Assembly (NCBI GenBank): GCA_002840165.1
Contig: PGZN01000013.1
Location: 1-64,000, forward strand
Length of the DNA: 64,000 nt
Origin: Firmicutes bacterium HGW-Firmicutes-8
GTDB taxonomy: Bacteria > Bacillota > Thermincolia > Thermincolales > UBA2595
Direction of reading: 5' to 3'
Shown: one piece after another, positions 1 through 64,000 of the stretch
Position numbering within the stretch: the first letter of the stretch is position 1
Layout: every line of letters starts with the position of its first letter
Notes under the pieces: generated by a model
The model's database searches: none
Told to the model about the DNA's origin: nothing
What the model saw: the letters and a program-made list of their open reading frames with translations, nothing else
Made by a program: the position numbers and the translations under genes

Positions 1-200
1 AGGCCGCCGGTAAGTTTATGATTTTGAAACGGGAGGCGGCCATCTTATGAGGAATGCAATCTGAGCCATCAAGTTCTGGGACATTGCATTGCGGCCTGCA
101 GGTGGCGGCTTAGATTGCCAGACGGCGAGCGGGAAACCCGTTAAAATACCCAACCCCTCCTGCTCAGACATTCCGCCCGGAGGAAGACACCAGCCCCTCC
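1..200. other. left-edge non-coding stretch, unassigned
   Basis: No convincing reading frame is seen. The stretch contains inverted segments: GGCCGCC at 2-8 pairs with GGCGGCC near 35-41, and GCAATCT near 56 is complementary to AGATTGC near 112. It could therefore be a structured RNA or a transcript end. It does not match any riboswitch or stable-RNA consensus that I can recognise, so no function is given. Confidence 0.3.
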
Positions 201-204
201 CACA

Positions 205-312
205 CTAGAAATTAGAGGTTGGAAGTTGGAGGTTAGATCAATCTGTGGGAATTCGCCAAAAGCGAATTCCATCTTATTTTTCCAACCTCTAACTTCTAAC
301 CTCCAACCTCCA
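205..312. repeat. heptad repeat arms around a palindrome
   Basis: A degenerate 7-bp periodic tract (GAGGTTG/GAAGTTG/GAGGTTA) at about 213-237 faces a complementary tract (ACCTCTA/ACTTCTA/ACCTCCA) at about 282-312. Between them, at 248-270, is a perfect 9-bp stem GGAATTCGC with a CAAAA loop. The whole segment can fold on itself. It belongs to the heptad repeat family found in many gaps of this window. Confidence 0.7.
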
Positions 313-316
313 ATGT

Positions 317-346
317 GAGGCTGCCTCTTTTGAGACAGCCTTTCTA
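317..346 (+). terminator. rho-independent terminator-like hairpin
   Basis: AGGCTGCCTC and GAGACAGCCT form a stem with one mismatch around a short T loop, followed by TTTCTATTT. An almost identical hairpin lies at 45390-45415, so this is a recurring terminator or repeat sequence. Confidence 0.55.
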
Positions 347-527
347 TTTATCAGAATTTTTTCTATTTGTTCGAATTCCAGAGCACGCTTGAGCTATGTT
401 AAGGATTATTCATTTACCCTCCTCAAACTTCCGGCCAGTTGTCTTGTAGATAAATATTGCAGCTGTTATAATGGACTGTGGCTGTAAACGTTACAATCGC
501 AAACAAAGACTAAAGGGGGGACACTTG

Positions 528-1760
528 ATGCTTAATTTCAAAACAGACCCCAGAAGAATTGACTTTAAAAAAGAAAACAAGTGGCTCGTTCCCATAGGTG
601 TTTCCAACCGGCATGTGCATCTGTCTGCAGAAGACGTTGATGCTCTGTTTGGTCATGGTTATAAATTAACTGTAGCAAAGGATCTGGCTCAGAGAGGCAA
701 CTTTGCCGCCAGGGAAACCGTCAATATCGTAGGAGGCAAAGGCGTCCTCGAAAGAGTTAGGATTGTTGGCCCCCCAAGGGATACGACCCAGGTGGAGTTG
801 AGCCGGACCGAAGCCGTTAAAATCGGAGTTGACGCTCCCATTAGGGATTCCGGCGACCTTAAGGGAACTCCCGGGTTGGTTCTGGTTGGCCCTAACGGTC
901 CGGTAATTATTAACGGGGGCTGCATAATCCCCAGGGCTCATATTCATATGGCCAGAAAACAAGCCGACATTTTGGACCTCTATGACAGGGATAAAGTGAG
1001 TATTTTAATCAAAGGCCAGAAAGTTGTCTGTTACCATGATGTTTTGGTAAGATTGACCGAGACAGGAGAAACCGAGTTCCACATTGACACAGACGAAGCT
1101 AATGCAGCCTTTGTTGATACAGGCGATTTAGCAATGATAAAACACAAAGAGATGGTCGTTAAAGATAATTACGGTAATATTGTTGAAGTCAGGGTAGATA
1201 ATATCAAGTTCGTCCGGGGTAAAACCCCGCACGATTACGCAACAACTGAAGGAATCCGCCTCTTGCGGGACGTTTTCCACTATCCGGGTTCCACCCAAAG
1301 GGCAATTTTAAACAAGCTTCTTGATCCTTCGTCACTTGAACCAAATTGTTATTACCTGCTGACGGCTGTAGAAGGCGACAAAGTTGTGGGAATCTGTTGT
1401 TTCTATTACCTTACCGAATCAAGGCTCGGATACCTGGAGCATATTGGGATCACTCCCGAGTACAGAAACCGTGGGGTTGGCAGTTTCCTCTACCACAAAG
1501 TAACCTCCTTCATGGAAAAGGAGCATCCCGAAATTGAAGGGATGCTCCTGGAAGTCAGGCAGACCAAAAATGAAATTGACAGTAGAAAACGGTTTTTCTT
1601 AAACCTTGGCGCTATTCCTGTTGACACGGCCTTTTATCCTTCCGGCCGGTTCAGGTTTACCGAAAAATTGCTTCTCATGTTTAAACCCCTGGTAGTAGAT
1701 GCAAATCTAAATACTGTGACGTTCGAGAAGGCTTTCCAAAACCTCGTCAGGATATTATAA
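528..1760 (+). CDS. PduL-like phosphate acyltransferase fused to GNAT acetyltransferase
   Basis: Residues 1 to about 215 resemble PduL-type phosphate propanoyltransferases, which exchange acyl-CoA and phosphate for acyl-phosphate and CoA. Visible motifs are GVSNRHVHLS with the metal-binding His pair, RGNFAARETV, the stretch ending TQVELS, PIRDSGD, GTPG and PRAHIHM. The C-terminal ~170 residues look like a GNAT N-acetyltransferase, with the acetyl-CoA loop YRNRGVGSFLYHKV. PduL alone is about 200 residues, so the 410-residue length reflects a real fusion and not a read-through: there is no stop or frameshift between the parts. The start at 528 is chosen because GGGGGG lies 7 bases upstream; an upstream in-frame ATG at 471 has no such site. 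The gene is monocistronic and its stop overlaps the convergent DUF3006 gene by 6 bases. The substrate is unknown. Confidence 0.8.
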   Translation: MLNFKTDPRRIDFKKENKWLVPIGVSNRHVHLSAEDVDALFGHGYKLTVAKDLAQRGNFAARETVNIVGGKGVLERVRIVGPPRDTTQVELSRTEAVKIGVDAPIRDSGDLKGTPGLVLVGPNGPVIINGGCIIPRAHIHMARKQADILDLYDRDKVSILIKGQKVVCYHDVLVRLTETGETEFHIDTDEANAAFVDTGDLAMIKHKEMVVKDNYGNIVEVRVDNIKFVRGKTPHDYATTEGIRLLRDVFHYPGSTQRAILNKLLDPSSLEPNCYYLLTAVEGDKVVGICCFYYLTESRLGYLEHIGITPEYRNRGVGSFLYHKVTSFMEKEHPEIEGMLLEVRQTKNEIDSRKRFFLNLGAIPVDTAFYPSGRFRFTEKLLLMFKPLVVDANLNTVTFEKAFQNLVRIL

Positions 1761-1937
1761 AATGTTAGCCCGAAAACCGGTATCGGCGTCCAGAACCATT
1801 TTGCCATTCCTGTAAACGACAATATCTCCCTTATCAGCCTGTGTGGGCAACTTGCTTCGCGGCACGATTTTAGTTATTCCTCCGAATTCTAGGACAGCAA
1901 AATTGCCAATAATTTCGGAAATTCTGGCACGAATCAC
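1755..1937 (-). CDS. DUF3006-like small protein
   Basis: This is a 60-residue protein. Its pattern of a hydrophobic strand, VLEFGG, KIVPRSKLP and GDIVVYRNGK resembles the DUF3006 family of small beta-rich proteins of unknown role, often found beside secreted hydrolases. The GTG start at 1937 is preferred because AGGGGGAAG lies just upstream. A longer in-frame start at 1988 has no ribosome site and would add a lysine-rich tail. The 3' end overlaps the convergent PduL-GNAT gene. The family assignment rests on pattern memory only. Confidence 0.6.
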   Translation of the reverse strand: MIRARISEIIGNFAVLEFGGITKIVPRSKLPTQADKGDIVVYRNGKMVLDADTGFRANIL

Positions 1938-2113
1938 GAAACTTCCCCCTATCTTTTCTAACCTATATATAAAAATTTTTTTATACAAAAATTATAGCAC
2001 AAGTAATCAAATAATTAAGCAATAACTTTACGTCAAATTCTTACACGATTCTGCTAAATTGTCATAAAAGCTCAGATATTATTGGCAATATCTGGAGCTG
2101 AATTTGACAAAAA

Positions 2114-2143
2114 AAACGGGCTTCCGATTTAGGAAGTCCGTTT
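2114..2143 (-). terminator. terminator of galU
   Basis: ACGGGCTTCC pairs with GGAAGTCCGT (one wobble) around GATTTA. On the minus strand the stem is followed by a run of eight T. It begins immediately after the galU stop. Confidence 0.85.
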
Positions 2144-2144
2144 A

Positions 2145-3023
2145 TTATTTCTTGACTTTCATGTTTAGTGTCTCCTGTAAAAAACGGCGGAACCTACCGC
2201 CAAACTCGGTATTAGCAAGGGCGAACGTGACATTGGCCTGCAGGAAGCCAATTTTATCACCCACGTCAAACCTTGTTCCGGCAAATTGGTATCCCAGCAT
2301 TTTTTCTGTCCGGCACAATTCGCGTAAAGCATCGGTAAGCTGTATCTCGCCTTCCGCTCCGGGTTTCGTTTTTTCAAGCAGGTCAAATATTCTGGCCGGG
2401 ACTATGTAGCGCCCGATGACGGCTAATCGAGAAGGCGCCGTAGATAACGAAGGCTTTTCAACCAAATCCTCAATAAGGAAAACATTTTCCCCTTCCGGTT
2501 TACCTTTAATTATTCCGAACTTGCTGACATCCTCATCCGGGACCTCCCGAATCGCTATCACCGTACTGCCGCTTTGATTATGAACAGCTGTCATCTGTTT
2601 TAGGCAGGGGACCTCAGCAGAGATTATATCATCAGGCAGCAGAATAGCGAAGGGTTCCTGACCGATAAACTTCCTCGCACAAAGTATAGCATGTCCGAGT
2701 CCCTTAGGCTCTTTTTGTCTTACATAATGTATATCCGCCAGGTTGGAGATTTCCTTAATCTCTTCAGCCAGGTCCTGTTTACCCCGCTCCTGAAGAAATA
2801 CCTCGAGTTCCATGGAGCGATCAAAATGGTCCTCAATGGATTTTTTGTTGCGGCCGGTAATAAAGATAATGTCCTCTATCCCTGAGGCAACCGCCTCTTC
2901 CACAATATACTGGATGCCAGGCCTATCAACTATTGGCAGCATTTCTTTGGGTTGGGCCTTCGTCGCCGGGAGAAACCTCGTTCCCCATCCGGCAGCAGGT
3001 ATTACAGCTTTTCGAACCTTCAT
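2145..3023 (-). CDS. galU: UTP-glucose-1-phosphate uridylyltransferase
   Basis: GalU makes UDP-glucose from UTP and glucose-1-phosphate for cell-envelope sugars and the Leloir pathway. The 292-residue protein has the normal family length. It carries the nucleotide-binding signature IPAAGWGTRFLPATKA followed by QPKEMLPIVD at the N-terminus, FAILLPDDII in the centre, and the C-terminal RFDVGDKIGF typical of bacterial GalU. The start ATG is preceded by TAGGGATGATG. The gene lies between two hairpin terminators, so it is probably transcribed alone. galT and two glgA genes elsewhere in the window use related sugar nucleotides. Confidence 0.95.
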   Translation of the reverse strand: MKVRKAVIPAAGWGTRFLPATKAQPKEMLPIVDRPGIQYIVEEAVASGIEDIIFITGRNKKSIEDHFDRSMELEVFLQERGKQDLAEEIKEISNLADIHYVRQKEPKGLGHAILCARKFIGQEPFAILLPDDIISAEVPCLKQMTAVHNQSGSTVIAIREVPDEDVSKFGIIKGKPEGENVFLIEDLVEKPSLSTAPSRLAVIGRYIVPARIFDLLEKTKPGAEGEIQLTDALRELCRTEKMLGYQFAGTRFDVGDKIGFLQANVTFALANTEFGGRFRRFLQETLNMKVKK

Positions 3024-3039
3024 TACATCATCCCTACTT

Positions 3040-3073
3040 AAAAGAGAAACCCCTGGAGGGGATTTCTCTTTTA
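3040..3073 (-). terminator. terminator between the 82-residue ORF and galU
   Basis: AAAAGAGAAA and CCCC on the left arm pair with GGGG and TTTCTCTTTT on the right around a TGGA loop. The hairpin is A/T flanked on both sides and lies directly after the stop at 3077. Confidence 0.8.
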
Positions 3074-3076
3074 TTG

Positions 3077-3325
3077 TTAATCGGATTGCTTTTTCTCCTC
3101 ACCATTAGCCAGCTTCAGTCTGTCAAATTCCCGTTGGGCATTTCTCCGGCTAATTTCTGCTTCAATTAACTGCCTTACCCTTTTCGCCCTGTCTTTGACT
3201 GAAGCCACACCACTCTGATATTCCTGCCCCTGCCAGATGTATTCGTCTACCAGGCGTTCGAGGATCATTTTTGGAACCTGCCTTCTGGCATCACACGTAA
3301 TGGTAAAATGAAAAAATTTCTGCAT
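3077..3325 (-). CDS. hypothetical 82-residue protein
   Basis: No family is recognised. The protein is charged and mostly helical in appearance, rich in Arg, Glu and Gln, with no signal peptide or membrane segment and a hydrophilic C-terminus (GEEKKQSD). Coding is supported by a strong ribosome site (GGGAGGGG) about 10 bases before the ATG and a hairpin terminator directly after the stop. A TTG one codon upstream is an alternative start. It is likely a monocistronic small cytoplasmic protein. Confidence 0.6.
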   Translation of the reverse strand: MQKFFHFTITCDARRQVPKMILERLVDEYIWQGQEYQSGVASVKDRAKRVRQLIEAEISRRNAQREFDRLKLANGEEKKQSD

Positions 3326-3499
3326 CAAGAACTTACCCCTCCCAATGTGAAATGGCTATAGCTTCTTTAAACTGCCATTATTCTAATATTGTATCGCAAT
3401 TTGTAATAGTTTTCAACTAAATTTTCGCTTTTTTGACATTCTTCTTCGTTTATTTCACATTGTTTTAACAGAAAACCGTTATCCCAGTGTCCTGGTTAC

Positions 3500-3895
3500 C
3501 TATTCCTTCGGAACACGGACAGTCAGTTTTCCATTTTTGAGGTCGACAGTTGCTCCTTCAGATTTAACTTTTGACGGGAGGGAACGGGCCCTTGTAAACC
3601 TGCTCCAATGATACTCCTGACCACCATTTTCTTTTGCTGTAGTCTCTCCACTCACTATCACCTGGTCTTGGCAAAGTACTACATCCACGGTATCCTTCAC
3701 TGCATTGGGAATATCCCCGGTAATTACTATATTCTTACCCTCATCCCGGACCTGCAGGTTCATATGGCTGCCAGTCATTTGAGTGGCATACAGTTCGTCG
3801 GAAAATGATTTTAAAAAGCCGGCAAACAATTTGTCTACTTCTTCAAAAAACCTTGTCATATCCTGGAATGGATCCCATTTTACAATTTCGTCCAT
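3500..3895 (-). CDS. Hsp20/alpha-crystallin small heat-shock protein
   Basis: The protein has 131 residues. The N-terminal segment (VKWDPFQDMTRFFEEVDKLF) is typical of bacterial Hsp20 chaperones, which hold unfolded proteins. The alpha-crystallin beta-sandwich runs from about residue 45 to the end, with IVITGDIPN, the strand containing QVIVSGE, FTRARSLPSKV and NGKLTVRVPK. The usual C-terminal IxI tail is missing: the protein stops at VRVPKE. This may weaken oligomer assembly. An in-frame GTG three codons upstream overlaps the AAAGGGGTGA ribosome site, so the ATG at 3895 is preferred. It stands alone between gaps. Confidence 0.82.
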   Translation of the reverse strand: MDEIVKWDPFQDMTRFFEEVDKLFAGFLKSFSDELYATQMTGSHMNLQVRDEGKNIVITGDIPNAVKDTVDVVLCQDQVIVSGETTAKENGGQEYHWSRFTRARSLPSKVKSEGATVDLKNGKLTVRVPKE

Positions 3896-3996
3896 AGCAA
3901 TCACCCCTTTCCGGTACTATATTATGCAATTAACATAATATTTGTGCCGGAGTAACCCGCTTTAAGGAATGTCGGCCAATATGCATCGTATTTTCA

Positions 3997-6900
3997 TTAC
4001 TTCACGTATTTTACATTCAGGGTGTACTGTTGGACAGAGGAATTGCCCAGGTACTCGTAAGTTTTGATATAATAGTACCCCTTCTTCAATACCGGCACTG
4101 TTCCGCTCTCTTCCTCTCCGGTCATAGACTGGTCAATCCTCGTCACATACTTCCCTGAAGTATCATAAATGTCTACCACTCCGTCGATATCAGAAGGTAC
4201 AGTTAGCTTCACTGCCAACTTTCCCTTGCCTGGTGCATAGATCTTGTACCAATCCAGGTCTTCTGTTCCCATGAATGTAGGCCGAATACTTGTCCCGCTG
4301 TTCAGTAGTTTGGCTTTAGCTATCGTGTTGTTGTCTTCCCAAGCATCGGGTTTTATCTGAAACGGCGTGATGCTGATGCTGTATCTGCCGGTTGATTTAC
4401 CTTCTGCAGCCGCAACAGCAATGTAATATTTCCCGGCCTTTGTTGGGACAAAGACCCCTGTATCGACCTGCCCTTTGTTTCCACTGTCAATTTTGGATAC
4501 CAGATCAAGAAGCGGTTCTTCGGGTCCTTCCTCCCCGTCACTGCCTGCGCCATCACCAATATCTCCTTCACCGGAATCATCTTCCCCGTCTTTTTTGTCA
4601 GGCTTCATTTCTTTCAGAACATAAGCAGTCGTATCCAAATCAGCGGGAGGTGTAATATATACGAGAAACGGCTGTGGCTTCTCAACATTGAATACATACA
4701 CATCTATATCCTCATCAGGGTACAGCGTCCCTTTTTTGGGGGTATTGAGGGTTATCTCATTAGCCAGGGATGGCCTGTCATTTATCTCCTGATCCACAAA
4801 ATAGAAGTTTTTGAATTCTGTTTTTATAGTATAGTCTTCTGCGGTAATCCGGTCCCAGGTATAAATATTAAAATAGTAATTCCCGGGGTTGACCTTAAAT
4901 TCAAAGGAGCGGGGTTCGTCCTCTTCCATATCATATGAGTACCTGTAGCTGCTCTTACCGACCGGTTCTGCTTCCGGGTCACTGTATAAATTTAAGTAAT
5001 AATGTGTATTCTGCGGCTCCTGTAAGTCGATTTTAAGTATCCCGGTATTATCTACGCGGATCTGGTACCAGTCCTCATCTTCTTCCCGGTCGAAATTAGC
5101 TGTTATTTCCTCCCGCAGCTTTATCCCGGAAGCACGTTCCCAGGTATCATTATTCTCGTATTTGTCAGGCCGTAAATTAAATTCGGTAATCGTTACGGTA
5201 TAATTACTGTTTACTGCACCGCCGCTCGCCTCATAGACATTGATTAAATAAGTACCTGCTCCTTTTTCAGGCAAAATTATAACCCCATCCTCGTCCTGCC
5301 CCAAGCCACCTTTGTTTATTGTGTCACTGTACCAGGCGCCATACTCATAGTCATAATCAGATTCCATACTCGAGCTCTCTTTAAGCTCAATGTCAACAGC
5401 CAGGTCGAGTCCTTCCGGAACATCCACCTTAACCCGGTAAGCCCTGCGGTGGAGCTCAATCTGAAACCAATCCTGGTCATCTCCACTTAAGACAGCGCCG
5501 CTGACGGGTGTCCCAACGAACATTTTTTTGGGTTCCTCAGAGGAATCGTTCGGCTCATTTAAATCCTTAACCAGGGCAGCTTCCGGAATTACCCGGGCTG
5601 TGACGACATAATCGTCTTCAGACCAGCGGAAATGGTTCCCGAAAACTCTAATGTAGTATTCTCCGCCGTCTAAGTCTGTAACCAAACCATATACGGCTTC
5701 AGCAACTTTCAGGGAGGGCCTGGGCCTAAAGAACTCTTCCTCGTCTGATTCGTCATCCTTCGAACTGCCGCCGGTGTTAAATGAAGCGACTAATTCCTCT
5801 GAACCGTCATATATTTCGACACCTGGGCTAACCTTGCCGGCAGGGAGAACCTCCACCTGAAGATGGCTTTTTTCCGGAACATCTACCTTGTACCAGTCAA
5901 TATCACTGCCATAATCGATTTTCCCTTTTTTGGAGACCCCATTTACAAGGTAAACGGCTTTTTGCACTGTCCCGTTAGAATCATCAAGTTTGTAAAGTGA
6001 TGTAGTAAGCGCTTTGGCGACATTTATCATGCCATGCCCGAACTTTGGGTCCCAACCGGGGTCACCTAAATCGGTGGCAGAAGCTTCAATTATCTGTCTT
6101 ACCTCATCATTAGTCAGTTTCGGATTTTTGGTTAACAGTAATGCGGCCAGCCCAGCTACCATCGGGGAAGCCATAGAAGTGCCGCTCATCTCCGAGTATG
6201 ATGAACCCTTGTATGGGTCCCAGATAGTACTGTAGATTTTGTCCCCCGGGGCACAGACATCAATCAGGGGACCGTAACTGGAAAAATCGGCCAGCTTGTC
6301 GTTCTTATCTGTGGCGGAAACAGCCATGACTTTGGAGATGGCGGCCGGATAACTGATATCCTGGGAAGCCCAGTTGCCGGCAGCTGCTACCATAACCACA
6401 CCTTTTTTATAAGCATAATCGATGGCTTCATTTAAAACATCTGATTGATAGTAACTGCCAAAGCTCATGTTCATGACCCTGGCGCCATGGTCTGCGGCCC
6501 AGATTATCCCGTCACTGATGGAAATATCACTGCCCCCGCCGGAGCCGTCAAATACCTTTACAGGCATAATTTTTATATTGGCAAAACCGGCCACCCCGGC
6601 TATGCCCTGGCCGTTGTTTATAGCAGCCCCGGCAATCCCGGCCACATGAGTCCCGTGGCCAACATCATCACGGGTGCTTTTCAAGGGGTTGACTGTATTG
6701 GTCCCAGGGACCAGCCTGTTCTTAAGGTCAGGATGGTTTACATCTGCGCCTGTATCAAGTATCGCCATGATTACGCTGGAACCGGGTTTAACCAACCCCC
6801 ATCCCTTTTCGGCATTTATTTTTGGCATGGCCCACTGCCTTGAATACTGGGGGTCATTGGGCCTGCCAAAGGTTTTGTATATATAATTCGGCTGTGAGTA

Positions 6901-7245
6901 TTGAACCGAACTTTCTCTGTTTAAAGCCATAACTAATTTTTCAACATCGGTTCCACCCGGAGCAGAGGCAAGGATATAACCAAACCGTCTGTCATTGCGC
7001 AGAACGGTCAGTTTATACTTTCTCAAGATATAAAAGGCATCTTTGTCCTTACCATTGGTTTTAAAAATAATTTCTCCCTGTTTAAACTCCGGCTGCGGTC
7101 GCGCAGGTTCACCCCGGGAGGAGTTTGATAAGCCTTTGTTTTCAACTGTTGGCAGGATGGTTGAAGCGAAAACGCCTTGAGGGACTAATAAAGCAAAAAC
7201 CAGCATGATAACAAGCAAAAATCTTGACTTCTTCAGTTTCCTCAT
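3997..7245 (-). CDS. secreted subtilisin-like S8 protease with PPC-type repeats
   Basis: This is a large exported serine protease of 1082 residues. The N-terminus is basic followed by a hydrophobic stretch (about residues 8-27), which fits a signal peptide. A propeptide-like region follows, with FKQGEIIFK and a strand pattern of I9 inhibitor domains. The catalytic triad is Asp about 164 (AILDTGADVNHPD), His about 197 (GHGTHVAG) and Ser about 357 (SGTSMASPMVAG). From about residue 400 on there are five related beta domains, each with a D-W-Y or D-V-Y core such as DWYKVDVPEKS, DWFQIELHRR, DWYQIRVDN, DVYVFNVEK and DWYKIYAPGKG. These are like bacterial pre-peptidase C-terminal (PPC) domains. Acidic linkers (for example DDESDEEEFF) separate some of them. 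No LPxTG or SLH anchor is seen. The start was chosen by GGAGGGG 6 bases upstream. Confidence 0.9.
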   Translation of the reverse strand: MRKLKKSRFLLVIMLVFALLVPQGVFASTILPTVENKGLSNSSRGEPARPQPEFKQGEIIFKTNGKDKDAFYILRKYKLTVLRNDRRFGYILASAPGGTDVEKLVMALNRESSVQYSQPNYIYKTFGRPNDPQYSRQWAMPKINAEKGWGLVKPGSSVIMAILDTGADVNHPDLKNRLVPGTNTVNPLKSTRDDVGHGTHVAGIAGAAINNGQGIAGVAGFANIKIMPVKVFDGSGGGSDISISDGIIWAADHGARVMNMSFGSYYQSDVLNEAIDYAYKKGVVMVAAAGNWASQDISYPAAISKVMAVSATDKNDKLADFSSYGPLIDVCAPGDKIYSTIWDPYKGSSYSEMSGTSMASPMVAGLAALLLTKNPKLTNDEVRQIIEASATDLGDPGWDPKFGHGMINVAKALTTSLYKLDDSNGTVQKAVYLVNGVSKKGKIDYGSDIDWYKVDVPEKSHLQVEVLPAGKVSPGVEIYDGSEELVASFNTGGSSKDDESDEEEFFRPRPSLKVAEAVYGLVTDLDGGEYYIRVFGNHFRWSEDDYVVTARVIPEAALVKDLNEPNDSSEEPKKMFVGTPVSGAVLSGDDQDWFQIELHRRAYRVKVDVPEGLDLAVDIELKESSSMESDYDYEYGAWYSDTINKGGLGQDEDGVIILPEKGAGTYLINVYEASGGAVNSNYTVTITEFNLRPDKYENNDTWERASGIKLREEITANFDREEDEDWYQIRVDNTGILKIDLQEPQNTHYYLNLYSDPEAEPVGKSSYRYSYDMEEDEPRSFEFKVNPGNYYFNIYTWDRITAEDYTIKTEFKNFYFVDQEINDRPSLANEITLNTPKKGTLYPDEDIDVYVFNVEKPQPFLVYITPPADLDTTAYVLKEMKPDKKDGEDDSGEGDIGDGAGSDGEEGPEEPLLDLVSKIDSGNKGQVDTGVFVPTKAGKYYIAVAAAEGKSTGRYSISITPFQIKPDAWEDNNTIAKAKLLNSGTSIRPTFMGTEDLDWYKIYAPGKGKLAVKLTVPSDIDGVVDIYDTSGKYVTRIDQSMTGEEESGTVPVLKKGYYYIKTYEYLGNSSVQQYTLNVKYVK

Positions 7246-7329
7246 AAAATTCCCCTCCACTTTTTTGGCTAATTAGCAATTCCACGCCGGCCCTGTAAAA
7301 ACCTTCCTTAAGCTGTCCCCCCCAAATAA

Positions 7330-7368
7330 AAAAAGCCCTAACCGCTTCCAGGTTAGGGCTTTGTTTTT
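7330..7368 (-). terminator. terminator downstream of pyk
   Basis: AAAGCCCTAACC and GGTTAGGGCTTT form a perfect 12-bp stem around a 7-base loop. There are T runs on both strands. It follows pyk by about 90 bases and probably ends the dnaE-to-pyk transcription unit; it could also work in the other direction. Confidence 0.88.
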
Positions 7369-7459
7369 AAATTTATGCTTTAGTTACCTTCTACAGCTTT
7401 TAACAACCGGTCTGCGCTGTTACTCTGATTCCCCTTTAACTGCATCCAGGCGGGCACCC

Positions 7460-9211
7460 TTACAGTACCCTGGTAGCGCCTTTGTATATCAGACCCCTCG
7501 ATACGTCCACAGTTATGGTCATACCTGTCTGCAGTATTGAAGCGGCTCCTTCAACACCAACTATAACCGGGATGCCGATGTTGAGGCCGACAATTGCCGC
7601 ATGGGACGTTAAGCCGCCTGCTTCTGTAATTACAGCAGCAGCCTTTTCCATGGCCGGGACAAAGTCCCTGTCGGTTGAAACAGAGACCAGGATTTCGCCG
7701 GAACGGATGTTTTCAATCGCCTCCTTGGCTGTTCGCACCACCCTTACCTTACCTGTAACAGCCCTGGCGCCTATGCCGGTACCTTTGGCTACAACATCAC
7801 CGACTATATGCACTTTCAGCATATTTGTTGTACCTGGAACCCCAACCGGAATGCCAGCTGTTATCACTACCAGTTCCCCGCACTTGATCAGGTTCGCTGA
7901 AAGGGCTGCCTTAATAGCCGAGGCCACCATTTCGTCAGTGCCTCTCGTCTCTGACACCAGAAGGGGGATTACACCCCAAACCAGGCTCAGTTTCCTGACC
8001 ACATCCATTTTGGGTGTAACTGCAATAATACGAGCTTTCGGGCGGTATTTGGAAACCATCCGGGCGGTATGTCCCGACTTGGTTGAAGTAATAATCGCCG
8101 TAGCACCAAGGTCCATTGCCGTTGAGCAGGTCGCGTGGCTGATGGCATCTGTGACAGTCCTTAAGGGTGATATTTCTTTTCTTCCCAGCAGTTCCTCAAA
8201 GCCGAGTGCTCTTTCGGTCCTCACAGCAATCCTGTCCATCATCACCACTGCCTCGACAGGATATTTGCCGGCAGCTGTCTCACCTGAAAGCATGATGGCA
8301 TCAGTTCCATCAAATATGGCATTGGCCACATCGGTAGCTTCTGCCCTGGTGGGACGGGGGTTGTTCATCATTGATTCAAGCATTTGAGTGGCTGTGATCA
8401 CCGGTTTGCCTACCCGGTTGCATTTTTGGATAATCATTTTCTGAATTAGGGGGACTTCTTCGGTGGGTATCTCAACCCCCATATCACCCCTTGCCACCAT
8501 AATGCCGTCAGCCACCTTTAAAATCTCATCTGTGTTTTGTACTCCCTGGTGGCTTTCAATCTTGGCAATAACCTGGATATCAGAGCCATTTTCTTCCAAT
8601 ACCCTTCTGATGGCCAGGACATCAGCGCCTTTCCTGACAAATGAGGCAGCAATAAAATCAAATCCGTTTTCTACGGCAAACCTGATATCGGCGACATCAT
8701 TTTCAGTAACTGCCGGGAGATTAACAGTAATCCCGGGAAGGTTTACATTTTTTTGGCTGCCAATCTCACCGCCATTGACAATTTTACATACTATATCAGT
8801 CTGTTCAACTGATACCACCTGGAGTTCGATCAGCCCGTCTGCCAGAAGGATTTTTTTACCCGGCCGGACATCGGCCGGAAGCCCTTGATAAGTAATTGAC
8901 ATGCGTTCGGCCGTACCCATTATTTCATCAGTGGTCAATACTATTGTGCCACCGGTGACAAGATTGATTTTGTCACCTTCTACCAGGCCGGTCCTGATTG
9001 TCGGACCTTTTGTATCAAGCATGAGTCCGACAACGGCACCGAGCTCACCGGCGGCCCGGCGGATAGACTCAACACGTTTAGCATGGTCAGCGTGGGTCCC
9101 ATGGGAGAAATTCAGCCTGGCTACATTCATACCGTGTGAGACTATTGCTTTTAATATTTCGGTCGAGTCGCTGGCCGGACCGATCGTACAGACTATTTTA
9201 GTTCGGCGCAA
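7460..9211 (-). CDS. pyk: pyruvate kinase with C-terminal PEP-utiliser domain
   Basis: Pyruvate kinase transfers phosphate from phosphoenolpyruvate to ADP. At 583 residues it is about 110 longer than the minimal enzyme. The core starts with RRTKIVCTIGPASDS and includes the substrate motif VIAKIESHQG and MVARGDMGVEIP, then TQMLESM and DGTDAIMLSGETAAGKYP. The extension, about residues 475-583, carries GGLTSHAAIVG, the swivelling phosphohistidine-domain signature of PEP-utilising enzymes, as in Bacillus and clostridial Pyk. The start is a TTG with GAGGTGA 7 bases upstream. The gene begins 14 bases after the pfkA stop, so the two glycolytic kinases are co-transcribed. The final stop is followed by a strong terminator. 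Confidence 0.97.
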   Translation of the reverse strand: MRRTKIVCTIGPASDSTEILKAIVSHGMNVARLNFSHGTHADHAKRVESIRRAAGELGAVVGLMLDTKGPTIRTGLVEGDKINLVTGGTIVLTTDEIMGTAERMSITYQGLPADVRPGKKILLADGLIELQVVSVEQTDIVCKIVNGGEIGSQKNVNLPGITVNLPAVTENDVADIRFAVENGFDFIAASFVRKGADVLAIRRVLEENGSDIQVIAKIESHQGVQNTDEILKVADGIMVARGDMGVEIPTEEVPLIQKMIIQKCNRVGKPVITATQMLESMMNNPRPTRAEATDVANAIFDGTDAIMLSGETAAGKYPVEAVVMMDRIAVRTERALGFEELLGRKEISPLRTVTDAISHATCSTAMDLGATAIITSTKSGHTARMVSKYRPKARIIAVTPKMDVVRKLSLVWGVIPLLVSETRGTDEMVASAIKAALSANLIKCGELVVITAGIPVGVPGTTNMLKVHIVGDVVAKGTGIGARAVTGKVRVVRTAKEAIENIRSGEILVSVSTDRDFVPAMEKAAAVITEAGGLTSHAAIVGLNIGIPVIVGVEGAASILQTGMTITVDVSRGLIYKGATRVL

Positions 9212-9225
9212 TTGGAATCACCTCA

Positions 9226-10200
<975 letters not shown>

Positions 10201-10205
10201 CTAAA

Positions 10206-10358
10206 AAAATAGTGGCTAGTGACTAGTGGCTAGTGCGGTTAGTAAGATCCCTTGACTAGCAACTGGCAACTGGCAACTGGCGACTAGCAACTGGTAACCC
10301 GTAACTATCAACTAGCAACTAGCAACTATCAACTAGCAACTAGCAACTAGCAACTAGC
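10206..10358. repeat. long degenerate heptad repeat tract
   Basis: About 150 bases of near-continuous 7-bp periodicity. A first block reads TAGTGGC/TAGTGAC and a second reads CAACTGG/CAACTAG/CAACTAT. The two blocks are roughly complementary (CTAGTNN against NNACTAG), so the tract can fold back. It fills the accA-pfkA gap inside an apparent operon. This is the longest member of the family in the window. Confidence 0.85.
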
Positions 10359-10367
10359 ATACCTATT

Positions 10368-11327
10368 TTATCCTGAAATTAATTGGCCTATGCCGCGGAA
10401 TTTCTCGTATCTCTTTTCCAACATTTTTTCAGGAGGCAGTTTTTTTACAGAATTCAAAGCCTTCTGCAGGCTTTTCCCAAGTGTCTTGGCCATTTCCGGG
10501 GCATTCTTGTGAGCTCCCCCCAAGGGTTCGGCAATAATCTCATCTATTACCCCAAACCCTTCTAAGTCCCGGGCCGTCATCTTCATGGCCCCGGCTACTT
10601 CCTGAGCCTTTGTGGAGTCTTTCAGCAGAATTGAGGCAAATGTTTCCGGGGTACTTATTGAATAAACAGCGTTTTCCAGCATCAATATGTAGTCTCCCAC
10701 GGCAATAGCCAGCGCGCCGCCGCTTCCGCCTTCACCTATGATCGTTGGGATAACCGGTACTCTGAGGGTCATCATCCTGGTCAGGCTGGCGGCAATAGTC
10801 TGGGCTTGGCCCCGCTCCTCCGCGCCGATACCGCAGTAAGCACCCGGGGTATCAACAAAAGAAAACACCGGCCGGCCAAATTTTTCGGCCTGTTCCATAA
10901 GCCTAAGGGCCTTCCTGTTGCCTTCCGGGTGAGGCATTCCGAAATTCCGGGCCAGATTTTCTTTGGTGTTCTTGCCCTTGACATGGCCGATAACGGTAAC
11001 AGGCTGGCCGTTAAACCTGGCAATCCCGCCAACTACAGCCGGGTCGTCGCCATAGTAACGGTCACCGTGCATTTCCATAAATCCCTCAAAAAGCATTTTT
11101 ATGTAATCTATCACTCCCGGACGTTCGGGGTGCCTGGCGATAGATATCCTCTGCCATGGTGTTAAATTACCGTAGATATTCTTTTTAAGGGTTTCAGATT
11201 TCGTTTGAAGGGTTTTAATTTCATCCGCAAGGTCAATCCCTTTTTCCTTACTAAACTTCTTTAATTCCTCTATTTTGGCTTCCAGCTCAATCAGCGGCTT
11301 CTCAAAATCCAAGAGTTGGCTAGACAT
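10368..11327 (-). CDS. accA: acetyl-CoA carboxylase carboxyltransferase subunit alpha
   Basis: AccA and AccD form the carboxyltransferase that moves CO2 from biotin carrier protein to acetyl-CoA, making malonyl-CoA for fatty acids. The protein has 319 residues. Features are the N-terminal coiled region (LDFEKPLIELEAKIEEL), PWQRISIARHPERP, DRYYGDDPAVVGG, FVDTPGAYCGIGAEERGQ and the oxyanion region GEGGSGGALAI. The start at 11327 has GGGGGGACTGACA upstream and overlaps the accD stop by 8 bases (ATGTCTAG). This indicates translational coupling and equal synthesis of the two subunits. Confidence 0.97.
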   Translation of the reverse strand: MSSQLLDFEKPLIELEAKIEELKKFSKEKGIDLADEIKTLQTKSETLKKNIYGNLTPWQRISIARHPERPGVIDYIKMLFEGFMEMHGDRYYGDDPAVVGGIARFNGQPVTVIGHVKGKNTKENLARNFGMPHPEGNRKALRLMEQAEKFGRPVFSFVDTPGAYCGIGAEERGQAQTIAASLTRMMTLRVPVIPTIIGEGGSGGALAIAVGDYILMLENAVYSISTPETFASILLKDSTKAQEVAGAMKMTARDLEGFGVIDEIIAEPLGGAHKNAPEMAKTLGKSLQKALNSVKKLPPEKMLEKRYEKFRGIGQLISG

Positions 11328-12180
11328 TGTCAGTCCCCCCATTTGTATGCAGATCCAGAAGGGCCGCTAAGGTGTTTTTCATCTGCATCCTGGGCACAAC
11401 CATATCGATAAACCCGTGGTCCAGTAAAAATTCGGAGGTCTGGAAACCTTCGGGCAGTTTCTGCCTTATTGTCTGTTCAATTACCCTCTGTCCTGTAAAG
11501 CCAATTAAGGCCCCCGGCTCAGCCACGATAATATCTCCCATCGTGGCAAAACTGGCTGTCACTCCACCGGTCGTGGGGTCAGTAACAACCGAGATATACA
11601 AAAGCCTGGCCTCATTCAATTTCGCCAGGGCTCCACACGTTTTGGCCATCTGCATTAAAGAGATTATCCCCTCCTGCATCCTTGCTCCCCCGGAGGCAGA
11701 AAAAATAATGAGCGGGACCCCTTTTGCAATGGCTTTTTCAACAGCCCGGGTCACTTTTTCACCTACAACTGAACCCATGCTACCCATTACAAAACCGGCA
11801 TCCATTACCCCAATAACAACCGGTTTGCCGTCAATAACGGCTTCTCCGGTCACAATAGCGTCTTTCAATTTCGTGGCTTCCTGGGATTTCGCAATCTTTA
11901 CAGGGTAATCGGCAAAACCAAGGGGGTTAGCTGAAACCAAGTCGGCATCCAGCTCAGAAAAACTTCCTTCGTCAATCGTAGCGTTAATTCTCTCCCTGGC
12001 CCCCATCCGGAAATGATACCCGCATTTACCACAGGTTTTCATTGTTTTCTCAAGTTCTTTACTGTATAAAATCTCATTACAAGTCGGACACTTTTGCCAT
12101 AAACCTTCAGGTATGTCTTTTCTAACGGTATCCGCATGGACCGTAACATACTTGGGTTTACGAAACAGATCTTTTAACAT
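11320..12180 (-). CDS. accD: acetyl-CoA carboxylase carboxyltransferase subunit beta
   Basis: This is the partner of AccA in the malonyl-CoA-forming carboxyltransferase. The protein has 286 residues. A four-cysteine zinc ribbon is at about residues 30-52 (CPTCNEILYS ... CGKCGYHF). It is followed by the crotonase-like fold with ERINATIDEGSF, the ending GVMDAGFVMGSMGSVVG, FSASGGARMQEG and TDPTTGGVTASFA. A GAGGTG ribosome site lies upstream of the ATG. Its stop overlaps the accA start. The heptad tract at 12218-12250 separates it from the DUF2007 gene. Confidence 0.97.
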   Translation of the reverse strand: MLKDLFRKPKYVTVHADTVRKDIPEGLWQKCPTCNEILYSKELEKTMKTCGKCGYHFRMGARERINATIDEGSFSELDADLVSANPLGFADYPVKIAKSQEATKLKDAIVTGEAVIDGKPVVIGVMDAGFVMGSMGSVVGEKVTRAVEKAIAKGVPLIIFSASGGARMQEGIISLMQMAKTCGALAKLNEARLLYISVVTDPTTGGVTASFATMGDIIVAEPGALIGFTGQRVIEQTIRQKLPEGFQTSEFLLDHGFIDMVVPRMQMKNTLAALLDLHTNGGTDNV

Positions 12181-12217
12181 TTAGGTTTGGCACCTCATCT
12201 CTCTCCGCCCACTAAAA

Positions 12218-12250
12218 ACAGTGGCCAGTGGCCAGCGGCCAGCGGCCAGT
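12218..12250. repeat. heptad repeat (CAGTGGC type)
   Basis: Four to five copies of a 7-bp unit, CAGTGGC/CAGCGGC, lie between accD and the DUF2007 gene. It is a member of the dispersed heptad family. Confidence 0.75.
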
Positions 12251-12253
12251 TAT

Positions 12254-12451
12254 CTATCTTACAGCGCTATTCAGAATCTCCAAGGCTTCATCAACTTCGG
12301 ATTCGGGAACCAGAATTTCTACAGCGCTGGCGTCACCCACATGCGGCAGCCCAATAGCTCGCAACATGACCAACAATCCTTCGTTGCCCAAGATGCCTTG
12401 GAGGGATTCAGCAACTAATCGGTTAGGCGCAATGTACACCACTGTCCACAT
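12254..12451 (-). CDS. DUF2007-type putative signal-transducing protein
   Basis: This is a 65-residue protein with the compact alpha/beta pattern of DUF2007. It begins WTVVYIAPNRLVAESLQGIL and ends with EILVPESEVDEALEIL. The family resembles ACT or PII-like ferredoxin folds and has no firm biochemical role. AGAGGGGGC lies about 12 bases before the ATG. It sits in the mtrB-accD interval of the same transcriptional direction and may belong to the operon. No membrane segment is present. Confidence 0.75.
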   Translation of the reverse strand: MWTVVYIAPNRLVAESLQGILGNEGLLVMLRAIGLPHVGDASAVEILVPESEVDEALEILNSAVR

Positions 12452-12613
12452 GCCCAGGGAAGCCCCCTCTCTCCTACTCCTAAGTGAAGCCGCAATTCAT
12501 ACAATAGTCTTTTCGACTAGTATTGTCTATATTCCTTTATTTTTAAACTAAATAACATAAAAGTTTCTATCGAAATCCAGCCAAGGAAAGTTTTGCTCAG
12601 GGGGTTTATATTA

Positions 12614-12646
12614 ATAAATCCAGAGTAAGTTTTACCCTGGATTAGG
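12614..12646 (-). terminator. weak hairpin after mtrB
   Basis: AATCCAGAGTAA pairs with TTACCCTGGATT with one wobble around a short loop. The following minus-strand tail is AT-rich but not a pure T run, so termination may be partial, allowing some read-through to DUF2007 and accDA. Confidence 0.5.
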
Positions 12647-12653
12647 TGTTGTA

Positions 12654-12881
12654 TTAAAGGCCTGATTCGCATTGGCCGTGTTTCGTAAAAATCTGGGCTT
12701 TACCTCTTATTTTCATCGCTGAAGTATGTTCTGTAAATTGGGCAATCATCACTTCCCCTTTATCAAGTTTTTCAGTATGATGAAATTTCGTGTCTAACCC
12801 CCTGGTCAACCCGATAATGTTCACCCCGTTTTCCAGAGCCTTGATAACAATATATTCACCGGTAATAGAGGGTTCTTTCAT
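12654..12881 (-). CDS. mtrB: trp RNA-binding attenuation protein TRAP
   Basis: TRAP is an 11-subunit ring that binds tryptophan and then wraps RNA with repeated GAG/UAG triplets, lowering expression of trp genes. The 75-residue protein matches the family almost throughout: [53 protein letters not shown] and a short tail. The Thr and His residues of the tryptophan pocket ([13 protein letters not shown]) and the Lys/Arg residues of the RNA face (EKLDKGE, KIRGK) are present. The C-terminus ends HGQCESGL, with a cysteine that is not usual. The start was chosen by GAGGTGG 6 bases upstream. No trp operon and no anti-TRAP gene lie in this window, so its targets are elsewhere. It lies downstream of dnaE on the same strand. 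Confidence 0.95.
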
Positions 12882-12959
12882 GTTTAACCACCTCATCTAG
12901 TTTGCATCAAGCAAGGTTATAATACCATAATTTATCCTGTTATGCAAGAAATCCCCCGG

Positions 12960-15900
12960 TCACTCCTTGATATGAAGGCCGGCATCCCCGAGAAGTCTGG
13001 AGAGTTCATGAACAATGCCGGATTCCAGGTCTACCCACCATTCCTCTTTAGTCCGAATAATTTTTTTATTTGACTCAAAATACAGGTAGACCGGGGTTGT
13101 ACCGCGATATTGGCGCAAAATACCTTTGATTTCCCCGAGGCATTTCTCCCCATCCTGTTCAGGCACTTTTAAATAGAGGTTGACTGTGGGTTTGGACTGC
13201 CGGTCACTGTCGTCCAGGCTTCTTATATCCTCAGCAATTACCTTAGTCTGCTCATCCCTTGTGTTAAAATTTATTTTACCCTTAACCAGGATAGGGGCGT
13301 CAGCCCTTACCAGAGAATGTTTTTCCCGGTAAACCCGCGGAAAAATAATTACTTCCACGGTCCCCAGGAGATCCTCCAAAACCATAAACACCATGGGTTC
13401 CCCGGAACGGGTCGTTATTTTACGCATCCCGGCCACTACTCCCCCAACTACGACAGGGGTTTCGTCAACAAGTTCACCCAATTGCGCAGTGGTATGGGAT
13501 ACCTTTTCCCGCAGGATGTTTTCATACTCCTTTAAGGGGTGTCCGCTGATATAAAGGCCCAGAACCTCTTTCTCCATAGCCAGCAGCTCTTTGGCGGGGT
13601 ATTCCGGAACCTCGGACAGGTTAATCTCACTTGGGGCTATGACCGGATTACTGCCTCCCAGGTCAAAAAAGGAAATCTGGCCGTTTTCTTTATCTTTTTG
13701 TCTTTTTAGAGCGGCCTGGACACAGGTATCCAAGACTGCTGTCAGCTGCGCCCTGCTTGGGCCAAGAGAGTCGGCTGCCCCGCATTTTATCAGGCTTTCC
13801 AGCACTCTTTTGGAAACCTGGCGGTGGTCGGTGCGGTCACAGAAATCCTGAAATGATTTAAAAGGCCCTTCTTTTTGATGCGCTTCAATAATATTTTCAA
13901 TCGCCCCACGGCCGACGTTTTTTACAGCAGCCAGGCCAAACCTGATTTTGCCGGTGACAACTGTAAAATTCACGAGGCTCTCGTTCACATCAGGAGGCAG
14001 GACTTCTATCCCGGCCTTGCGGCACTCCTCTATATAGAGGGACACCTTGCCGGCGGAATCCATTACACTCGTCAGGAGGGCTGCCATAAAGGCCACCGGA
14101 AAATTGGCTTTGAGGTATGCGGTCTGGTAAGACACCATGGCATAAGCGGTACTGTGGCTTTTATTAAATCCGTATCCGGCAAAGTATTCCATCAGGTCAA
14201 AAATCTGGCCCGCTGTTTTCGGTTCAATCCCCTTAGCTTCAGCCCCGGTTATAAACTGGGTCCGCAGACCACTGATGACCTCAGGTTTCTTTTTGCCCAT
14301 AGCCCGCCGCAGTAAGTCCGCTTCACCCATTGTAAACCCGGCCAGGTCACCGGCTATACGCATGACTTGTTCCTGATACAGGATGACTCCATAGGTCTCG
14401 CGCAGGATGGGTTCCAGGGACGGGTGCAGGTAGGTAATGGGGCTTTGGCCGTGCTTACGCCTGATAAAGTCCTCTACCATCCCGCTCCCTAAAGGGCCGG
14501 GACGGTACAGGGCAACCAAAGCGATGATGTCCTCAAAAACCTCGGGCTTTAATTCCTTAAGGATACTTCGCATGCCTGAGCTTTCAAGCTGAAATACCCC
14601 TATAGCATCACCGCGGCCGAGCATTTCAAAGGCCGTCTTGTTATTGAGGGGAATCGCATCAATATCTATTTCTTCTCCGCTGGTGTGTTTAATAATCTCG
14701 ATGGCATTACCGATAACGGTAAGGGTCCTCAGACCAAGGAGATCCATTTTCAAGAGGCCGATTTCCTCTACGGTATCCTTCGGAAACTGGGTCGCCACGA
14801 CCCCATCCGAAGACCTGTACAGCGGTAGATAAGTGGTCAGCGGTTCCTTCCCGATAACCACTCCGGCGGCATGGGTAGAAGCATGCCTGGGCATACCTTC
14901 GATAGCCCTGGCCATGTCCAACAGCTTCTGTACCCCGGGGTCGATGTCATAAAGCTGGCGCAGTTCACTGCCGGCATCGAGCGCTTTTTCCAGAGTTACA
15001 CCGAGTTCCGCTGGGACAAGCTTGGCCACCCTATCCACCTCGGCATAAGGCATATTGAGGGCTCTGCCGACATCCCTGATAGCGGCGCGGGCTGCCATCG
15101 TCCCAAAGGTGATAATCTGGGCAACCCGCTCAACTCCGTAATGTTCGATCACATAACGGATTACCTCTTCCCGTCTTTCGTAACAGAAATCTATGTCAAT
15201 ATCAGGCATGCTGACACGTTCCGGGTTAAGAAACCGTTCAAAAAGCAGGTCATATTTTAAGGGGTCTATATTGGTGATACCCAGCACATAGGCCACCAGG
15301 CTGCCGGCCGCACTCCCCCGGCCGGGTCCTACTAAAATCCCGTTCTCCCTGGCAAACCTGATAAAATCCCAGACAATCAGAAAATATCCCGGGAAACCCA
15401 TGTCGCTGATTACTTTAAGTTCGTAGTCCAAGCGGTTTGTAATGTCATCACCGGCATCAGGATACCGTCCGGCCAGCCCTTCCAGGCAGATTTGGCGTAA
15501 GTATGAGTCAGCAGTATGCCCCGCCGGAATCCGGTAATCAGGCAGGTAGGTGTGGTCAAAATCAAGGGTGACATTACACCTTTCCGCTATTTTCTCCGTA
15601 TTGGCCAAGGCATCCGGATATTCCCCAAACAGGAGGGCCATTTCGCGGGCATCCTTCAGGTAAAACTCCGGGGTACCGAATGCCATCCGGTCCTCATCCT
15701 CTACGGTGCGGCCCGTGCCTATACAGAGCAGGACATCCTGGACCTCGGCATCCTCTTTTTTGATATAGTGGAGGTCGTTCGTGGCAACAAGGGGTATGCC
15801 CGTCTCCCGGCTGATCTTAACGAGTTCGGTGTTGACGGTCCCCTGCCCTTCCAAACAGTGTTCCTGCAGTTCCAAATAGAAGCTGCCCCGGCCAAAGATT

Positions 15901-16394
15901 TCCTCATACTCCCGCGCCGCCTCCCTGGCCCGGTCATACTGCCGGTTGAGAACGGCAGTGGGAATCTCCCCGCCCAGGCAGGCGCTGAAGGCTATCAGGC
16001 CTTCGCTGTATCTTCTTAAAGTATCCTTATCTGTCCTCGGTTTATAATAGAAACCGCGGGTGTATGCCTCAGATACAATATGCAGGAGGTTTCTATACCC
16101 GGTTTTGTTCTCAGCCAGCAGGACCAGGTGATAGTTGGCGTCATCCTTCCCCGGTTCCCGTTCTTCCATCGTCCGTGGCGCCACGTAAACTTCACAGCCC
16201 AGGATGGGTTTAACCCCTGCTTTCTTCGCCGCTTTATAAAACTCCACGATGCCAAACATCGACCCGTGGTCAGTAATCGCCAGGGCCGGCATCCCTTTTG
16301 CAGCGGCGGCGGCGACCAGTTCTTTGACCCGGGCCGCCCCGTCTAAAAGGCTGTATTCAGTATGAACATGCAGGTGGATAAAGCCTTCGGACAT
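12960..16394 (-). CDS. dnaE: DNA polymerase III subunit alpha (DnaE type)
   Basis: This is a replicative DNA polymerase of 1144 residues. The N-terminal PHP domain has HVHTEYSLLDGAARV, ITDHGSMFG and KPILGCEVYVAP. The polymerase core carries GPGRGSAAGSLVAY and the catalytic acidic motif MPDIDIDFCYERREEVI. A helix-hairpin region lies around residue 830-900, and an OB-fold follows at about 990-1070 (VVVGGVVAGMRKITTRSG, then FPRVYREK). The C-terminal part is short, giving the DnaE1 rather than PolC layout. The start ATG has GGAGG 8 bases upstream. It is the first gene of the minus-strand block that continues through mtrB, accD, accA, pfkA and pyk. Confidence 0.97.
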   Translation of the reverse strand: MSEGFIHLHVHTEYSLLDGAARVKELVAAAAAKGMPALAITDHGSMFGIVEFYKAAKKAGVKPILGCEVYVAPRTMEEREPGKDDANYHLVLLAENKTGYRNLLHIVSEAYTRGFYYKPRTDKDTLRRYSEGLIAFSACLGGEIPTAVLNRQYDRAREAAREYEEIFGRGSFYLELQEHCLEGQGTVNTELVKISRETGIPLVATNDLHYIKKEDAEVQDVLLCIGTGRTVEDEDRMAFGTPEFYLKDAREMALLFGEYPDALANTEKIAERCNVTLDFDHTYLPDYRIPAGHTADSYLRQICLEGLAGRYPDAGDDITNRLDYELKVISDMGFPGYFLIVWDFIRFARENGILVGPGRGSAAGSLVAYVLGITNIDPLKYDLLFERFLNPERVSMPDIDIDFCYERREEVIRYVIEHYGVERVAQIITFGTMAARAAIRDVGRALNMPYAEVDRVAKLVPAELGVTLEKALDAGSELRQLYDIDPGVQKLLDMARAIEGMPRHASTHAAGVVIGKEPLTTYLPLYRSSDGVVATQFPKDTVEEIGLLKMDLLGLRTLTVIGNAIEIIKHTSGEEIDIDAIPLNNKTAFEMLGRGDAIGVFQLESSGMRSILKELKPEVFEDIIALVALYRPGPLGSGMVEDFIRRKHGQSPITYLHPSLEPILRETYGVILYQEQVMRIAGDLAGFTMGEADLLRRAMGKKKPEVISGLRTQFITGAEAKGIEPKTAGQIFDLMEYFAGYGFNKSHSTAYAMVSYQTAYLKANFPVAFMAALLTSVMDSAGKVSLYIEECRKAGIEVLPPDVNESLVNFTVVTGKIRFGLAAVKNVGRGAIENIIEAHQKEGPFKSFQDFCDRTDHRQVSKRVLESLIKCGAADSLGPSRAQLTAVLDTCVQAALKRQKDKENGQISFFDLGGSNPVIAPSEINLSEVPEYPAKELLAMEKEVLGLYISGHPLKEYENILREKVSHTTAQLGELVDETPVVVGGVVAGMRKITTRSGEPMVFMVLEDLLGTVEVIIFPRVYREKHSLVRADAPILVKGKINFNTRDEQTKVIAEDIRSLDDSDRQSKPTVNLYLKVPEQDGEKCLGEIKGILRQYRGTTPVYLYFESNKKIIRTKEEWWVDLESGIVHELSRLLGDAGLHIKE

Positions 16395-16579
16395 GAAGTA
16401 ACCTCCGGTGAATCGATTTTTTCCAGCGTAATAAAATTCGCTTTAGCTGGGGTTATCTCCTGCCCAGAGAATTAAAAATGAGACAGCCTGTTACAAATAA
16501 AAAGGTATATTTATAAAAGTTTATCCTACACTATATACATGTAAAACTATTAACGAATTCGCATAAAGGGGGGCTCAAA

Positions 16580-16795
16580 ATGGCTGAGTACGTTGTGGAA
16601 GTTAATAAAAACAACAGCATTGATTTACCGGGTGCAGTCTTAGATAGGCTGGCTCTCGAACCAGGGGATAAAATCATCATGAGATTTGATAATACCGGGG
16701 AACACGTAGTGATGGGCAAACTACCTATGGATTCAGGGGAAAAGGCGGAGGAAATGGACAATGTCCTGGGGCAGAGGGTTAAGATTAAATTATAA
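16580..16795 (+). CDS. small AbrB/SpoVT-like swapped-hairpin protein
   Basis: This is a 71-residue protein. Residues 5-45 (VVEVNKNNSIDLPGAVLDRL, LEPGDKIIMRFD) have the pattern of the AbrB/MazE swapped-hairpin DNA-binding domain: a strand, 'I xLP', a helix, then 'L xxGDKI'. No toxin gene is adjacent, so an orphan regulator is more likely than an antitoxin. The ribosome site AAAGGGGGG lies 8 bases before the ATG. It is divergent from dnaE. A double-hairpin repeat follows directly after its stop and could act as its transcript end. Confidence 0.65.
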   Translation: MAEYVVEVNKNNSIDLPGAVLDRLALEPGDKIIMRFDNTGEHVVMGKLPMDSGEKAEEMDNVLGQRVKIKL

Positions 16796-16803
16796 AATAG
16801 GAA

Positions 16804-16863
16804 GGTTCGCGCCAAAGCGCGAACCAACCATTTCGCCTCGTTCCGCTCAATGCGGAACGAGGC
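16804..16863. repeat. double-hairpin dispersed repeat, copy 1
   Basis: There are two perfect palindromes in a row. The first is GGTTCGCGC with a CAAA loop (16804-16825). The second is a 12-bp stem GCCTCGTTCCGC with a TCAAT loop (16835-16863). The same pair in the same order is found at 48159-48218, and a fragment at 38782-38797. Each copy has a heptad tract nearby. Confidence 0.88.
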
Positions 16864-16912
16864 ATCACGACGATATGAATCCTACATTTCTCCGTACTCC
16901 ATAGTGAATCCT

Positions 16913-16948
16913 AGGCACTGGCCACTGGCCACTGGTCACTGGCCACTG
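16913..16948. repeat. heptad repeat (CACTGGC type)
   Basis: Five copies of a 7-bp unit, CACTGGC/CACTGGT, lie 50 bases after the double hairpin. Confidence 0.8.
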
Positions 16949-16951
16949 TTT

Positions 16952-17392
16952 TTAAAGCAGCGGCTTACAGAATACCTGTCTGTTAACTACTACATCACCG
17001 CTAAACGTGCCAAATATAAAAAGGTTAGGCCCAGTAGGGCAAAATACGGTGAATGACCCTATCCACAATTCACTGCTCAGCCTGGTAGCTGTTAACTCAG
17101 CCGAACAGCCGGTAGTGGTGGTATTGGTTGTGACATTCCTTACAGTGACATCCGTAAAAAATGCTCCCACACTCTGCAGGGCGCTGGTTTTGAGAGTCGC
17201 CACGATAAGCGGTTGGTTGGAAGAGAAGGTGAATTCACTGGTCCCTGTACCGGTAAAAGTTTCTACCGTGCCGGAAATGCTCCCGGTCGGGACCGAGTTG
17301 ACACATGATACTTCAGCCGTAACAGTTGCAGAGGTGTCTCCACCGCTGATAGAACCCTCTACTACACCATCAAATAATAATCCATTGACCAT
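16952..17392 (-). CDS. hypothetical Thr/Ser-rich beta protein
   Basis: No known family is recognised. The 146-residue protein is rich in Thr, Ser, Val and Gly with alternating hydrophobic residues, suggesting an all-beta fold. It has no signal peptide, membrane segment or charged tail. It contains three cysteines: AEVSCVNS, TTGCSAEL and FTVFCPTG, plus a fourth near the end (QVFCKPLL). Such composition is common in spore-coat or exosporium proteins, but this is a guess. The start was chosen by a perfect AGGAGG 7 bases upstream; an upstream in-frame ATG at 17416 has none. Confidence 0.6.
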   Translation of the reverse strand: MVNGLLFDGVVEGSISGGDTSATVTAEVSCVNSVPTGSISGTVETFTGTGTSEFTFSSNQPLIVATLKTSALQSVGAFFTDVTVRNVTTNTTTTGCSAELTATRLSSELWIGSFTVFCPTGPNLFIFGTFSGDVVVNRQVFCKPLL

Positions 17393-17419
17393 GTATATTC
17401 CTCCTTTCGGGTACATAAT

Positions 17420-17572
17420 ATGGTGAAAAAGCTAAGGATGTTACATAAACTACAGATGAACAAAAAAAAGCTGCCTAGCCACAAAGCCCTGGCGGCAGCC
17501 GTATCGATGGCGCTGTTTTATGCAGTGATTACTATTCTAGGAGCCCGGACATACACCGCTTTGCCGCAGTAG
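17420..17572 (+). CDS. possible small membrane protein (50 residues)
   Basis: This is a short open frame with a very basic N-terminus (MVKKLRMLHKLQMNKKKLP) followed by one hydrophobic helix (AAAVSMALFYAVITILGA) and a short tail. The layout is that of a single-pass small membrane protein. No clear ribosome site precedes any of its three possible ATGs, so translation is uncertain. It is divergent from the beta-rich hypothetical gene. Confidence 0.3.
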   Translation: MVKKLRMLHKLQMNKKKLPSHKALAAAVSMALFYAVITILGARTYTALPQ

Positions 17573-17594
17573 GAACCTTTACAGGGTGCACCGG

Positions 17595-18506
17595 CTAAGC
17601 CTTCCAGATGTCATTCATCAGCAGGCAGATTATACTTAAGGTTTCCACATAGTGACCGAGTATCTGCTGATACCCGGAGTGGAATGAAAGGTTCCGCAGC
17701 AGGCGGCAGTCATGGAGGACTTCTTTCTGAGCTTTAGAGACCAATCTCTTGGAATAAAGGTAATTTATTTTATCTGCCAGGACCGGGGAAAGGCCATGCT
17801 TATTTTCCTTGGGCCCCCCAATCAGGTCATACTTGAGTGATATTACAGCTTCCAGGCTTTTTAAAGCCTGTTCCGTGGCCAGGGTGCAGAACGGGTAATA
17901 AAGATACCCGTAAGCAAACAGCGCCTTGGAGATTTCAAACATGTTTTTCATATGCAGGGGAATGGAGTAGTGCAGTTCAATATCCCTGACAGCATTAATG
18001 AAGTCGGCTTCAGTGGTGTTAACGGCCTGACCGGTTTGGGGGTTGATACTCTTCATCGCCTTACAGATTTCGTCCGGTTCGTAATAATTATCTGGACTGA
18101 TCCTGGTAACATTTGTCCCCACACTGTCGGCCAGCGTAAACCACCATTTTTCATCCCAGTACCTGCCTGCGCTGGCGGCTGTGGATGGGGCGACAAACAC
18201 TTTGGTGAAACCAATTTTCTGTTGTTGAAAACCGTAATTTATGTTCCGGCTCTTGAGATAACTTTTAGCCGTCTTTTTCCCATTGAAGCAGAGTATCAGA
18301 GGCTTGAATTTTTGAACCTGACCCGTTAGAGTTTGGCCTTCAAATTCAATCAGGCCCATTTCATAATGGTTTAACGACCGGTCCTCCCCTGTTTTTAGGC
18401 GCACAGGTGTTAATCCTACGCGGTGGAGGATTTCCCAAAATTTCTGTCCCGGTTCTGTCCCGCAAAAAACAATTTTCAGATTAGGTATTAATACTTCGGT
18501 TGTCAT
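17595..18506 (-). CDS. Mug-like uracil-DNA glycosylase fused to helical C-terminal domain
   Basis: The N-terminal ~125 residues of this 303-residue protein follow the mismatch-specific uracil/thymine-DNA glycosylase (Mug) pattern: LKIVFCGTEPGQKFWEIL, GLTPVRL, MGLIEF, FKPLILCFNGKKTAKSYL, and the final loop VAPSTAASAGRYWDEKWW. In Mug the first motif is usually GxNPG. Here the position is Glu (GTEPG), so activity may be altered. Residues from about 160 on form a different, mainly helical domain: DFINAVRDIELHYSIP, FAYGYLYYPFCTLATEQA, SLEAVISLKYDLIGG, DCRLLRNLSFHSGYQ. It looks like HEPN/DUF4145-type helices. I know no standard protein with this layout. AGGAGAG precedes the ATG. It is monocistronic. 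Confidence 0.6.
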   Translation of the reverse strand: MTTEVLIPNLKIVFCGTEPGQKFWEILHRVGLTPVRLKTGEDRSLNHYEMGLIEFEGQTLTGQVQKFKPLILCFNGKKTAKSYLKSRNINYGFQQQKIGFTKVFVAPSTAASAGRYWDEKWWFTLADSVGTNVTRISPDNYYEPDEICKAMKSINPQTGQAVNTTEADFINAVRDIELHYSIPLHMKNMFEISKALFAYGYLYYPFCTLATEQALKSLEAVISLKYDLIGGPKENKHGLSPVLADKINYLYSKRLVSKAQKEVLHDCRLLRNLSFHSGYQQILGHYVETLSIICLLMNDIWKA

Positions 18507-18540
18507 TTCAAAGGCTCTCCTGAAGCGCTACTGGATCCGC

Positions 18541-18717
18541 GTCCGCAAGACCCGGCGGTTTTAGCCTACCCCCTCCCCCTACCACCTATGCAATTAACGT
18601 CTTAACAAGACACCACAGAGCGCACAGAGATGTCAGGATTCACGGAAAAGAAGAGGGCACAGAGAGTTATCAGTAAACATCTACTCTGTGGTTTCTTTTT
18701 TAAAACAGTACCTTTAA
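18541..18717. other. gap with CACAGAG-type repeats
   Basis: No gene is seen. The segment at 18606-18628 (ACCACAGAGCGCACAGAG) is complementary to CTCTGTGGT at 18684-18692, a long-range inverted repeat. The wording resembles the CACGGAT/CGCGGAT tracts in other gaps of this window. Confidence 0.5.
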
Positions 18718-18720
18718 GGC

Positions 18721-18758
18721 AAAAAAAAGCCAGGCCGTAATCGACCTGAGCTTTTTTT
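18721..18758. terminator. bidirectional terminator
   Basis: The stem AAAAAAAGC-CAGG with CCTG-(A)-GCTTTTTTT surrounds a ten-base loop. T runs on both strands. It lies between the chemoreceptor gene and the glycosylase fusion gene. Confidence 0.75.
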
Positions 18759-18843
18759 TATATTAGTTGTCGTGGAGTGTTTGAAACTTCTTATTTGTCA
18801 TTACCCTAATTGTTGGCGCCAACACGTTCTACCTCATTTGGCT

Positions 18844-20514
18844 CTATACCTTTATCGTCTCAAGCGTTTCCTGCAGTTCTTCGACAAGCAGTTCAAGAGT
18901 TTCGGCGGCATCAGCAAAGCGTTTGACAAGGTCGGTCTGGATTTTCACATCTGAGTTTATACCACCCACACCGTCAACCATCTGTTTACTGTTTTCCAAT
19001 ACCTCCTTCGTTAATTCCGCGATGTTTTGCAGGTCTGAGACTACCGTATTCAGTGAGTTGCTGGAAATCCGGGCCACTTTTATCCCCTCCAGGATTACAC
19101 TCTGGTGACCTTCCAAGGTTTTAGAAGCTTGACGGGCATAATCCCTGACTGTCTGGAACAGTTCGGAAACATCCCTGGTGGTTTTGGCGGCATCTTCGGC
19201 GTTACTCTGTACCTCGGTGGCCAGGGCCGCCATCTCGTTACCTGCGGTGCAGTAATGTGCTGCTTCCTTGACAATTTTATAGGACATTAAACCGGCTTGT
19301 TCAGCCAGAATGCTGACAACCTGAATAAACTGCCCCACTTTATCCACGTGAAATTCCAGGTCCTTGACCACGTTGTGGGCAACAGACATCGCCTGTTTGC
19401 TCTCCTCCATATTGTCCAGGAACCTCTGGGAAGAAACCTCGGCGCCGGAAAGCTCTTCCGAAACACGTTTGGAGGTTTCGGCTATATTCTCCATACTGTC
19501 TTCCATTTTTTTCATCGCAACTGAAACCTGCGTCATTTTCGATGTAACTGTATTGGCGGTTTCGGCAACATTTTCCGTGCTCTGTAGAAGGTCACGGGTG
19601 TAGTTATCTATCAACCTGGCTGAGTATTGGGTCTTCTCAACCAAACTGCGCAGTTTGATAACCATGTTGGCAAACGACCTGGCCAGACCGCCTACCTCGT
19701 CATGGCGGACATCAACAAACAGGTCGCTGGAGCTTAAATCCCCTGCAGCTACCCGGTTGGCCTCTTCAGCCAGGAGTCTGACCCGGTTGGAAATCCGGTT
19801 GGATATGTATATTGCTAACAGGATAAGGGCAATGGTTAGAATGGCGCCTGATAAAACCACCCGGTTTATCACAGCAGCTATCTGCCTGTTTGTCTCATCT
19901 ATAGAAAAACCAATTCGGAAAGCGCCCCAGTGGCGGCCGTTCACATAGATTGGAGTTGATATATCCCACATCACCTCACCCGTGTCCCGCTTGTATTCCT
20001 GAAACTTATAGGGCGCAAGGTTATGGGCGGCAGCAATACCGACATCATCCGCAAAAATTCGTTTTGTGCGGTCAAAGTTGAGCCCCCCGCCAGCCTTCGA
20101 GTACATGGTATTGTGAGTTGGCAGGTAGCCGTTAACATCTACGGCCACAGCAAAGACTATTACCTTGTCCTGCAAAAACGAGTCCTCTATTTCCCTGAGG
20201 TTTTCGTCTGTATAGGAGTCATATTCAGTGTTGTATTTCTGGGGACTGGTGCCCGGTATAACCCGGTAATCCGTATCGAAAATCTGCTCTTCTGTCAGTT
20301 TGCCTTGTTTAATTGCCATAGTGAGCATATTTCCGGTTGTGGTAGCTCCCGTCTGGGCCAGGATTACTCCCCGCTCGGTTAAAGCCCCGCGCATGGCTGC
20401 AGATTGTTGATTAGCCTCGTAAGTTAGAAACACAGCAAATAAAGGGACCATAACAATGATTAAAATAAAACTGTTTCTGATTTTTAACGAACCGAAGGCA
20501 GTAACTTCCTTCAT
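18844..20514 (-). CDS. methyl-accepting chemotaxis-like protein with eroded signalling tip
   Basis: This is a membrane receptor of 556 residues. TM1 is at about residues 15-32 (FILIIVMVPLFAVFLTY). An extracellular sensor of about 180 residues follows, with YDSYTDENLREIEDSF and DISTPIYVNGRHWGAFRIGF, like a single-Cache fold. TM2 is at about 220-240, then a HAMP domain (ISNRVRLLAEEANRVAAGDL) and a long coiled coil. The hairpin tip is not canonical. Where chemoreceptors have the E-A-A-R-A-G-E core that binds CheA/CheW, this one reads KIVKEAAHYCTAGNEMAALA. Coupling to CheA is therefore doubtful. No che genes are near. The start has AAGGAGGG 7 bases upstream. Confidence 0.82.
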   Translation of the reverse strand: MKEVTAFGSLKIRNSFILIIVMVPLFAVFLTYEANQQSAAMRGALTERGVILAQTGATTTGNMLTMAIKQGKLTEEQIFDTDYRVIPGTSPQKYNTEYDSYTDENLREIEDSFLQDKVIVFAVAVDVNGYLPTHNTMYSKAGGGLNFDRTKRIFADDVGIAAAHNLAPYKFQEYKRDTGEVMWDISTPIYVNGRHWGAFRIGFSIDETNRQIAAVINRVVLSGAILTIALILLAIYISNRISNRVRLLAEEANRVAAGDLSSSDLFVDVRHDEVGGLARSFANMVIKLRSLVEKTQYSARLIDNYTRDLLQSTENVAETANTVTSKMTQVSVAMKKMEDSMENIAETSKRVSEELSGAEVSSQRFLDNMEESKQAMSVAHNVVKDLEFHVDKVGQFIQVVSILAEQAGLMSYKIVKEAAHYCTAGNEMAALATEVQSNAEDAAKTTRDVSELFQTVRDYARQASKTLEGHQSVILEGIKVARISSNSLNTVVSDLQNIAELTKEVLENSKQMVDGVGGINSDVKIQTDLVKRFADAAETLELLVEELQETLETIKV

Positions 20515-20640
20515 CAGAGCACCCTCCTTGCCATGAAACAAGACAAATATACTTTAAATATATGTTGATTCGTCCTTTTTAAGCAATTATCCTTTAAATT
20601 AAAACGCGAAGATTTTAACATTTATTTAATACTTAGTTAT

Positions 20641-20703
20641 AAAAAGCCCGCCGAGTAAAATGAATTCAGACAAACAGATACCAGTACAGTGCACGGGCTT
20701 TTG
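20641..20703. terminator. possible long-loop terminator
   Basis: AAAAAGCCCG and CGGGCTTTT form a stem with a loop of over 40 bases. It lies between divergently transcribed genes, so a role in termination is uncertain; it may be an operator or a leader structure. Confidence 0.3.
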
Positions 20704-20789
20704 TTGGCAGGCTGCCGGTATAAGGTTTTCTCTTGTCAATATGAGCAAATCTTGATAACCTAGAAGAAAAGAGATAAGGGGTGTTAAAG

Positions 20790-21473
20790 ATGATTGTAAA
20801 ATTCTTGGGTCATGCCTGTTTCTTCCTGCAGAACGGAGGAACCTCCTTAATTATTGACCCATTTCTGGACGATAATCCTCAGGCAGTAATTAGGGCAGGC
20901 GAAATCAAGACAGACTGGATCCTCGTTACCCACGGCCACTCTGACCACTTGGGTGATGCCATTCAAATCGCCAAACAGAATGATGCCATAATTATTACAG
21001 TCACTGAAGTGGCCCGCTACTGCGGCGTCAGGGGAGCCAGAACTCATGCCATGTACATCGGAGGTAAACATAACTTTGGGGAGTTCACCGTCAAAATGAC
21101 TGTCGCCCTGCACGGTAGTTCCATCGGGACCAATCCCGTGGAATATCTTGGGCAGCCCTGTGGTTTCCTCATCTTCATTGGCGGTAAAACGATTTACTAT
21201 GCCGGAGATACCGGTCTGTTCGGAGATATGGAGCTGATCGGACGGCTTCACCCAATCGACTTGGCCATCCTGCCTATAGGCGACAACTACACGATGGGAC
21301 CGGAAGACGCTCTGGAAGCTGTTAAAATGCTCAAACCCAGGTATGTTATCCCAACTCACTACAATACCTGGGACATTATCACTCAGGATCCGGACAAATT
21401 TAAGTCCGCCGTAGAAGACGAGACCGGCATCCAGGTGGCGGTCCTCAACCCGGGCGACACCTTCGAATTGTAA
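20790..21473 (+). CDS. UPF0173 metal-dependent hydrolase
   Basis: This is a metallo-beta-lactamase-fold hydrolase of 227 residues, the usual UPF0173 length. Motifs are VKFLGHACFFL, LIIDPFLDDNP, the metal box THGHSDHLGD, ALHGSSIG, IYYAGDTGLFGDM and PTHYNTWDII. The family includes UlaG-like enzymes, but the substrate is not known. The ATG at 20790 is preferred over an in-frame GTG nine bases upstream because AAGGGG is spaced correctly for it. It is monocistronic and ends before a shared terminator. Confidence 0.9.
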   Translation: MIVKFLGHACFFLQNGGTSLIIDPFLDDNPQAVIRAGEIKTDWILVTHGHSDHLGDAIQIAKQNDAIIITVTEVARYCGVRGARTHAMYIGGKHNFGEFTVKMTVALHGSSIGTNPVEYLGQPCGFLIFIGGKTIYYAGDTGLFGDMELIGRLHPIDLAILPIGDNYTMGPEDALEAVKMLKPRYVIPTHYNTWDIITQDPDKFKSAVEDETGIQVAVLNPGDTFEL

Positions 21474-21498
21474 AATGATGAGAGCTGTTCCAATGAAT

Positions 21499-21533
21499 AA
21501 GACCAAGCGTACCTATTGGTTACGCTTGGTCTT
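21499..21533. terminator. bidirectional terminator
   Basis: AAGACCAAGCGTACC pairs with GGTTACGCTTGGTCTT with one bulged base around a small loop. It separates the convergent UPF0173 and fur-family genes. T-rich tails are present on both sides. Confidence 0.9.
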
Positions 21534-21549
21534 TGATTTTATCACCTGA

Positions 21550-21942
21550 TTATGAAGAAAGTCTGCATGTATCACATATCCCGTAAAACTCCATCCGATG
21601 GTATCTTACATCAAAGCCGGTAGTATCATGAACCATTTTATCCAGTCCATGATAAACAGGAATTGTCACATCATAGAGATTGTAGCATTTTTCGCAGCAG
21701 AAGTGGTAGTGATTTTCAGGTGTTCCGTCGTAACGGGCATATGTGCTTCCATAATTCAACTCAAGTATTTCTCCCATATCCCTTAGTACGTTCAGATTGC
21801 GGTACACAGTGCCGAGGCTTATATCAGGCACGATTTTTTTAGCCTGTTCATAAACCCAATCTGCTGAAGGGTGACACTTTGTACTTCGCAAAATATCAAG
21901 AATCACCTTTTTTTGTTTAGTCATCCTAGTTGGCTTGACCAT
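21550..21942 (-). CDS. Fur-family regulator, PerR-like
   Basis: This is a 130-residue metal-dependent repressor. The winged helix runs over residues 5-75 (RMTKQKKVILDILRSTKCHP, DISLGTVYRNLNVL). The dimer and metal half has HYHFCCEKCYNLYD and a C-terminal GICDTCRLSS, giving two CxxC pairs for structural zinc, as in PerR and Zur. The start was chosen by AAAGGAGGA 8 bases upstream. An AT-rich near-palindromic stretch about 60 bases upstream (TAGTAATAATAATAGT) could be its own operator, but this is a guess. The bacillithiol genes transcribed toward it from 23.97 kb fit an oxidative-stress role. Confidence 0.85.
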   Translation of the reverse strand: MVKPTRMTKQKKVILDILRSTKCHPSADWVYEQAKKIVPDISLGTVYRNLNVLRDMGEILELNYGSTYARYDGTPENHYHFCCEKCYNLYDVTIPVYHGLDKMVHDTTGFDVRYHRMEFYGICDTCRLSS

Positions 21943-22126
21943 TCCGCCATCCTCCCTTTCCACAACAAACAGCCATCCCTGGTGAAGCAATATTTAAACT
22001 AGTAATAATAATAGTTAAGTAACTCATAGCATTCGTCCACCGATTAGTATATATCGATTTTTCCAGCCCGTCAACCATATAAACCTATTTTTTTTGGCTA
22101 ATTATTTTCATTTTGGCGTATTTTGC

Positions 22127-23248
22127 CTATTTTTCTGTTGCCTTTTGGTAGCATTGTTCATATTCCTGCACTATCCTGTCAATATGAAAGCTTTCCACGG
22201 AATGTTTTACGGCGTTTCCTGACATCTGCAGCCACTGGCCAGGATTCGTTAAGACCCTAACAGCCTTATCGGCCATTGCTTCGACATTACCAATTGGAAG
22301 CAAATAACCGGTTTCGCCCTCTTTAATAATTTCCGGAAGCCCGCCCGCGGTTGATGCGATAACCGGCACCCCACAGGCCATAGCTTCCAAGGCTACCAAG
22401 CCAAAGCTTTCTTTTTCCGATGTCAGCAGGCAGAGGTCGGAAATTGATAGGAGTTCTACAACCCGTTCCTGTTTACCCAAAAAGAACACATCGTCTGACA
22501 AACCATTTGATTCAATATACTGGTGAATGCCCGGTCCATCCGGACCATCTCCCACCATCAACAGACGGCAGGGAACATCCTTTTTGACCCGGGCAAACAC
22601 ATCCACCACATCTTTTAACCTTTTAACCGGGCGAAAGTTTGAAATATGAATAAGGATTTTCTCATTCTCCCCCGCATAACGCACTTTCAGCTCCGGTACA
22701 CTGACCCTGTGGTATTCATCGGGGTCGATAAAATTATAGATTACTTCGATTTCCTTGGATATGTTAAATATACGTTCAGTTTCATTTTTTAAAGACCGTG
22801 AAACAGCTGTAACCGCGTCACTTTCCTCAATACTGAACCGGGTAATATCAAAAAACTGCGGCTCATGCCCCACAACTGTAATATCCGTACCATGAAGGGT
22901 CGTCACGATAGGCAGATGCTTCTCTCTCGTCATCTGTTTGGCCAGGAAGGCGCTCACAGCATGAGGGACTGCATAATGGACATGGACGAGATCAAGCTCG
23001 GCCCATTTGCTCACTTCAGCTATTTTACTGGCCAGGGCAATCATATACGGCGGAAATTTGAACAGCGGATAATCCAGTACTTCAACCTCATGATAGAAAA
23101 TGTTCTGGTGAAACATGTTCAGCTTAAAAGGCCGGTCATATGAAATAAAATGGACCTCATGTCCCCGGAGGGCCAGTCTTTTGCCCAGTTCGGTGGCGAT
23201 TACCCCACTGCCCCCATATGACGGGTAACATATAATTCCGATACGCAT
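22127..23248 (-). CDS. bshA: N-acetyl-alpha-D-glucosaminyl L-malate synthase
   Basis: BshA is the first enzyme of bacillithiol synthesis and joins GlcNAc to L-malate from UDP-GlcNAc. The 373 residues form a GT-B glycosyltransferase with the family opening [59 protein letters not shown] and the GT4 donor motif [16 protein letters not shown]. The ATG begins 1 base after the bshB1 stop, which shows a two-gene operon. No bshC is in this window. Confidence 0.92.
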
Positions 23249-23249
23249 C

Positions 23250-23969
23250 CTAAGCCCCCCAGATTTTCATTGGGTCATCTATAGGCACGGGGGTTCTGAC
23301 CCAAAAAGCCTCGCCATATGCCACGCCGATCTGGGCTCCCTGAAACTTGTCCCGGCTTTCAATAAACTGCAGGGGCGCTTTTACTCCCAGAACCGCCAGC
23401 GGCTTTAACCCGGCCGCTCCAAACTGGGACTCGTGGGCGCTGATGGCCTCCATTTTTTGGGGGTAGTTTTTTGATACATCAACTATAAAGGAGTAGTTCT
23501 CCATTTTGTTCAAAAAATAATGGAGAATAATATTTGGCCTGTAGGCTCCATCGATCGGCTCAAGTTTTTTCAGCCCGGCCTTAAAATGCGCTTCTGTGAT
23601 GAGCTGGCTTGTCCTGACATGGTCCGGGTGACGGTCATCCCAATAAGGGGTGATTATTATAGAAGGCTTGTATTTTCTGATCACCCTTACCACCTTCATG
23701 ATACTTTCCTCGTCAACCGTTAAACTGCCATCAGGCATCGCCAGGTTCTGCCGCCATACCGCACCGAGAATTTTAGCCGCCCGGTCCGCTTCGTCAGCCC
23801 TGATTTCCGGATTTCCCCGGGAACCCATCTCACCTCTGGTCAGGTCAACTATGCCTACTTTGTAACCCAGAGCTGCCTCTTTCGCTAAGAAACCACCGGC
23901 GCCAATTTCAACATCATCCGGGTGAGCTCCAAAGGCAATTATATCCACATTCTCAAGCTTTTTCGTCAC
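23250..23969 (-). CDS. bshB1: bacillithiol biosynthesis deacetylase BshB1
   Basis: BshB removes acetate from GlcNAc-malate, the second step toward bacillithiol. This 239-residue LmbE/PIG-L zinc hydrolase has the metal motif AFGAHPDDVEIGAGG, then DLTRGEMGSRG, AMPDGSL and the distal YWDDRHPDHVRTSQL with further metal ligands. The start is GTG with GGGAGGC upstream. It is the first gene of the bshB1-bshA pair. The order is the same as the adjacent pair in other Firmicutes. Confidence 0.9.
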   Translation of the reverse strand: MTKKLENVDIIAFGAHPDDVEIGAGGFLAKEAALGYKVGIVDLTRGEMGSRGNPEIRADEADRAAKILGAVWRQNLAMPDGSLTVDEESIMKVVRVIRKYKPSIIITPYWDDRHPDHVRTSQLITEAHFKAGLKKLEPIDGAYRPNIILHYFLNKMENYSFIVDVSKNYPQKMEAISAHESQFGAAGLKPLAVLGVKAPLQFIESRDKFQGAQIGVAYGEAFWVRTPVPIDDPMKIWGA

Positions 23970-24082
23970 GTTAAGCGCCTCCCGCCAGGTTAAATCTGTA
24001 AATATTATTTCAGTAATATTTTAGCATTTTTCAACTTTTTTAAAAAAGCGGAAACTTTTATGGATAAGTATTCTACCTAGGC

Positions 24083-25510
24083 TTATTTAAGTATCTCGGA
24101 ACGCATAATCTTGTCCAAATGAGCCAGGGTATTACATTCAAACATATGGCAGTAACGACGAAATACCAACACACTGGTGGTGTCCAGCCACAGCTTTTTA
24201 GGAAGAGTATTTAACCATATAATGTCCTTGACTTTTTTCTTCAAGTCCTGAAGCCTTAACGAGGCTTTTTCGACATTAATGGTCTTAGTATCACTTACTA
24301 TTATTACAAAGGTCTCTTTGTTCAACAAACCCTTGTATTGGCTGGCTATCTCGGCCAGGGCATGGTTAAAATCCGTCCCCCGGCCCCAGTCCTCACTCCT
24401 GTTGATGAGTTCGGTCATCGTTATTTCAAAGGGCAGGGGTTTACCGAACTCCGCGGTAACCCGTTCCACCTTCTCAGAGAATATAAAGCTTTCGATTTCT
24501 TCCGTAACACTGGATAGGCCGTACATGAATTGCAGGACAAACCCGGCGTATTTGGCCATCGAACCCGAAACATCACATATCAATAAAATCTTAGGTTTCT
24601 GGACCTTTTTGGTTTTGTATCTTAAACTGAACATTGTTCCGCCATAGCGGATATTGTACCTGATTGTCCTTCTCAAGTCGAGGCGCTGCCTCTTTTTACT
24701 GCGGTGGTACCTCCTCGAAATCCTCGTGGCAAGCTTCCGGGACAGCTTCGTAATTAGAGCTGTCGCTGTAGGCATATCAGCCTCCGCTATGTTTTGGATA
24801 TCCTGGTACAGGAGCTGTTCTTCATCCCGCAGCTTTTCCACTACTTCCCGGAGGATCTCATCTGTCCCTTCATCCCCTGTATAATCAACGGCCGGCGGAC
24901 CATCACCATGGTATTTAAGATAGTATTTCCAGTAGTTTAACGAACTCTTGACCATACTGGCAATTAGCTGTTCCGGATTATTAACGGTATTTCCCTGAAA
25001 CTGCTTTTTCAGGTAATCCCGCAGCCTGCTTTTTTTGTCTTCCGGCAATCTGGTATATATTTTTTTTTCTTCTTCTGTTAGGGGGACACTGACTTCTTTC
25101 GACTCTCCGTTCTCGGCGTCTTCCAATTCGTATTTCAACTCATCCTGGACAGCCTGGATTTCCCGGGCCTCTTGTTCCCTTTTCTGCCGCTGCTTCGCTG
25201 TCCTTTCAGCCTTTTCTTCAGGGGTTACAAAATAGGCCTGAAAAGCCCGGTCGAGGATGACCCGGTCTTCCGGAGACTTAGCGAGGGTAGCCAGGAAAGC
25301 CGTCTCTACCTGCCTGCGGTCAAGCATATTTACGGCAGCAAGGGCATTTACCGCATCAACGGCCTCCGCTGAGCTGATTCTCACGCCCAGGTGGCGGAGA
25401 ATGTGCAGAAACCGGGTCAGGTTGTTCTCTATATATTCCCTGTCCCCAGGCGGTTTGACAGACTCGATGACCCGGTCAAGGCGGTCCTCCCCAGAGATAT
25501 CGTTTTTCAA
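24083..25510 (-). CDS. vWA-domain CoxE-like protein
   Basis: The protein has 475 residues. The N-terminal half is helical and charged (KAERTAKQRQKREQEAREI region). The C-terminal half is a von Willebrand A domain with the metal-site motif ILLICDVSGSMAKYAGF and a later WGRGTDFNHALAEI, as in CoxE-type partners of MoxR ATPases. Such pairs act as metal-inserting or maturation chaperones for enzymes such as CO dehydrogenase. The target here is not shown by the context. Its start is 5 bases after the moxR stop, so the two are one operon. Confidence 0.85.
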   Translation of the reverse strand: MKNDISGEDRLDRVIESVKPPGDREYIENNLTRFLHILRHLGVRISSAEAVDAVNALAAVNMLDRRQVETAFLATLAKSPEDRVILDRAFQAYFVTPEEKAERTAKQRQKREQEAREIQAVQDELKYELEDAENGESKEVSVPLTEEEKKIYTRLPEDKKSRLRDYLKKQFQGNTVNNPEQLIASMVKSSLNYWKYYLKYHGDGPPAVDYTGDEGTDEILREVVEKLRDEEQLLYQDIQNIAEADMPTATALITKLSRKLATRISRRYHRSKKRQRLDLRRTIRYNIRYGGTMFSLRYKTKKVQKPKILLICDVSGSMAKYAGFVLQFMYGLSSVTEEIESFIFSEKVERVTAEFGKPLPFEITMTELINRSEDWGRGTDFNHALAEIASQYKGLLNKETFVIIVSDTKTINVEKASLRLQDLKKKVKDIIWLNTLPKKLWLDTTSVLVFRRYCHMFECNTLAHLDKIMRSEILK

Positions 25511-25515
25511 TGCGG

Positions 25516-26436
25516 TTACCCCCTTCCGCCCGGTTTACCTACCCCGGTCCCATTAGCGGCAGAAGCCACAAGTTCCTGAGGGCCGAGGTTCTGGCGGAAG
25601 GTATCAATATCATCTTTGTTTTTAAAAATAATATTTAAGGTGAGGTCCACCACTTCAGGTGTCAGCCTGTCAGCATCCAGTGCCACGAGGGCCCTGGCCC
25701 AGTCAAGGGTTTCAGCAATAGAAGGCTTCTTCCTCAGTTCCAGTCTTTCCCTGATGTACCCGACCGCTTTAGCCACTTCCAGGGACAGGCGGCGGCTGAT
25801 TTCAGGGACTTTGGCGGTAATAATGCGAAGTTCTTTGGCGGGGTCCGGAAAATCCAGGTACAGGTAGACACATCTGCGCTTCAGCCCGTCTGACAGTTCC
25901 CGTTCCCCGTTGCTTGTCAGTACAACTATAGGAATCTGCCTCGATTTGAGGGTGCCCCATTCCGGGATGGAAACCTGGAAATCAGACAGCACCTCAAACA
26001 AAAAGGCTTCAAATTCCTGGTCAACTTTGTCCACTTCGTCAATCAAAAGGACCGGTGTCTTTTCAGCCCTGATGGCTTTAAGCAGAGGCCGTTCCAACAG
26101 GTAGTCCTCGGAAAAAAGGTTATCTTCCACCGCCTGGCGCCGGTCTTCCCTGTTAACCTGGCTGAGCTGAATTTTAATCAGCTGTTTCTGGTAGTTCCAT
26201 TCGTACAGGGCCTTGTTTTCATCAAGACCCTCGTAACACTGCAGCCTGATTAATTCGGTGTCAAAGACACCTGCTAAAACCTTGGCTATTTCGGTTTTAC
26301 CCACCCCCGGAGGTCCTTCCACGAGAAGGGGTTTTTGTAGTTTCAGGGCCAGGTATGTGGTAACTACCGCTTCCTCGTCAGCTATGTAACCCTGCTGCTC
26401 AAAAGCCAATTTAAGCTGCTCTATACTAAGTTCCAT
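25516..26436 (-). CDS. MoxR-family AAA+ ATPase
   Basis: This is a 306-residue AAA+ ATPase. Walker A is GPPGVGKTEIA, Walker B is VLLIDEVDKVDQEFE, sensor 1 is VVLTSNGERELSDGLKRRC with the Arg finger region. It begins MELSIEQLKLAFEQQGYIA with GGGGGGTA 7 bases upstream; an earlier in-frame start has no ribosome site. It is paired with the downstream vWA gene, the usual MoxR/CoxE combination. A C-terminal Gly-rich tail (GVGKPGGRG) is present. Confidence 0.9.
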   Translation of the reverse strand: MELSIEQLKLAFEQQGYIADEEAVVTTYLALKLQKPLLVEGPPGVGKTEIAKVLAGVFDTELIRLQCYEGLDENKALYEWNYQKQLIKIQLSQVNREDRRQAVEDNLFSEDYLLERPLLKAIRAEKTPVLLIDEVDKVDQEFEAFLFEVLSDFQVSIPEWGTLKSRQIPIVVLTSNGERELSDGLKRRCVYLYLDFPDPAKELRIITAKVPEISRRLSLEVAKAVGYIRERLELRKKPSIAETLDWARALVALDADRLTPEVVDLTLNIIFKNKDDIDTFRQNLGPQELVASAANGTGVGKPGGRG

Positions 26437-26509
26437 TATTCTACCCCCCGGATTAGTACGATTTAGATTACTCAAATCATATCACAGAATCTTAACCTAA
26501 TTCAATGAT

Positions 26510-27374
26510 TCATGTCACATATGTGGCGCCAGGTATCAGATGTCAGGTGCAAGGTCTTAGGTAACAGGGGCACCACCATAGAGAGAAAAAGAAAACCCAG
26601 TTGGAGCCTTATGCAGCAAAGCTGTATCAAACAATTTGAAAAAGGCCGCGGATAACGCGGATTAACGCGGATTAGAACGACGCGGATAAAACATAAAATT
26701 GGACCACAAAGTTCCTAGCGCAGCAAAGCTGCAATCAAAGATTTAAACCTAAAAAAACAACCACGGATGAACACGGATGGCGCGGATAAACACGGATATG
26801 GATGCCGTGAATTTAGACCAATTAAAAAACTATAAACAAAAACAAAAAACAGTTACAGGTCACACAAACTTAGTTTTCTACTCACATAAAAGTGCGGTTT
26901 GCAGCGAAACAAATATGAATTGATTGCTGAAGGTCACATTTATCTACGGAAGAAAACCGGGGGTTGGGATATTCTGTAAAGTTAATATGTTTTGTATATA
27001 AAGTTATTTTTAAATAAAAGAAAGCTGTCTGGTTTTTATCCGTGTTAATCGTCTCGAATCCGTGTTCATCTGTGTTATCCGTGGTTAAATAAAAAAAATT
27101 AGTTTAAAAAACAAACTTTCACGAAGCAGTAGTACAAAGACCACAAAAAGTATCTGCTATTCCAAACTAACGCGTTCTCTCTCTTGATTAATCAACTTTT
27201 AATTAATTATTTTTCTAGAAAAAACTAAAACGTGCTAGAAAACTTTAGTCTGCTGAACCACTGCCACTTTGTGTCCTTCGACTATTGAGCAGTGCCTGTT
27301 AGCCTTTGTGGTAAATTGTTTTTCAATCCCTTTTATCTTCTATCCGCGTCTTTTAAAATCCGCGTGCATCCGCG
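26510..27374. repeat. non-coding repeat island
   Basis: Nearly 900 bases without a credible gene. It holds a degenerate heptad tract (26528-26570), CGCGGAT/CACGGAT tracts in one orientation (26645-26700, 26760-26805) and in the opposite orientation (27030-27090, 27340-27390), and the GCAGCAAAGCTGC repeat at 26711-26740 with a weaker copy at 26612-26632. The two opposed tracts make a large imperfect inverted repeat around about 350 bases of AT-rich DNA. Confidence 0.75.
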
Positions 27375-27875
27375 TCATCCGCGGCTAATTAAAAAAATAA
27401 TTCCTTTCTCTACCAAAAAATCAACCAGACCAGCGGTGTCGTCAAGAGCAAAGGTAGGGATACCGGCAAACCTGACATCACCGGCTACTGCCAGCAGTTC
27501 CTCAGGTGGGGTTACCAGTTCTTTGTGCACCTCTGACCGGAATACCTCGATTTTGGGTTTGTCACCTTTTTTGTACCCCTCCGTAATAATCAGGTCAACA
27601 CCTGTAATCTTTTCAGCGATTTCGTCCAGGGTCAGCTCACTTTCGGTCTTCTCTATCATGGCGACCTTGCCCGGGGAAGCCAGGACAACGGTATTGGCCC
27701 CAGCCTCGGCATGCCTCCAGGTATCCTTACCGGGAATATCTATGGCAAAATCACCGTGATGGTGTTTAATCACAGCAACTTTGTAACCCCGGCGCTTCAA
27801 TTCTTTGATAAGTTTTACCAACAGTGTTGTTTTACCGGAATCGGCATAACCAACTACTGAAATTATAGGTATCAT
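27375..27875 (-). CDS. mobB: molybdopterin-guanine dinucleotide biosynthesis protein MobB
   Basis: MobB is a GTPase that helps MobA attach GMP to molybdopterin. The 166-residue protein starts IISVVGYADSGKTTLLVKLI (Walker A). It continues with VIKHHHGDFAIDIPGKDTWR and LIITEGYKKGDKPKIEVFR, both family signatures. It follows fdhD by 11 bases and is the last of the mobA-fdhD-mobB run. Moco of the guanine type is needed by formate dehydrogenases and related oxidoreductases. Confidence 0.93.
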   Translation of the reverse strand: MIPIISVVGYADSGKTTLLVKLIKELKRRGYKVAVIKHHHGDFAIDIPGKDTWRHAEAGANTVVLASPGKVAMIEKTESELTLDEIAEKITGVDLIITEGYKKGDKPKIEVFRSEVHKELVTPPEELLAVAGDVRFAGIPTFALDDTAGLVDFLVEKGIIFLISRG

Positions 27876-27886
27876 CTTGGTTCCTC

Positions 27887-28669
27887 CTATGGGCTTACCC
27901 TTTCGGGATAGGTATATACATTCATCCTCCGGTTGCGCACAAAGGCAGCCACAGTTACCCCTAGGTCCGCAGCATATTTCACGGCCAGGTCGGTCGGGGC
28001 GGACCGCGAAGCAATAACAGGCACACCCATTTTGGCTGCCTTAATCAGGATTTCAGATGAAATCCGACCGGTTGTAAGAAGGATTTTATCGGCGGTGTCT
28101 ATCCGGTCATAAAAACACCTGCCGGTCAGTTTATCAACAGAATTATGCCTGCCGATATCTTCCCTGAAAAACAGGATGTTTTCCCCTGTGCAGACAGCGG
28201 AACTGTGTACGCCGCCCGTTATCTTGAACATCTCTGACATGCGCTGGGCCTCGGTCATTAATCTAAATATCTGGGCTGGAGTAACCGTAAAGCCTGTTTC
28301 CACCGGCCGGCAGACGGCGTCTGAAAGGTTATAGAAACTTGTACCCTTGCCGCAGCCAGTTGTAATATAGCGTTTGAGAAAAGTCTGTTCGGCAACTGCA
28401 GCCTGTCTGGCGGTTTTCACAATAGCAGAGCCCTGTTCCTCGTCAATTCTAACGTCCGGGATATCGTCCCCGGCTTTAATAAATCCCTCCGACTGCAGAA
28501 AACCTACTGCCAGTTCGTCTACATGCTCCCATGTACACAGCAGGGTAACCAGTTCCCGGTCATTCAGGATTATAGTTAACGGGCTTTCCCGCGTGACCGG
28601 GTCTTCGATTGACTCCCCGACACCCTCTCTGATCCGCCATGCCGGTATCAATTGATATCTAGCATCCAT
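27887..28669 (-). CDS. fdhD: formate dehydrogenase accessory sulfurtransferase FdhD
   Basis: FdhD moves sulfur from a cysteine desulfurase to the molybdenum cofactor of formate dehydrogenase. The 260-residue protein has RESPLTIILNDRELVTLLCT, HVDELAVGFLQSEGFI, TTGCGKGTSFYN, GGVHSSAVC and EDIGRHNSVDKLTGR. E. coli FdhD has a CxxC pair in the third motif. Only the first cysteine is present here, as in several Firmicutes. The start has GGGAGGG 7 bases upstream and overlaps the mobA end by 11 bases, so the genes are coupled. Confidence 0.93.
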   Translation of the reverse strand: MDARYQLIPAWRIREGVGESIEDPVTRESPLTIILNDRELVTLLCTWEHVDELAVGFLQSEGFIKAGDDIPDVRIDEEQGSAIVKTARQAAVAEQTFLKRYITTGCGKGTSFYNLSDAVCRPVETGFTVTPAQIFRLMTEAQRMSEMFKITGGVHSSAVCTGENILFFREDIGRHNSVDKLTGRCFYDRIDTADKILLTTGRISSEILIKAAKMGVPVIASRSAPTDLAVKYAADLGVTVAAFVRNRRMNVYTYPERVSP

Positions 28670-29261
28670 CTTTTTCCCTCCCGGCCATAACCTTTGCCAA
28701 ATCAAGGTCAACAGGGGTGTTCACATTGAAAAATATCTTTTCCGGATCACCGAACAACCCTATCTCGTCAATGCCTATAAACCTCGTTTTAACATCAGAA
28801 TAAAAAGAAAAAATCTTGTTTTGGCCTTGTTTCAAATGGTTCTCAATGGCTGTCAAGCAGGTCTTGGAATAAACTGCAAACAGGGGTTGGTAGTACTTCC
28901 TAAGCCTTGGCACTACCGCATCGTAACCGGCAGCTGACTTTACCATATGGACCGCCAGCCTTACATCAATAAAAGGCATATCACAGGCCACCAGAAAATT
29001 CATGGCATAGGACGAGGTCCTCAGCCCGGCATGAATTCCGCCCAGAGGCCCGTGGTCCGGAAATATATCCGGTACCGTTTTAACACCAAGATCATCAAAT
29101 AAATTATCATTAGCTGAAACTATTATTTCGGGAAATTCTCCGTTCAATACCCGGATTACCCCTTCCAGCATCTTATGTTCTTTAACCCTGACAAACGCCT
29201 TATTTCTGCCCATCCGGGTACTCTTGCCACCGGCCAGGATAATCGCCGTCGCCTCAATCAT
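28659..29261 (-). CDS. mobA: molybdenum cofactor guanylyltransferase
   Basis: MobA transfers GMP from GTP to molybdopterin. The protein has 200 residues and the nucleotidyltransferase opening AIILAGGKSTRMGRNKAFV. It also has PDHGPLGGIHAGL, FLVACDMPFIDVRL and the C-terminal NVNTPVDLDLA. The start at 29261 has AAAGGGG upstream; a longer form is less likely. It is the first of the Moco genes on this strand, with the ATC-hydrolase-like gene just upstream. Confidence 0.93.
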   Translation of the reverse strand: MIEATAIILAGGKSTRMGRNKAFVRVKEHKMLEGVIRVLNGEFPEIIVSANDNLFDDLGVKTVPDIFPDHGPLGGIHAGLRTSSYAMNFLVACDMPFIDVRLAVHMVKSAAGYDAVVPRLRKYYQPLFAVYSKTCLTAIENHLKQGQNKIFSFYSDVKTRFIGIDEIGLFGDPEKIFFNVNTPVDLDLAKVMAGREKDGC

Positions 29262-29294
29262 AGAAATCCCCTTTCCCAACAATTACTTCTTCTA

Positions 29295-29789
29295 TTATAA
29301 TCGTTTTTCTTTATGGGGTCTAACCACTAATCTGCAGACTTCATCCCCCTCGGCCAGAAGCTTCTCAAAAGTAAGCTCCAGGGGAAATGCTGCAATCCGG
29401 CCGTGGTCACCACACCTGGCCATCCGGCACAGTAAAGCTGTCTCTTCCGGTGAAGCCTCCAATTTACGCCATGCTTCGACAAGGGGACAGTAAGAAAACT
29501 CGATTACAGCTTCGTCGTCATCACCTTTGACGAGCCTTTGAACAAATACCTTTTCTCCTACAGGGGAGATAAGGTTTCGGGCCCACTCCCCGGGAGTACC
29601 GGTGGGCGGCATTTTTGCTCCCTTGATCTGACCGAATTTAAAAATGGCTCGGTTAACTTCCGGAATCTCTTCAATTTTTCCGTCTTTAGACAACTCCTTC
29701 AAAATAAGATATAACCAGGTGGCTCTATCTTCGACAGCTGCCCTGACTTCATCTCTAACCCTATCGGTTACCTGGCCGTTTGGTTCCAT
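29295..29789 (-). CDS. L-2-amino-thiazoline-4-carboxylic acid hydrolase-like protein
   Basis: The 164-residue protein matches the ATC hydrolase-like family: EFSYCPLVEAWRKL, then a Cys pair near LLCRMARCGDHGR, the helix FEKLLAEGD and a closing CRLVVRP. Family members are often annotated next to redox genes and seldom have a proven role; hydrolysis of ATC itself is known only for a few. Cys and Asp/His residues in the SYCP and GDHGR motifs could bind metal. It lies 33 bases upstream of mobA on the same strand, so it may be part of that operon. Confidence 0.75.
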   Translation of the reverse strand: MEPNGQVTDRVRDEVRAAVEDRATWLYLILKELSKDGKIEEIPEVNRAIFKFGQIKGAKMPPTGTPGEWARNLISPVGEKVFVQRLVKGDDDEAVIEFSYCPLVEAWRKLEASPEETALLCRMARCGDHGRIAAFPLELTFEKLLAEGDEVCRLVVRPHKEKRL

Positions 29790-29937
29790 GACACATCCTC
29801 CTTGTTTGATTCACTTCACAAATACCCATATTCCAACATTTTCTTCGGTTAAATCCTAAACTGCCTATCTACAAAAACCTGTTAATATGATATATTCATA
29901 TCAATATAAATTATTAAGTGTATGAAAGGGATTTGTT

Positions 29938-30735
29938 ATGACAATGCGAAAATTCCTTTGGTCAGCACTTGTAGTGCTTATAGGAAGCCTGGTCTACTTT
30001 AGATCCTCAGTTGTTCCGGTATTTTCGGTCGCCCCTCCGGGGGATAAAATCCCCATCCTGATGTACCACAAGATCAGCCCGTATTCGTTCCACGGCGGTC
30101 TGGGCCTGCGGGTCCCGCCGGAATTATTCGAACGCCAGATGAACTACCTTAAAAAACACGGTTATCATACTGTTTCTTTGGATCAGGTGACTGACCACTG
30201 GGACAAAGGCAAACCCCTTCCATCCCACCCGATTGTGATAAGTATGGATGACGGTTATGAAGATAACTACACCTTCGCCTTTCCTATTCTTAAGAAAATG
30301 GGGTTTTCAGCTACTATCTTTCTTGTAAATAATGATATCGGTGGTTATAACCTCTGGGATGCAGGCAGAATGGCCCGCTCAAAACTTCTTTCATGGCCGC
30401 AGATTCGGGCCATGAAACAATATGGGATTTCTTTTCAGTCCCATACTCTCACCCACCCGCACCTAACAAAAATTAAACCGGCTGCGGCCCAAAGGGAAAT
30501 CTGTGAATCAAAAACCCAACTGGAAAAGGCCCTTAGCATGCCGGTTAACTTTATCGCCTACCCGTATGGGGACAGTGACGTAGAAATTGACAAGATGGTT
30601 CGTCAAGCCGGTTACAAAGCAGGTATCTCGACAAATCAGGGTCAAAATAATGCCGGTACTGACCGGCGCCGTCTGAAGAGGATAAGGATAACCGGGGATG
30701 TCAGTATGAGTGACTTCAAAAAATTGCTGATATAA
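29938..30735 (+). CDS. polysaccharide deacetylase
   Basis: This is an extracellular NodB-fold deacetylase of 265 residues acting on N-acetylated or O-acetylated cell-wall sugars. The N-terminus has one hydrophobic segment (about residues 6-24, signal anchor). The catalytic sequence begins KIPILMYHKISP. The metal motif is VISMDDGYEDNY, followed by SHTLTHPHLTKI for the two zinc histidines and AYPYGDSD. The start ATG follows AAAGGGA; a second ATG two codons later is possible. It is monocistronic, with a probable promoter (TTCATATCAATATAAAT) just upstream. Confidence 0.92.
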   Translation: MTMRKFLWSALVVLIGSLVYFRSSVVPVFSVAPPGDKIPILMYHKISPYSFHGGLGLRVPPELFERQMNYLKKHGYHTVSLDQVTDHWDKGKPLPSHPIVISMDDGYEDNYTFAFPILKKMGFSATIFLVNNDIGGYNLWDAGRMARSKLLSWPQIRAMKQYGISFQSHTLTHPHLTKIKPAAAQREICESKTQLEKALSMPVNFIAYPYGDSDVEIDKMVRQAGYKAGISTNQGQNNAGTDRRRLKRIRITGDVSMSDFKKLLI

Positions 30736-30800
30736 CAGGAAGGGAAAGGTGTCTTGCCAAAGTGCAACATCTCCCGTCGGGGCTTGTTGACAGGCAGAGC

Positions 30801-31547
30801 TCACCAGACCGGTCTTTGCGCTACATAAAACAGCCTCCTGCTAGAAGGTATGGGAGGGTCAAATGAAAACCCATGGTAAATATCAAGCACCTCAAAACCG
30901 GCTTCATTGAGAAACGTCAAGGCCTCGGTATTTTTATAGGCCTTTTCTTTATGGACCTCAATAAATTTATCATACAGTTCCCCTTTGCGGATAAACCCTG
31001 TCAGCTTGATTTCCCAGACATCAGTATCCTTGTCGTAGCCTGTTTCCCAAATTAATGACATGTTATCATCTTCCACAAAGGTAGTCTCCCCCCCACCCCC
31101 TGAGAGCTTCTCAACGGCATTCAGGTCAAAAATAAACAGCCCGCCGGGGCGGAGAGACTCATGAACCCTGCGGAAAACCTGCCTTAAATCAGCAGGGTCA
31201 ACAATATAATTTAATCCGTCATGATAGCATGTAATGAGGTCTATCGGCCTGGGCAGGGACAGCTGTCTCATGTCCTGCTCCAGAAAGTGAGGCCTGAGGC
31301 CTTTCTCTTCAGCCTTCCGGGCAGCCCTGGCGAGCATGGCTGGCGCTATGTCTATCCCATATACTTCGTAGCCCCGGGCAGCCAGCGGCAGGGTGGTATT
31401 ACCTGTGCCGCACGCCAGGTCAGCCACGTATCTGGTCTGTAACGAAAACTTTTTAAGTATTTCTTCTATATAATCGGCCCACTCTTCGTAATCTATACCG
31501 GCAACGAGATGGTCATAAATATCCGCCAGCTTGTTATACTGTGACAT
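30801..31547 (-). CDS. class I SAM-dependent methyltransferase
   Basis: The 248-residue protein has the Rossmann-fold SAM motif VADLACGTGNTTLPLA, YGIDIAPAMLARA for motif II, and ITCYHDGLNYI in motif IV. The beta-rich C-terminal insert (ETTFVEDDNMSLIWETGYD) is typical of a group of clostridial methyltransferases of unknown substrate. It is 15 bases downstream of the second pfk gene on the same strand. Confidence 0.85.
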   Translation of the reverse strand: MSQYNKLADIYDHLVAGIDYEEWADYIEEILKKFSLQTRYVADLACGTGNTTLPLAARGYEVYGIDIAPAMLARAARKAEEKGLRPHFLEQDMRQLSLPRPIDLITCYHDGLNYIVDPADLRQVFRRVHESLRPGGLFIFDLNAVEKLSGGGGETTFVEDDNMSLIWETGYDKDTDVWEIKLTGFIRKGELYDKFIEVHKEKAYKNTEALTFLNEAGFEVLDIYHGFSFDPPIPSSRRLFYVAQRPVW

Positions 31548-31562
31548 ATCGATACCCCTTCA

Positions 31563-32663
31563 TTATTCATCTCCAAATCCTATTCCCACAGCCTTGGCAG
31601 CAAAGACAATATCACTGTCCGGTGATACCGTTCGTAACACCTTAACGGCTTCCACGATAGGGACAGATTCAATATTTGTTCCATGGAGGCAGACCATGTA
31701 GCCAAATTTCCCCTCCATCAGAACCCTCACGGCATGGGCTCCATACCTCGTAGCAAGGAGCCGGTCAAACGGGGTAGGGCTCCCCCCTCTCTGCAGGTGG
31801 CCCAGTATCGTCACCCTTGTTTCCATCCCTGTACACTTCTCGATTTCATCACCGATCAAATTACCGACACCGCCCAGGCGAATCGGGTCGGCGCTGTCTT
31901 CAATAATCTTCTGGATAACCATTTCGCCACCGAGGGGTTTAGCCCCTTCAGCCACCACGACAATACTGAACTTTTTACCATTCAGTTTTCTATTGGTAAT
32001 CTTTCGGCATACATTCTCAAATATAAACGGTATTTCGGGAATTAAAATAACGTCAGCCCCTCCGGCAATTCCGGCATGGAGAGCAATCCAGCCCGCATAG
32101 CGTCCCATAACTTCCAACACCATGACCCGGTGGTGGGATTCGGCTGTGGTATGCAATTTATCAAGGGCCTCAGTAGCTGTTACGAGGGCTGTATCAAAAC
32201 CGAACGTAACATCTGTAGCAGACAGGTCATTATCAATCGTTTTAGGGACCCCTACTACCGGCAGGCCTTTTTGCCAGAATTCCCTGGCGATGCTAAGGCT
32301 GCCATCCCCACCGATTATCACGAGGGCATCGATCTGCATTTCTTCAAGGTTGCTCATAATGTGGTCTGACATATCGACATAAGCCCGCTCTCCGTCCTTC
32401 ATTATCGCATAGCGGAAAGGATTGTCCCTGTTGGTCGTCCCGAGTATAGTGCCCCCCCTCGGGAGAATTCCGGAAACCGAAGCCAGGTCCATCCTCTTGG
32501 CCATATTATTTATCAGGCCGCCAAACCCGTCAAGAAAACCGACAACTTCGAGATTGTACTTTTTGATTGCAGTCTTGACAACCGCCCTGATTACAGCATT
32601 CAAACCCGGGGCATCCCCTCCCCCGGTTAAAACCCCTATTCTTTTTATCTGCTTGTCAGCCAA
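31563..32663 (-). CDS. 6-phosphofructokinase, Lys-type (PPi or mixed-substrate clade)
   Basis: This is a second phosphofructokinase of 366 residues, longer than PfkA at 9226. It shares RIGVLTGGGDAPGLNAVIRA, IIGGDGSLSIA and EVMGRYAGWIALHAG. The phosphoryl-donor site reads VPKTIDND, with Lys where ATP-PFK has Gly, while GGDGS keeps Gly. This mix is found in the clade that includes PPi-dependent and long ATP-dependent enzymes. It may therefore run on pyrophosphate and work in both directions. The start is taken as TTG with AAAGGAGGG 6 bases upstream; an upstream ATG in frame has no ribosome site. Confidence 0.9.
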   Translation of the reverse strand: MADKQIKRIGVLTGGGDAPGLNAVIRAVVKTAIKKYNLEVVGFLDGFGGLINNMAKRMDLASVSGILPRGGTILGTTNRDNPFRYAIMKDGERAYVDMSDHIMSNLEEMQIDALVIIGGDGSLSIAREFWQKGLPVVGVPKTIDNDLSATDVTFGFDTALVTATEALDKLHTTAESHHRVMVLEVMGRYAGWIALHAGIAGGADVILIPEIPFIFENVCRKITNRKLNGKKFSIVVVAEGAKPLGGEMVIQKIIEDSADPIRLGGVGNLIGDEIEKCTGMETRVTILGHLQRGGSPTPFDRLLATRYGAHAVRVLMEGKFGYMVCLHGTNIESVPIVEAVKVLRTVSPDSDIVFAAKAVGIGFGDE

Positions 32664-32868
32664 AAAAAGCCCTCCTTTATAATTTTTAACCGTTAACTTC
32701 AATTAGACCGACTATTTTTACAAGTTTCGACATGGTGGCTTTTATTTCCTTCAGATGGGATTAACATAAAGCCAAATATCCGGTGAATTTACTGTTCCTT
32801 ACAAGGAATTAAGTAGATTCGTGTCGAAGAAAGCAAAATTCAAACTTCAATAATGAAAGGATGCCAAT

Positions 32869-33519
32869 ATGCTCGTTAAAGACCTGATGTCATGGCCTGT
32901 TATAACAGTATTTGATAATTCCACCGTCGGTGAGGCCCTCGCTATTTTAAGACGAAAAAACATCAAACACTTACCGGTAGTTGATAATAACCAGGCCCTC
33001 ATAGGAGTTACGTCTGAGACCGACTTGGTCAAAACATTTCCCGGGGGTAGGGAGCTGTCTTCATTTCAGTCTAATTTACTCTCCCGGACTCCGGTATCCA
33101 AAATGATGCAGATCAACCCCGTCTTCGTGGCGCCCAATATGATAGTGGAACAAGCAGCTTTGGTTATGCGCACGAGCAGGATAAGCTGCCTTCCGGTTTT
33201 GGATGAAGACAGTATACTTATTGGTATACTGTCCAAAAATGACATCCTCGATGCCTTTATCGCATCTCTCGGACTGGGTGAAGGTGGGACAAGGATTACG
33301 ATTTTCTATAAAAAGAAGTGGGGGTTTCTTTCTGAGCTTATTTCTTTTGCCGACAGACATAATACCTGTATCGATAACATAGTCTCCCTGGGGCAGGAAC
33401 TGGTCTTGAAAACTAAAGGGCGCTCCGGTGGTTTTGTCCATGACCTCAAAAAGGCCGGTTATAATGTGGTTGATGTTTCAACTATCGACCCCCCGGCCAA
33501 AACAGTGGCTGGTAGCTGA
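32869..33519 (+). CDS. AcuB-like CBS-pair/ACT protein
   Basis: Two CBS motifs form the first 135 residues (LVKDLMSWPVITVFDNSTVG and VSKMMQINPVFVAPNMIVE), a module that binds adenosyl nucleotides. Residues 145-205 (RITIFYKKKWGFLSELISFA) resemble an ACT domain. This is the layout of AcuB-like proteins, found with acetoin or acetate metabolism, but no acuA or acuC is near. AAAGGATG lies upstream of the ATG. It is monocistronic and ends in a heptad tract and a terminator. Confidence 0.8.
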   Translation: MLVKDLMSWPVITVFDNSTVGEALAILRRKNIKHLPVVDNNQALIGVTSETDLVKTFPGGRELSSFQSNLLSRTPVSKMMQINPVFVAPNMIVEQAALVMRTSRISCLPVLDEDSILIGILSKNDILDAFIASLGLGEGGTRITIFYKKKWGFLSELISFADRHNTCIDNIVSLGQELVLKTKGRSGGFVHDLKKAGYNVVDVSTIDPPAKTVAGS

Positions 33520-33574
33520 CCAATTGACAATTGACAATTGACAATTGACAATTGACAATTGATAATTGATAATT
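33519..33574. repeat. heptad repeat (CAATTGA type)
   Basis: Seven to eight copies of a 7-bp unit, CAATTGA/TAATTGA, start one base after the CBS gene stop. This is the cleanest copy of the family. Confidence 0.88.
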
Positions 33575-33596
33575 TATGCTTAACCTCAAACAATTG

Positions 33597-33632
33597 AGAG
33601 CTGCCCTAATTTTTTAGGACAGCTCATTATTT
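33597..33632 (+). terminator. terminator of CBS-ACT gene
   Basis: GAGCTGCCCTAA pairs with TTAGGACAGCTC (one wobble) around a T loop, with ATTATTTTT after the stem. Confidence 0.8.
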
Positions 33633-33674
33633 TTGTATAAAAGTTAAAAACAGCAAATTTTTTGCCGGGCTGGG

Positions 33675-34139
33675 TTATTCCTGGAAGCCGAGTTGGCGCC
33701 AGGCCTCGTAGAGAACGATGGCCACGGAATTCGATAAATTAAGAGAACGGGCTTCATTGATCATCGGAATCCGAATACAGTAATCCGGGTTGGCTGCCAA
33801 CAGCTCTTTGGGTAGTCCGGCTGTTTCTTTGCCAAAGACCAGAAAATCGTCCGGGCGGTAGGCAGCTTCCGAATATGAACGCCGGCCTTTAGTCGTCACA
33901 TAGAAAAACCTGTTGTCATAATTATCCCTGAGTTCCTGAAAACTGTCATAGTAATGGATATCCACCAAATGCCAGTAGTCGAGCCCGGCCCTTTTAAGGT
34001 ACCTGTCTTCCACTGAAAACCCTAACGGTTTTACCAGGTGTAAAGCGCTGCCCGTAACCGCACAGGTCCGGGCGATGTTGCCGGTATTGTAAGGTATTTC
34101 CGGTTCAACCAGGACTATGTGCATTTCCGGTTTAGCCAC
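33675..34139 (-). CDS. trmL: tRNA (cytidine(34)-2'-O)-methyltransferase
   Basis: This SPOUT methyltransferase of 154 residues modifies the wobble base of tRNA-Leu. The sequence starts with MHIVLVEPEIPYNTGNIART, followed by LHLVKPLGFSV, VFGKETAGLPKELL and RSLNLSNSVAIVLYEAWRQ, the trefoil-knot region. It has the normal family length. It is 17 bases downstream of the small membrane protein gene on the same strand. Confidence 0.94.
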   Translation of the reverse strand: MAKPEMHIVLVEPEIPYNTGNIARTCAVTGSALHLVKPLGFSVEDRYLKRAGLDYWHLVDIHYYDSFQELRDNYDNRFFYVTTKGRRSYSEAAYRPDDFLVFGKETAGLPKELLAANPDYCIRIPMINEARSLNLSNSVAIVLYEAWRQLGFQE

Positions 34140-34156
34140 CCCGCTTTTAGAAACCG

Positions 34157-34417
34157 TTAGTCGGTTTTTTCGACCTCGTCACCTTCCGGGCACTTACATT
34201 GTTTGACCAGCTTGAGTTGGGCCCGCAGGCATAAAATAAGAGAGGTATAAAGGAATACCGTTGCCGAAACTAGCAGAATAATTGATATCGCGTCCACGAC
34301 TCTGAATGAGACACCGGATACTATGGCCACCACCGGCCCCTGAAATCGGTTAGGGATTAGCAGCAGAGAGATTCCAAATAAGTGGATCAGAAAAGTGGAA
34401 ATGAGCCTCTTCTGCAT
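34157..34417 (-). CDS. small two-pass membrane protein
   Basis: The protein has 86 residues with two hydrophobic segments (about 7-25 and 41-65) and a hydrophilic tail with two cysteines (KQCKCPEGDEVEKTD). No known family is recognised. AAAGGAGGA precedes the ATG. It may be co-transcribed with trmL. Confidence 0.6.
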   Translation of the reverse strand: MQKRLISTFLIHLFGISLLLIPNRFQGPVVAIVSGVSFRVVDAISIILLVSATVFLYTSLILCLRAQLKLVKQCKCPEGDEVEKTD

Positions 34418-34575
34418 ATAAATCCTCCTTTGCCGGAATTCCCGCTCTTTATAGAGTATGTCATAGATTTCACATCTGCTGTCTAAATTATACCACCATT
34501 ATAGCTGTATTGTTAACCACAGCTTCCGCCACTTCACATAAATTATTTTTATACCACATAGAGATTATTTTTATT

Positions 34576-35343
34576 TCAAACCTGTCCTTTGCTTGTTATG
34601 CTAAGCAGCCAATCAATCGTCCGCTTTTCAACCAAGTTATAATGGGCTAAAAAACGGTGGTCCCCCTGGGATACAATCAGTTTCTTTTTCGGTTCGCCGG
34701 CCGCCTCAAATAACTTTTCGCCCTGAGAAACAGGTACCGTCTCGTCTGCAGTCCCATGGACCACGAAAAGAGGGCGTGGAGATATATGGGCAGCTGCCGC
34801 AGTAACACTGTGTCCGGGCAGGTCGTCAAAAAACTCGCGTTTTAACAGGTAGAAACCGTTCCCCTCAGGAAGTTTTAGCACGCTGCTGCCGCTGTCCAGC
34901 AGATGTCGGCACGGTTCGATAAATGTTTCTTCCAGGTCAGCCGGGGCGGACCATGAACACACCGCCGCCACCCTGTCATCACCGGCAGCCCGGCATATCG
35001 CAGCAGTCCCGCCGAGGCTGCGCCCCAACAAAATGATTTTACCACCTGATGCTGAAAGAGCAAATTCGACCGCCCCACCCAGGTCAAGAATATAATTGCT
35101 CAAGGTGGCATCAGCAAAATCTCCTTCGCTTTCCCCAGTCCCCGAAAAATCAAAACGCAGTACTGTTATTCCCAGTTTGGCCGCTTTCCCAGCCAAACTG
35201 ACGGCCCTCCCGCCACCGTCCTTGTTTCCCCTAAAACCGTGGCATATTACGAGACAATCGTCGATATTCGTCTTTTCTTCAGGCCGATGCAGCACCCCAG
35301 CTAAGCTTAAACCCGCGTGTCCCGGAAATGTGACTTTTTGCAT
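34576..35343 (-). CDS. alpha/beta hydrolase
   Basis: This is a 255-residue serine hydrolase. The oxyanion loop region is CLVICHGFRGNKDGGG, the nucleophile elbow LLGRSLGGTAAI, the acid VVHGTADETVP and the base GDHRFLAH. This order is close to the acyl-peptidase or esterase-like enzymes. The N-terminal part (KVTFPGHAGLSLAGVLHRP) fits prolyl-oligopeptidase-like esterases. No signal peptide is present. The substrate cannot be inferred. Confidence 0.88.
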   Translation of the reverse strand: MQKVTFPGHAGLSLAGVLHRPEEKTNIDDCLVICHGFRGNKDGGGRAVSLAGKAAKLGITVLRFDFSGTGESEGDFADATLSNYILDLGGAVEFALSASGGKIILLGRSLGGTAAICRAAGDDRVAAVCSWSAPADLEETFIEPCRHLLDSGSSVLKLPEGNGFYLLKREFFDDLPGHSVTAAAAHISPRPLFVVHGTADETVPVSQGEKLFEAAGEPKKKLIVSQGDHRFLAHYNLVEKRTIDWLLSITSKGQV

Positions 35344-35860
35344 ACTGATTCACCTCTTGTGAGTACAGAAGAGAGTAATCATTTATACCTACTCTCCATT
35401 TCAATTCAGTCACTCTGTACATTGAGAAATTATTAAATACGCGGAGTTCGCGGAGATAACGGAGTGACGCGGAGAAAAATAAATATAAAAACATACTTGA
35501 TCCCAGACATCCCGAATCCCGCTTTCTTACTTATTTATCTTTATTTCCTCGAACTATGTTCCTTATTAATCCTGTTATCCTGTCCGATATCTTTTTTTCT
35601 TCTTTAATAATAGATAATGCAGACAGGATAACAGGATAATCCAACTCTGTACCTTTAGATATTATTAAATATAAAATATTTTTAATACTCCGATATTCTT
35701 ACTCTCGGTTTTCTCACTTAAATAGATGTAACTTCTGGCAATCATCTATGTTGTCCTAGTTACTTCGCGAGACAAGTGAATTTCGTATCCTCCGCGTTCT
35801 CCGCGGTTGTTTTTAAAATTGATTGCAGCTTTGCTGCGCTAGGAACTCTGTGTCTTCTTT
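35344..35860. repeat. intergenic repeat island
   Basis: No gene is seen. The island holds CGCGGAG-type repeats (35437-35475 and 35788-35806), a ~75-bp element (35505-35580) that is also present at 44768-44845, an inverted repeat of the 14-mer CCTGTTATCCTGTC (near 35566-35582 and 35617-35640), and the GCAGCTTTGCTGC repeat (35819-35850). Confidence 0.75.
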
Positions 35861-35865
35861 TACAA

Positions 35866-35926
35866 CCTAATACCTCCACCCAATACCTGTCAACTGTCAA
35901 CTGTCAACTGTCAACTGTCAACTAGA
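35866..35926. repeat. heptad repeat (CAACTGT type)
   Basis: About nine 7-bp units, degenerate at first (AATACCT, CCACCCA) and then five perfect CAACTGT units. Confidence 0.85.
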
Positions 35927-35933
35927 AAGGGCT

Positions 35934-35956
35934 ACCTCTCGCAGATAGCCCCATAG
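35934..35956 (-). terminator. terminator of PhoU-like gene
   Basis: On the minus strand GGGGCTATCT pairs with GAGGTAGCCC around a small loop and is followed by TTTCT. It is short and lies right after the stop. Confidence 0.6.
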
Positions 35957-35964
35957 AAATCCTC

Positions 35965-36588
35965 TTATTCTTTGTCTTTGAAGGCCAGAGCAATTGCCCT
36001 AATGTACCAGAGAATGTCTTTTAAGGAGTCAAGGATTATCAGATAAATCAAAGAGGACTTGGGTAGGCAGATTCCCTTAATCAGACGGTCCTGGTGCTCC
36101 TCGGCGTATTTATTGCCTATCTCTTCATAGACTTCAACCCTCTGTACTACATAGTCTACAATGACATTGTTGCCGGTCAGAATCAGGTCATGAACCTGTC
36201 TCAAACCGTCCAAAACCACACTAAAGAAGTCTTTTAATTCCACTACAGCTTTATCACTAAAGAGGACACCTTCATCAACTTTTGTGTGGACACTGCCAAT
36301 TATTTTGTCCAGACTGTACTTTATTTTTTGCATCTCATTGGATACTGCAACCACTACTGTCGGGTCAATCGTCTTAGATTCTTCCCTGGCGGAAACAACC
36401 TCATTGGTTAGTTGTTTACCCCCCTCTTCTATGATAATCCCCATTTTTTCCGCTTCTTGTAACATCTTATGATTATGCCGCAGCAGTCCTTCAAAGGTTT
36501 TTGCTGCCATCTTCTCTGTATCTTTGGACAGCTGGTCAAGGACTTTGCAAACGCTGTCAAATTCGTGCCCGCATGCTGACTTTGTCAT
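35965..36588 (-). CDS. PhoU-like helical protein
   Basis: The 207-residue protein is almost wholly alpha-helical in appearance, with heptad-like repeats across residues 10-150 (VCKVLDQLSKDTEKMAAKTF, NEMQKIKYSLDKIIGSVHTK). The length and pattern resemble PhoU/DUF47 phosphate-regulation helical bundles, but the typical metal-binding E-x3-D motifs are not clear. The start was fixed by AAGGGGGG 8 bases upstream. There is no phosphate transporter gene nearby. Assignment as PhoU-like is tentative. Confidence 0.5.
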   Translation of the reverse strand: MTKSACGHEFDSVCKVLDQLSKDTEKMAAKTFEGLLRHNHKMLQEAEKMGIIIEEGGKQLTNEVVSAREESKTIDPTVVVAVSNEMQKIKYSLDKIIGSVHTKVDEGVLFSDKAVVELKDFFSVVLDGLRQVHDLILTGNNVIVDYVVQRVEVYEEIGNKYAEEHQDRLIKGICLPKSSLIYLIILDSLKDILWYIRAIALAFKDKE

Positions 36589-36821
36589 TTTACAACCCCC
36601 CTTACCCTTTTCTTTCATTATACCAGATTAGTTCCCTGTCAAGACAAGAGATTTCCTTCAAATTGAAGAAAATTACGCCCCACCGGGCTTTTTGACATCA
36701 TAACCGGTTTTCCGGCATATCAATGGCATGGTTTCCGGCCTTGACTTTGTGACCGTTCGTTGACACCTCCGCGAATTTTTGATAAATTAAGTAGCAGGTG
36801 GAGAGACAAGGGGGTATAGAA

Positions 36822-38744
36822 TTGGGACAGAACATTGTACAAAAGATTATGAAGAGCCACATTCTTACAGGAGATATGGCGCCCGGACAGGAGATATCAA
36901 TCGGGATTGATCAGACCCTGACTCAGGATGCTACAGGCACTATGGCCTACCTGCAGTTTGAGGCGATGGGTGTGCCGAGGGTTAAGACCAAACTTTCTGT
37001 AAGTTATATTGACCATAATACCCTCCAAACAGGATTTGAGAATGCGGACGACCACCGGTTCCTGCAGACAGTGGCAGCCAAGTACGGGATATACTTTTCC
37101 AGGCCGGGCAACGGGATATGCCATCAGGTCCATCTCGAGCGCTTTGGGGTCCCCGGGATGACCCTCCTGGGGTCTGACAGCCATACTCCTACTGCCGGGG
37201 GGCTGGGAATGATTGCTATCGGTGCGGGCGGCCTTGATGTGGCAGTAGCGATGGGCGGCGGCCCATTTTATTTACATATGCCAAAGGTCGTAAATGTAAA
37301 ATTAACCGGCCAACTAAACCCATGGGTTTCAGCTAAAGATATTATCCTGGAGCTGCTTCGTATTATGACCGTTAAGGGCGGAGTAGGTAAAATTATAGAA
37401 TACTCGGGTGAAGGCGTTAAAACCCTAACTGTCCCCGAGCGGGCTACCATTACTAACATGGGCGCGGAACTTGGCGCCACCACATCAGTATTCCCCAGTG
37501 ATGACATAACCCGGGCATTTTTAAAAGCCCAAAAAAGAGAAGATGCCTGGTCAGCGATAGCTGCTGACTCCGATGCTGTCTATGATGAAACAATCGAAAT
37601 CGATCTTTCCGGGTTGGAACCGATGGTGGCCCAACCCCACAGTCCCGATAACGTCGCCAGGGTTAGCCAGGTAGGCGCTATCCCTGTCCAGCAAGTTGTA
37701 ATCGGGAGCTGCACGAACTCCTCTTATACAGATTTGATGGGGGTAGCCAGAATCCTTAAAGGACGGAAAGTGCACCCGTCAGTGAGCCTCAGTATATCTC
37801 CCGGTTCACGTCAGGTATTTGAAATGCTTGCCCGCAACGGCGCTCTGGCAGATATAATTTCCGCGGGGGCGAGAATTCTCGAAACGGCTTGCGGTCCCTG
37901 CATCGGAATGGGACAGTCACCATCTTCGGAAGCAGTAACAGTCCGCACCTTTAACCGAAACTTCGAAGGGCGCAGTGGAACAGTTGATGCCAAAGTATAT
38001 TTAGCCAGCCCGGAAGTAGCGGCAGCGACTGCGGTTACCGGTGTCCTGACCGACCCCAAACAGCTGGGTGAATTTACAAAAATAAAAATGCCGGGGGAAT
38101 TTCTCATTGATGACAGTATGATCATTCCTCCAGAAGAGAACACAGCTAAGGTAAAAGTTATCAGGGGGCCAAACATTAAACCCCTGCCGGTGAACAAGAA
38201 ACTACCCGGGACCTTAAAGGGCCTTACTCTTTTGAAGCTGGGGGATAATATTACAACAGACCATATTATGCCGGCAGGGGCTAAGATTCTGCCCCTGAGG
38301 TCCAACATCCCGGCCATCTCCCAATTTGTCTTTTCCGGTATTGACCTGTCATTTCCGGATCGGGCTGTTGACAGCGGAGGCGGTTTTGTTATCGGGGGTC
38401 AAAACTACGGGCAGGGTTCCAGCAGAGAACATGCGGCCCTAGCCCCAATGTATCTGGGTATTAAAGCAATTATGGCAAAATCCTTTGCCCGAATTCACAG
38501 GGCCAATCTGATAAACTTCGGAATTCTTCCCCTCACTTTTGTCAATGAAAAAGACTATGAAACCATCACAGAAGACGACACCCTGGAGATTGGGACCACT
38601 AATCTCAATAAAGAAACCGAACTGACAGTTAAGAACACCACGAACGGAACCGAGTTTAAAGTACGCCACGACCTGACCCCGCGTCAGATTAAGATTGTCA
38701 AGGCAGGCGGGCTGCTGAATTATACGAAACAGCACAGTTCCTAG
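36822..38744 (+). CDS. aconitate hydratase
   Basis: This TCA-cycle enzyme of 640 residues converts citrate and isocitrate through a [4Fe-4S] cluster. Recognised segments are DQTLTQDATGTMAYLQFEA, LGSDSHTPTAGGLG, the cluster cysteines GSCTNSSYTD and ACGPCIGMGQ, then NITTDHIMPAG and NYGQGSSREHAALAP. This is the short bacterial/archaeal aconitase type rather than 900-residue AcnA. The start is taken as TTG because AAGGGGG lies 7 bases upstream and the family opening (GQNIVQKIMKSH) follows; an in-frame GTG at 36798 overlaps the ribosome site. Confidence 0.94.
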   Translation: MGQNIVQKIMKSHILTGDMAPGQEISIGIDQTLTQDATGTMAYLQFEAMGVPRVKTKLSVSYIDHNTLQTGFENADDHRFLQTVAAKYGIYFSRPGNGICHQVHLERFGVPGMTLLGSDSHTPTAGGLGMIAIGAGGLDVAVAMGGGPFYLHMPKVVNVKLTGQLNPWVSAKDIILELLRIMTVKGGVGKIIEYSGEGVKTLTVPERATITNMGAELGATTSVFPSDDITRAFLKAQKREDAWSAIAADSDAVYDETIEIDLSGLEPMVAQPHSPDNVARVSQVGAIPVQQVVIGSCTNSSYTDLMGVARILKGRKVHPSVSLSISPGSRQVFEMLARNGALADIISAGARILETACGPCIGMGQSPSSEAVTVRTFNRNFEGRSGTVDAKVYLASPEVAAATAVTGVLTDPKQLGEFTKIKMPGEFLIDDSMIIPPEENTAKVKVIRGPNIKPLPVNKKLPGTLKGLTLLKLGDNITTDHIMPAGAKILPLRSNIPAISQFVFSGIDLSFPDRAVDSGGGFVIGGQNYGQGSSREHAALAPMYLGIKAIMAKSFARIHRANLINFGILPLTFVNEKDYETITEDDTLEIGTTNLNKETELTVKNTTNGTEFKVRHDLTPRQIKIVKAGGLLNYTKQHSS

Positions 38745-38800
38745 TTCCTAGTTGCTAGTTGCTAGTGCCTAGTGCCTGGTGCCGCATTGAGCGGAACTGA
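38741..38800. repeat. heptad repeat plus double-hairpin fragment
   Basis: Six copies of a 7-bp unit (AGTTCCT, AGTTGCT, AGTGCCT) begin within the acn stop region. They run into CCGCATTGAGCGGAAC (38782-38797), which is the reverse complement of the loop side of the 12-bp palindrome in the double-hairpin repeat. Confidence 0.8.
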
Positions 38801-38812
38801 GTAACAGATAAA

Positions 38813-38840
38813 AACCCCGTATCTTTTGAGATACGGGGTT
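38813..38840. terminator. bidirectional terminator
   Basis: AACCCCGTATC and GATACGGGGTT form a perfect 11-bp stem around a TTTTGA loop. It separates the convergent aconitase and DUF503 genes. Confidence 0.9.
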
Positions 38841-38844
38841 AATT

Positions 38845-39126
38845 TTATATTATCTCACTTTTACAGGAAACCATTTCCGCCTCTGTATTTTGTTCAATAA
38901 AACTTATCACTTCAGTCATAGTACTGTCAATATGCCTGCGTTCACAGCTGACAGCCGCGAATCCCAGGACTGCCCTTCTCCATTCATCATGGGCCGCCGT
39001 TTCCGCAATTGATACATTAAACTTGGCCTTTACCCGGTTAATTAGGCTCTTGATCTCCCTCCGTTTATCCTTGAGGGAATTTGACCAATTCAGCCGCAGC
39101 TCTATTGTACACAAACCTATAATCAT
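38845..39126 (-). CDS. DUF503 family protein (YlxP-like)
   Basis: The 93-residue protein has the family pattern: IGLCTIELRLNWSNSLKDKR, REIKSLINRVKAKFNVSIAE, DEWRRAVLGFAAVS and a helix at the end. YlxP-type proteins usually lie in the nusA-infB operon. Here it lies beside vanW, so it may be a paralogue. The role is not known. Confidence 0.85.
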   Translation of the reverse strand: MIIGLCTIELRLNWSNSLKDKRREIKSLINRVKAKFNVSIAETAAHDEWRRAVLGFAAVSCERRHIDSTMTEVISFIEQNTEAEMVSCKSEII

Positions 39127-39150
39127 GTTCTCTTAAATTCCTCCAGACTG

Positions 39151-40425
39151 CTATTGAGTAAGTTCTTCCGGATAATCATCCTCAGAAACAACTTCTCTTT
39201 TGGCTGCTGTCCCGTCAACATAGAATTGGCGGTATACACTGGCGTGAACCCCCGGCGGCCTGCCCGGCTTGGATAGTTTGGTTTCCCTGGTGATAATCTG
39301 GATTGTCTGCCCTCTTGTTTTCACACCAAGCAGTTCGATCACTACCCGGTTATTTTTTACTGAGGCTTTTACGTAAATAGGATACCCAGTTGTATTCTTA
39401 AACTTCAGGTCCAGTTTTCCATTGGCCACAGCTGCGTCCTGGCCAGAGGTCGCGTAGCCGGGTGGCGCCATATGGGCGTGTCGTTCTTCAACCTTGATTC
39501 CGGCATACAGCAGGGCCTGGTATAAGGTACTAGCCACTTGGCACACACCGCCGCTTGACGTCATGCTCAACCGGCCGTCAATCATCAGCGGCTCGGTAGA
39601 GTAACCGGACCCGGTTTCCCGTACGCTTGGCCCGATAACCCGGTTGAAAGAGAATTGTGCTTTTGGCCCTATAACCGTCCCGTCCAGAGACTTAACCGCT
39701 GAGATGATATTTGCTGTTCTGCCTTTGTCCGAAACACGATACGGAGTTATCCCAAGCCCTATCGACTCTTTAATTCCCTTAAGATCAGACAGCTTTATCC
39801 CGGGTTGGTTTTCCGAAACCTCCAGCATAACCGGAGATACCTGCATTTTACCCAAAGCTCCTTTGATTCTTCCAATGTTGCCCTCCGTATGAAACGACTT
39901 CCCGATGGTTTCGGGGACGAATTTCAAATGACCGGCATCACCGGTAATGAAGGCGTTTTGGGCGAGGATGTCGATTTCGGAAGCAACCCCAGCGACCTGC
40001 TTCTTCAGCAGGGATTCGTTGATGGTATATTCCAAAGGTAGGTCAGGTTTACGGTAACGCGTCTGGAACATCATTAAGGAAACGGTAAATGAACTGCTGT
40101 ATCGGCCCATGTTTAGGGCTCTGTTTACTGTACCCGGAATATTATAACTAACTCCGAGATTACGGTATGACAGCATCCACTTGCGGTCTCCGTAGCGCAG
40201 AATAATACCACCGTCTTTAAGTCTCCCGGCTACCTTTTGTTCCAGCAGTTTTACTGCTTTTTCCTTATCCAGACCGCCAACTTCCACCCCACTAATGAAA
40301 ACCCCAGGGAAAATAACATTTTCCCTGGGTGAGGAGACAAAAAGCATGCCTCCGACAATACTGACCAAGCCTTGGGATATAAGGAAAGCTGCAATTAGAA
40401 GATATTTTCTATGAAAAACCGGCAT
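39151..40425 (-). CDS. VanW family exported protein
   Basis: The 424-residue protein has an N-terminal hydrophobic segment (about 8-28) and then the peptidoglycan-binding-like 'PGD' region (VFISGVEVGGLDKEKAVKLL). The C-terminal VanW domain has GPSVRETGSGYSTEPLMIDG, SSGGVCQVASTLYQALLYA and EERHAHMAPPGYATSGQDA. VanW-like proteins are common in Clostridia and may act in the cell wall. Despite the name this is not evidence for vancomycin resistance: no other van genes are present. Confidence 0.88.
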   Translation of the reverse strand: MPVFHRKYLLIAAFLISQGLVSIVGGMLFVSSPRENVIFPGVFISGVEVGGLDKEKAVKLLEQKVAGRLKDGGIILRYGDRKWMLSYRNLGVSYNIPGTVNRALNMGRYSSSFTVSLMMFQTRYRKPDLPLEYTINESLLKKQVAGVASEIDILAQNAFITGDAGHLKFVPETIGKSFHTEGNIGRIKGALGKMQVSPVMLEVSENQPGIKLSDLKGIKESIGLGITPYRVSDKGRTANIISAVKSLDGTVIGPKAQFSFNRVIGPSVRETGSGYSTEPLMIDGRLSMTSSGGVCQVASTLYQALLYAGIKVEERHAHMAPPGYATSGQDAAVANGKLDLKFKNTTGYPIYVKASVKNNRVVIELLGVKTRGQTIQIITRETKLSKPGRPPGVHASVYRQFYVDGTAAKREVVSEDDYPEELTQ

Positions 40426-40486
40426 TGTCTTTCCCCCTAGCCCGGTTGGTTCAATTTATTAATAACAGCGATTCCCGGCTGTCTTA

Positions 40487-41266
40487 TCACTTGGTGTTCA
40501 TTGACAGTTCCATGAATTTGCCGGCTTCTTTCGCCTTATCTAACAATTCTTCAGTAATTAGTTCCCCCTCTTCAGCAATAACTTCGCCGCTCTCCGTTTC
40601 AATCCGTTTGCTGACCTTTCTTCCAATCAGGAACTTTCTCTGCCTCTCTTCAAACAGTCTGGCCGCCTCGGAAGGTTCCTGTTCCCCACTTGTTTCCTGT
40701 TTTTTACCTTTGACCGGAGAAGTAGGTTCGTCTTTTGATTTAGCCTCAATCTGCCCGGATATACTTGTCAGACTGTCTACCAGGATAGCAGCAGCTTCTG
40801 CGTTGATAATGAGGACATCTTTACCAAAGGTAACAATTTGTTCGGAAGGTATTACACCGGGTTTTTCAGATTCACCGGCCGGAGTCAATTCACATCCGGC
40901 TATCTTACCTTCACTGTCATCATCAATTAAGAATTCACTGACAGTCCCCATCAGTCTGCCCTTTTTTGTAAGTACTTTTGTTCCCTTAATCCGAACATTT
41001 TTTTCAAGCAGGTCATTGATTTCCGGCTGGTCTGTTATGTCGGTAATAGAGGAAGAGCTTTGAATAGTTATGGCATACTCCCCAACGCCTTCGATAAGCT
41101 TGAAAGGGAGGATTTTGACGCCCATGTATTTGGGCCCGTTGTCAACCACTAAAAATTCTACACAGCCCTTTGCAGCATTTATTACCAAGTCACTGACACA
41201 GCCAACTTCTTTCCCGTCCTCAATACTGATAACAGACAATCCTAACAGTTCCTCGCTTCTTTTCAT
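40487..41266 (-). CDS. PRC-barrel domain protein
   Basis: The 259-residue protein has two PRC-barrel modules. The first begins SEELLGLSVISIEDGKEVGC and includes FLVVDNGPKYMGVKILPF; the second includes VRIKGTKVLTKKGRLMGTVS and ends about residue 165. The last third is charged and probably disordered (KSKDEPTSPVKGKKQ, GEQEPSEAARLFEE). The layout is like YlmC/YmxH or sporulation-related PRC proteins. No membrane segment is present. The precise role is unknown. Confidence 0.8.
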   Translation of the reverse strand: MKRSEELLGLSVISIEDGKEVGCVSDLVINAAKGCVEFLVVDNGPKYMGVKILPFKLIEGVGEYAITIQSSSSITDITDQPEINDLLEKNVRIKGTKVLTKKGRLMGTVSEFLIDDDSEGKIAGCELTPAGESEKPGVIPSEQIVTFGKDVLIINAEAAAILVDSLTSISGQIEAKSKDEPTSPVKGKKQETSGEQEPSEAARLFEERQRKFLIGRKVSKRIETESGEVIAEEGELITEELLDKAKEAGKFMELSMNTK

Positions 41267-41330
41267 TACCTACTCTCCTATCATAAAGCTTTGTTAGTTC
41301 CAAAAAAAGTTTCTATAAAAAACGTTGTGT

Positions 41331-42305
41331 CTAAAAAGCCTCGTTCTTCCACTGGTTTACTTTTTCTTCAACACTCACCCTGATAAGAGCCGGCACCATA
41401 GAGAACGGCAGGTTAGGGGTATTGGCCTTAAGAAGCATTCCCTGCAGTATCTCTAAATACTTTAGATTAGTCATAATCTCTCTTGCTATTGAAGGTGACA
41501 GGTCGGTGGATTTTTCCGTCTCGAACTCTTCAAGGAATTCCCTGGCCTTCTGGTACTGCCCTGTTTCTTTCAACATCGCAACAACATCAAAGGACATCAT
41601 TGTTTCTAAATCAAATGGGGGATTTAGTTCCAGGGCGGAAGCAAAATACTTGATGCCCAGGTCCAACTTCCCTTCGGCTTTGGCGTCAAAACCGCGTTGG
41701 ATATATGAATCAAGAAGGTCTAAATTACCATCAACATGGAGACGCTTAACACTCATAATATTTTCTCCCTGTCTATCACTTTCGTCATCTGAGAGGGGCC
41801 TGTCATCAACTAAAGCTGATAACTGGTCAACCTGTCCAAGCGGTTCTTCTGTTTCTTCCTCAACTTCTTCAACTTCTATTCCATATTCTTCCTCTGTTTC
41901 TTCCTCTATTTCTTCGTCAACTATTTCCTCTTGTTCAGGCACTTCCCGTTCTCTAACAGCAGCTTCAGATTCGGCAGGCGCTGCCGGTTCTTCGGTTGCA
42001 ACAGGTTCCTCTTCTTCTATTGGTCCCAAAATGTGCTCTTCAACATCTATTCGTTCAACTGCGGGCGCGACTTCAAATTGAGCTGCCAAAAGAACTCCTA
42101 TGCCTACTGCAAAAAGATTGATTCCTATGACAACGTATAAATTGAAAAACCCAACCAGCAGTGGAAAAAATGCGCCAATTAATATTGAAAACAAGGCCAT
42201 AAAAATAAAAGCTTTGGAGGATAAGCCCGTATTTTTCACTTTAAAGTAAAAAAAGAGCGCAAATAAAGTGTTAAATATTAGAATGACTAAATAATACCGG
42301 GCCAT
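41331..42305 (-). CDS. membrane protein with acidic linker and TPR-like C-terminus
   Basis: The 324-residue protein has three or four membrane segments in its first ~90 residues (RYYLVILIFNTLFALFFYF, SKAFIFMALFSILIGAFF, YVVIGINLFAVGIGVLLAA). A long acidic, Glu-rich linker follows (about 95-175, e.g. EEIVDEEIEEETEEEYG). The soluble end (about 190-324) has TPR-like helices (SYIQRGFDAKAEGKLDLGI). The start at 42305 has AGAAGGTGG upstream. It is not a known family to me. The layout suggests a membrane scaffold. Confidence 0.6.
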   Translation of the reverse strand: MARYYLVILIFNTLFALFFYFKVKNTGLSSKAFIFMALFSILIGAFFPLLVGFFNLYVVIGINLFAVGIGVLLAAQFEVAPAVERIDVEEHILGPIEEEEPVATEEPAAPAESEAAVREREVPEQEEIVDEEIEEETEEEYGIEVEEVEEETEEPLGQVDQLSALVDDRPLSDDESDRQGENIMSVKRLHVDGNLDLLDSYIQRGFDAKAEGKLDLGIKYFASALELNPPFDLETMMSFDVVAMLKETGQYQKAREFLEEFETEKSTDLSPSIAREIMTNLKYLEILQGMLLKANTPNLPFSMVPALIRVSVEEKVNQWKNEAF

Positions 42306-42475
42306 ATTCCACCTTCTCGAAGGAACACTCCATGTTAAAATGTTATATTCGACGAATGACACTTAATTCCTTCACTTTAACGATACATTTTTTTTAAATT
42401 CCGCAATCTTCGTCATTTACCAGCAATGATTCCTGGATCAGGCGTGTATTTTGAGTTACAAAATAATAAAGGGAT

Positions 42476-42812
42476 GCCCCAAATGTAGCTTGTTGACAAA
42501 TGCCCCAAAGACAGAGGGGATGGCTGTCCGCATAGGGGTTTTCCTTTGTTTCCCTTGATCCGCCACTTACCTTTCAATTGATAATTGACAGTTGACAATT
42601 GACAATTACTCATTGTCGCTTATCATTTATCAATTTTGACAATTAAAAATTAACAATTACTTCATTCGTTCTTTATTTGTTTTTTAATTGTCCATTGTCA
42701 ATTGTCAATTGTCAATTGTTTAGGTTAGTGGCGGACAAGGAGAACAAGAGAAAACCCTTATGCGGACAGCCATCCCCTCGACCCACAATCATTTGTCAAC
42801 AAGCTCCAAATG
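42476..42812. repeat. inverted pair of ~85-bp elements with heptads between
   Basis: The element GGTTAGTGGCG ... GGACAGCCATCCCCTCGACC ... TTGTCAACAAGC occurs on the minus strand at about 42488-42571 and on the plus strand at 42722-42806. Between them is a heptad-like CAATTGA tract in both orientations (42577-42607 and 42688-42720). The whole region can fold into one large hairpin. No gene is seen. Confidence 0.8.
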
Positions 42813-42822
42813 AGACGCCCTT

Positions 42823-44307
42823 TTACGCAATCCGATACATATGGGTATGTTTGCTGATAGCCGTATCATAAAGTTCCAGATATTCCGCACCAGACCTATT
42901 CCAGGAAAAGTCCTGATCCATAGCATTCGCCACAAGCCGGCGCCATGACTCCGGTTCTTCGGAATAGAGTCTGAGAGCCCGCCTGATTGTTTTCAGCATT
43001 GTCTGCGTATCATAGAGTTCAAATGAAAAACCGTTACCTGAGGAAGTAGCGGGATTATAGTCGGTGACCGTATCTGCCAGTCCACCGGTGGCCCTCACAA
43101 CCGGAATTGTGCCGTACCTGAGGCTGATAAGCTGGCCTAAACCACATGGTTCAAATTTCGAGGGCATTATAAACATGTCCGCACCGGCATAAATCCGCTG
43201 GGCCAATATCCCGTTAAACCCGAGGTACAGCCCCATCTTGTGCGGATAACGCTCTCTCAACCCGGCAAACATTTCCTCGTAGTATTTATCTCCGGAGCCC
43301 AAAACAACAAACTGCAGGTCCTCCTTCATAAGCTCATTAAAAGATTCAGAGATGAGGTGAAGGCCTTTTTGGTCAACCAGCCGCGAAATTAACCCTAACA
43401 CCGGTAAATCCCTGACCGGCAAATCCATTTCCTTTTGTAAACCAAACTTGTTTTCGTATTTATCCAGGATGCTCGATGAGTCGTAATTGCGGAATATCCG
43501 CGGATCTGTCCTGGGGTTAAACTCGTGGTAGTTTATGCCATTGACAATCCCATAGAGGTCCTGAGATCTCTTCCGCAGCAGGCCGTCAAAACCCTCCCCG
43601 TATTCAGGGGTTTGTATTTCCTGGGCATACCTTTTACTTACCGTGTTTATTACATCCGCGTATAGGAGACCGGCTTTAATAAAACTAATCTGGCCGTAAA
43701 ATTCTAAGCTGTCAGGCTTGTAATATTCGTTCCCCAGGCCCAGTAGGCCCAGGCAATCCTTGGGGTAATTACCTTGATACAGCAGGTTGTGAACAGTGAA
43801 AACAGTAGCCATCCGGCTGTAAAAAGGATCATTTCCGTACCTTTCCCGCAAAAGAAGTGGAATAGGACCGGACTGCCAATCGTTGCAGTGAATTATATCA
43901 GGTTGAAAATCAATCTTTTTGAGCATTTCCAGGATGGCCATACTGAAAAAGGCAAATCTCTCTGCCTCGTCACTGAAGCAGTACATTCCTTCCCGGTCAA
44001 AATAATGATAGTTATCAATAAAATAGACAGGGACCGGTTTTGTCCCCCCGGTTTCAGTCTTGGCTTCAATACTTGATTTTCTTACAACACAGGTTTCCGT
44101 ACGGTTTCCAACCTTGACAGGAAAATCAGTGACTGTTGTAACATCGCTAATCCCGCGGTACCTGGGCAGTACTATCCTCGTATCATTGCCCATTACTGTA
44201 AGCGCTTTAGGCAGCGATCCGGCTACATCGGCCAACCCGCCAGTTTTGGCAAAGGGTACAACCTCGGTGGATACTACCAGAATCTTTAAGTTCCGATCCA
44301 ACATCAT
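42823..44307 (-). CDS. glgA: glycogen (starch) synthase, copy 1
   Basis: GlgA extends alpha-1,4-glucan chains from ADP-glucose. The 494-residue protein has the substrate motif VVPFAKTGGLADVAGSLPKA, IHCNDWQSGPIPLLL, TVHNLLYQGNYP, ISRLVDQKGLHLI and SKFEPCGLGQLISLRYG. It is strongly similar along its length to the copy at 45423-46913. GGAGGTC lies before the start. No glgC or glgB is in the window. Gene debris separates the two copies. Confidence 0.95.
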   Translation of the reverse strand: MMLDRNLKILVVSTEVVPFAKTGGLADVAGSLPKALTVMGNDTRIVLPRYRGISDVTTVTDFPVKVGNRTETCVVRKSSIEAKTETGGTKPVPVYFIDNYHYFDREGMYCFSDEAERFAFFSMAILEMLKKIDFQPDIIHCNDWQSGPIPLLLRERYGNDPFYSRMATVFTVHNLLYQGNYPKDCLGLLGLGNEYYKPDSLEFYGQISFIKAGLLYADVINTVSKRYAQEIQTPEYGEGFDGLLRKRSQDLYGIVNGINYHEFNPRTDPRIFRNYDSSSILDKYENKFGLQKEMDLPVRDLPVLGLISRLVDQKGLHLISESFNELMKEDLQFVVLGSGDKYYEEMFAGLRERYPHKMGLYLGFNGILAQRIYAGADMFIMPSKFEPCGLGQLISLRYGTIPVVRATGGLADTVTDYNPATSSGNGFSFELYDTQTMLKTIRRALRLYSEEPESWRRLVANAMDQDFSWNRSGAEYLELYDTAISKHTHMYRIA

Positions 44308-44429
44308 CTCTTTTTGACCTCCGTTGATTATCTAATTACTGCGATTTTACTTCGGGTAACAATGGTTATTGATAGATTATGAAGATATCGGGATTTTTAT
44401 TCTGTTCCACGCTCTTACCGGTTATTGTC

Positions 44430-44676
44430 GTGAACTCGGGGTACCCTTCATATTGAACATACCAAAATCGGCCCTATCGTCTTTGATACGCGCCAGGAAT
44501 CAAACCCCTGCTCACTATGCGCCAAACTGCGGCGGGGGACTCTCCATAACCTGGCCAAAGACTTCGGCTGCACCAAGGTGGCTCTGGGGCACCACTTGGA
44601 TGATGCCCTCGAAACACTGCTCTTGTGCATGTCATTTGAAAGCCGGATAAAAACCTTTAACGGACTTTCGGAATAA
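44430..44676 (+). pseudogene. ttcA-like PP-loop ATPase remnant, frameshifted
   Basis: The frame from 44455 encodes EHTKIGPIVFDTRQESNPCS, LCAKLRRGTLHNLAKDFGC, TKVALGHHLDDALETLLL and a short end, then a stop at 44674. This is the central part of TtcA-like tRNA 2-thiocytidine or related PP-loop proteins, with the CxxC cluster motif (NPCSLCAKLRRG) and GHHLDD. Immediately upstream the match continues in another frame (RELGVPFI), so a one-base shift lies near 44453. The N-terminal ATP-binding loop (SGGKDS) and the C-terminus are missing. It is a decayed gene. Confidence 0.75.
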
Positions 44677-44715
44677 ATAAAGTAAAGACGGTTATTGACA
44701 AACCCTTTGTTCTCG

Positions 44716-44850
44716 AACCACAAAGAACCTAGCGCAGCAAAGCTGCAATCAAACAAAACAGATACTTACCACCCGGACGTCCCAAATCCCGTTTTCTTAC
44801 TTACTTATCTTTACTTCTCCGAACCATGTTTCTTGTTTATCCTGTTATCG
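44716..44850. repeat. two dispersed repeats in glgA gap
   Basis: CCTAGCGCAGCAAAGCTGCA (44728-44747 region) matches 26714-26733 and, inverted, 35821-35841. The following 44768-44845 matches 35505-35580: both contain TTACTTATCTTTA-like text and GTTTATCCTGTTATC or equivalent. Confidence 0.75.
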
Positions 44851-44915
44851 AAACAGTAGTACAAAGGTCACAAAGGAAAAATGACAACCACGGATAAAAA
44901 CCAAAAGCCTTCTAC

Positions 44916-45053
44916 CTATGCCACCTTGGCCAGATAGAGGGCGATCTTTTTCATGTTTTGTACCGCTGCTGTCAGCAGGCATTGTTCCTGGACTGTCGAG
45001 ATGTAGCCCCTCTTATTTTTCTCCCCCCGTTGCCTCGAAAGCGGTAGCCACTT
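44916..45053 (-). pseudogene. IS transposase C-terminal remnant
   Basis: A 45-codon open tail on the minus strand ends in STVQEQCLLTAAVQNMKKIA then LYLAKVA and a stop. This is the typical C-terminus of IS1182/IS5-type DDE transposases (LTAA-QN-KK). Upstream the frame is closed by a stop at 45054, and no other transposase sequence is seen. It is what remains of an insertion sequence between the glgA copies. Confidence 0.6.
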
Positions 45054-45182
45054 TCACTTTTGCACAGGGGCTGGTGTGTTCTGGAGGGTAGGGGTTTCCC
45101 CATTTTGTCGGAACGGCGGGCGCCATTATACCCGGTATCAATCAAAGCCCGGGGTTCCGGTAATAAAATGGGGACGCTAGAA

Positions 45183-45332
45183 CTGGCGGAGCCGCCCAGC
45201 GCCACGGACGGCGCTTGGGCGGGTGTAACCCAAGGCACCGCCAGGCTCTGAGGTTAGTGGCGCACGATGAGAACAAGAGAAACCCCGTTGCGGACAGCCA
45301 TCCCCTCGACCCACGATATTTGCCAACAAGCC
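45183..45332. repeat. GC-rich element and ~85-bp element copy
   Basis: CTGGCGGAGCCGCCCAG and GGACGGCGCTTGGGCGG (45182-45222) form a GC-rich repeat also present at the right edge of the window (63963-64000). At 45251-45332 there is a third copy of the element described at 42488-42806. Confidence 0.75.
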
Positions 45333-45389
45333 CTGCTAAGAGCCACCCGCAGGAACATACCAGCCCCTCCGGTCACACCCAAAACAAAA

Positions 45390-45415
45390 GAGGCTGCCTC
45401 TTTTGAGACAGCCTC
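45390..45415. terminator. hairpin downstream of glgA copy 2
   Basis: GAGGCTGCCTC with GAGACAGCCTC around TTTT, nearly identical to the hairpin at 317-346. A-rich on the minus strand 3' side only weakly becomes a T run, so it is a moderate terminator. Confidence 0.55.
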
Positions 45416-45422
45416 ACCTTTG

Positions 45423-46913
45423 TCAAGCCGTTTGAACATCTTCTTCTTCAGACTTTTTCCCCATCGCAGTATGGTATAACTCAACATATTCCTTGGCTGA
45501 ATTTGCCCAGGAGAAATCGGATTCCAAGGCCCTTTTGACCAAATCGGTCCAAAGGTCTTTTCTATCCCGGTAAACATAAAGGGCTCGTTCAATAGCATCA
45601 AGAAGCTTTTCAGCTACATATTCTTTGAAGACAAAACCATTGCCCCTCTTGGAGAAGGGGTCATAATTGCTTACCGTGTCAGCTAACCCGCCTGTCGCCC
45701 TGACTATAGGAATCGTCCCGTACCTGAGGCTGATCAGCTGGCCCAGACCGCAGGGTTCAAACCTGGACGGCATTAGAAACATATCACACCCTGCATAAAT
45801 CTGCTGGGCTAAAGCAGCATTGAACCCTATATATACACCAATTTTGTCCGGGTAATGTTTGTCCATGTCTTTAAAGAACCTCTCGTAGTACCTGTCACCT
45901 GATCCGAGTAAAACAAACTGGACATCTTTTGTCATTAAATCCTCAAAGATTTCCGCAATCAAGTCCAGGCCTTTTTGGTCAACCAAACGGGAAATCAGGC
46001 CGATAACGGGGACATCTCCGACTGGGAGATGCATTGTTTTCTGGAGAGCGTATTTGTTTTCTTTTTTATTTTCAACTGACTGGTGGTCGTAGTTTCTCAA
46101 AATACAGGAATCAGTCATCGGGTCAAAGTCACAGTAATGAATTCCGTTAACTATGCCGTAAAGGTCACGGGAACGCTTTCTTAAAATGCCATCCATCCGT
46201 TCACCGTACAGCGGGGTTTGGATTTCACGGGCGTAGGTTCTGCTTACAGTGTTGATGATGTCGGCATAAACAAGGCCGGCTTTCATAAAGCTGATGTCCC
46301 CGTAAAATTCCAGTTTATCCGGGTCGAAATAATCCTCTTTCAACCCTAGCAGTTCCAAGCAGTCCTTGGGGTAGTTTCCCTGGTAAAAAAGGTTGTGGAC
46401 TGTGTAAAGAGTAGCAATATCCTCGTAGAAAGGGATAATGCTGTACTGTTCTTTAAGAAGGACCGGAATAGGCCCGGTCTGCCAGTCATTACAGTGAATA
46501 ATATCAGGTTTGAAATCCAATCCGGGCAGCATTTCGATTACCGCGCGGCAGAAAAAGGCGAACCTCTCGACTTCATCGAAATAGCAGTACATATTATCGC
46601 GGTCGAAATACTGGTAGTTATCGATGAAATAGACCGGCACTTTTTTGTTGTTATCACCGTTAACATCAACATAACTTTCGCGAATAACGGCAGTTTCTTT
46701 CCGGCCGGAGATTGTAATCGGGAAATCAAACCTGGTTTCCATCTGATGGCTGATAAATTTGTACTTTGGCATTACTATTCTGACATCATGTCCCAACTCG
46801 GTCAGGGCTTGCGGCAGGGAACCGGCTACATCCGCGAGACCGCCCGTTTTAGCAAAAGGGGAAACCTCAGCAGATACGAAAAGAATTTTAAGCTGTTTCT
46901 CTTGATTCATCAT
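45423..46913 (-). CDS. glgA: glycogen (starch) synthase, copy 2
   Basis: This is a second ADP-glucose-dependent glucan synthase of 496 residues. It has VSPFAKTGGLADVAGSLPQA, IHCNDWQTGPIPVLLKEQY, TVHNLFYQGNYPKDCLELLG, ISRLVDQKGLDLI and SRFEPCGLGQLISLRYGTIP. The C-terminus ends with a charged tail (GKKSEEEDVQTA). It is 18 bases downstream of galT on the same strand, so the two form a sugar operon. The two copies are clearly tandem duplicates that have diverged. Confidence 0.95.
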   Translation of the reverse strand: MMNQEKQLKILFVSAEVSPFAKTGGLADVAGSLPQALTELGHDVRIVMPKYKFISHQMETRFDFPITISGRKETAVIRESYVDVNGDNNKKVPVYFIDNYQYFDRDNMYCYFDEVERFAFFCRAVIEMLPGLDFKPDIIHCNDWQTGPIPVLLKEQYSIIPFYEDIATLYTVHNLFYQGNYPKDCLELLGLKEDYFDPDKLEFYGDISFMKAGLVYADIINTVSRTYAREIQTPLYGERMDGILRKRSRDLYGIVNGIHYCDFDPMTDSCILRNYDHQSVENKKENKYALQKTMHLPVGDVPVIGLISRLVDQKGLDLIAEIFEDLMTKDVQFVLLGSGDRYYERFFKDMDKHYPDKIGVYIGFNAALAQQIYAGCDMFLMPSRFEPCGLGQLISLRYGTIPIVRATGGLADTVSNYDPFSKRGNGFVFKEYVAEKLLDAIERALYVYRDRKDLWTDLVKRALESDFSWANSAKEYVELYHTAMGKKSEEEDVQTA

Positions 46914-46931
46914 GTTGCCTCCCTAATTAAC

Positions 46932-47945
46932 TTAATCGCGGCGGATGTCGGGATCGACTTCACGCAGAGCCGCTGCTGCCACTTCCGGTGAGGTGGGATT
47001 TATAAATATCCCGGTGCCCCATTCAAAACCTGCGGTAATAGACAGCCTTGGCAGGATTTCTATATGCCAGTGAAATATTTCATACCCCTTTTGGGGTGGA
47101 CTTGTGTGAAGCACGATATTGTACGGGGGGTAGTTAAAAGCCCTTTCCAGCCTTCTGACCACTCTTCTGATAAACCTGCCCAACAATTTTATTTCCGTTT
47201 CCGGGAGCTTTCCGAAATCACTCCTGTGCTTTAACGGTAAAATACACAGTTCGTACGGGAAACGGGAAGCGAATGGCGCGAAAACCACAAAATCTTCAGT
47301 TACCTCTACGATTCTCTCCTTGCCTGCAATTTCATCAGAAGCAATTCCACAGTAAATACAAGTACCCTTTCTTTGAAAGTATCGTTTGGCCCCTGCGAAT
47401 TCCTTAACAAAAACCTCCGGGATTACGGGGACTGTGATAATCTGCCAATGGGTATGTTCGAGAGAGGCTCCAGCAGTAGTTCCGTAATTTTTGAATACCT
47501 GGATATATGCTGACCTGGGGTCTGCACTTAAAGCATTGTACCTTTGAGCTACCGCCAGAAGCGCCTGCTCCGCCTGTTCATCGGTTACCCGGCCCAGGGA
47601 ATTGAAGTGGTCCGGACTGTCGACAACAACTTCGTGCCTGCCAACAGCAGTCATTAACTGGTTCATCCCGGATTTGGGCAGGACCGGGTCACCATCTGGG
47701 GTAACAGCAGGAAATTTATTGGGAAATGCTCTGACTGTCCAGCCCGGACTGTTTGGTTCTCCGGCCTCGGGTCTCCAGCCAAGGACCTCAGGCGGTGTTT
47801 GATCCTCGTTACCATAACAAAAAACACAGTTGCCGCCTTTTTTCTGGTCACCCGGAAGGTTAAAGTCATTAGGTCTTTTGCTGCGTTCAGTTGCGATGAT
47901 AACCCAGTTTCCCGTAACCGGGTCTTTCCGCATTTCCGGCATCAT
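46932..47945 (-). CDS. galT: galactose-1-phosphate uridylyltransferase
   Basis: GalT exchanges UMP between UDP-glucose and galactose-1-phosphate. The 337-residue protein has MRKDPVTGNWVIIATERSKR, the zinc-site cysteines CVFCYGNE, HTHWQIITVPVIP, CIYCGIAS, and the active-site FHWHIEILPRL. In organisms with glgA but little galactose use, GalT-like enzymes may serve other sugar-1-phosphates. It is next to glgA, and galU elsewhere in the window makes the co-substrate UDP-glucose. Confidence 0.92.
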   Translation of the reverse strand: MMPEMRKDPVTGNWVIIATERSKRPNDFNLPGDQKKGGNCVFCYGNEDQTPPEVLGWRPEAGEPNSPGWTVRAFPNKFPAVTPDGDPVLPKSGMNQLMTAVGRHEVVVDSPDHFNSLGRVTDEQAEQALLAVAQRYNALSADPRSAYIQVFKNYGTTAGASLEHTHWQIITVPVIPEVFVKEFAGAKRYFQRKGTCIYCGIASDEIAGKERIVEVTEDFVVFAPFASRFPYELCILPLKHRSDFGKLPETEIKLLGRFIRRVVRRLERAFNYPPYNIVLHTSPPQKGYEIFHWHIEILPRLSITAGFEWGTGIFINPTSPEVAAAALREVDPDIRRD

Positions 47946-48104
47946 TACACCCCCTGAGAGTTTAGGTAATTAATTGTATGAACCCTGCATTAATTATGAG
48001 CCTGTGTTAGTACCAACTTTAAATACATCCTCTTATATCGAAAAAACCAGCCCAATACTTTAGTATTACTTACATCATATTCCGGGTCTAAATACAAAGA
48101 CTAA

Positions 48105-48268
48105 AATCAGTTGTCAGTTGACAGTTGTCAAGTATTAGGTGTTAGTTTTAAAATCGAAGGTTCGCGCTAAAGCGCGAACCAACCTTTTTGCCTCGTTCCG
48201 CTCAATGCGGAACGAGGCAAACCACCAGAACTGTCAACTGTCATCTGTCATCTGTCATCTGTCAACTC
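48105..48268. repeat. double-hairpin repeat, copy 2, flanked by heptads
   Basis: Heptad units (TCAGTTG/ACAGTTG) at 48112-48131 are followed by GGTTCGCGC with GCGCGAACC (48159-48180) and GCCTCGTTCCGC with GCGGAACGAGGC (48190-48218). Then there are further heptads, CAACTGT/CATCTGT, at 48232-48266. The same design is found at 16804-16948. Confidence 0.88.
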
Positions 48269-48749
48269 ATTTTATCTTTCCCAAAATCACTGTCCTCTCG
48301 CCCTTTTTCTTTTCACATAGTTTGCAGGAATGGTACCAAAAATAGAATTCGGTCGTCAAATTCTTTTGGGACATCAGGTAACGGTCAAACTGCTTCAAGG
48401 CTTTGGGCACCAAGAACTTTGGCCCTGTAAAACTACTGGCCATCAATTTCAGGCTGGTAATCGTCTGGATATTTTCGTTTTTTACAAAGGGGGCAGCTAT
48501 TTCGACCATTATCCGACCAAAAAGTAAACCGTCCTCAAAAATTATGAACAGCGGCGCTGTGGTTTGGTAGCCCTTTTTGGCTACTTCCCGCAGGGTCTTT
48601 TCTATTTTTAGTTCTGGGTTCATCGGAAAGTGAGAAACCATAGGGGTTTTCGATACGTAAAAGGTTTTTCCCGACAGGTCTAATTCCTTATAATTGAGCC
48701 CGGCAAATTCTTCCTCTGATAAGTCTGGACAAAAACACTGTGGTTTCAT
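48267..48749 (-). CDS. hypothetical protein with two cysteine motifs
   Basis: The protein has 160 residues and no family that I recognise. It has a CFCPD pair near the N-terminus and HSCKLCEKKKG near the C-terminus, which could together bind a metal. The middle (APLFIIFEDGLLFGRIMVEI) has alternating hydrophobic strands. There is no signal peptide. The start ATG has GAGGTGC upstream. It lies 17 bases downstream of a small membrane protein gene on the same strand. Confidence 0.6.
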   Translation of the reverse strand: MKPQCFCPDLSEEEFAGLNYKELDLSGKTFYVSKTPMVSHFPMNPELKIEKTLREVAKKGYQTTAPLFIIFEDGLLFGRIMVEIAAPFVKNENIQTITSLKLMASSFTGPKFLVPKALKQFDRYLMSQKNLTTEFYFWYHSCKLCEKKKGERTVILGKIK

Positions 48750-48766
48750 GAAAGCACCTCAAACAT

Positions 48767-49078
48767 TTATTTTTGGCGTTTAGCCATCGCCCTGTTGTAC
48801 TCCGGCAGCTGTAAGGTCCGAAGGGCCATCCCGGTACCCAGATTGATGCCAATCCCGATAGACCACATTTTCTTAAGAATGTCAACCGGTATAAACATGG
48901 CAATGATAATAACAACAATGGAACCTATAATACTCCACTTCACGGTATTGCGAGCTTTTTCAGGGTACCCGAGCCTCTGCCAGTTAAATGCTGCCAGCAG
49001 CGCCCCCAGGATAAAGTGAGGAGTCGATACAACGGGAATCAGGGTAGGGTGAACAGGTTGTTTGTAGTTAGATAACAT
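48767..49078 (-). CDS. small membrane protein
   Basis: The 103-residue protein has two hydrophobic segments (about 15-32 and 48-68, WSIIGSIVVIIIAMFIPVDI). The start was chosen by GGGAGG 6 bases upstream; the longer in-frame start at 49144 has none. No family is recognised. A terminator separates it from the upstream gene. Confidence 0.55.
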   Translation of the reverse strand: MLSNYKQPVHPTLIPVVSTPHFILGALLAAFNWQRLGYPEKARNTVKWSIIGSIVVIIIAMFIPVDILKKMWSIGIGINLGTGMALRTLQLPEYNRAMAKRQK

Positions 49079-49140
49079 GGAAACCTCCCAGACTTTCACG
49101 GAATTTTCTCCGTATATTATATCACAAACAGCGGCAGTAA

Positions 49141-49170
49141 CCAAAAAAATCCTCCGCAGAGGATTTTTTA
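49141..49170 (-). terminator. terminator
   Basis: AAAAAATCCTC and GAGGATTTTTT form a perfect stem around CGCA, with T runs on both strands. It follows the stop of the four-pass membrane protein gene. Confidence 0.88.
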
Positions 49171-49171
49171 T

Positions 49172-49573
49172 TTAGAAGTCTCTAAAATGATGTCTAAAAG
49201 TCCAGCAATAAAAAAGTGCAAAAAGATTAAATAAAATCAGGTAAATAGAGATAAAAAACATTATGTTAAAACTTTGGTTTCTAACAGACAGCAAAAGCAT
49301 TTGGGCCGCCGCATAGAGGTAGGCCCCCCCTCCCAGGGTAAAGAAACTGAGACCCCATATCCGTTTATAGTACAGTCCGTAAGAGCCAAAGGTTACCGGC
49401 AAAACCGCCACCAGTGTAACTGCCACACCGTAAATCCATATATCTTCAGTTAGACCGGGACTGTTAAGAATACCTCGTTCCATTAGGATGAAATGAACCA
49501 GTGTAGCAAGTGAGTTCAAAATTGTCAGAGTAACAATGATTTTTAATCCGGTAGGTCTCCTGTCAGTAAACAA
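49172..49573 (-). CDS. four-segment membrane protein
   Basis: The protein has 133 residues and four hydrophobic segments (KIIVTLTILNSLATLVHFIL, YGVAVTLVAVLPVTFGSYGL, FFTLGGGAYLYAAAQMLL, IMFFISIYLILFNLFALFY). No family is recognised. The start is a TTG with GAGGAGGG 6 bases upstream. The ATG at 49606 has no ribosome site. Confidence 0.6.
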   Translation of the reverse strand: MFTDRRPTGLKIIVTLTILNSLATLVHFILMERGILNSPGLTEDIWIYGVAVTLVAVLPVTFGSYGLYYKRIWGLSFFTLGGGAYLYAAAQMLLLSVRNQSFNIMFFISIYLILFNLFALFYCWTFRHHFRDF

Positions 49574-49715
49574 GGTTTCCCTCCTCTCAGTATTTTTGAG
49601 GAACAATGTTTCACAAACCTAACAATATACTACCACGAAAAAAATCTTTTGTACAATACAATTGTGACAAGATAACCAAAAATGGTTATCTCTTAGAACA
49701 TTTTCGAGGAAATTT

Positions 49716-49797
49716 TCTTGGGGCTGCCCAATTTTGGGCAGCCCCTTTGCTGTTAAAGTTTGCATTTATAAAGCCCTTGCCGTATAGCAAGGGCTTT
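49716..49797. terminator. two consecutive hairpin terminators
   Basis: GGGGCTGCCCA with TGGGCAGCCCC (49718-49746) and AAAGCCCTTGC with GCAAGGGCTTT (49769-49796). The second lies just beyond the ferredoxin stop and would end that transcript. The first would end anything coming from the opposite side. Confidence 0.82.
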
Positions 49798-49809
49798 ACA
49801 ATTTTATTA

Positions 49810-49998
49810 CTACTCTTCTTTGATGGCGGCTGTGGGGCACCCCTCTACCGCCTCATGGGCCAGCTGTTCCACACCCTGCGGGACATCATTGACCTTGGCA
49901 ATGGCCTTGTCATCGTCCCCCCACTCGAAAATATTCGGGCACAGGCTTATACACTCCCCACAGCTGATGCACAGGTCATCAAAAACTTCTACTTTCAT
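49810..49998 (-). CDS. 4Fe-4S single-cluster ferredoxin
   Basis: This is a 62-residue electron carrier. The cluster ligands are LCISCGECISLCP and the distal EGCPTAAI. The acidic surface (FEWGDDDKA) fits clostridial ferredoxins of the Bacillus/Thermotoga type. It lies directly downstream of the candidate selenoprotein gene on the same strand (spacing 47 bases), so the two may be co-transcribed and share a redox role. Confidence 0.92.
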   Translation of the reverse strand: MKVEVFDDLCISCGECISLCPNIFEWGDDDKAIAKVNDVPQGVEQLAHEAVEGCPTAAIKEE

Positions 49999-50045
49999 AA
50001 TTACTCCTCGCTTTCTTAAATCAGAGGTAAATTTTTTCGTGTTTA

Positions 50046-50612
50046 TTATGAGCCCCCGTCAGGTGAATTATTCAATTTATCACCTACATCACCGAGGAAC
50101 TTCCTAACTCCGGGAAAAATGATAACCTCAGTTACCGACTCTTTAAACTCGTCCGCCATCGATCGGTCAGAGCGGTATTCTACTTCAAACTGGTCTACAG
50201 CCGAATGAAACTTCACCCTCTCTGCTGACTCAAACCCTTCCAGGGTTTGCTGAACACGGTTGACTCAGCCGCCGCATAACAGCCCCTTAACCTGCAGTAT
50301 GGCCCTGCGTTGACCGGGGGCTGTTTCCACATCCGAGAAAACTGTGACGTCAGGGTTTACCCAAATATTCTTTAAGGCCGGCCCTCCTCCGGAAGAGCAG
50401 TCCTTGGCGATATCGGTATCATTGATACTCCTGGATGCTTCGTCAACCGCCCTACCTGCCGCTGCAAACGGTATACTGACGATATCCTCGGCTAAACAAA
50501 CAAGCTGCTTGGCATTTGTATTTTTTTCATCAACCAACCGGTTTACCGCTTTTAACGGAAGCAGGGCAAGGGATTGGGTCAGTTTGATGCCCTCTTTAAT
50601 AATATCCAGCAC
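50046..50612 (-). CDS. candidate selenoprotein: HMA-like domain with CGGU motif
   Basis: The frame runs 188 codons with a single in-frame UGA at codon 116 (50265-50267). Before it is QVKGLLCGG. After it comes VNRVQQTLEGFESAERVKF, then FEVEYRSDRSMADEFKE and VTEVIIFPGVRKFLGDVG. This is the beta-alpha-beta pattern of heavy-metal-associated (HMA/MerP-like) domains, in which the motif is GMxCxxC. The UGA takes the place of the second Cys, giving C113-G-G-U116. A SECIS-like hairpin follows (separate entry). The first ~90 residues (LPLKAVNRLVDEKNTNAK and later) form a helical region of unknown family. The GTG start has GAGGGGG upstream. The protein may bind or reduce a soft metal or persulfide. The alternatives are a nonsense mutation or a sequencing error. 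Confidence 0.75.
50231..50267 (-). promoter_or_regulatory. bacterial SECIS-like element
   Basis: On the minus strand the UGA at 50267-50265 is followed, after 22 bases, by an apical loop TGGAA (50242-50238) closed by a perfect 7-bp stem CAAACCC/GGGTTTG (50249-50243 and 50237-50231). Bacterial SECIS rules ask for a loop 16-37 nt from the UGA with a G in the first two loop bases. Both are met. Confidence 0.72.
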
Positions 50613-50787
50613 TTAAACCCCCTCACTATCAGAAGTGTATTTTCATTATTATTCCCCCGGCATTGGCTGTTATCCACTGCGGGCCGGTGGCAAAACGTGA
50701 AGAATTTGGACATGTTTTGAAAAAATATTCCATTAGGCACATAGCAGCGCCATTTCCAAGCCATACTATTGGACAGAACCAAACTCC

Positions 50788-50816
50788 CAACCCCTTGAAT
50801 TCCAAGGGGTTTTTTG
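50788..50816 (+). terminator. terminator-like hairpin upstream of ubiA-like gene
   Basis: AACCCCTTG and CCAAGGGGTT form a perfect stem around AATT, followed by TTTTT GG. It lies ahead of the plus-strand gene start, so it could end a short leader transcript (attenuation). Confidence 0.65.
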
Positions 50817-50854
50817 GAACGAATCAGCCTGTGATACGGATGGAGGAAGATTGT

Positions 50855-51793
50855 GTGAACATTAAACTCAGCTGCGGCCTTAAAGGAGTATTCAGGTTGT
50901 TCCGGATTGTTCCGGTCCTCTCCTGGAGCACAAGTGCTATAGCCCTTGGGGTAGGGCTGGCTTTATACCGGGTCGGATGGGCAGGTATAAGATTTTCCTA
51001 TCTATTTCTACTTGTCTTCGTGGCCTCTATGTTTCAGGGATTTGCCGCCCATGCTATCAATGACCTTTTTGACTGGTATTCAGGGACTGACCGGTTGAGT
51101 GAAGGAATTCTATCCGGAGGTACTGATGTAATCAAAAATAATCTTCTCAGGACAAACCAGGTCAGGTTTATAGGATGGGCTTCCCTTATCCTTGGGCTTG
51201 CCGGGGGTCTTTACCTCGTGCGGCTTTTCGGTGTTTTTATTTTAGTCCTGCTGCTAATCGGCGTCTGGTCAACAGTAGCTTATTCGGCGCCCCCGGTCAG
51301 ACTGGCATACCACCCTCTGGCCGGTGAATGGCTGGCCGCATGGCCGGCCACGATAGCCTGCACGGTGGGGACTTTCTATGTATTAACAGGTGATATCACA
51401 CCTTATGCAGTGGCAGGAGGTATTCTGCATGCCACATTTTCAATTTCCTGGCTGATGCAGCATCACCTTCCCGATATTGATGCAGACCTCCGGGCAGTAC
51501 CGTGTAAACTGACTACTGTCGCACTTGTTTCACACCGGTGGGGGAAAAAATACACCAGATATGTCGTGATGGGTTACTTTTTACTTTTCATCCTGATGGG
51601 CCTGTTTTTTGGCCTGCGTTATAACCCGGCTTTCCTTATTTCAATTGCCTTTGGTTTGATCTGCGTCCTGCTGGCCTATAAGACAAACACGTCTGATATC
51701 GAGCACATAACCTCAAAACAGGTCGCCATGATTGTGCTGTCAATAGGCCATGCCTTATCACTGGCGGTAATTTTTGCTCTCCGGTTGTTTTAG
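50855..51793 (+). CDS. UbiA-family prenyltransferase
   Basis: This is an integral-membrane aromatic or phosphate prenyltransferase of about 312 residues. The first Asp-rich motif is HAINDLFDWYSGTDR. The second is less usual, LMQHHLPDIDADLRAVPCKL. Eight or nine membrane helices are visible. It could be MenA-like or make another prenylated lipid. The GTG at 50855 is preferred because GGAGGAAG lies 5 bases upstream; the ATG at 50840 would be inside this site's context. The 3' end overlaps the convergent polyprenyl synthase gene by 4 bases. Geranylgeranyl reductase follows within 1.2 kb, so the three probably act on one isoprenoid. Confidence 0.85.
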   Translation: MNIKLSCGLKGVFRLFRIVPVLSWSTSAIALGVGLALYRVGWAGIRFSYLFLLVFVASMFQGFAAHAINDLFDWYSGTDRLSEGILSGGTDVIKNNLLRTNQVRFIGWASLILGLAGGLYLVRLFGVFILVLLLIGVWSTVAYSAPPVRLAYHPLAGEWLAAWPATIACTVGTFYVLTGDITPYAVAGGILHATFSISWLMQHHLPDIDADLRAVPCKLTTVALVSHRWGKKYTRYVVMGYFLLFILMGLFFGLRYNPAFLISIAFGLICVLLAYKTNTSDIEHITSKQVAMIVLSIGHALSLAVIFALRLF

Positions 51794-52755
51794 GAAACCC
51801 TGTCGTTTATATATTCGGCGAGCAGAGTAAGGGCATCCCTGGCCCTCCCGGCAGGTAAGACCTGCAGGCTTTCTTTGGCTTTGCAGATATATTCACGGGC
51901 CTTGCCGGCAGAATATTCGATTGACCCGGTCAGGCGGACACAATGTATAATTTTGCGTATCTCATTTACCGTAAGCCTGTCTTTTGTAATAAGTTCTTTT
52001 ATCTCATTACCACAGGGTCCGTTGTTGACAGCATGGACAACCGGCAGGGTTATCACTCCGCTTTTCAGGTCCTGGCTGTGTTCTCTGCCTCTATTTGAAG
52101 AGCACCCGGTAAGGTCCAAGATATCATCTCTGATCTGGTAGGCCATCCCTGTAAAAAAACCGTATTGGGATAAACCGTCTACCACTTCCGGGGATGGTTT
52201 CCCAGCCTCGGCGCCCAGGCGGCAGCACAGGGAAATAAACCTCGCTGTTTTATGGGAAACCGTTTCGAGGTAATATGTCTCAGTAATATTGGATCCGAGC
52301 CTGTTCTCAAGCTGGTTAAATTCTCCCTCCACGAGGGACCCTACTATTTCCGACAAGGCCCTGTTCACCCGTTCACCTAGCGGAGCAGCTAAGCCCAGCG
52401 CCCGGGCGTAAAAGTAATCCCCCAAAAGCACGGCCACCCGGCTGCCCCATTTGGTATTGGCTGTAACATTTCCCCGGCGGGTAACAGACCGGTCTATAAT
52501 ATCGTCATGCACCAGTGACGCCATGTGAATAAGTTCCAGGGACGCAGCCAGGTTTACGAGGCGCTTCCTGTTACCACCGCAGGCTTTCCCAGCCAATAAC
52601 ACAATGGCTGGGCGCAGTTTTTTCCCACTCGCCGTCAAAAAGTGCCCGGTTACCTCTGATAAAAAGGTTCCCTTGTTAGCAACGCTGGTTCTAATCTGTT
52701 CATCAACTTCGGCTATCTCGCGGGTGACCCCGGCATAGATTTCTTCCAGGCTCAT
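51790..52755 (-). CDS. polyprenyl diphosphate synthase
   Basis: The 321-residue trans-prenyltransferase joins isopentenyl diphosphate units. The first Asp-rich motif is LVHDDIIDRSVTRRG and the second is YQIRDDILDLTG. GKKLRPAIVLLAGKA is the substrate-binding segment. Size and motifs fit heptaprenyl/octaprenyl synthase large subunits used for menaquinone tails. Product length cannot be told from the residue before the first motif with confidence. The start was fixed by AAAGGAG 8 bases upstream; longer in-frame starts lack a site. Confidence 0.9.
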   Translation of the reverse strand: MSLEEIYAGVTREIAEVDEQIRTSVANKGTFLSEVTGHFLTASGKKLRPAIVLLAGKACGGNRKRLVNLAASLELIHMASLVHDDIIDRSVTRRGNVTANTKWGSRVAVLLGDYFYARALGLAAPLGERVNRALSEIVGSLVEGEFNQLENRLGSNITETYYLETVSHKTARFISLCCRLGAEAGKPSPEVVDGLSQYGFFTGMAYQIRDDILDLTGCSSNRGREHSQDLKSGVITLPVVHAVNNGPCGNEIKELITKDRLTVNEIRKIIHCVRLTGSIEYSAGKAREYICKAKESLQVLPAGRARDALTLLAEYINDRVS

Positions 52756-52924
52756 TTCACTTCTCCTTTGATTTAATGCTGCTGGTTTTATTATTTCTAA
52801 TTTGCCTGTTAACAATGCAGTATCATAAATTCTTCCCCCACCGGAAACACTAAACCCGGCTATACCACCACTTTTACATAACGTCTTGGGTGACAATTAA
52901 GATAATGGAAGTGAGAGTGAGTAT

Positions 52925-54097
52925 ATGTTATATGATGTAGCTGTTATCGGGGCCGGTCCGGCGGGCTCAACTGCGGCCAAGTTCTGTGCCATGAGAGGTC
53001 TAAAAACCCTGCTGCTGGATAGGCAAATCTTCCCGAGACCTAAAACCTGCGGTGGAGGAATTACCTCTGCCGCTATAAACACGATCGGCTTTCCCTTGCC
53101 TGAACATACAGTGTTAAGCCAGGTCCACAAGCTTCGTTCAATTATTAACAACAAAACAGTCTCTATTCCTCATCCACGCCCCTTTATGGTAATAACCGAG
53201 AGGTCTGTATTTGATAATTTCCTGGTGGAAAAAGCCATTGAGGCCGGGACGGATTTCCAGCAGAACGAGAACGTCAAGGGTTTGACGAAGGAAGACCGTT
53301 ACTACACCATTAAGACACACCACAACAGCTTTAAGGCCAAAGCACTTATTGGCGCAGATGGTGTCTACTCCGCTGCAGCGAAGCTGGCCGGCTTAAACAG
53401 CCGGTATAAAAGCTGTGCCCTGTGCCTTACGACAGAAATACCGGCAAAATCCAATCACAGCCTGGACGAGATTCAAATAAATTATGACCTTCTACCGAAA
53501 GGTTACGGGTGGGTTTTCCCTAAGGGAGACCGGCTGACTCTGGGTGTGGGCTGTTTCGAGGGCAGCTACGGGATGCTCCGGAAAGCCCTGACCAAACTTG
53601 CGGTTACAACCCGGTCGGAAACTCCTGATATCGTTAAAGGCCATTACCTCCCCTATAGCGGACAGTCGCCGGAATGTGTCGGCGATGGGATAATCCTGGC
53701 CGGGGACGCGGCCGGATTTGTTGACCCTTTTACCGGGGAAGGTATCAGATATGCCATTATCTCAGGTATGATGGCAGGTGAAACTCTCTGGAACTGTTAC
53801 CGTAACGGCGTACCGCCAAATAAAAAAAACCTGGCCGGCTATCTTAATAAATGCCACCAAGGTTTCCTGAGGGATTTGAAATATAGTTATATGTTGGCCC
53901 GGACCTTTTTTGCCTTTCCATCAGTAATGCATCGTTTTTTATCGGAAAACCCCAAGATGTACAGCCACCTTTTAAACATCCTGGAAGGCCGGTACAGCTA
54001 TAAAAAGCTCATCAAAGACGTAGCTGTGGAACTGCCCAAATATTATCTCAACCTGCCAAAATACCAGTTTAGTAGGACCGGCCAAATTCGGGAGTAG
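52925..54097 (+). CDS. geranylgeranyl reductase family flavoprotein
   Basis: The 390-residue FAD enzyme has the dinucleotide fold YDVAVIGAGPAGSTAAKFCA, the family motif PRPKTCGGGITSAA, LIGADGVYSAAAKLAG and GDAAGFVDPFTGEGIRYAI. Members reduce isoprenoid double bonds in chlorophyll or archaeal lipids. In Firmicutes they are rare and may saturate quinone or polyprenol tails. It starts 170 bases from the polyprenyl synthase gene, divergent. The 3' end overlaps the convergent 4Fe-4S membrane protein gene by 29 bases. Confidence 0.88.
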   Translation: MLYDVAVIGAGPAGSTAAKFCAMRGLKTLLLDRQIFPRPKTCGGGITSAAINTIGFPLPEHTVLSQVHKLRSIINNKTVSIPHPRPFMVITERSVFDNFLVEKAIEAGTDFQQNENVKGLTKEDRYYTIKTHHNSFKAKALIGADGVYSAAAKLAGLNSRYKSCALCLTTEIPAKSNHSLDEIQINYDLLPKGYGWVFPKGDRLTLGVGCFEGSYGMLRKALTKLAVTTRSETPDIVKGHYLPYSGQSPECVGDGIILAGDAAGFVDPFTGEGIRYAIISGMMAGETLWNCYRNGVPPNKKNLAGYLNKCHQGFLRDLKYSYMLARTFFAFPSVMHRFLSENPKMYSHLLNILEGRYSYKKLIKDVAVELPKYYLNLPKYQFSRTGQIRE

Positions 54098-54854
54098 TAT
54101 CTGACTTATGACCCAAGCCGACTGTCAGGCAATTTTTCGGGCATGATTTGACACATTCTATGCACAGTATGCATTCCGGGTCGGATACCCGCTGGTTAGC
54201 GGAAATATAATTTAGGATCGGAACATCCATCGGGCATATTTCTTCACATTTGCGGCACCTGTTGCAATGGAGGTGGTTTTTTTCTATCTTGAGGATGCTC
54301 CGGGGGGAAGTAATTGTCATCAGAGCCCCGGCCGGACACAGATATTTGCAGAATGCCCTCCTGTCGCCAAGGACAAAGGCAAGCAGTATACCCAGTCCGT
54401 ATATGACAGCATTTTCTATCAGCAGCCATTTAAACTGGGCGCTTCGGCCTTGAAACGTGAAACCGGCGTAAATAAGCAGAAAAGGCAGAGCAAGGACAGC
54501 GGCCAGGACGACATATTTATACATGTAGTATTTTTCCGGAAGCAGTCTTTTGGGTTTTCGGACCGGTAAAAAATCAAATAGGGAGGCATTCCAGCACGCC
54601 CAGCCGCAAAAACAACGGCCGAACAGGAGAGGCCCAATAAACTTGGCAACAGCCACGTGAGCCACAGCCCCGGTAAATACCCCGGCCGAAAAATTGAACA
54701 CCACCTGGCTCAACTGGAGGTTAGCCCTCTGGTAAATAAAGTAATACACCCAGTAGAACAGCGTAAATAAGAACAGGAAGGCTAAACGGGTTGATACAAC
54801 CAGCTTCAATTTATAGACCAGTTTTCTGACCTGTCTTCCGACTGGTTTTTTCAT
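54069..54854 (-). CDS. NapH/YccM-like membrane 4Fe-4S protein
   Basis: The 261-residue protein has four to five membrane helices and two ferredoxin-type clusters at the C-terminus (CNRCRKCEEICPMDVPI and CILCIECVKSCPKNCLT). The membrane part has GRCFCGWACW and RAFCKYLCPAG, the paired motifs of NapH-type quinol/ferredoxin oxidoreductase subunits. The first is degenerate: Trp-Asn replaces the usual Pro-x-Gly. It may pass electrons to the geranylgeranyl reductase next to it. The start at 54854 has AGAAGAAGG upstream. Confidence 0.82.
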   Translation of the reverse strand: MKKPVGRQVRKLVYKLKLVVSTRLAFLFLFTLFYWVYYFIYQRANLQLSQVVFNFSAGVFTGAVAHVAVAKFIGPLLFGRCFCGWACWNASLFDFLPVRKPKRLLPEKYYMYKYVVLAAVLALPFLLIYAGFTFQGRSAQFKWLLIENAVIYGLGILLAFVLGDRRAFCKYLCPAGALMTITSPRSILKIEKNHLHCNRCRKCEEICPMDVPILNYISANQRVSDPECILCIECVKSCPKNCLTVGLGHKSDTTPEFGRSY

Positions 54855-55005
54855 GCCACAACCTTCTTCTTTATTTTGATAGAGCAAATATTCGAGGTTG
54901 GGCTCGGCTTTCCCTTTAAGTTTTTTCTATTTATGTATCGTTAGTAACCATCGGAAGCCATCTCTTATACAATGTATTACGAACATTTGTGAGGAGTTGG
55001 TTTTT

Positions 55006-56328
55006 ATGTTTACGGAGTTAAGTTGGGTTACTAAAAGTACCGATAAAATTTGCCCTGTTTTGAAAGATAAGATAATGCAGACTTACCGTCATTGGAAGTG
55101 GGTCCCGCGTTTTCTGCACAAACCACTGGTAGCCTTAAAGCACCGTTTGAAGAAGCATAAGGTAATTGTTCAACTTAACGGGGATATCTATCCTCAGAAT
55201 CTTAACATCCATGATTTCCTGCATAGAAATCTCGGGTGCAGGGTTAAACATAAATTGGACCTTATTAACGGTTTTTCTACCTCAGTAAACATTAAAACCC
55301 TAAAGGAAATCTTATCCCAATCATCCGTCTCTCAGGTCTCGTACGATCGGGAAGTCCATACCTGTCTAGATGTGGCAACTCCTGCAGTTAATGCCCCGCC
55401 GGTTTGGATGAATAACATTCAGGGGGAAGGTATAGGTATCGCCATCCTTGATACAGGTATCTACCCCCATCCCGACTTAACCAGTCCCCAGAACCGTATT
55501 ATCGCCTTTAAGGATTTTATTAAAGGGCGCTCCAAACCTTATGATGACAACGGCCACGGAACTCACTGCGCCGGGGATGCGGTGGGAAATGGATTTAAAT
55601 CTAAAGGCAGGTATGCAGGGCCGGCCCCTAAAGCAAACCTGATCGGGATAAAGGCCCTTAACAGGACTGGTTCGGGACTGGTTTCCACACTGCTGGCAGG
55701 GATTCAATGGTGTATAAATAATAAAGACAAATATGGGATCAGAGTACTGTCCATGTCCCTCGGCGGGCCCGCCACCCAGTCATCCCGGAATGACCCCTTG
55801 TGCCAGGCAGTCCGCAAAGCCTGGAAATCGGGAATTGTCGTCTGCGCCGCAGCCGGGAACGACGGCCCAAAGGCCGGGACAATCAACAGTCCCGGTATTG
55901 AACCGAAAATTATAACAGTTGGGGGGCTTGATGATAAAGGGACTATTGCAGTCTCAGATGACACCGTTGCCCCCTTTTCCAGCAGGGGTCCAACAATAGA
56001 CAGCTTACAGAAGCCGGATGTCGTCGCCCCGGGGGCTAATATAATATCATTAAGAGATCCAAAGTCTTACCTTGATAAAACTATTCCGGGTTCCCGGGTA
56101 GGACGGTGGTATATGTCTTTGTCCGGAACATCGATGGCCACACCTGTTTGCGCTGGGGTAGCTGCCCTGATTTTAAACAAATCCCCGAGCTTAACTCCTG
56201 ATCAGGTAAAAACCCTCCTGATCAAAACCTGCCGGAACATTAGTCTCGACCCCAATGCCGGGGGAGCGGGGCTCGTAGATGCAAAATTAGCTGACGGCAG
56301 TACAGGTCTATTTCATAAGATGAGATAA
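55006..56328 (+). CDS. subtilisin-like S8 protease, AprX-like
   Basis: The 440-residue serine protease has the triad Asp 149 (GIAILDTGIYPHPD), His 184 (NGHGTHCAGDA) and Ser 376 (SGTSMATPVCAG). There is no signal peptide, so it is probably intracellular, as AprX is. Residues 1-120 resemble a propeptide or inhibitor-like region (HKVIVQLNGD and following). GAGGAG precedes the ATG at 55006; the longer in-frame start is not supported. It is unrelated in layout to the secreted protease at 3997-7245. Confidence 0.9.
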   Translation: MFTELSWVTKSTDKICPVLKDKIMQTYRHWKWVPRFLHKPLVALKHRLKKHKVIVQLNGDIYPQNLNIHDFLHRNLGCRVKHKLDLINGFSTSVNIKTLKEILSQSSVSQVSYDREVHTCLDVATPAVNAPPVWMNNIQGEGIGIAILDTGIYPHPDLTSPQNRIIAFKDFIKGRSKPYDDNGHGTHCAGDAVGNGFKSKGRYAGPAPKANLIGIKALNRTGSGLVSTLLAGIQWCINNKDKYGIRVLSMSLGGPATQSSRNDPLCQAVRKAWKSGIVVCAAAGNDGPKAGTINSPGIEPKIITVGGLDDKGTIAVSDDTVAPFSSRGPTIDSLQKPDVVAPGANIISLRDPKSYLDKTIPGSRVGRWYMSLSGTSMATPVCAGVAALILNKSPSLTPDQVKTLLIKTCRNISLDPNAGGAGLVDAKLADGSTGLFHKMR

Positions 56329-56350
56329 TAAAGCAAAAAGCCCGCCATTA

Positions 56351-56433
56351 GGTTTGTTGACAAATGCCCTAAAAGCAGAGGGGATGGCTGTTGGCATAAG
56401 GCTTTCCTTTGTTCCCATTGATGCGCCACTTAT
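56351..56433. repeat. ~85-bp element, fourth copy
   Basis: It is on the minus strand. It contains GCATCAATGGGAAC, CTTATGCC, CAGCCATCCCCTC and TTTGTCAACAAAC in the same order as the copies at 42488-42806 and 45251-45332, with more changes. It follows the protease gene. Confidence 0.75.
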
Positions 56434-56470
56434 CGCAAAAAGCGGCAGAGCCGCAGGGCGGAGCCACGGA

Positions 56471-56677
56471 TCAAGCAGTTTTTATTTCAAAAGGTATTTT
56501 ATCTAATAGTTCAGCTGCTAGACTTTTTTCTCGTGCTTTTAACAATTGTGATGTATTATACTTGATTTGGTTTGTCTGTTCTTTTGTGTATGCTGAATTA
56601 GACAATGAATAATATTCCGCACCGTTGCTATAAAGTATCATAGCATTCCTACTCCTTAAATGAATCTCTTCATTCAT
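56471..56677 (-). CDS. hypothetical 68-residue protein
   Basis: The 68-residue protein is helical and charged, with no motif, signal or membrane segment. The upstream sequence (56680-56740) resembles that in front of the J-domain gene at 63618, including a TATGAT/TATAAT-like box. This suggests a shared promoter segment and makes the gene more credible. No ribosome site is clear. Confidence 0.4.
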   Translation of the reverse strand: MNEEIHLRSRNAMILYSNGAEYYSLSNSAYTKEQTNQIKYNTSQLLKAREKSLAAELLDKIPFEIKTA

Positions 56678-57020
56678 TCAATCTAAATCATACCATAAAA
56701 ATCCATTTCATGGCATAAACCTTGCTAATCCCTTGAGTTCGTCGGCTGCGCTACGACCGGGTCGGGCTGGCCAGGTCAACCTCCGGAGCAAAAAAAATGG
56801 AAGAAATGCAGCCAGGTAGGAAAATTTTTTTCAGAGCCTTTAGGACCGGCCCCCAAGATTGGCATCTGGGCAACAGCCCAACAAAAAGAAAAACCCCGAC
56901 CGGAGCCGGAGATATAGTAGGTTGGGATATACCATACGGGTGGCGAAAGCTTCGCTGGTAGTACCCTAGTTGGTCAATTTTCTATTGATGAGCAATTTTT
57001 TAAGATGTTGCCTTTTAATT
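56678..57020. repeat. gap with shared promoter segment and GC-rich repeat
   Basis: 56685-56745 resembles 63685-63745 (ATCTAAAT, ATACCATAAAA, CTAATCCCTTGAG). 56740-56830 holds GAGTTCGTCGGCTGCG and CAGGTCAACCTCCGGAGC, also found near 62746-62832 and 63820-63900. No gene is seen. Confidence 0.7.
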
Positions 57021-57452
57021 TTAATTTTTTGCTGGAATTTCTATAATTCTTCCGTGGGAATGTTTGAATACACCAATAACAGTCTTGCCGTCAACATCAT
57101 ACAGTGGGATTTCTATAACGTCATCAGGCTTATGCTTGTTATTCCGGGCGACAGCTTCTTTTGGCGTTTTGGGCATCTCCTCGTCCAAGTCTACAGCTCG
57201 CAAATACCCTTCAACGCCACCCTCCCCGACTGCCGATATGAGATCAGGCTCTTGGTCTGGAGAATTGACTAACGCAGAAGAGCCATAGGTCTGGCCATTT
57301 TCGTTCTTTGGAAATACGGGAACTTGTTGGTTCGATAAATTAGAAGCTATTGCCGGGCCGAAAGTGAGCGTTCCCGTTATTATGCCAGCAGTTAGGGCAA
57401 CACCGATGAGAAACGTTCGTACACTAAGTGGCTTAAACCTCATTTTTTTCAC
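57021..57452 (-). CDS. exported hypothetical protein
   Basis: The 143-residue protein has a signal peptide (SVRTFLIGVALTAGIITGTL, then an AxA-like end near residue 37) and a soluble, acidic domain (VEGYLRAVDLDEEMPKTPKE, IPLYDVDGKTVIGVFKHSHG). The C-terminal strand pair looks like a small beta domain. It has no known family. AGGAGGTG lies before the ATG. It starts 3 bases after the next gene's stop, so these two exported proteins are one operon. Confidence 0.7.
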   Translation of the reverse strand: MKKMRFKPLSVRTFLIGVALTAGIITGTLTFGPAIASNLSNQQVPVFPKNENGQTYGSSALVNSPDQEPDLISAVGEGGVEGYLRAVDLDEEMPKTPKEAVARNNKHKPDDVIEIPLYDVDGKTVIGVFKHSHGRIIEIPAKN

Positions 57453-57455
57453 CTC

Positions 57456-57902
57456 CTAAAAATAAAGATTCGGGGTTTGGAATGTGTTATAAATAGTATA
57501 TCCATTACCGTTATACGCTGCGGTTTGGCCTTTACCGTAGTAATAGCCATGACTATAGTTATTCTTTGATATTATTACACCAAAGTTGTTGCATGCAGAT
57601 GAGTTGTAATGCCAACTAGAATAATCAATTAGCTGATTACTAGAATTGTACAACCGTGCCTTAGCACCCATATATCCTGTTGGTATGTTGTCCACTGCTT
57701 GATTGTATACATCTGCTCCAGTGTTTAACCATCCATTGCTTATCATAAGTGAAGAACGGTTTTTGTACGAGTAGCCATTAATAGGCCCGTAGTACCCCCA
57801 ATTGCTATATATAGTAGCCGCATACGCTACTGCTGTACTTACTGTAATAAGTAAGCCCAATATGAAAGCGCAAACCGTGACCTTAAGATTCTTCCTGATC
57901 AT
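57456..57902 (-). CDS. exported Tyr/Asn/Ser-rich protein
   Basis: The 148-residue protein has a signal peptide (VTVCAFILGLLITVSTAVAY) followed by a mature part with many Tyr, Asn, Ser and Gly residues (NWGYYGPINGYSYKNRSSL, KNNYSHGYYYGKGQTA). It contains a lone Cys in SSACNNFG. The composition suggests a small extracellular beta protein, perhaps a bacteriocin-like or spore-surface protein; this is not established. GGGAGGAATT precedes the ATG. A second strong ribosome site (GAAAGGAGGT at 57971-57980) lies upstream with only a nine-codon frame after it. Confidence 0.65.
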   Translation of the reverse strand: MIRKNLKVTVCAFILGLLITVSTAVAYAATIYSNWGYYGPINGYSYKNRSSLMISNGWLNTGADVYNQAVDNIPTGYMGAKARLYNSSNQLIDYSSWHYNSSACNNFGVIISKNNYSHGYYYGKGQTAAYNGNGYTIYNTFQTPNLYF

Positions 57903-58189
57903 TGGAATTCCTCCCTTCTATTTGGCCTTGATGGACCAGTTTTTATTGCCTTTTTTGAGTTAAATTTTTCACCTCCTTTCCTACGTTCGTTTTTACATAG
58001 GGGTATGGGCGGATTTTTCCAATTAAATCGCACAGTAAGGGCAAAAAACGCCATACATATGTAAAGTTATTGTAAAAATACATCATAAAAAGCAATTTTA
58101 ACTATATTGGGTATATTTCTCCAGGCATCCACTTTATTCCTGCTATGCTTACAAGTTTATTTTATAACAAATAATGTGATATTATTACT

Positions 58190-58471
58190 TTAATTTCGAC
58201 ATTATTCCCTTTTATCGGTCGGAGCAGTTTTATAGCTTTACTTTTTTCAACTGTATCTCTTTTCGGACTAATTGCCATTGTTTTTAAACACCGGGGGAAA
58301 CAGAACCGGCTTGGGTTTGCGCTACAACTTGGAACTGTAAAATTCCTTGGGACTTGTTTATCTGATCCGACAGCCGTAGCATTCAATGTTTATAAATACA
58401 TATCACAGCAATTAAAGATTTCTGTTGATAATATCTCGCACCTTTCTTACGAACGAAAGTTACAATTATAG
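58190..58471 (+). pseudogene. Tn3-family transposase N-terminal remnant (DUF4158-like)
   Basis: The plus-strand frame ending at 58471 reads FKHRGKQNRLGFALQLGTVK, FLGTCLSDPTAVAFNVYKYI, SQQLKISVDNISHLS and stops. This is the N-terminal domain of Tn3-type transposases (HNRLGFALQL, then a P-x-xV and Q-L region). No catalytic part follows, and the 500 bases after it are non-coding, so the gene is truncated. No start codon with a ribosome site is seen. Confidence 0.72.
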
Positions 58472-58702
58472 TTCAAGATATTATGCTGCTTTTTATTGTG
58501 ATTATTGAATATTCTTTCCGCTTTTATGCCCATGATATCAAACCTGCGACATTTTATACCCCGTAAGATTACCTTATTTCCCAAAAAATTTATTGCTTGT
58601 CAGCCTTGCTCTGCAAGAAAATGCTAACAATTCAAATAACAGGAAGATACGCTTTTATAGTATTTTCAACCTGTTTCATCCAACACCTTCTTGCTCGGAT
58701 TA

Positions 58703-58747
58703 TTATGCGGTTTTGAGGGGTTAAAATGCGGTTTTAAGGAGTTGAAA
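58703..58747. repeat. 22-bp tandem direct repeat
   Basis: Two copies of ATGCGGTTTTRAGGRGTTRA lie side by side. They sit between the Tn3 remnant and the transposon end. They could be remnants of a transposon terminus (a GGGG-starting end of Tn3 type), but the match is loose. Confidence 0.5.
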
Positions 58748-58981
58748 TTCAAAAACCACCAAAAAAACTTTAAAAGAAAGAATCGGCTCCCATTAAAGAC
58801 ATAAAATGGTATTATGCCTTTCGTAAATTATGTATTAAGTGTTACAGAGTACTGTTTTATATTATGTGATGTCACAATACTAATGATTGTTGCTGCTGAC
58901 GTATAGTGTCCAGAGATAGACGGTGTATGTTGTCCATAAAGTGACGAAAAATGTGGCCATCTTGGCCGGAGGCAGGGAGAA

Positions 58982-59791
58982 CTAAGAAAGTTCTCCCTGA
59001 ATGACCAATTTCACAATATGGTCATCAATGATTCTTTTGCCATTCTGATAACCATAGAGCAGGCAGTGGGTGCAAAGCTTGTTTATGAGTCTGGCTGAGC
59101 CACTGGAATACTGGAAAACCACATCCAGGGCACTATCAGAGAAAATATCATGTTCAGCGCCGGCGTAGCTCAAATGGCGGCTGACATAGGCTCCGACCTG
59201 AGCACGATCCAGATTCTGAAGCTTGCACTGCAGATCGATTCTCTGCCGTATAGCGGCATATGACTGCAGTTGTAACCGTTCCCAGAGTTCATTCTGACCA
59301 ACCAGAATGAGTGCCATCGGACTTTGGGCATCCATTTTGAAATTAAGTAGAAACCGGATTTCTTCAAGCATTTCCCGGTCCAGCAGATGGGCTTCATCCA
59401 CAATTACCACCGGCTCCAGCCGGTGAATGCCCTTCATAAGCTCGATCTCTCGATGTAGTTGCCGTTTGGCATCTCCCCGGTAGAACCTGGACTCACAACC
59501 CAGTTGCTCCAATAGCCCCTTGTAGAAATGCCGGGGGGTAAGCTTGGAATCAGCCAGGTACAGGACCATGTATTTGCCCGGATCCAGCATATCTTTGAGG
59601 CGGCGGATGGTAGTTGTTTTACCGGTGCCGCATTCTCCCGTCACAACGGCAAACAGTTGACGCTCCGCTGCATAGCTTAGTCTGCCGAGGGTTTCTTCAA
59701 CCATGACACTGTTGTACAGTTCCGCGGTGGGAATATTCCGGGCAAAAGGGGTCCTGGTGAGGCCATAAAAGGTTTCATACATTCTTCTCAC
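58982..59791 (-). CDS. ExeA/TniB-like transposition ATPase
   Basis: The 269-residue AAA+ ATPase has Walker A VVTGECGTGKTTTIRRL, Walker B PVVIVDEAHLLDREML, sensor LILVGQNELWERL and the Arg-finger region (AAIRQRIDLQCKLQNL). ATPases of this type assist DDE transposases in target selection. The N-terminal opening (YETFYGLTRTPFARNIP) is typical of the ExeA family. The start overlaps the transposase stop by 17 bases; an ATG three codons later is also possible. Confidence 0.9.
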   Translation of the reverse strand: MRRMYETFYGLTRTPFARNIPTAELYNSVMVEETLGRLSYAAERQLFAVVTGECGTGKTTTIRRLKDMLDPGKYMVLYLADSKLTPRHFYKGLLEQLGCESRFYRGDAKRQLHREIELMKGIHRLEPVVIVDEAHLLDREMLEEIRFLLNFKMDAQSPMALILVGQNELWERLQLQSYAAIRQRIDLQCKLQNLDRAQVGAYVSRHLSYAGAEHDIFSDSALDVVFQYSSGSARLINKLCTHCLLYGYQNGKRIIDDHIVKLVIQGELS

Positions 59792-61124
59792 CAGCCTTTC
59801 CCACGTTTCTGTAGCTCACAGCGGGAAGCTGACGAGTTCTGCGTTCACCATGCTGTTTGGCTGCACCCTGCAGCAGTCTTGAAGACTCTGCCTTTTTGGG
59901 TGCAAGATGTTCAGGCCGCCTTGGGCCGGTACGGTCCCCTATTACCAACTCGCGGGCCTGCCAGGGAGTATGACCTGGGTACTCAATAGTTAACTCGCTG
60001 GTATCGGCCGGGTCATAAATTACCTCCACTTTACAGCCGATGAAGGAAACACCGACTTCATATTTTCTTCCTTCGAAACTGATACAGCCGGCTTTGTCCA
60101 CCTTGCGATCTTCACAGTGGAGAAAGGTGTTTGCCACTACCTCATGCTCAATATATTTTAAGGCTTTACTGTCACTGCGGTAGGCCGTTTCAGGACTCAT
60201 ATTGTTTGTGAGTGCCGAGTGGGGTTTATGCTGGTAGCACTCCTCCAGCCAAACCCAGAACAGAGTGTTGAGTGCATCTAAGGTTTGGGGCTTTTCCAGG
60301 GCGACTTCACTCAGGAAGGAATCAACCACCCTGTTAAAGCGTTCCACTTTCCCTTTAGACTCTGGAGAGTAAGGTTTAGCGTAAAGCAGTCTGATTCCCA
60401 TTTTGGCACAGGCTCTGTTCATCCAGCGGGTTCGGTACTGTTTGCCGTTATCAAAGAAAACTGTTTCCGGGACGGCATATTTCTGAATAGCCTGCCTGAA
60501 TGCATCTTCGATGATAACCTGGTCCAGGGTAGGATAAAACTGTCCATGGAGTACAAATCGGGTGGCATCATCGATGAATACCACCAGGAATACTTGCTTT
60601 GTGGCTCCATCAGGACCAATAGGCAGATAAGGGCCATATTTAATGTCAGAATGCCATAACTGGTTCCGGTATCTATGCTGATATCTCCGGGCTGCTATGC
60701 CACCACCGGCATACATTTTCATATGTCTGGTACTGTAACCAAGGGCAACAAGTTTTTCCTGCAGGGTACTGCGCTTCAACTGCCCCGGAGCAACCAGGCT
60801 TTCCCACTCTAGGATACGGATAATCTGCGAGACGCTTCGACTGGGGACTTCCCGCCGTAGCAGAACCGCCTGTTCCATTACATTTTCCGGGATGGCAGAA
60901 GGACTGTTCTTTGCTCCCTTACCCTTGGGTCTTAGTCCGTCGAAGCCCTGTTTACGGTACTGCTCCAGATATCGGCGCACCGTCCGTTCCGAGATGCCAT
61001 ATTGCTTACAGATTTGTATTTTGGCTTCTCTGATTTTTCCTGCATCCATGCCTGCGGTCAGTATGGGAGCTAACATCTGCACCCGCTCTGCGGCAATCTC
61101 ATCTGCCTTTTTGTGATCTTTCAT
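59775..61124 (-). CDS. DDE transposase (Mu/IS481-like, TniA-type)
   Basis: The 449-residue transposase starts with a helix-turn-helix (CKQYGISERTVRRYLEQYRK) and a second helical DNA-binding region. The RNase-H core has the first Asp in LWHSDIKYGPYLP, the second in ETVFFDNGKQYR and the Glu in SPESKGKVERFNRVVDSFL. A C-terminal beta domain follows (GCISFEGRKYEVGVSFIGCK). The triad is complete, so it may be active. AAGGAGGAC lies 7 bases before the ATG. It overlaps the upstream DUF6431 gene by 26 bases. Confidence 0.92.
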   Translation of the reverse strand: MKDHKKADEIAAERVQMLAPILTAGMDAGKIREAKIQICKQYGISERTVRRYLEQYRKQGFDGLRPKGKGAKNSPSAIPENVMEQAVLLRREVPSRSVSQIIRILEWESLVAPGQLKRSTLQEKLVALGYSTRHMKMYAGGGIAARRYQHRYRNQLWHSDIKYGPYLPIGPDGATKQVFLVVFIDDATRFVLHGQFYPTLDQVIIEDAFRQAIQKYAVPETVFFDNGKQYRTRWMNRACAKMGIRLLYAKPYSPESKGKVERFNRVVDSFLSEVALEKPQTLDALNTLFWVWLEECYQHKPHSALTNNMSPETAYRSDSKALKYIEHEVVANTFLHCEDRKVDKAGCISFEGRKYEVGVSFIGCKVEVIYDPADTSELTIEYPGHTPWQARELVIGDRTGPRRPEHLAPKKAESSRLLQGAAKQHGERRTRQLPAVSYRNVGKAGEKNV

Positions 61125-61704
61125 GCTGAAGTCCTCCTTTTTCTGGTTTCAGCATGAAGTGTATTACAGGACTCTTAGGACATAAATGCAGAACGGTATT
61201 TGTATTTACAATGGTCCGGACAGCTTTGGCCAGCCAGCCTGATGCTTCGCCCACCAGGTCTTTGATCCGCTGGCGGGCCGAACCGCTTCTTAATTTAGTT
61301 TCCAGACCCAGCCGGGCAGCTATTGCAGGCAGGCATCCGGCAATATATTCCGACGCCTCAGCAAACCAGCTCTTAATCAGGGATATGCTGCTGTTTTCAC
61401 AGCAAATCTCAGTAGCATTATCGTCAAGGATTGCTTCAATAGCTGCGCTGGTATATCTTTTGTATGGCACCAGCATATCAGGCAGTTCGTGGTGGATTCT
61501 ACGACAGTTCCTGCAGCGGAGCCGACGGATGACCAGAATGATTGCTTCACCGTCTCCCCGCAGGGCTCCACGATTTCTGCTGCCGATTACTTTAAGCTCC
61601 GGACTGCTGCATAATGGACAGATGCTGTCCTCTTCGCTTTTGACATAACATTTATTGCTGTTAATCTTGTCATAAATCAAGCTGTACGTTGCAATGCTTA
61701 TCAT
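61099..61704 (-). CDS. DUF6431-like zinc-ribbon protein of the transposon
   Basis: The 201-residue protein has a zinc ribbon: CPLCSSPELKVIGSRNRG then LRCRNCRRIHHELPD. The rest is helical (AAIEAILDDNATEICCENSS, then helices up to about residue 180). It regularly accompanies this transposase-ATPase pair in Clostridia; its role is unknown but may be target or end recognition. The ATG is 4 bases after the SEC-C gene stop. No good ribosome site exists, so translation may be coupled to that gene. Confidence 0.7.
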   Translation of the reverse strand: MISIATYSLIYDKINSNKCYVKSEEDSICPLCSSPELKVIGSRNRGALRGDGEAIILVIRRLRCRNCRRIHHELPDMLVPYKRYTSAAIEAILDDNATEICCENSSISLIKSWFAEASEYIAGCLPAIAARLGLETKLRSGSARQRIKDLVGEASGWLAKAVRTIVNTNTVLHLCPKSPVIHFMLKPEKGGLQHERSQKGR

Positions 61705-61710
61705 CAGTTG

Positions 61711-62469
61711 TTATTTCCCGCAGCACTTCTTGTATTTTTTGCCACTGCCGCAGGAGCAGGGGTCATTGCGGCCAATCTTAATTACACTGACCGGCTTGTT
61801 TGCCGCGGGCTTGCTTTTTGGAATCCCGGTTAATTCTTTAAGCTCTTTTTTCAGTTCTGCTGCCTGTTGATTCTTACCTAAAGCAGTATATATTTCAACT
61901 GCTCTATCCAACACGTCAGCTCTGTCTCTCAGGGTCTTTTCCCCCAGGGCTCTGCTGATAATCTCCTCAGCCTTTACATAGTCGGCTTTGATGTTTTTGG
62001 CACCAAATTGATAGCAGTCTGACCAGCCGATGTAGCCCCAACCCCAGGCTGGGTCATTGGCCAGCCATAGCTGGAAAAGCCGATCGCATTCGGTTTTGTT
62101 TCCAAGGGCATAATGGGATTCCGCCAGCGCCCGACGAGTATTTTCAATCAACAGTTCATCCGTATCGCCGCATAACTCAAGCAGTTCCTCACAGTACCGG
62201 ATTCTCTTGGAGAGATATTGAGGATTATCAACTGCCGCATTGTGCAACTGCTCCTCAAGATCCTGCACATAATTCATCACAAATCCGATCCACTCATATT
62301 TTTCTTCCAAGGTGGGTAAGTCTTTGACTTTATCTTCTGCCATAATGGCCTTAATGTCTTCCCAAGCATCCAGTAGCACATCGCAGGCATTGGTAAAACG
62401 GTCGCTTTCAATGAGTTTATACCCTGCACCAATCTTCTCATCAATTTTTCTGTACTTTTCCATAACCAT
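61711..62469 (-). CDS. SEC-C motif protein
   Basis: The 252-residue protein is helical (TPR-like: YCEELLELCGDTDELL, ALAESHYALGNKTECDRLF). The C-terminus is a SEC-C zinc motif, KIGRNDPCSCGSGKKYKKCC. Such proteins are common near mobile elements but their roles are not known. It lies just upstream of the DUF6431 gene on the same strand, within the probable transposon ends. AACGGAGGAATGG precedes the ATG. Confidence 0.88.
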   Translation of the reverse strand: MVMEKYRKIDEKIGAGYKLIESDRFTNACDVLLDAWEDIKAIMAEDKVKDLPTLEEKYEWIGFVMNYVQDLEEQLHNAAVDNPQYLSKRIRYCEELLELCGDTDELLIENTRRALAESHYALGNKTECDRLFQLWLANDPAWGWGYIGWSDCYQFGAKNIKADYVKAEEIISRALGEKTLRDRADVLDRAVEIYTALGKNQQAAELKKELKELTGIPKSKPAANKPVSVIKIGRNDPCSCGSGKKYKKCCGK

Positions 62470-63141
62470 TCCTCCGTTGTTCCGTTTTTTTCATATTAAC
62501 ATTTTTACCCTGTATTGAACAACGGTCATCTTTTACAGCAACATCCGGTCAGGCAATCCCGTCCGCTTTCAGTCATTTTACTTTGGCTTAAACACTAATG
62601 ATGATTATTTTGTGTCAGGTCTGAAGTAGTAGAATTAAAAATAATTAAAAAGAGTGACTCTATTGTCTAAGATTGCGTATAAGAGTATCTGTGAACTATG
62701 CCAATAACAAAAAAAAATTGACATTCCATTTTTTTAAACTCTCCAGGTCAACCCTCGGGGCAAAAAAATTTCCTACCCGGAAGATTATTCAACCAGGTAG
62801 GAAATTTAGCGCAGCCGGCAGGCACCAGCCCGGGGAAGGGGGTTGATTAAAGATTGATGCTCTCTCCAGCTATAAGATTTTTTTATCTAATATTTCTCAG
62901 AAATATAGGTCTATCTTAATAAACCCGTAAATTAGGACATATAAAAATATTGACCATCCTTTTTTAACACCTTACAGGACCAAATTAGAGGGCCGTTTTT
63001 AAGCAGCGGATTCCGGGATCTTCACTTTAGGGCCGGAAAGGCTCCCATGTTAACTGCTATTCATTGCAGCCCTGCAAAGTCGTCAGTCGGAGCGAAGCGG
63101 ATCTATTTCCACTGTTGTTCGATGATAGGAGTTTCTGGGAC
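62470..63141. other. non-coding gap with element copy
   Basis: About 670 bases without a credible gene. It holds the probable right transposon end (to about 62587) and a GC-rich repeat copy at 62746-62832 (CAGGTCAACCCTCGGGGC, AATTTCCTACCCGG, GCGCAGCCGGCAGG). The rest is AT-rich with no structure recognised. Confidence 0.6.
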
Positions 63142-63330
63142 TTATTCCTCATCTTCATACATTAGGTCGATAATCTGATTTATAAACCTCCTAACTTTAC
63201 GTCTCATTAAGGCTATTGACCGATATTTGGAACACAATCTGTCTAATAACTTAGGCGAGTTTTCGTCTTCATAGATGACATTTTCAAATGCAATCTTCAT
63301 TTTGTACATAAATGCATTAAGATTATCCAA
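63142..63330 (-). CDS. hypothetical 62-residue protein
   Basis: The 62-residue protein is helical and charged, with no motif recognised (NAFMYKMKIAFENVIYEDEN, RRKVRRFINQIIDLMYEDEE). It starts with a TTG 3 bases after the J-domain gene stop, so it is probably translated by coupling. It may be a partner of the J-domain protein. Confidence 0.45.
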   Translation of the reverse strand: MDNLNAFMYKMKIAFENVIYEDENSPKLLDRLCSKYRSIALMRRKVRRFINQIIDLMYEDEE

Positions 63331-63333
63331 TTG

Positions 63334-63618
63334 TTAAATAGCTTCGGCCTCTTTTTTAATTTTTTCGTTATAATTAAGTCGCACAGCTTCTCTGAGCGCG
63401 TCTAGATAACCCTTCAGACGGGTATCATAATCTGATTTCAGAGGAGGCTTAGATAAAACATAGTATGCTTCGTTAATTCTTTTAAAAACTTCAGCTGAAT
63501 TAACATTGCCCTGATTACAGTCGGGATGCCATCTTTTTGCTAATAATCTATATGCTTTTTTGACCTCTTCTGGGGTGGCAAACTGTTTGACACCCAGTAC
63601 TTTGTAATAATCATCCAT
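63334..63618 (-). CDS. small J-domain (DnaJ-like) protein
   Basis: The 94-residue protein has a J domain over residues 1-65: YYKVLGVKQFATPEEVKKAY, then the HPD loop KRWHPDCNQG and FKRINEAYYVLSKP. It lacks the Gly-rich and zinc domains of DnaJ, so it is a free-standing J protein that may recruit DnaK to a special client. ATG at 63618 is preferred; a TTG three codons upstream is possible. AAGGG lies upstream. A TATAAT box at about 63698 is shared with the segment before the 56677 gene. Confidence 0.88.
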   Translation of the reverse strand: MDDYYKVLGVKQFATPEEVKKAYRLLAKRWHPDCNQGNVNSAEVFKRINEAYYVLSKPPLKSDYDTRLKGYLDALREAVRLNYNEKIKKEAEAI

Positions 63619-63627
63619 TATATTCAA

Positions 63628-64000
63628 CCCTTATTTATTCAGAGGTTCCATTTTCGCCTAAACGACCTTTTTTCGTTTATCCCATCTAAATTATACCATA
63701 AAATCCATTTTATTGTATAAGCCCTGCTAATCCCTGAGATTCCGAGGCAGTATCATTGTAGCTTCCTGGCCAGTCCGGACCGGTACAATAGAATGCAGCC
63801 GACGATCAGCCAGGCCGTTTGCTAATCCCTTGAGTTCGTCGGCTGCGCCGCAAGCGGATCGGGCCGGGCAGGACAGGACAGGTCAACCCCCGGAGCAAAA
63901 AAATTTTCCTTCCCGGAAACTGCCTATAAGATAGGAAATTTTTTTTGCGCAGCCGGTAGCGGATGGCGGAGCCGCCCAGAGACGGACGTCGCTTGGGCGG
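63628..64000. repeat. right-edge gap with shared segment and GC-rich repeats
   Basis: No gene is seen. 63685-63745 resembles 56685-56745. 63820-63960 carries GAGTTCGTCGGCTGCG, CAGGTCAACCCCCGGAGC and GCGCAGCCGGTAGCGG. 63963-64000 carries GGCGGAGCCGCCCAG and CGCTTGGGCGG, as at 45183-45222. Confidence 0.7.

Follow-up and report, generated by a model that had tools for sequence, protein, structure and literature searches.

The locus lies on the minus strand of the 64,000-nucleotide stretch of DNA analysed here (the window) and comprises a gene for a protein with a heavy-metal-associated (HMA)-like domain, which we call Sec-HMA, followed directly by a ferredoxin gene (Table 1). The Sec-HMA frame begins with a GTG codon at 50612-50610, runs for 188 codons to a TAA and contains exactly one in-frame TGA, at codon 116, as the earlier note had described for an otherwise open frame of this length. 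With the TGA read as selenocysteine (Sec, U), the surrounding motif is GLLCGGUVNRV. The run past the TGA stays open for 72 codons, compared with 0-52 codons after the ordinary TGA stops of the window.

Table 1. Features of the Sec-HMA locus, with positions in the window
Feature	Position	Strand	Evidence
Sec-HMA protein gene, 188 aa plus TAA, GTG start	50046..50612	-	family-wide co-linear homologues
In-frame TGA, predicted selenocysteine U116 of GLLCGGUV	50265..50267	-	TGA at this place in 17/17 homologues found
Cys113, invariant partner of Sec (CGGU)	50274..50276	-	invariant in homologue alignment
Ribosome-binding-like site AGGGGG, 5 nt 5' of GTG	50618..50623	-	read directly from sequence
Predicted SECIS hairpin CAAACCC-UGGAA-GGGUUUG, 22 nt after UGA	50231..50249	-	covariation, fold, bSECIS criteria, reduced synonymous divergence
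HMA-like ferredoxin-fold domain, residues 88-164, with extra N-terminal strand (predicted)	50121..50351	-	AlphaFold2, Foldseek, HMM against PDB
N-terminal helical domain, helices 2-26 and 32-63 (predicted), without Pfam family	50424..50609	-	only in f1 and G011
[4Fe-4S] ferredoxin (Fer4_13, 62 aa), directly downstream, probably co-transcribed	49810..49998	-	directly follows Sec-HMA gene in 8 f1 genomes and G009
Membrane 4Fe-4S polyferredoxin (Fer4_5)	54069..54887	-	not adjacent in window; directly upstream of Sec-HMA gene in G003, G004, G005

Conservation and decoding of the UGA

Profile searches of 399 sampled genomes of the phylum gave homologues in 16 genomes, all with TGA, and a second search of the same genomes with a broader profile added one more, G119, likewise with TGA. 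Homologues that all end before the UGA would have told against the earlier note; instead each of the 17, which include the gene of the window's own genome and represent eight families of the phylum, runs on beyond the UGA and keeps it. Within the family of the window's genome (f1), the gene occurs in eight of nine genomes, the window's own included, with TGA at the same place in each, and the other f1 homologues are 52-67% identical to the window protein. A TAG also reported in the homologue of G008 is the terminal stop of that gene. The only stop-free matches of the broader search were HMA domains within much longer frames (834-973 aa), which most likely encode P-type ATPases. A search for homologues in plasmids returned no match, and a profile scan of contigs gave one locus, on the same contig as G002.

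Cysteine forms exist for almost all selenoproteins, and their absence here counts as a point against the selenoprotein reading. None of the 17 homologues from the 399 phylum genomes carries Cys or another sense codon at the UGA site, and small class-level searches likewise returned no Cys form of the family; this lack is informative, because a Cys form would score at least as well. The relatives with Cys in place of the UGA that the earlier note asked for have counterparts at the level of the superfamily, where paralogous HMA domains have Cys at the equivalent site, and none was found within the family in the 399 genomes. Its reading of the motif as the usual change from CxxC to CxxU applies to most members (CGGU, CDAU, CGLU and CFLU), but in four the motif is one residue longer, CxxxU (CYTLU, CYSVU and CYSLU). 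Apart from those of f1 and G011, the members have only about 100-115 aa and no domain besides the HMA-like one. The most divergent member is that of G119 (L097, TGA at 1633), with CFLU followed by Ser rather than Val and UGAAG in place of UGAGU; its gene lies directly 3' of a FixX-type ferredoxin gene that itself ends in TGA.

Selection on the gene is alike on the two sides of the UGA. Across the eight f1 members, mean pN/pS is 0.36 before the UGA and 0.32 after it, and the 72 downstream codons therefore form an in-frame coding sequence. In 12 of 16 members the UGA is followed by GTC, GTA or GTT. Translation does not usually start at these codons, and reinitiation right after the UGA is therefore excluded as the general explanation. 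A real stop at this position, leaving a 115-residue protein and a second gene or dead remnant downstream, would agree with the use of UGA as an ordinary stop in this genome, where TGA ends 9 of the 41 genes of the window. However, purifying selection acts alike on the codons beyond it, whose frame is conserved in all members, and a stop here would cut the AlphaFold2-predicted HMA fold at the start of its first helix. We consider such a stop highly improbable; the like selection and the non-start codons led us to reject both a true stop with a second gene and readthrough.

Downstream of the UGA lies the hairpin listed in Table 1, which the earlier note had placed at the right distance, with 7 bp and the loop TGGAA, and which may alternatively be drawn with 8 bp and a GGA triloop. 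A gap-free alignment of 48 nt from the UGA in 16 sequences was used to examine it. Columns 19-25 and 31-37 are paired in 85.7% of cells, against 75.8% in shuffles, with changes on both sides (compensatory) at six of the seven pairs, and the covariation score was reached by none of 500 shuffles. In slid-control helices the share of paired cells fell to 59% or less, and RNAalifold, unprompted, recovered the same stem. Synonymous divergence is 0.42 in the hairpin codons, compared with 0.73 elsewhere, and ranks with the lowest values along the gene; this conservation is partly protein-driven, because the hairpin lies within conserved codons (LEGF). A second stretch of low synonymous divergence, at codons about +64 to +73 after the UGA, falls at the gene end near the stop and may be a small-sample effect or a downstream ribosome-binding region.

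The published bSECIS model calls for a loop of 3-9 nt, a stem of 4-16 bp, a G in the first two loop positions, a distance of 16-37 nt from the UGA and an MFE of at most -7.5 (PMC13188914). The Sec-HMA hairpin, with a stem of 7-8 bp, a loop of UGGAA or GGA, a distance of 22-23 nt and -8.9 kcal/mol, lies within these limits, and a GGA-loop hairpin also occurs in selD of the same genome, 17 nt after its own UGA.

The machinery named in the earlier note, selA, selB, selC and selD, is all present in the window's own genome (G000). We found selB on contig C29 (371.7 bits, cut-off 242), tRNA-Sec on C33 (74.1 bits; called SeC with anticodon tca by ARAGORN) and selA on C85 (636.6 bits), adjoined by selD (395.7 bits), which has one TGA in the gene. 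Shortly downstream of selB is a gene for a formate dehydrogenase alpha subunit (FdhA; L018, 12563-15619 on C29), with a UGA of its own in ...HQARIUHSS, and a YedF/SirA-like gene lies between the two. Both selA and selD scored over cut-off in 15 of the 16 homologue genomes tested, the exception being G007, which is 75% complete. A tRNA-Sec match stronger than 1e-10 was found in 16 of the 17 homologue genomes, G007 again being the one without, against roughly two thirds of all 399 by hand count; we attach no probability to this co-occurrence, because related genomes are not independent.

That the UGA is read as some other amino acid, by a reassigned code or simple readthrough, has nothing in its favour beyond the open frame itself. 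A full Sec system and a covarying SECIS hairpin speak against it, and TGA ends ordinary genes of the window, so that the genetic code is not reassigned; we rejected code reassignment on this ground and regard the reading as a whole as extremely unlikely. As judged from sequence comparison, Sec-HMA very likely encodes a genuine selenoprotein with UGA-116 read as selenocysteine, and decoding would proceed by the usual bacterial machinery of SelB, tRNA-Sec and a SECIS hairpin just 3' of the UGA.

Fold and relatives of the Sec-HMA domain

The earlier note had held that the 72 codons after the UGA are not random and continue an HMA-like fold, with the UGA at the second Cys of the metal motif, and both points are borne out. 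With Cys put for Sec, the Pfam HMA model (PF00403) matched residues 106-150, across the TGA, at an E-value of 6.9e-5 and a score of 23.6 bits, just below the gathering score of 24.8, and the homologues are co-linear on both sides. The family profile matched copper-ATPase HMA domains of the PDB with E-values down to 2.7e-18, its CggC, which is the CGGU site, sitting on the CxxC of these targets; the UGA aligns to the second Cys of CxxC in canonical HMA, CopZ and CopA domains.

By AlphaFold2, run on a 16-row alignment, residues 88-164 are predicted to form a confident domain (pLDDT 79-96 over most of it) in the order strand, strand, helix, strand, strand, helix. A further helix comes after it, and Sec116 sits where helix 1 begins. 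Foldseek placed this model with MerP (TMt 0.78, rmsd 1.7), Ccc2a, CopZ and PacS over 58-63 columns, at TMt 0.70-0.78 for MerP, CopZ and Ccc2a; RNA polymerase L/K subunits, which had the top E-value, are uninformative because their rmsd is above 6. The model thus has a ferredoxin-like fold and a CxxC-type loop, with Sec for the second Cys and a different last strand. The N-terminal part is modelled as two long helices with moderate confidence. No hydrophobic stretch of transmembrane strength occurs in these helices (maximum 19-residue mean 1.34). They may have an anchoring role. Assignment of the domain as HMA-like is strongly supported by its sequence.

Relative to the HMA domains of CopZ, MerP and the N-terminus of CopA, with which it shares a beta-alpha-beta-beta-alpha core and a G-[LM]-x-C-x-x-[CU] loop, the Sec-HMA domain has an extra N-terminal strand and, in place of the terminal strand, a predicted helix with conserved R and L; the members of families f1 and f4 add the N-terminal helices. 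The NCBIfam model that matched most members (15 of 16, best E-value 5.8e-10) is NF041115, UxxU_metal_bind, a 'putative mercuric reductase' family whose small HMA-type domain likewise carries Sec in its metal motif. Its motif contains two Sec residues, however, whereas all 17 Sec-HMA members have one, in Cxx(x)U, and its 74 positions lack the upstream strand, the C-terminal helix and the N-terminal helical domain. The window protein scored 25.7 bits, far below the NF041115 cut-off of 95 bits, and we rejected membership on this score.

Two further kinds of selenoprotein invite comparison. Sec is listed for a (2Fe-2S)-binding CopZ-type domain (cd10141), in the form GxUC or CU (PMC13188914, Table 1); these copper-chaperone-related proteins are likewise tied to an Fe-S cluster, but in Sec-HMA it is the HMA motif that contains the Sec, and a separate gene encodes the Fe-S protein. 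The MerT-like (C/SxxU) and E1-E2 ATPase (UxxC) selenoproteins, also predicted to handle metals with Sec, are membrane transporters, whereas Sec-HMA is a small soluble HMA protein. The 2026 inventory of 119 prokaryotic selenoprotein families and subfamilies includes the UxxU (NF041115), MerT-like and ATPase entries, and a CxxU HMA family is absent from its Table 1 (PMC13188914); targeted searches of the literature also turned up no account of a CxxU selenoprotein of the HMA type, though unpublished annotations may exist. Judged against this inventory, Sec-HMA looks like a new selenoprotein family, one that adds to a kind already known from UxxU. Genes of this kind are likely annotated as two truncated ORFs or overlooked.

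Gene neighbourhood and candidate function

The ferredoxin gene that the earlier note had seen directly downstream is present, and ferredoxins recur beside Sec-HMA elsewhere. A [4Fe-4S] ferredoxin gene lies 3' of Sec-HMA in all eight f1 genomes with the gene and in G009, of another family, and a FixX-type ferredoxin gene lies just upstream in G118 and G119, of two further families, preceded in G118 by a FixC/ETF-QO-like gene. Ferredoxin genes of two different kinds thus adjoin Sec-HMA in four families (f1, f2, f34 and f35), and were not found adjacent in f39, f66, f76 or f4. The gene comparisons point strongly to ferredoxin as a recurrent neighbour, a link far stronger than a single window could reveal.

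The genes that flank Sec-HMA in f39 and f66 instead encode two small glycine-rich proteins and lie within about 0.6 kb of it (L075, L076, L079 and L077). One is about 71 aa with GLTFGSLFGLNLGYAMD and the other 101-112 aa with GSSTGTLIGRFIGAGSE; they matched no Pfam family and give no clue to function. A link to mer, cop or P-type ATPase genes was dropped, since none was recognised among the neighbours examined by sequence reading and selected Pfam scans. Elsewhere in the window we observed a pair of similar glycogen-synthase (GlgA)-like genes lying near each other on one strand (42823-44307 and 45423-46913), two 6-phosphofructokinase-like paralogues (9226-10188 and 31563-32702), and an integrase-core transposase with an adjacent ExeA-like ATPase, resembling a mobile element (58982-61124).

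The product would be a cytoplasmic HMA-fold protein with Cys-x-x-Sec at the site of the metal-holding CxxC of copper chaperones and MerP. The Cys/Sec pair most likely binds a soft metal, a metalloid, or a sulfur or selenium species, and the ferredoxin of the neighbouring gene probably keeps the pair, or its bound cargo, reduced. From its sequence and neighbours, Sec-HMA may accordingly be described in general terms as a ferredoxin-linked Cys/Sec protein acting either on soft metals or in selenol/thiol redox chemistry.

Of these two functions, that of a soft-metal chaperone is a serious possibility, if somewhat short of an even chance. The Cys/Sec pair would hold Cu(I), Hg(II), Ag(I), Cd(II) or a metalloid in the manner of the CxxC of CopZ and MerP, and Sec would make binding tighter or exchange faster. 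The HMA fold and the position of the motif suggest such a role, as do the nearest NCBIfam models, which are CopZ, MerP and the UxxU metal-binding selenoprotein. On the other hand, the motif spacing varies between CxxU and CxxxU, the usual C-terminal HMA strand is replaced by a predicted helix, and no metal transporter or metal regulator was seen beside the gene among the neighbours examined.

Alternatively, and here we are more hesitant, a Cys-Sec selenenylsulfide could reduce sulfur, selenium or peroxide species with the adjacent ferredoxin as electron donor, a role consistent with the two kinds of ferredoxin gene adjoining Sec-HMA in four families. HMA domains are classically metal-transfer rather than redox domains, however, and Sec-HMA has no fused catalytic partner enzyme. 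In favour of redox chemistry, this is also the role presumed for most CxxU selenoproteins (PMC13188914).

Sec-HMA adds a selenoprotein family with predicted Sec in every sampled member, built on a fold whose classical use is to move copper and mercury rather than redox chemistry. What may surprise specialists is the strict lack of Cys forms, together with the pairing with ferredoxin. With this family one can ask by experiment why a metal site should use Sec in place of Cys, and whether Sec-HMA is driven by ferredoxin. We tentatively speculate, with rather less than even confidence, that it is an obligately Sec-dependent branch of HMA proteins without reversion to Cys, in which the selenol would serve as a direct ligand for a soft metal or for selenium or sulfur and would be served by a dedicated ferredoxin. 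If true, Sec-HMA and its ferredoxin would form a previously undescribed ferredoxin-coupled module for metal or chalcogen handling in anaerobes.
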